The position numbers and the translations under genes are program-made. Below are positions 1 to 20,004 of a stretch of 20,004 nucleotides of DNA, one piece after another; position 1 is the stretch's first letter, and each line of letters opens with the position of its first letter. The notes under the pieces are model-generated. The model was not told the DNA's origin. It saw only the letters and a program-made list of their open reading frames with translations, and did no database searches. The DNA comes from Chromera velia. Its lineage: Eukaryota; Sar; Chromeraceae. Location of the stretch: positions 1-20,004 of the forward strand of contig JAHBMJ010001030.1 in assembly GCA_018398765.1 (NCBI GenBank). Direction: 5' to 3'.

Positions 1-745
1 TGTTCACACACTCGCTCTCCTTGTATCTCCTTGTCTCCCTTCATTCACCCATATACCCAAGCGGCTTCTGTTCACACACTCGCTCTCCTTGTATCTCCTT
101 GTCTCCCTTCATTCACCCATATACCCAAGCGGCTTCTGTTCACACACTCGCTCTCCTTGTATCTCCTTGTCTCCCTTCATTCACCCACACACCCAAGCGG
201 CTTCCGTTCATATACTCGTTCTCTTTGTATCTCTTTGTCTTCCTTTATTCACCCACATGCCCAAACGGCTTCTGTTCACATGCTCGTTCTCCCTGTCTCT
301 CTTCATTCATCTATAGGCCCAAGCGGCTTCTGTATGTTTCTGTTCACACACTTGATCTCTCTTCATTCATCCACAAGCCTAACCAGCAGCCCAAGCAGCT
401 TTTCTTCAATAACACACAATTGATCTCTCTTCATTCATCTACGAGCCCAAGCAGCTTCTCTTCACACACTCGTTCTCCTTGTCTTGCCCGCATGCCTAAA
501 CGGCTTCTGTTCACAAACTCATACATACTCATAAACATGCTCGTTCTCTCCGTCTCCCTTCATCCATCCACCTGCAGGCCTAAGCGGATTCTGTTACTGC
601 ATATACTTCCTTTCTATGCTCCTCTTTCTCCATGCACCCGCATGCCCAAACATTCATCCACACGCCCAAACGGCTTCTGTTCACACACTTGCTTACCTAG
701 CTTTATCCACAGGCCCAAACGGCTTCTGTTCACATCTCTCCCTCT
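1..745. repeat. Degenerating 68-bp minisatellite array
   Basis: Near-identical units start at 1, 69, 137, 205 and 273, giving an exact 68-bp period. Each unit runs from TGTTCACAC through a CT-rich middle to CCCAAGCGGCTTC. From about 331 onward the units shorten and diverge, but the anchor CCCAAGCGGCTTC/TGTTCAC recurs in recognisable form to about 745. The left end is cut by the window edge, so the copy number is a minimum. All three plus-strand frames stay open for long stretches. The unit has no plus-strand stop, and because 68 is not a multiple of 3 the frames rotate from unit to unit. I therefore read the long ORFs here as a by-product of the repeat and not as a gene, although a transcribed repeat protein cannot be excluded. 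Confidence 0.93.
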
Positions 746-1389
746 TGAACTCACCAAGCGCTGGACCCATATGTGGTGAGCCTCTCCACAACATTTTAAA
801 GCGAATAGTACAACATCCACAGCGATATACACTATATATAGGCAGTATTTTCTATCTCAAATCCTCAAGTGGAGGTAGAAGGAAGTTGAGAAACTAGGTG
901 CTGAAGAACGACAAGAGGGGCCAAGTAGAGAGAAAGAAGACGAGTAAAAAGAGATTCCTGCAGATCAAATTAACCGTTTTTCCTCTTTGTCCAGCATACT
1001 CAGTCGTGGTGCGGCTTACTCCTGACTCTGTAAGGCGGCATGTTTTAACTTGCCACTGAGCTTGGTAGCATAGTCAAACAACAGAACAATTCAGAACAGC
1101 TTCACTTAGACGGTGTGCTTTATCGCCTTCCTTGAAAACTACACAGATGATCGAATCTACGTACAATTCCCCTCCATGTGTGTTTTTGCATATGTACCGA
1201 TACATCAAGGTTAGACAAAAGGTGTATGTTCGCCATGCATGCGCTGTACATGCAGTTGCCGGAAAGCGCGGGTCCCGAAAGGCAAATGTAACCCGATTTA
1301 TTGGTAATTCAACTTTTTTTTTTCATAGGTGCGGCTAAGGGCCTTAACAGATACCATGGCCGGGGGCCACGGCATCAATCGCGGCATAC

Positions 1390-1409
1390 ATATATATATA
1401 TATATATAT
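1390..1409. repeat. (AT)10 microsatellite
   Basis: Ten perfect AT units lie in the upstream AT-rich block, about 480 bp before the proposed start codon. Confidence 0.95.
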
Positions 1410-1460
1410 CTGCGGCCCCAGTAGTCTACGACAAGCAAGCTCGTAGGCCTGGAGCTGGCA

Positions 1461-1468
1461 TGCATGCA
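1461..1468. promoter_or_regulatory. TGCATGCA octamer (candidate AP2 site)
   Basis: A perfect TGCATGCA palindrome lies about 420 bp upstream of the proposed AP2-gene start. TGCATGCA-like motifs are known targets of some apicomplexan AP2 factors and are enriched in apicomplexan promoters. Use here is inferred. The octamer core also occurs in introns and intergenic DNA across this window, so enrichment over background is not shown. Confidence 0.35.
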
Positions 1469-1509
1469 AACTATTGCAAATTAACTTCGATCATTCTCGC
1501 CATATAGGC

Positions 1510-1531
1510 TTCGCGCGCGAATGCGCGCGAA
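1510..1531. other. GC-only perfect hairpin in AT-rich DNA
   Basis: TTCGCGCGC and GCGCGCGAA are perfect 9-bp inverted arms separated by GAAT. The neighbouring DNA on both sides is AT-rich. No run of T follows, so it is not a simple terminator-like element. It may be a cruciform or Z-DNA-prone segment or a dyad protein site; its function is unknown. Confidence 0.6.
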
Positions 1532-1564
1532 CAAACTTCTTTTCATTATATAATTTCCATGAAT

Positions 1565-1578
1565 TAATGCATGCATTA
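1565..1578. promoter_or_regulatory. 14-bp palindrome TAATGCATGCATTA
   Basis: This is a perfect 14-bp dyad with a TGCATGCA core (1568-1575), about 315 bp upstream of the proposed start codon. A symmetrical site of this kind is a plausible target for a dimeric AP2-domain factor. Autoregulation by the adjacent AP2 gene is possible but is inference only. Confidence 0.4.
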
Positions 1579-1889
1579 TTAATCATATATATCATCATTG
1601 CATGTTTCGGACATCTTAATATACATTCTGAAAGTGCGTGAGCCTTCAGCTGAAGCAAGAGTTTTAAAAGAAGCGGCAGATTTGACCTTGGTGACTTCCA
1701 TTCCAGATGTTTGATTCCACTCGACCGGGGACAGTCGTGACAATTAAGCCCTATACTGAAAGATCCCGAAGTCCTTTTGCAAATTGATCCATTCAACCGA
1801 TACAGGCGGGCCCGTGAACAGATCCTGAAGTCTCTTTGAGCAGTGCTCGGCCCGTGTCCAGAGCTCGGCAGGCTGCATCGAGCTTCAAA

Positions 1890-3622
1890 ATGACCTCACA
1901 AGCTACAAGATCGTCAGTCCTTCTTCCCTTTCACTGAGTCTCCTCAAATCTGCAAGATACGATCATGCAGCATAGTGGATGCATGTCTCTTCTTTATTGC
2001 GTGAATGCATGCAGATTTCTGGCCAGTAGCCTGATTGACGGTGTTTGGGGACACGCTTTGAACCACCCCGAAGCCTTCGGACTGATCTTCGGAAAGCTCG
2101 AGGACGGCGCGTACTACATTCACCAGCACACGACCTTCCCCTCCGTTCGGACTGCAATTCTCCGGGGCGGCTCCAAGTCCACTCTCTTGAACTTGTGCAG
2201 AAAACAAGGGTTTTCTGCACCCGAGGACAGTGAACTGATAGGATGGTACGCAATCGGAAAGGAGCCTCAGCTCAAGGAGGTGGAGATCCTCGCAAAGGTC
2301 TGTCGGCAGCTCTGTTGGCATGCATGACCCATGCAGTACAGAGAGATATGCGAATAGACATACCGATACAGAGCTGCCCCGGATCGAGTGAAGCATTCTT
2401 CTGATATCTTGATCAGCTCTCAATGTGCTCATTGACCTCTAACCCCTCTTACTTTGCTTGTTTTTCCAAGTTGCAGGGTAAAATCACCCCCCCCCCGCAC
2501 TGCACATTTACATATACACACATCCATAATACAATTCGTGTGATAATGCATGGAAACACAGACGCACACATGGGCAGTTCCAATGCATGAATACAAGCTT
2601 GAGACAAGCCTCTTCCTGTGTTCTGTTTGCAGTTCGAAACAATTTGTCCCCAGCCCTGTTTGGTCCTGGTGAGCCCACATGAAGGGAAGATCGGAATCTT
2701 CGGTCGATCCACAAGCCCCCTACCGAAGGAAATCTCCTCCCTCGCTGCCTCCCCCACTTCATTCTTCATCCATCTTCCCTCGGAGACGCAGAGCCCCACA
2801 AGCAACTCCAGTGCAGCTTCCAGCAGCAGTAGCAGCAGCAGTTCCTCGAGTACACCCGGAAGACCCAGAGGAGGCTGGGGGGGAGCTTTCTTCCCCCCAC
2901 CTGCCTATGGAACCACCTCGCCCTCGAACACCTCCCCACCCCCCTTTGGAGCTCCACCCGCTTTTTTTGGTGCGAAGGGGTACCACCCAATGCACTTTCC
3001 CTCACCCTTCTCCTACGGACCCTGGGGGTTCTACGGGGGCCCAGGAGGAATGCCGGGGCCCTACGGGGTCCCCCCTGGGTACGCCTACGGACCGGAGATG
3101 TATGAGGGGGGGGCAGCCGCCTCAAGTGCACAGCAGCCTCCCTCGGCAAACCGCTCCCTCTCTGCCCCCAACAGGGGTCTCTCCCCTCAGGTAGGTCGCA
3201 AGCCTGCAGGGGCGGCGCGTGCTTCTCAAACGAAGGGACAGGCAGCAGCTCCTCCGCAAAGAGCAACCGCAAGAGCCCCTACCCCCTCAGCAGTGAGCAT
3301 CCGAAAGACCAACAAGAACCACGGGCTTGCCCCTCGTACACAGGCCAAACAGCGTAGTCAGCCCTCCTCAGCAGCCGTAGCCGGAGCCCCAGTGGTCACT
3401 CGTTCGGGAAGGAAGGTGACCCGTAGCGTCCGGATGGAGGAGGACTTTCTGATGGAGGAGGAGGAGGCGTATTTTGAGGGAGAAGGGGCAGAAGCAGAGG
3501 AGGATATCGATGGAGAGGACCAGACGCTGGAGGAAACCCAGAGGGCCAGAGACAAAGCCAAACAGTCCGAGCTACCTCCCGACAACGCACCCTGGACAAC
3601 AGAGGCTCTACGAAAGTACCAG

Positions 3623-3657
<35 letters not shown>

Positions 3658-3724
3658 GGTCTGTCTGTCTGTCTGTCTCTCTGTCTGTCTGACGATATAG
3701 TCTGTCTGTTTGTCTGACGATATA

Positions 3725-3756
<32 letters not shown>

Positions 3757-3757
3757 C

Positions 3758-3822
<65 letters not shown>

Positions 3823-3838
3823 TTATCTATTTGCCTGC

Positions 3839-3869
<31 letters not shown>

Positions 3870-3887
3870 CGTGTCTGTGTGTTTGTG

Positions 3888-3926
<39 letters not shown>

Positions 3927-6360
3927 ATGTATGTATGTATGTCTGCATGTATCTCTCTCTCTCTCTCCCTCCCTCTCTTTGTGTGTGTGCATGTGCGTGC
4001 GTGCGTGCGTGTGTGTTTGTGTGTGAGGGAGAGAGAGGGAGGGAAGGAGCACTTTTCTTCTGCTGTCAACTTGTGCATTGCTGTCAACAGCGTGGATACG
4101 TAGACACAGACCCAAAAGCACACATGCACTCCCTGGCTGATCCCTATCCGTTTAATTGTAGAGGTTTCTTCTTCTAGTCTCTGCAGGAGCACGTGTGCAG
4201 GATGTGACTCTCTTCCTCCTGACCCAATGCCTTGTCTTTGATGAATCAAGATTTCAGCATCTGTCATTCCAACACATATCGATATGCACATACACAAACA
4301 TGTACATTCACATGCACGTATATCATGATCGAATCGTATGGATTCAGGTCCCCGGAGTCCGATGGGACCCCAAACACGGCGCCTGGGTGACACAGTGGCA
4401 CGAGGACGGGAAGCAGAGATCTCGGCGTTTCTCTGCAGGGGTGTTCGGGCTTGCGGGAGCCCTCAAGGCTGCGCGGGAGTGCAGGGTTGAGATGATACAG
4501 CAGGATGGCGTCAGAGTGAGGTCGCGTGCAGCCATGCAACCCCTACTCAAGGATAAAAGCCACCTCTGCAGCCTCAGGTCGGTGCGTGCGTCGAATTCTT
4601 CTTCTTCTTCTTCTTCTTCTTCTTCTTCTTCTGCTCCTCCTCCTCCTCCTCCTTCTTCTCCTTCTCCTTCTTCTTCTTCTTCTTCTTCTTCTTCTTCTTC
4701 GCCTTCGCTTTTGCTTCGCCTTCGCTTTTGCTTTGCCTTCGCTTTTGCTTCCCATGTACTGTCTCTCTACCTGTCTCTATATTTTCTGAGGGACCACAGT
4801 CACCTCGATAGTCTTCCGACGGGCTGTGTCCACACATTCTTTTTTCGAGGGGCTTCTTGCATGGTTTCCTTTCTGTTCTCTTCTGCATTCTCCGACCATT
4901 TTCTCTCGCTCCCTGACAGTTTAAGTCATGCGAGTGCATGGTTGACTTCAGTGTGAAATGCAGAATCGTCATGCAGTCACTGTGCGCTTACAGAATTTCT
5001 GACTTTGTGTGTACGCTTTTGTCTCCCTTTGTGAATCTAAAGGCATCATCCCTTATCACGTACATCATCATTTCTACATATGTATGCATGCATGCATGGT
5101 TGCATGTGCAGAAGCACCGGAGGGAGAAGATCAATCCGGGATCAGCCCAGAGGAGTCCTGCTGGGAGGGCGTTTCCCTTCCTCCTCTGCCTCTGCCTCTG
5201 CAGTGCCCCAGGGCCCGTCGAGAGGCCCCCGAGCTTCCACGGGGGGATCTCGAAGACGGATCGTGAATCCCTCCGAAATTAAGAAGTCTCTTCGGGGAGG
5301 TAGCGCTGCCGCTGCTGCTGCGGTTCGTGCCTCTGCAGGGAAGGGGATGAAGACGGAAGAGGAGGATGAGGAGATGCGTGAGGCCGGCACGGGGGAGGCT
5401 GACCTGACAGCAGGGGCAGCCAGTGTCTCTGCCCCCCATCCACCTCGTTTCTCCATTCCCCTTGGGAGTGAGGAAGAAGCCGAGAAGGGACCGCTGCAAG
5501 TGGATGAAACAGAGAAGTCCTATGAGAGCCCCATCAGGGGTGTCCGTTGGAGTGCCCAGAGTGCGAGTTGGGTGGCTTCTTGGCAGATTGAGAAGGGGCA
5601 GCAGAAGGAGATTTATTTCTCCTCCGCTGCCTATGGTTTCGATTCAGCAAGGCAGCTTGCCATAGAAAAGAGGAAGGAGCATGAAAAGGACGGCACTGCC
5701 AAACCCCCCCGGAAGCCCGCCCGTCCGATGGCAAACCCCTTTGCAGAGGGTGAAGACGACGAGGACGAGGGGGAGAATCTGATGGAGGAAGTCCCCCTTC
5801 GTTCCCCTTCCCGACAGCAACCAAAGCCTTTCAACAAAGACCCAGACCCAGATGAAGACCAGAATGCAGCACCCATGGCTGGCCAGGAGGATTTGCTACT
5901 TGAGGAGGGAGAGGAGGAGGAGGGAGGCACAGAAGGGCCCCCTCCCGCGAAACCCTCCAGGCTCACAGATGTCTATGCAGACCGGGCACGAGCCCTCGAT
6001 ATGTCTGAGCCTTCTGTCTCGAGGAGGTCAAATGAAGAAGAAGGAGACGACACCGGACGGCAGTCTGCAGGAAATTCGGATGGCTCTACCCAGCTTTGTC
6101 TCTCATTTTCTTCTGAAGACCAGAAGCCAGAGTGCAGAGGTGAGGGGGAGAAGGGCGAGGAAGGGTGCGGAGGGAAAGGGAATGAGGGTGAGGAGACACG
6201 AGACAGTGCGACCAAGACGGAAGAGACAATTGCAGAGAGGGGCGCAGGTATCTTCCCTTTCCGTCTTCCTGTGAAGGGAGAAGGGAAGGGAGAGGGAAGC
6301 GGGAAGGATACAAATGCAGCAGCTGGAATGCAAATGAAAGCAGGAGAAGCCAAACAATAA
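1890..6360 (+). CDS. Two-AP2-domain protein with N-terminal MPN-like region (5 exons)
   Basis: The proposed model is exons 1890-1912, 2015-2297, 2633-3622, 4348-4577 and 5112-6360. They total 2775 nt (924 residues plus TAA), and every junction is phase-matched (phases 2, 0, 0, 2). Donors are all GTCNGT (gtcagt, gtctgt, gtctgt, gtcggt); acceptors are gcatgcag, gtttgcag, gattcag and atgtgcag. The start was chosen because CTTCAAAATGACC is a good alveolate start context and its phase fits; an in-frame alternative is the ATG at 1965. By residue the order is: MPN-like 8-129, poly-Ser 165-178, Gly/Pro/aromatic-rich about 179-262, basic region, acidic stretch about 370-402, AP2-1 433-481, AP2-2 648-703, and an acidic Glu/Gly-rich tail. 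No signal peptide or membrane segment is seen. AP2 domains imply nuclear DNA binding, probably as a transcription factor. Exons 3-5 are firm, exon 2 is good and exon 1 is tentative. Confidence 0.75.
2015..2713 (+). other. Abraxas-like pseudo-MPN domain (residues ~8-129, split by intron 2298-2632)
   Basis: The region reads as an MPN (JAB/PAD1) fold. An N-terminal hydrophobic strand is followed by [15 protein letters not shown], matching the E-x-x-G-L-x-x-G strand of MPN domains. Later, [12 protein letters not shown] occupies the place where active JAMM enzymes have GWYHSHP. A final CLVLVSP strand is encoded at the start of exon 3. The metal-binding HxHP is absent, so the domain would be a non-catalytic MPN-minus. 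GWY followed by a charged helix resembles Abraxas (FAM175), the scaffold of BRCC36 deubiquitinase complexes. The fold assignment is by eye from memory of the family, so it is an inference; the domain could be lineage-specific and unrelated. Splicing exon 2 to exon 3 places the last strand where the fold needs it. Confidence 0.42.
3623..4046. repeat. Compound TCTG / TGTA / CT / GT / GA microsatellite
   Basis: Imperfect TCTG units run to about 3925, followed by TGTA units, a CT run (about 3951-3970), GT/GC-rich units and a short GA run. Near 3691-3728 a 25-bp segment beginning GACGATATAGTCTG is tandemly duplicated. The whole array is intronic. Plus-strand ORFs reading VCLS repeats and minus-strand ORFs reading DRQT repeats are by-products of the repeat. 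Confidence 0.93.
3623..4347 (+). other. Intron 3, dominated by TCTG microsatellite
   Basis: This is a phase 0 intron of 725 bp. The donor is the first GTCTGT of the TCTG array and the acceptor is gattcag at 4341-4347. Joining gives LRKYQ/VPGVRW, so exon 4 begins exactly at AP2 domain 1. If the intron is retained, translation runs 25 codons into the repeat and stops at 3698-3700. Confidence 0.75.
4348..4494 (+). other. AP2 DNA-binding domain 1 (residues ~433-481)
   Basis: The 49-residue segment shows the ApiAP2 pattern. [17 protein letters not shown] gives the first two beta strands with the conserved Trp residues, then a [10 protein letters not shown] strand, then [19 protein letters not shown] as the C-terminal helix. 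The FSxxxFGxxxAxxxA spacing is typical of alveolate AP2 domains. It would contact DNA through the three-stranded sheet. It sits alone on the 230-bp exon 4. Confidence 0.85.
4578..5111 (+). other. Intron 4, containing TTC repeats
   Basis: This is a phase 2 intron of 534 bp with donor cag/gtcggt and acceptor tgcatgtgcag. Phase matching excludes the nearby stronger-looking donor gtgcgt at 4582, which would give phase 0. It also excludes the well-formed acceptor ending at 5203, which would need phase 1. Confidence 0.7.
4596..4751. repeat. TTC/TCC microsatellite followed by 17-bp tandem repeat
   Basis: TTC units with a TCC interruption near 4632-4660 run to about 4700. Three copies of a 17-bp unit (GCCTTCGCTTTTGCTT plus one base) then start at 4701, 4718 and 4735. 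The long poly-Ser, poly-Leu, poly-Arg and poly-Lys ORFs here come from the repeat. The tract lies inside intron 4. Confidence 0.92.
5527..5694 (+). other. AP2 DNA-binding domain 2 (residues ~648-703)
   Basis: [20 protein letters not shown] gives the paired strands with GVRW and the second Trp. [20 protein letters not shown] segment follows, with the FSxxxYGxxxAxxLA signature and a lysine-rich helix end. It is a complete ApiAP2-type domain about 166 residues after the first, and the two are clearly diverged (for example [12 protein letters not shown] against [11 protein letters not shown]). The intervening segment is Gly/Ser/Ala- and Arg-rich and then acidic. Confidence 0.87.
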
Positions 6361-6361
6361 A
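6356..6361 (+). promoter_or_regulatory. AATAAA overlapping the stop codon (possible polyA signal)
   Basis: The TAA stop at 6358-6360 is embedded in AATAAA. AATAAA is the canonical metazoan polyadenylation hexamer; alveolates use looser signals, so function is uncertain. If used, the 3' UTR would be very short. Confidence 0.25.
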
Positions 6362-7659
6362 GAAAGCGTCATTTCAGCCTTCAAAGTAGCATTGAAGACA
6401 ACCCGCATGGGGGGGGAAATGTGGATGGAGGGATGGCTTAGGATCGAGCAGTAATCAAGCAGAAGGAGAGAGAGAGTGCGGGTGAGTCTTCGAGCAGACT
6501 TCAGAAAGGCACAGCGAGTGCGTAAATTTCGTTTTTGTGGGTTTTCCTCTTCATGTTGGCCCGCTGAGAAGGATCGAACTCTCTGAGTGCATTTGAGCGA
6601 CAGAGGTCAAGAGGGCAGAGGGGGAAAGGAAGGGAGCAGGGGAGGGAGGGAAGAGAAGACTAAAAGGGAGATCAAAAGAGCTTTCTGTCTGTCGAGTGCC
6701 GATAAAAAAGTGAAGAAAATCAATTCATAGAAAAAAGGGAAAATTCAAAACAGAGAAACGTGCGGCAGAAGGAGAATGCTTCCGGGGGTGGGGGAGGGGA
6801 ACGCAATTAAGAGGGGGCTGTAGAGAAGCGCGTGGAAGCAAAAGAAAGAGAAGGGGGTCAGCAAAGTTCCTGTCTCCTGTGTGTCCGTCGTTTCTGCGAT
6901 GGAACGGAGAACAGATCGAGATCTCGCTAGGGGTGGCTGCATGGGTGTCTCACATGCATGCAGTTCCTTCCACAACTCAGACGCTACCTCTTCATGGATT
7001 TTGAATCAAAACAACGCACTACAAAAGTTCTGGACTTCCTCGCCCCTTTCTTTTTTTTTATGGTGCACACGTCCGTCTGCGCTTCGACTTGACAGCGCAG
7101 AAAGAGGCAGAGCCTGGAAGAATGCGGACGAAGACCTTGCAAGGACAATGGGTTCTATAGAAAGAGAGCACTACTATTGCACAAATTCTGTTGCAACAGA
7201 AAGAACAAAGAAGCGCCTTTCAGCTCATTCTTCAACAAAATGTCACACATTGAAATTATGATTGAATCCGGACATGCAAACAGCAAGACTGGTTAACAAA
7301 AGAGCAGAAGCGAAATACGAAAGAATAAAAGCTTCCTTCAAAGCCAGAACTTGCCATGGCAGAACCGCTGATCAAATTCTGAAATTCGCAGTGCCCATGG
7401 AGGCTAATGGCAGTCTTGACACAAGAATATTTGTCTATATCATGTCGATGTGCATGTGTCAGGTGCATATACACGTGCATCGCAGCTTGCCTATTTGAAG
7501 CATGACTTCAATAGAATTCAATTCAGTACCGACATGCAATATGGATGAGTCCCTATCACCAGTGGAAAAACAAAATGCGAGGAGCAACGCGTTAAATGCA
7601 GTGTTCGCATGCATGGGTACTAATGGGTACAGAGTTTCTGCCTAGGTGAGCATTGCAGT
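6362..7659. other. Intergenic, no gene recognised
   Basis: The first part (to about 6870) is purine-rich on the plus strand (GA/GGAA texture) and the rest is mixed. ORFs on both strands are short and low-complexity. ACATGCATGCAG occurs near 6953. Nothing in this stretch is supported as coding or as RNA. Confidence 0.55.
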
Positions 7660-7824
7660 ACCACTGTGCCAGTGATTGTACTACATATGACTATCGAGCT
7701 TACTAGTACACGCAAATTGCTTAATTGATTGATTGATTAATCTAGTGATTAATTGATTGATTGATGAAATTAAGTACGGCAAATTACACACTTAACCTAA
7801 ATAAAATTCATCTAGAAGTTAATG

Positions 7825-7898
7825 CAATTAGAAATTTAGATTTCTAATTGGAAATCAATTTTCTAATTAGAAACTTGATTTCAAACTTCAACTTGAAG
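7825..7898. repeat. Three consecutive inverted repeats
   Basis: The first has 10-bp perfect arms (7825-7834 and 7841-7850) with a 6-nt loop. It is followed at once by a 32-bp dyad at 7851-7882 with 15 of 16 pairs matching, and then by CTTCAA/TTGAAG (7886-7898) around one base. All three were checked base by base. Confidence 0.85.
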
Positions 7899-8256
7899 CA
7901 CTAGAAATCACATACTTTTTGAATTGTATGGAAGATCTCTAAGTGGAAATAATTTGGACCATGCAATTGGAAAAATTCTTTCTAGGATTCTTTTTCTTTC
8001 AATAAAACTACTAGAAAAACTATAGTGTGCATGATGCAAGGCGGACGTCAGATAACTGGCACGCAGGTCTAGGGCTTCGGCTCCGATTCCTCCCAAACAC
8101 AATGTAATCCTGTAATCTTGTGACATAATTCAAATTATGACACAATATGCTATATACACAAGCATCATACAGTGCTAAATGCAGTAACACAAATAATTAT
8201 TTTAAAACAGCTAGCTATAGCTATAGCTATAACCTATATGCCTACATTTTGTTACG

Positions 8257-8258
<2 letters not shown>

Positions 8259-8288
<30 letters not shown>
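8259..8288. repeat. (AT)15 microsatellite
   Basis: Fifteen perfect AT units lie 29 bp after a short (AGCTAT)3 run ending at 8230. Confidence 0.95.
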
Positions 8289-8292
<4 letters not shown>

Positions 8293-8866
8293 TCGAAATT
8301 TTAACATGCATAGTCTTTGTCATGAAACTGCAGAGGCCGCCAGTCATTTGCATCTCACCGATGATAGTCAGAGAATAGAAACATCCAAGAACTACTGAAC
8401 AAGTCTAGGGACTCTAGGAACAAGTTTAAGAGGTCGTAGGTAAGTAACTAGGTAAGTAAGGCTTGGCGGTTGGCAAAGAGCACATGCCATGCTATGCCAT
8501 ATGCAGCGTGAAGAAAAATACCTGAACATGAAACCATGCGGTGGTGCCAGGCATTGTCTGAGGAGGAAAGGCATATATACAGCTGGACCACGCTCGTATG
8601 AAATGAAATAAAAACAGCAGAGCGACCATCGATCCAGGCCTGGCAGGCAAAATCTCTTCAACGATAGCGTGCACGTGAAAGAAGCAAAGAAGGAAAGAAA
8701 GAAGGTCGATCTGACACACAACATGAGTCACTTTACACACGCTTGCTTTCCGGCTGAAAAGGCAGGCAGGTGAATGCCAACCTGCAGCCAAAGGAATCAC
8801 CCATTTTTAGATTCTCCACTTAAGGTTGCGCAACAGTCCATGCAGGTTTGACGGATTGCAGGAGCG

Positions 8867-8867
<1 letters not shown>

Positions 8868-8897
<30 letters not shown>

Positions 8898-8899
8898 AA
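8868..8899. repeat. (GAAA)8 microsatellite
   Basis: Eight perfect GAAA units. Minus-strand ORFs reading FLSF repeats arise from it. Confidence 0.95.
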
Positions 8900-8980
8900 T
8901 GAAAAAGAAACTTGTGCCGCCAGAGTGCACGCAAACAGATGAAGGCAGAGGAGTGCAAGCACCTCTTTGAAAGGCAGTTT

Positions 8981-8992
8981 CCCCCCCCCCCC
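8981..8992. repeat. C12 homopolymer
   Basis: Twelve consecutive C residues at the start of a pyrimidine-rich stretch; a likely sequencing-error hotspot. Confidence 0.95.
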
Positions 8993-9542
8993 TCCCTCTC
9001 TGTCTGCGTCTCTTTCCATCCATTGCAAAAGAGAATGAAAAAACGAGAAAACCAACGTAATTTACTGCTTTTCCCCACACCCACTCCACACATGTCACAT
9101 ACATGCCACACGCCATCCAAATCAACACACAACCGCATATAAGCATTCTAAAGAAGACACCAGAGGAATTCAGATTTCTTACTTGCTCTGCAGAAGAAGA
9201 ATTACCAAACAGAAATGGTAGATCAGATTAACATGAAAGTTGTTATTTGTACATGGAGAAAAGAAAGTATCAAGCGCCCCCCGGCAAGCAATGAGGTGGG
9301 AGGGACATCGCCAAATTCAAAAGAAAAAAGAAGAAAAAAACATCATCGAGCACACGTACGCCCGCAGCAACGGAAACCAAAGCAATTCCTTTCAAGCAGA
9401 GAACCCGTCTTCTTCCTGATCTGCAGGCCGATCGAGCAGGATGATTGATCTCATTCCTTCAGTCGCATTAAGGAGAATACATGCGGACGCACGAATGGGT
9501 AAGTGAAATCTAGAGTTGCTTCTCGAATGAATGCAGACATGC

Positions 9543-9543
<1 letters not shown>

Positions 9544-9571
<28 letters not shown>
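9544..9571. repeat. (CAGG)7 microsatellite
   Basis: Seven perfect CAGG units. Shorter CAGG runs recur near 9990, 17284 and 19281, and the opposite orientation (CCTG) near 13791, so this unit is dispersed through the window. Confidence 0.95.
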
Positions 9572-9574
<3 letters not shown>

Positions 9575-10077
9575 ACTAACCAAACATCGGTTGCAAGGAC
9601 CACCGCATAGTGTCACATACTACAGCAGCGCCTCGCTCCAGTGATTCATTAACGCACACGTACATGACTCAGGACAGATTGCTTCTTTGCTTCTCTACAC
9701 CGACTAGTCTGCCCTCTGTTCCTTTCTTTTCTTTTTGATCTGCACACGTTGGGCTGAGACGAACGAGGGCGGTGTCACGTCACACATTTCGTTTCATACG
9801 ATTTCCTTCCTGACATTCGTAGAATGGGATCACATGCACGAGACGACTGCTTGCTCTTGCTCTCTCTTTCTCTCTTCTCACCAATTGATGGATCAACAAA
9901 GTGACTCCTCATTCACTTCACTTTAAAGGTGCATCTGCACACAGGGAGATCAATGCAACATGCATGCACACATGCATTCAAGGCAAGCAGGCAGGCAGGC
10001 GTCCCTCTTCTTCGATTCCTCCCTTCTCTCTCAAGAGGAGTGTGTGTGTCTGCTCGGGTGCCCATCTCTGTATTCAG

Positions 10078-10233
10078 GACGGGCTCCCCTGCAAGCTCCT
10101 GGGCAGAGAAAAGGAAGAGTCGAAGAAGGAAGGAACACGTCTGAAGGACAACAATCGAAAGCAAAGAAGAAAGGCGGTGACCAAACACGAACGCGACACG
10201 TTGGAAGGGAGTAGAGAGGAGACAGAGGCACTT
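10078..10233 (+). CDS. Candidate exon, charged K/E/R-rich, unknown
   Basis: A pyrimidine-rich tract ending in tctgtattcag is followed by an open stretch of 52 codons that ends at a gtaaga donor. Both ends are phase 0. The peptide starts DGLPCKLLGREKEESKKEG and is strongly charged with no family I recognise. Purine-rich DNA translates into K/E/R-rich peptides by chance, and no partner exon with matching phase was established. It may be non-coding. Confidence 0.18.
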
Positions 10234-13200
10234 GTAAGAACGAAGGAACTCCGATGGCCTTGTGTCCCACAGTCTCCCCCCCTCTCCCGTACGTCTTGTT
10301 CATCCGAGAGGTCGAGGAAAAAGCATGCATGGGTGCCGCCCTTAGACGAACGCAGATGAGTGCATGTCGCATGTTGCGTGTCGAAATGAAGAGAAAAGAA
10401 AAATGGAGCGGAACCCAATTAAAACCAAATGACAAAAGTTTTCATTGCTTTCTGCTCAAAGGAAAACAAATGCCATGACGCCCCCCTCGCACTTCCCCCG
10501 CAAAACTACGGAGTGAGGAAGGCATCAGACAGACCACGTGACGCGCATGAATGACTACAGATATCCATCCATCCCATTTCAAAACTGCGATTCATTCTTA
10601 AGCAAGCACCTAGAGCTACGCACGGACCTAGGAGCTGGACTTTTTCTTCATTGTTTCTCAGCGAAAAGCAAAGCACACTTCAGACAGGCAAGGGCAAATT
10701 CCTCATCAGCATTCAGCTCTCCAATTTTCTTTCTCATCTTTTTGCGTTTTGATTTTTCATTCAAACACGAGCTGAGGGAGGGAAACGGTCGACGCGAAGT
10801 CTTCCGTGAGACACGTAACGGAACCACAATCTGTGTCTGTCTAGCTGGTTACAGCAGAGCGGCGGTAGCAGTACGGGGGTTGTTAAAATGATCGAACCAA
10901 TTTTAAAGCAAAGCAAAAGGGAGAAAGAAGGCGAGAGGAAATGGAGACTTTCCTTCCGGAAAAGAAGAAAGAAAGAAAGAAGCATCCACAACCCACCCAA
11001 AAGGGGGGCTTATTTGGACAGACAGAAACGCTTTCAAGACTCTTTCATCCTTCGAGGGAGGGAAAATTAAATTTCGTCCGTTGGGCAGACAACCAAATCG
11101 TTACTACTCAAGGAAGCGTTAAAAGACCGCAACTTGAAAGAACCGAAAAATAAAAGTGAAAAGTGAAAAATAACAACAATAAGAAAAACAAACTTCAACT
11201 CAAGAGGTCCATCTTGACGTGCAGCAAGAAGAAAAAGGAAGAAGAACGTTGTGCGGAGCCATTCATAGGACACGTGAGAACAAACAAACAAAACAACAAC
11301 GAAAGGATTCGCTGCTTTAATTTACTTCTCTCTTCAACGTGTCGTCTGTTTTTCCGTTTCGTCTCTATTCGGGTGATCTCAACTTCTGTTGACCAGTCAA
11401 CAGGAGACAGAATAAAGGAGGGGAGAGCTAGAGCGACATCTTCCTTCCATTAATTCTTCCTTCGTCCTTTGAGGCAAACAGGCCTGAAGAGCTCTTCATG
11501 CTCTCTCTCATACAGGCAGAGAGAGAGGGGCCATCTCGCTGCCCGACAGGAAGGAAAGACTGCGAACGAAAAACCTCTTTTCCCTTTTCCTTTCCTGCCC
11601 GACAGACCGACTGAATGCCTCCTTGCCACAGACCTGCCCGTTTGCTTCCTTAGGATTACACAAGCTATTTAGACCACCGGGTATCCTCTCTCTTCAGGCC
11701 ACCCCTCCTTCTGTCGGTCCGACACCTTCATGCCCTCATGCATACGGGAAGAAACGTAACGGTCAAGAATGGAAGCGGATGGGAGGCAGCGAAAGAAAAC
11801 CATTGCGGCAATCAACAAAGATCGAGCAAGGAAGGAGGAATGAGGGTCCGGACTGCTGCAGCCCTTTCTTTCCTTCCTTCCTTCCGTTGCGCCTCTTGTC
11901 TTCTGATCATCTGGTAAGTCAGTCACTCCTACAATAAGTCGTTCACTCACACACGTGATGGATGACAGGCACGCAAGCAAGCAGATGAACGCAGGCACGT
12001 ACGTCAACAAGTGAGTGACGTGAGCGAACAGTGTACGAAACAAAGGAAGAAAGTAGAAGGACGATTGAAGCAACACATGGTTGGATACATGCAGCGAAGG
12101 AAACGATGCAACAAACAAACAAACAAAAGACGCCCGTCCCGCCCCCCCACGATGCCTCCCATCCATCCCATGTTGGAATCGTCTTCCTCTTTTTCTTTCC
12201 CTGAACGAACTCATTCAGGCATCTCTCTCTGATGGCAGAAGCGAATGATGTTTTTTTTTGCCCATCCATCTATCTCTCTTTGTGCATTCTCTTGCGGTCC
12301 TTCTGGGTGCACGTGCACCAACGGCACACCTGTCGACTAGCTCCTCTTCTGCTGCTGCTGTACGGGAACGCTCTTTGTTCGTCACTAAAGCAACTCACGC
12401 GAAGAAGGTCAGTCAAGCCAGCGCACGTTTTCGTGGACAGCGTTTGACACCCAGCTTCCTGCTGCATCCTTGCATCTATGTGATTGATGCGGTCTTTCTG
12501 GAACTCCCCTTGTACATTCCTTCTTTCACTTCTGCTTGCTTGCGACTTAGAAGGGAAGGCCCTTCTTTCTCCAGGCGGACCTGGAGACATAGTTTGCAAG
12601 CTGCGCGGAGGGAGACCAGAGGTGCTACCGCAGCATCACGAGAAGCGAAAGGAAAGAACCCAAGAAACCATGCAGACAAAATCAGTCAGTGGGACCAAAG
12701 AAAGAACGAAGGAACGAAAAGAGAACTGCTCTCTTTGGCCACGCACTCGCTCATGCATGCTGAGCGGTGACCTTCTTCTCTTTCAGCAGCAGCCCCCACG
12801 AATGATCATAGAAAGAAAGACTTATTGGTCCACACCCATTGTCTCTCCCGTCTCCAGCAGAACAGACTTGTGGGACAAATGCAGTAAGAAAAGAAAGAAT
12901 CCGCAGCTCTTTCTGGCGACTTTCTTTCTTTCTCTCCCTCCCTGTCTCTCTCTTGTTCCGCACGCATCAAATGCACACAGGCCAAAGGTCTGGCCAAAGA
13001 AACGATTGGTGGCTGCATGTGGTGTGTCTCCGCCGCATCATCATCAAGCTAGTCTAGGTGGGCGAAAAGAAAGGCAGAAAATGCGTTTTCGTTGGTGACC
13101 GGCAGACGGCGTCTATCGTTCTCGGCCCCTTAAGTCTTACATGCAGTCAGTCAAGTCAAAAGAGGAACAGGGGGCCGGCAGGCTCCTGTCTGGTCGATCA

Positions 13201-13790
13201 TCGATTTGTTTGCCTTCCGTTGACCTTTCCCTTCCCCTTCTGCATCAACCCGTCTCTTCTTCTTTTCTTGCCTTCTGGGGGCTTGCTTTTCTTTTCACAG
13301 AAAGACAAACCAGGCAGATAGCATTGCAGGAGTTCTTTTGATTTTCACACTTGAGGCTCACCTCCCTGTGTCACTCACTAGATGAGAATCAGAACTGTCG
13401 GATTGGGGGGGGAAGGGAAAGAATGGGTGTGAAGGGGCAGGAAAGGGAGGGGACTGTACGGCTCTCTCTGTTCTTCTTTTCACTTCACCTCGTGGAGGAA
13501 GAATGCCACGAAAGAGGCCCCCCTCATCAAGAGAGAGGGGACCTGCAGGAACGAGGAGGGAAGGAAGAACTACCGCATGCATGCACGCACGCACTGACTG
13601 CACACGCAACGCCCGAAGGAAGTGTCCGTTAATTGCCTGCAGGGCTTGCTACAGCCACGGCAAAAAAGAGCGAGGCGACAGAAAGCACGACGAGACGGGA
13701 GGGAGACAGACGAAGACAGATCCCACAAAGACCTGCCTGCTGCCTTCCTCCATCAGAGAGGGGGGGCACGCTCGGAGAGAGACGAAAAGG

Positions 13791-13831
13791 GCCTGCCTGC
13801 CTGCCTGCAGGCACGTAGAGTGAGTGAGTGA
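13791..13831. repeat. CCTG run followed by GTGA run
   Basis: About four CCTG units end in the palindrome CCTGCAGG. After a short gap, GTGA units run from about 13819 to 13831. Each array is only a few units long. Confidence 0.8.
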
Positions 13832-14360
13832 GGATCGAGGGGGAGGGAAGGAACGAGGAAGGAATGTATCGGACAGGTAGGCTCTCGCACTGCTTTCAGT
13901 TCCTCCTGACAACAGAAAGAAAGAGAGAGAGCAAGCACCGAACACTGCCAGAACGAAGGGAAGGCAAGGGAGGGGAGGGGAATGCAGTCAACCGACAGAC
14001 AGACTGAGGGGAAGGGAGGGGGGGTCGTGCAGAGCAGAGAGGGTCTACAGGGAGGGGAGGGGATCGACCATCCGACTCCATCCATCAATGCATTCCGCAT
14101 GACACTTTTGCTCGATCCTACTGAAACAATATGTCCTGTCCTCTCTTCCACGTCGCCGGTCGATCATGTTGCTCCCTCCCTCTCTCCCTCCCTCTCATGA
14201 GTTCATTTGATTTTTTACTTTGGTCCTCTCTTCCCTTCACGTACGCGAAGGAAGCGAAGATGGTTGAGGATGGACGACATAATGAAGAGAGGAAGGAAGT
14301 GATGACGGGGAAAATGGAAGGAAGAGCGAGGAAGGCGGAGAGGAGGATAGTTTCTTTCTC

Positions 14361-14402
14361 TCATCAATCAATCAATCAATCAATCAAGCAAGCAAGCAAG
14401 CA
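14361..14402. repeat. Compound ATCA / AGCA microsatellite
   Basis: ATCA units change by a single-base substitution in the unit into AGCA units, about ten tetranucleotide units in all. Confidence 0.9.
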
Positions 14403-15346
14403 CGTACTGAACGCATCTATCGGGGCAGATTGATGCAACAGTTTGTTTGACTTGCATGCAGAAATTTGAAGGTCGCATGGATGGATGAATGGAGAACTTT
14501 TCTCTCATTTCGGGCAAAGCCAAAGGGCATACATGCATGCATGAAGGCCGGCAGGCAAACATGCACAAAGAAACAACATTTTCTTGACTGACTTTCAACC
14601 TCAACCACTCTCAACGCACTTATTCACTCGCACCATCTTTCTTTCCTTGATGTGGAGATGCAGACATTACTTTCTTTCTTTCTTTGTTTCCATCGGTCGG
14701 TTAATTCATGCGATGATGATCGATCTGTGTTCATTCATTCATTCAAAATGCGGAAGGAAGGAACGACGAACCGTGGCACGAGACGAGAAGAGCCAAGACA
14801 GGACAGGACAAGATCAGATAGATGCGCGAGTTCTTTCAACACAAAAACGAACAAGGACAAGCGGTGTCAAAGCAAACAGACAGGCTGACAAATGCTACGA
14901 CCTTTTTAACTCAGCACAGGTCACGGAGCGATAGTCCAACACGCACCGATCGAGAGGGAGGGAGATGGTTGGACGGACGGAAGAAAGGGAGGGGGGCGAG
15001 AAAGAAAGAAACAATGACTGCATGGGGAACATAACGTTGTTTCTACTGAGGGGGCGGAGGAATAAGTTGACTGAGACAAACGCAAAAAGAAGAATAAGAA
15101 GTGCAAACACCGACCGACAGAATAGCGGCAGGGGGGAGGGCACAATGGAAGGAGACGGCGCTGAACGAACGAACAAACGAACGATCGGACAGTCGGATCT
15201 TGTCATCGAATGGCTGAGTGAGTGAGTGACCGAATGATTCTTTAATGACTTTGGACCGAAAGGAGAAAGGAGGAAGAGCCGGTCGATCCATCCAACAAGA
15301 AAGACTCCTCTCTCTCTCAAGCGACCGATCGACCGACCATGCATTT

Positions 15347-15370
15347 AGTGAGTGTGAGTGAGTGAGTGAA
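15347..15370. repeat. GTGA tetranucleotide run
   Basis: Imperfect GTGA units. Similar short runs occur at about 13819, 15218 and 15465. Confidence 0.8.
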
Positions 15371-17700
15371 TGTACGGCAAGAAAAGAGGAGAGGGGAAGA
15401 AAGAACGGACGGAATAAAAAGAGATGAGGAGAAGAAAGAGAGAAAGGAGAACTTTCACGGGCGAGTGAGTGAAAGGAAACTGCAGTTGCACGGTCCCATT
15501 GTCGGTCGGTATACTTTTGCTGTCTTCTGCCTTGTTTGTCCCTGATGCTCCTTCCGACGAAAAAAGGACAGATGGACGTAAGCGTATCTATCTTTCATCA
15601 GTCACTCCTTCTCCCTCCATCATGCAAACAAACCTGCCGCAAATGCAGCAGGGTAGGTCGAAAAAGTCCCGTCTTCGTTTCTTTTTCTCACCCTCCCACC
15701 AAGGCATTCTTTTCCTTCCTTTCCGGTCTTTGGGCCTATCCGAACAAGTAAGAGCGCGCTTATGCTTTTCTTTCCATGAGATTGTTGCCTTTCTGTCCTT
15801 TCGCTTCAAACACATGCACCTTTACATCAAGCTCCTCCCCAAGCACGCAGCTGTTACCTCTCTCTCTTTTGTCTCTGTCCCTTTCTGGTTCCCCCCTCTC
15901 GAGTCCTTATTCCCTCACCTCTCCACCTGCTTCCTTTCCTTTTCTCTTCTTCCCTACAGATACAGGCAGAGAGAGAGAGAGAGAGAACACAGAGGCATAT
16001 ATGCAACGGCTTCCTTGCAAGTCGGTTGATCGGAGACAGCAGATTGACTCCAGACGCCTCCAGATCCTCATCGACGTTCAAGGAAGGAGCGAATGAACGA
16101 ATGGAGAGGAGAACTCAATAAGCGAAGATCTTTTTCCCGAGATCGCACAGGATCGCAGCCTCCTCATGCGTCGCACCACAGATCTCCGACATGTCTGCAC
16201 GTGAAGAGAGAGCCGTCGCACCAGATTTTCTTTCTTTCATGTCGCTTCCTCTCCTCTTCAAAGCTCTCTCTGCGAATGCATGAAATGCTTCAGTCATCCC
16301 TGTCTGTCTGCCCGCTCTCTTTGACCGGCAACTGCTCAGCAGCCAATCGGACCACCCCAGCTTCCTCCTCATGGACTTGCACGGTGCAAACAGAGAGAGA
16401 TCACTGGGTGAGAGAGAGAGTGCCTCCCCCACACCGGCCCCTTGTGGGTCAGGCAGACAGAGGGCACTCACCGTCACCCCCCCATGCACAATCAAGAAGA
16501 GAAAGTCAAACGACGGTCCTGCAGGGGACATGACTAGACTTTGCGTGTTTCTGACAGGCAGGCAAGCAGCGACGGTCACACACACGCAGCTGGATTGTCC
16601 GCTTCTGCAAATCGTGACGCATAAAGACAGTTTCGGCGACGGGCTTCTTATCAGACAGGATGGACTGCAAGCGCAAAGCACAGAACGGAGACAGGCGAGG
16701 AGAAAGGCAAGGGAAAACCCGGCAGCCATTTCACACAGGTCCTTCTCTCCCCCTCTAAAGAGACAGACAGCCAGGTGAGGTGCGAAGGAAAGAGTGTGTC
16801 ATACAGATAAGGGAATCCTTTTGAATGAGTTTCTGGATCGATCGGTTTTCCTTTGGAGAGGGAAACTGATGGGGGACGTGCAGGGCTTCTTGCTGAACCT
16901 TTCAAACGCACAATTCGTTTGTTTGCATGTTCGTCTGTTTGTGATTCACAAACACCAATATGCATTCAGGGGGAGCTTTGAAGCGGTCGCACGGCCTTCT
17001 TTTTTTTCTTTTTCTTCACAATCAGACTCCTGTCAGATGTACTACTTTCATCCGTAAAAAGATGTTTTCCCTCCCACCTTTTCTTCTATCTATTTGTCTT
17101 TCTGATCCGTTTCTTTCCCATCCACCCACCTCTGCTTGTTTTCACACACCATCGTTCCATCCTTCTTTCTTCTCATGTACCTTTGGTACTGCCTTCTTTC
17201 AGATCTTGCTAGCCATTGGAGTCTGCTCTTTCTTTTTTTCTTCATCCATCCATCTACCTGCCTGTTTTCCGAAAGGCTTCCAACAGGCAGGCAGGCAGGC
17301 GTGCATACATGCAATATGAGAGCGAAGAAAAGGAAGGGGAGGGAACCGGAGACAGAAGTCGAGCAGGGGAGAGGGGGGAAGGCAGACATGGGAGTAATGG
17401 AGAGATGTGGTGTCTCAGGAGGGGACAAAGGAAGGGATACGTTCAGTCAGAGGGCATGAACGTGAGGGAGTTTGTAACTCATGTTCAAATGAAGGAGGAG
17501 AGAAGGAAGAAAGGAAGGACGAAAGGGAGAAATGAATGAATCCTGCTCAGTCGGCAGCGAATCTCTTTGTCTCTCTCCCTGACGATCGAGGGCATGCATG
17601 AAAGAAGAAATGGATCGATGCATTCTCTCACGAAACGGAGGAAGCTACGTGTCAGAAGAAGACTAAAGAGAGAGGGCAGCGAGAAAAAGAGAGAGGCGGC

Positions 17701-18773
17701 ATGGAGGAGGCGAAAGACGAGAAAGGGCAAAAGAAGCGTGGAGACCTTTTGTGTCTTCTTTCTGGTGTGTGCGTGTTCTCTTTCCGTTGCTCGAGAGGCT
17801 CCATACCCTTCACCCCCCCTCGCTTCCTTTCTCTCTTTTCCAATGCCTTCCAGTTAGCCGGCACAGCCACCCTGCGCACCCAACTAGATGAAATGTACAT
17901 CTCCCTCTTTCTCTCCATCTGCCTCGGCGGACAACGAACGATGCACGAGGACTCATCATGCTCCGAATCGAACGCGCAAGATGGAATGAAGAAAGTATTC
18001 TGGAGAGACCTCAGAAAGAAGGTCAGTCATGAAGGGAGCAAAAACGCCCACCTGACTTGCTTGTCACAGAGTTTCTCTTTCTCCTCTGTTTGTTTCTGCT
18101 CTCTTTCCACCCCGTTTTCTTCTCGACTTCTTCGTTTTTCTTCTGCCGTGCCTTCTTCTCAATTCCTGCCTCTGTTTCTCCTTCAACTTATTCACTTGTC
18201 AGCTTTGTGTTTTTTTCTCTTCCATTCTATACATTCCTTTGTTCCTTCATCTTCTTTTCCTTCAAAAGTCCCCACCCACCCATTCTTTCATTTTTCTTTG
18301 AAACACACAGTGGCCGACACACATGCATGCCGTCTTCTAATCTCCCCCTTTCCCTCCTCCCTTCTTTTCTTCGCCTCTTCTAAAGCCGCCGAACGCTTCC
18401 ATTTCCGCCCTGATTTCTGATCCACTTATTTCTCTCCTCTCTTCTCCTCTCTTTACACGACGCTCAGCGGAATTCGAGCAGACGGTCTGGAGAAAGCCAG
18501 GAAGGAAGGAGGGACGAGACGGAACAGAACAAACAGAGAGAAACTGCTTGCGACTTTGCTCTTTTTCGTTTGGACTTCTTTTTTCTTTCCTTTCTTACAC
18601 GGGGAGCAGACAGAGCGGCCTTGTTTCTGGGTCAGCAGCAAGGCATCCATCCATTGTCTTCAGTCGGATCCGACGAAAAGCACGAACAAGAAACCCTTTT
18701 GAAGGCTTCCTCCCTGCTCAGAAAAGTTTTCATTCCCCTTTTCGTGGATTCGTGTTCTGACTGCAGCTCTTGA
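17701..18773 (+). CDS. Candidate two-exon gene, hypothetical protein
   Basis: An ATG at 17701 opens 107 codons to 18021, where AAG/gtcagt matches the donor style of the AP2 gene. After 446 bp of almost pure pyrimidine, acgctcag ends at 18467. From 18468 the same phase (0) stays open for 101 codons to TGA at 18771-18773. AATAAA follows at 18806-18811. The predicted protein is about 208 residues; its C-terminal part (around LLKASSLLRKVFIPLF) looks amphipathic or hydrophobic. The segment from 17854 follows a good acceptor-like cttccag, so the first exon may really start there with further exons upstream. I recognise no domain, and open frames of this length are common in CT-rich DNA, so this is a weak call. 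Confidence 0.27.
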
Positions 18774-20004
18774 ACTTTCCATTCTTTTTCTTGCTTGCCC
18801 CGAAGAATAAATGAATGAACGAATGAACCTGGCTCTTTCGTTCCTTCGATTCTTCGTTCAAGAGGAAACTTCCGTCCAAACGAAAAGAAGGTTCCACCAA
18901 AGAAACCTCTGCCCCATTTTTCTCCTTCTACACACACGTACCGAGGTAAGGAGGAAGGAAGCAAAGACTGGAGGGGGTGTAGAGAGAGTGGAAACGTCCA
19001 TATGGATGGATACATTCAAGCAAGCGAGCGGGCTTCGAGAGAGGACTCAGCTGATAGATGCAAACGCGAAGGAGCGGGTGGAGGCATACAACGTTGTAGG
19101 TAGATCAAGTGTCCTGCAGTAATTGTTCGTTTCTTCGTTTTTTGTCTGTGTCAATCATCCCTTCTTTCTCTCTCGCACATAGGCAGGCAGCAGCTGCATT
19201 CATGCAGAGAGAGAGCCTCTGTCTCTCTGTCTGGCCATATCCTTCCTTGTCCTTTCAAAACTGTCAGCCAAACTCACAGGCAGACAGGCAGGCAGGCAGA
19301 CGAACGAGGAAAAACAGACTGGTGGATGCACACAGACAGAGAACGGAACAAAGACTGACTGTCCACATACCGACTTGCTTTGAACCACCGTTCGATCTTT
19401 GCTGTTTCTCTCTTCTTTCTAAGGCATCCAAAAGCAAAGAAAGAGAAAACCGAAGGAGAAGACTTGGTCCCATCAATCACGACACGGCAAAGTCTTCTCT
19501 TTCTGTCTTTCTTTCTTTCTTTCTCTGTCAATCAACTGAGTCAGATAGATTCGAGACGCCTTTCCTCTTCTCTTCCTTCCGCCAAGATCACTGCAAGCTC
19601 TGAATGCATGAATCGTCTCCACCAAACCAGTACACACAGACAGAGAGACAGAAACGCAAGCAAACAGACAGACAAAACCAAAGAGAATAGACAGACAGAC
19701 AGACTACAACTAAGACAGACAGAGAAACAAACAAACAAACAAAAGCCAAAGGGGCCTGCTTAGCCACAAACTCACATGCATCGTGTGCTCGAGACCTCTC
19801 CCCTGCTTCTGCTAGAGGCACCAAGCAGGTCCTCTCCTCTTCCTTTTCCGCCCTCCACCCTCGCCCCCCCCGACCCTTTTCCCTTCAGTGGACACACACA
19901 CATCCACACACCTCCTAGGAACGACCCTGCCTGTGAGGCAGAAACAACCCCGGACACACAGAAACCACGAAAACTGACAGAACCCCAACCGACCCCCCCC
20001 CCCC
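18774..20004. other. Low-complexity region, weak exon-like segments only
   Basis: The region is mixed with CT-rich and later CA/GACA-rich stretches. An open segment near 18970-19098 ends at a gtagat donor-like site and encodes a non-repetitive peptide (around IWMDTFKQASGLRERTQ), but it has no pyrimidine-rich acceptor. Acceptor-like sites at about 19183 and 19423 precede short open frames. None can be assembled with confidence. Near 19623-19743, GACA and AAAC tetranucleotide units dominate. Confidence 0.4.
19993..20004. repeat. C12 run at window end
   Basis: Twelve C residues run to the last base, so the run may continue beyond the window or mark an assembly edge. Confidence 0.9.

Follow-up and report, generated by a model that had tools for sequence, protein, structure and literature searches.

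A predicted Chromera velia gene that joins an MPN-minus-like domain to two AP2 domains

MPN-minus domains are fixed halves in the proteasome lid, the COP9 signalosome, eIF3, and BRISC/BRCA1-A, and the models for their pairing are Rpn8-Rpn11, CSN6-CSN5, eIF3f-eIF3h, and Abraxas-BRCC36. ApiAP2 regulators are central in Apicomplexa. A DNA-binding part and an MPN domain within one protein is an arrangement already known from MYSM1 and MPND. MYSM1 (SANT-SWIRM-MPN) is described as a chromatin protein that, like the gene product considered here, carries a DNA-binding-type domain together with an MPN domain, but its MPN domain is catalytic, its DNA-binding domain is SANT, and the same source reports orthologues in vertebrates only (PMC7216186). 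MPND (RAMA plus MPN) is likewise described as combining DNA binding with an MPN domain and acidic regions, but with another DNA-binding domain and no AP2 in the account given (PMC9963953). The combination with AP2 had been called undescribed in the original prediction, and in the literature search no paper was found with both "MPN domain" and "AP2 domain," or with "ApiAP2" and "MPN" together.

The gene lies in a window of 20,004 nucleotides, the whole stretch of C. velia DNA that was analysed. On sequence grounds, five exons are predicted to join into a single frame of 924 aa (Table 1), with the exons, junctions, and uninterrupted exon 3 frame as originally described. All four introns are GT-AG, with the donors GTCAGT, GTCTGT, GTCTGT, and GTCGGT and acceptors ending in CAG, and the gene span is free of ambiguous bases (N). 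Exon 1 is too short for a separate test. Exon 3 is in phase 0 and runs for 330 codons without a stop, and none of 5,000 base shuffles of it stayed open in frame. Its codon preference was +35.5 bits in its own frame, the two alternative forward frames gave -32.6 and -34.3, and exon 5 scored +88.9, with a training set in which the frame taken for locus L008 is probably not its AP2 frame. Within exon 3, the windows that begin at 2633, 2723, and 2813 all had a negative preference; the value was not positive before ∼2900 and was high across 3353-3592, peaking in the windows that begin at 3353 and 3443. The linker is a low-complexity segment of 267 aa (aa 166-432), and the C-terminal tail contains 52 acidic and 25 basic residues in 212. 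When seven further ORFs from the window were searched against Pfam, nothing exceeded the cut-off and one match lay below it (E 0.011). The gene is likely to encode an AP2 transcription factor with an N-terminal dead MPN domain of the Rpn8/CSN6/eIF3f kind, followed by the linker, two AP2 domains, and the acidic tail.

Table 1. Coordinates of the predicted gene in the window
Feature	Position	Strand	Description
Exon 1	1890..1912	+	23 nt, aa 1-8; ATG start, ends in phase 2; GT-AG model, donor GTCAGT
Exon 2	2015..2297	+	aa 8-102; N-terminal two thirds of the MPN-like domain
Exon 3	2633..3622	+	last MPN-like strands from 2633 to ∼2791, then linker in the same frame
Intron 3	3623..4347	+	opens with (GTCT)n microsatellite, 3623-3945
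Exon 4	4348..4577	+	AP2 domain 1 (PF00847), aa 433-482, DNA 4348-4497
Exon 5	5112..6360	+	AP2 domain 2 (PF00847), DNA 5533-5679; acidic C-terminal tail; TAA stop

The two AP2 domains were firm, as had been anticipated: domain 1 scored 54.8 bits and domain 2 scored 39.4 bits, both over the curated Pfam cut-off of 33.3, and the AP2 match of the whole protein had an E value of 1.9e-22. Of the 56 AP2 matches listed genome-wide, domain 1 was the best. The likeness to ApiAP2 factors consists of these two domains and of a genome with at least 56 PF00847 matches. Both domains would be expected to bind DNA.

The weakest and least secure join of the model is the link from exon 3 to the AP2 domains over the GTCT microsatellite intron. 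Two adjacent genes, one with the MPN-minus domain (exons 1 to 3) and one for an AP2 factor (exons 4 and 5), could have been joined by the model or misassembled within the microsatellite. A (GTCT)n array at the start of the intron is hard to assemble and a possible site of misjoining, and low-complexity regions are named as an assembly difficulty in the Chromera genome paper (PMC4501334). The AP2 frame is also open upstream to 4162, with ATGs present, but this extension (4162-4347) shows no coding preference (-3.1). On the exon 3 side, no stop precedes the microsatellite, and reading through ends within 25 residues, mostly CLSV repeats, with a codon preference of -9.3 (3623-3700). Phase, donor, and acceptor all fit across a span free of N; the junction matches in phase 0, with no in-frame stop over the join. 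In addition, the end of exon 3 together with exon 4 aligned with the beginning of AP2 domain 2, which is itself uninterrupted. A genome search with the linker end plus AP2 domain 1 returned 40 matches, the window itself and then AP2 domains elsewhere, and favored neither reading of the exon 3/4 join. We regard separate genes as unlikely.

For the N terminus of the single predicted protein, the strand EAFGLIFG (aa 27-34), a GWY without HSH (aa 84-86, codons at 2241-2249 in exon 2), and, near the start of exon 3, a hydrophobic stretch were all present as had been named. A profile-profile comparison had been proposed as the check, and it returned an MPN-minus match: with hhalign, a six-sequence profile of Rpn8, CSN6, eIF3f, and eIF3h matched aa 1-165 at 93.6% over 93 columns (aa 27-123), compared with 0.6% for the best of 100 shuffles, and a four-sequence version gave 92.3%. 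The match was gapless over the exon 2/3 junction and stayed in register back to GLIFG and forward to aa 120-123. With HMMER, three builds of the MPN-minus profile scored 22.0, 23.3, and 24.5 bits on aa 1-165, the last including eIF3h and falling to 22.0 without it; shuffle maxima with MPN-minus profiles were 4.6 (2,000 shuffles), 5.6 (1,000), and 1.9 (500). Against the Rpn8/CSN6/eIF3f/eIF3h profile, exons 1 and 2 alone reached 11.0 bits, a score equalled by none of 1,000 shuffles, whereas aa 77-165, spanning the exon 2/3 join, reached 24.6 bits to the MPN-minus profile; exon 3 therefore adds signal at the right place. In a ranking of 645 ORFs of at least 60 aa from the window and the loci examined, the domain was outscored only by exons of Rpn8, Rpn11, and eIF3h, with Rpn8 and eIF3h themselves contained in the ranking profile, and the top non-MPN ORF scored 3.8 bits.

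A phmmer search of the PDB listed 10 matches, of which 8 were MPN proteins; 8amz_U had an E value of 0.0015, and chains of CSN6, RPN8, and PSMD7 had values of 0.65-1.3; the alignment to the Rpn8 chain (aa 81-155) crosses the exon 2/3 junction. The top match, 8g8i (E 1.9e-6), was set aside as a repeat protein in which six weak stretches were summed, each with an i-Evalue of at least 25, and the last, 1vqy_A (E 1.5), does not bear the name of an MPN protein. Taken from sequence, these comparisons support an MPN-minus-like domain at the N terminus.

Nearly all of the signal is confined to aa 77-130, and it might be asked whether the resemblance to MPN-minus proteins is a chance one, limited to a stretch of 45 residues surrounding GWY, in a protein whose N terminus is not MPN. 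The N-terminal half alone was at shuffle level with the MPN-minus profile (324 of 1,000 shuffles as good), and three anchored tests gave 45/300, 110/200, and 46/200; with an MPN-plus profile it was borderline (2/500). Pfam was silent, with no JAB/MPN family on aa 1-166 at a maximum E value of 10 and the Pfam JAB cut-off not reached. The gene was absent from the matches listed in genome-wide PF01398, CSN6, and eIF3f searches, of which the PF01398 search also missed BRCC36, and the genome yielded no paralogue of its MPN part. An AlphaFold model of exon 2 alone was of low confidence (pLDDT 51.5), and Foldseek and VIA-align with this model placed no MPN chain among the matches listed. Against chance resemblance, aa 77-130 alone scored 27.6 bits to the Rpn8/CSN6/eIF3f/eIF3h profile compared with 5.3 for the best of 500 shuffles, the hhalign match holds its register from GLIFG to aa 120-123, and the low-confidence model has the order helix-strand-strand-strand-helix-strand, the order described for the MPN fold following the first strand (PMC9313428). 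A chance match is quite improbable.

The MPN-minus-like domain appears to be of the Rpn8/CSN6/eIF3f kind, with the other MPN classes scoring lower. With HMMER, aa 1-165 scored 24.5 bits to the Rpn8/CSN6/eIF3f/eIF3h profile versus 1.8 to MPN+ and 0.8 to Abraxas. Rpn8, CSN6, and eIF3f likewise have GWYxxG, no zinc-binding histidines, and a short loop after GWY, along with the in-register match. They differ in showing R or Q in the alignment where the glutamate of the ExxG strand (E27) is kept here, in owning a C-terminal MitMem_reg domain, which is absent from the Pfam families of the 924-aa protein, and in the fusion to AP2 domains found here. Abraxas and Abraxas2 (KIAA0157) are also MPN-minus with GWY, but over the whole domain the profile similarity to them was not beyond shuffles. 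The Abraxas profile, an insensitive test built from only three vertebrate sequences, was equalled or bettered on aa 1-165 by 25 of 1,232 scored shuffles (2,000 made) and equalled in further tests by 13/1,000 and 4/500, and hhalign gave 1.1% in the wrong register, with 1 of 100 shuffles as good. Over aa 77-130, Abraxas scored a weak 3.7 bits (1/500 shuffles as good) versus the 27.6 bits above. Abraxas membership was therefore rejected; of the original prediction, the MPN-minus-like domain sharing a single open frame with the AP2 pair was supported, and the Abraxas likeness was not. It is very unlikely that the domain is nevertheless the missing Abraxas-like pseudo-deubiquitinase partner of the BRCC36 of this genome, a reading favored by the weak score over aa 77-130, by the reported dependence of BRCC36 activity on KIAA0157 or Abraxas (PMC4579573), and by BRCC36 pieces with HSHP in a genome where the Abraxas search gave one row (E 8.35), no match, although a divergent Abraxas could escape an exon-wise search, and opposed by the near-shuffle scores of that insensitive profile on aa 1-165.

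The MPN+ (JAMM metalloprotease) motif, E-xn-HxH-x7-S-x2-D, is lacking. E27 aligns with the JAMM glutamate of Rpn11, and the zinc-binding HSH reads AIG (aa 87-89); the domain is therefore MPN-minus and, judged from these residues, probably catalytically dead. eIF3f, likewise MPN-minus, has been reported to show deubiquitinase activity (PMC2990700).

A genome search with PF01398 gave five matches in four genes, which from their translations appear to be Rpn11, Rpn8, eIF3h, and Prp8; PDB searches also backed the identities of Rpn11 and Rpn8, only these two of the four. A protein search found BRCC36 with HSHP encoded in the genome. The CSN5 search returned Rpn11, eIF3h, and two weak rows; the CSN6 search Rpn8, eIF3h, and one weak row; and the eIF3f search Rpn8, eIF3h, and Rpn11. 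PF13012 (MitMem_reg) had one match, on the Rpn8 contig, and PF18323 had none in the genome, where its controls were likewise silent. Absences carry little weight because the genome was searched exon by exon. Rpn11 and BRCC36 are possible partners encoded in the genome.

Computation showed that the frame is open, that it encodes the AP2 domains, that its N-terminal part matches MPN-minus proteins, and that the zinc-binding histidines have been lost. By analogy with the known pairs, the N-terminal domain may pair with another MPN protein or dock in a complex. The AP2 factor would thereby bring its partner, possibly an MPN-plus deubiquitinase, to target genes; alternatively, it may itself be controlled by such an MPN-containing complex. 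Recruitment of a BRCC36-type complex, as originally suggested, is only a possibility, with BRCC36 in the genome and nothing linking it to the 924-aa protein. That a sequence-specific AP2 factor pairs through its own pseudo-deubiquitinase half with BRCC36 or Rpn11, aiming ubiquitin editing at chosen promoters from one polypeptide, is rather doubtful. The case so far comes from one genome and a predicted gene product. If true, it would mean a pseudo-deubiquitinase domain freed from the large complexes and a direct physical link from the ubiquitin system to promoter choice, probably in a lineage adjoining Apicomplexa.

Splicing of the five predicted exons gave a single open frame of 924 codons followed by TAA, encoding an MPN-minus-like domain (one without the zinc-binding HSH), a linker, two AP2 domains and an acidic tail. 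The window comprises the first 20,004 nucleotides of the 36,569-base contig C1029, within a searched genome of 177.8 Mb and 4040 contigs, and the gene span contained no N. All introns were GT-AG with acceptors ending in CAG, and the donors were, in order, GTCAGT, GTCTGT, GTCTGT and GTCGGT. The donors at 1913, 2298, 3623 and 4578 thus all read GTC(A/T/G)GT, one running straight into a (GTCT)n microsatellite. Codon preference, scored from a small training set, gave exon 3 +35.5 bits in its own frame, the two remaining forward frames scoring -32.6 and -34.3. Among 150-base windows the preference peaked at start positions 3353 (17.4 bits) and 3443 (22.5 bits), and windows beginning at 2633, 2723 and 2813 scored below zero. 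When exon 3 was base-shuffled 5000 times, no shuffle remained open. Other repeats were (TTC)n and 17-base tandem repeats in intron 4 (4596-4751) and 4.4 tandem copies of a 68-base unit at 1-301.

Exons of the predicted AP2 gene, in window positions
Feature	Position	Strand	Basis and content
Exon 1	1890-1912	+	gene model
Exon 2	2015-2297	+	gene model
Exon 3	2633-3622	+	gene model
Exon 4	4348-4577	+	gene model; AP2 domain 1
Exon 5	5112-6360	+	gene model; AP2 domain 2

The two AP2 domains of the original prediction were confirmed by Pfam (E 1.9e-22, two stretches) and by the genome-wide search (cut-off 33.3), where exon 4, at 54.8 bits, was top among the 56 AP2 matches listed, of at least 56 in the genome, and exon 5 scored 39.4 bits. 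The exon 3-encoded residues just ahead of domain 1 aligned with the uninterrupted lead-in of domain 2, mildly supporting the exon 3/4 join. Contigs C1232, C1325 and C1740 carried very long open frames, of 1523-3675 aa, each holding five to seven AP2 matches. The published Chromera velia assembly comprises 193.6 Mb in 5953 scaffolds, and 136 apiAP2 genes were counted in chromerids (PMC4501334).

In a single-sequence PDB search of the N-terminal region, 8 of 10 rows were MPN proteins. The top MPN row, 8amz_U (E 0.0015; "MPN domain-containing protein"), which we take to be plant Rpn8, was also the best PDB match of Rpn8 from this genome, and its gapless alignment (aa 81-155) spanned the exon 2/3 junction, which lies at aa 102/103. 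CSN6, RPN8 and PSMD7 chains followed at E 0.65-1.3. Against a profile combining the genome's own Rpn8 with human CSN6 and eIF3f, aa 1-165 scored 22.0 bits, so the MPN result is independent of eIF3h, whose inclusion gave 23.3 bits; the top scores were 4.4 and 4.6, respectively, in 2000 shuffles and 5.6 and 3.0 in a separate 1000. A six-sequence profile gave 24.5 bits (top of 500 shuffles, 1.9). Among 645 ORFs from the window and other loci, only exons of Rpn8, Rpn11 and eIF3h outscored the MPN part, Rpn8 and eIF3h being themselves in the profile. The profile-profile check proposed earlier likewise returned an MPN match, hhalign giving 93.6% across aa 27-123 (100 shuffles, ≤0.6%).

Most of the signal lay within aa 77-130 (27.6 bits). 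The N-terminal half by itself was at shuffle level against MPN-minus profiles, aa 8-60 were borderline against the MPN-plus (catalytic-type) profile (3.9 bits; 2/500 shuffles equal or better), and only hhalign extended the alignment back to GLIFG. AlphaFold, given exon 2 alone without an alignment, ordered it as helix, strand, strand, strand, helix, strand at pLDDT 51.5, and fold searches with this low-confidence model had no MPN chain among the matches listed. Pfam reported no family for aa 1-166 at max_evalue 10, and the gene was absent from the genome-wide matches to the Pfam JAB model; routine annotation would therefore miss the MPN part.

As to class, the predicted MPN-minus domain held up as MPN-minus-like but not as Abraxas-like. 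Residues 77-130 scored 17.2 bits against Rpn8, 8.4 against CSN6, 7.4 against eIF3f and -0.6 against the MPN-plus profile, versus 3.7 against Abraxas (1/500 shuffles equal or better; hhalign 1.1%, in the wrong register). The Abraxas comparison is tempered by its profile having drawn on just three sequences, all from vertebrates. In the MPN part, the JAMM Glu is retained (E27, aligned with that of Rpn11), and the HSH position reads AIG. When aligned with Rpn8, it shows no insertion after GWY; Ins-2 is described as extremely short in MPN-minus members, and human eIF3h is classed as MPN+ (PMC9313428). The eIF3h of this genome carries GWYQC. Judged by its residues, the MPN part is probably catalytically dead, although deubiquitinase activity has been reported for eIF3f (PMC2990700).

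The Pfam JAB search of the genome yielded Rpn11, Rpn8, eIF3h and Prp8, named via their translations, with Rpn11 and Rpn8 also backed by PDB searches. A BRCC36 homologue was represented by four matched pieces at C3540:21087-22413, one with GWYHSHP. Exon-wise searches found no paralogue of the MPN part and, for Abraxas, CSN5, CSN6 and eIF3f, only known relatives and weak rows, absence in such a search being weak evidence. BRCC36 is thus of the catalytic MPN type, and no MPN-minus partner for it was recognised here, which makes it, by elimination only, a candidate partner of the fusion protein.

Literature searches worded "MPN domain" with "AP2 domain" and "ApiAP2" with "MPN" found neither pair together in any paper of the collection covered, and the available main text of the chromerid genome paper contains neither "JAB" nor "MPN" (PMC4501334). 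DNA-binding modules do accompany MPN domains in MYSM1 (a SANT domain with a catalytic MPN) and in MPND, which binds DNA and carries a restriction-enzyme-associated domain; given these precedents, the AP2-MPN pairing is a variant of an existing theme. Known MPN-minus/MPN-plus pairs are Rpn8-Rpn11, CSN6-CSN5 and eIF3f-eIF3h (PMC9313428), and BRCC36 pairs with KIAA0157 or Abraxas (PMC4579573). The AP2 domains would bind DNA and the MPN-minus domain would act, as in these pairs, through a complex with an MPN-plus protein, so that the factor may deliver to the genes it targets a domain on which an MPN partner, or a larger complex, could dock.
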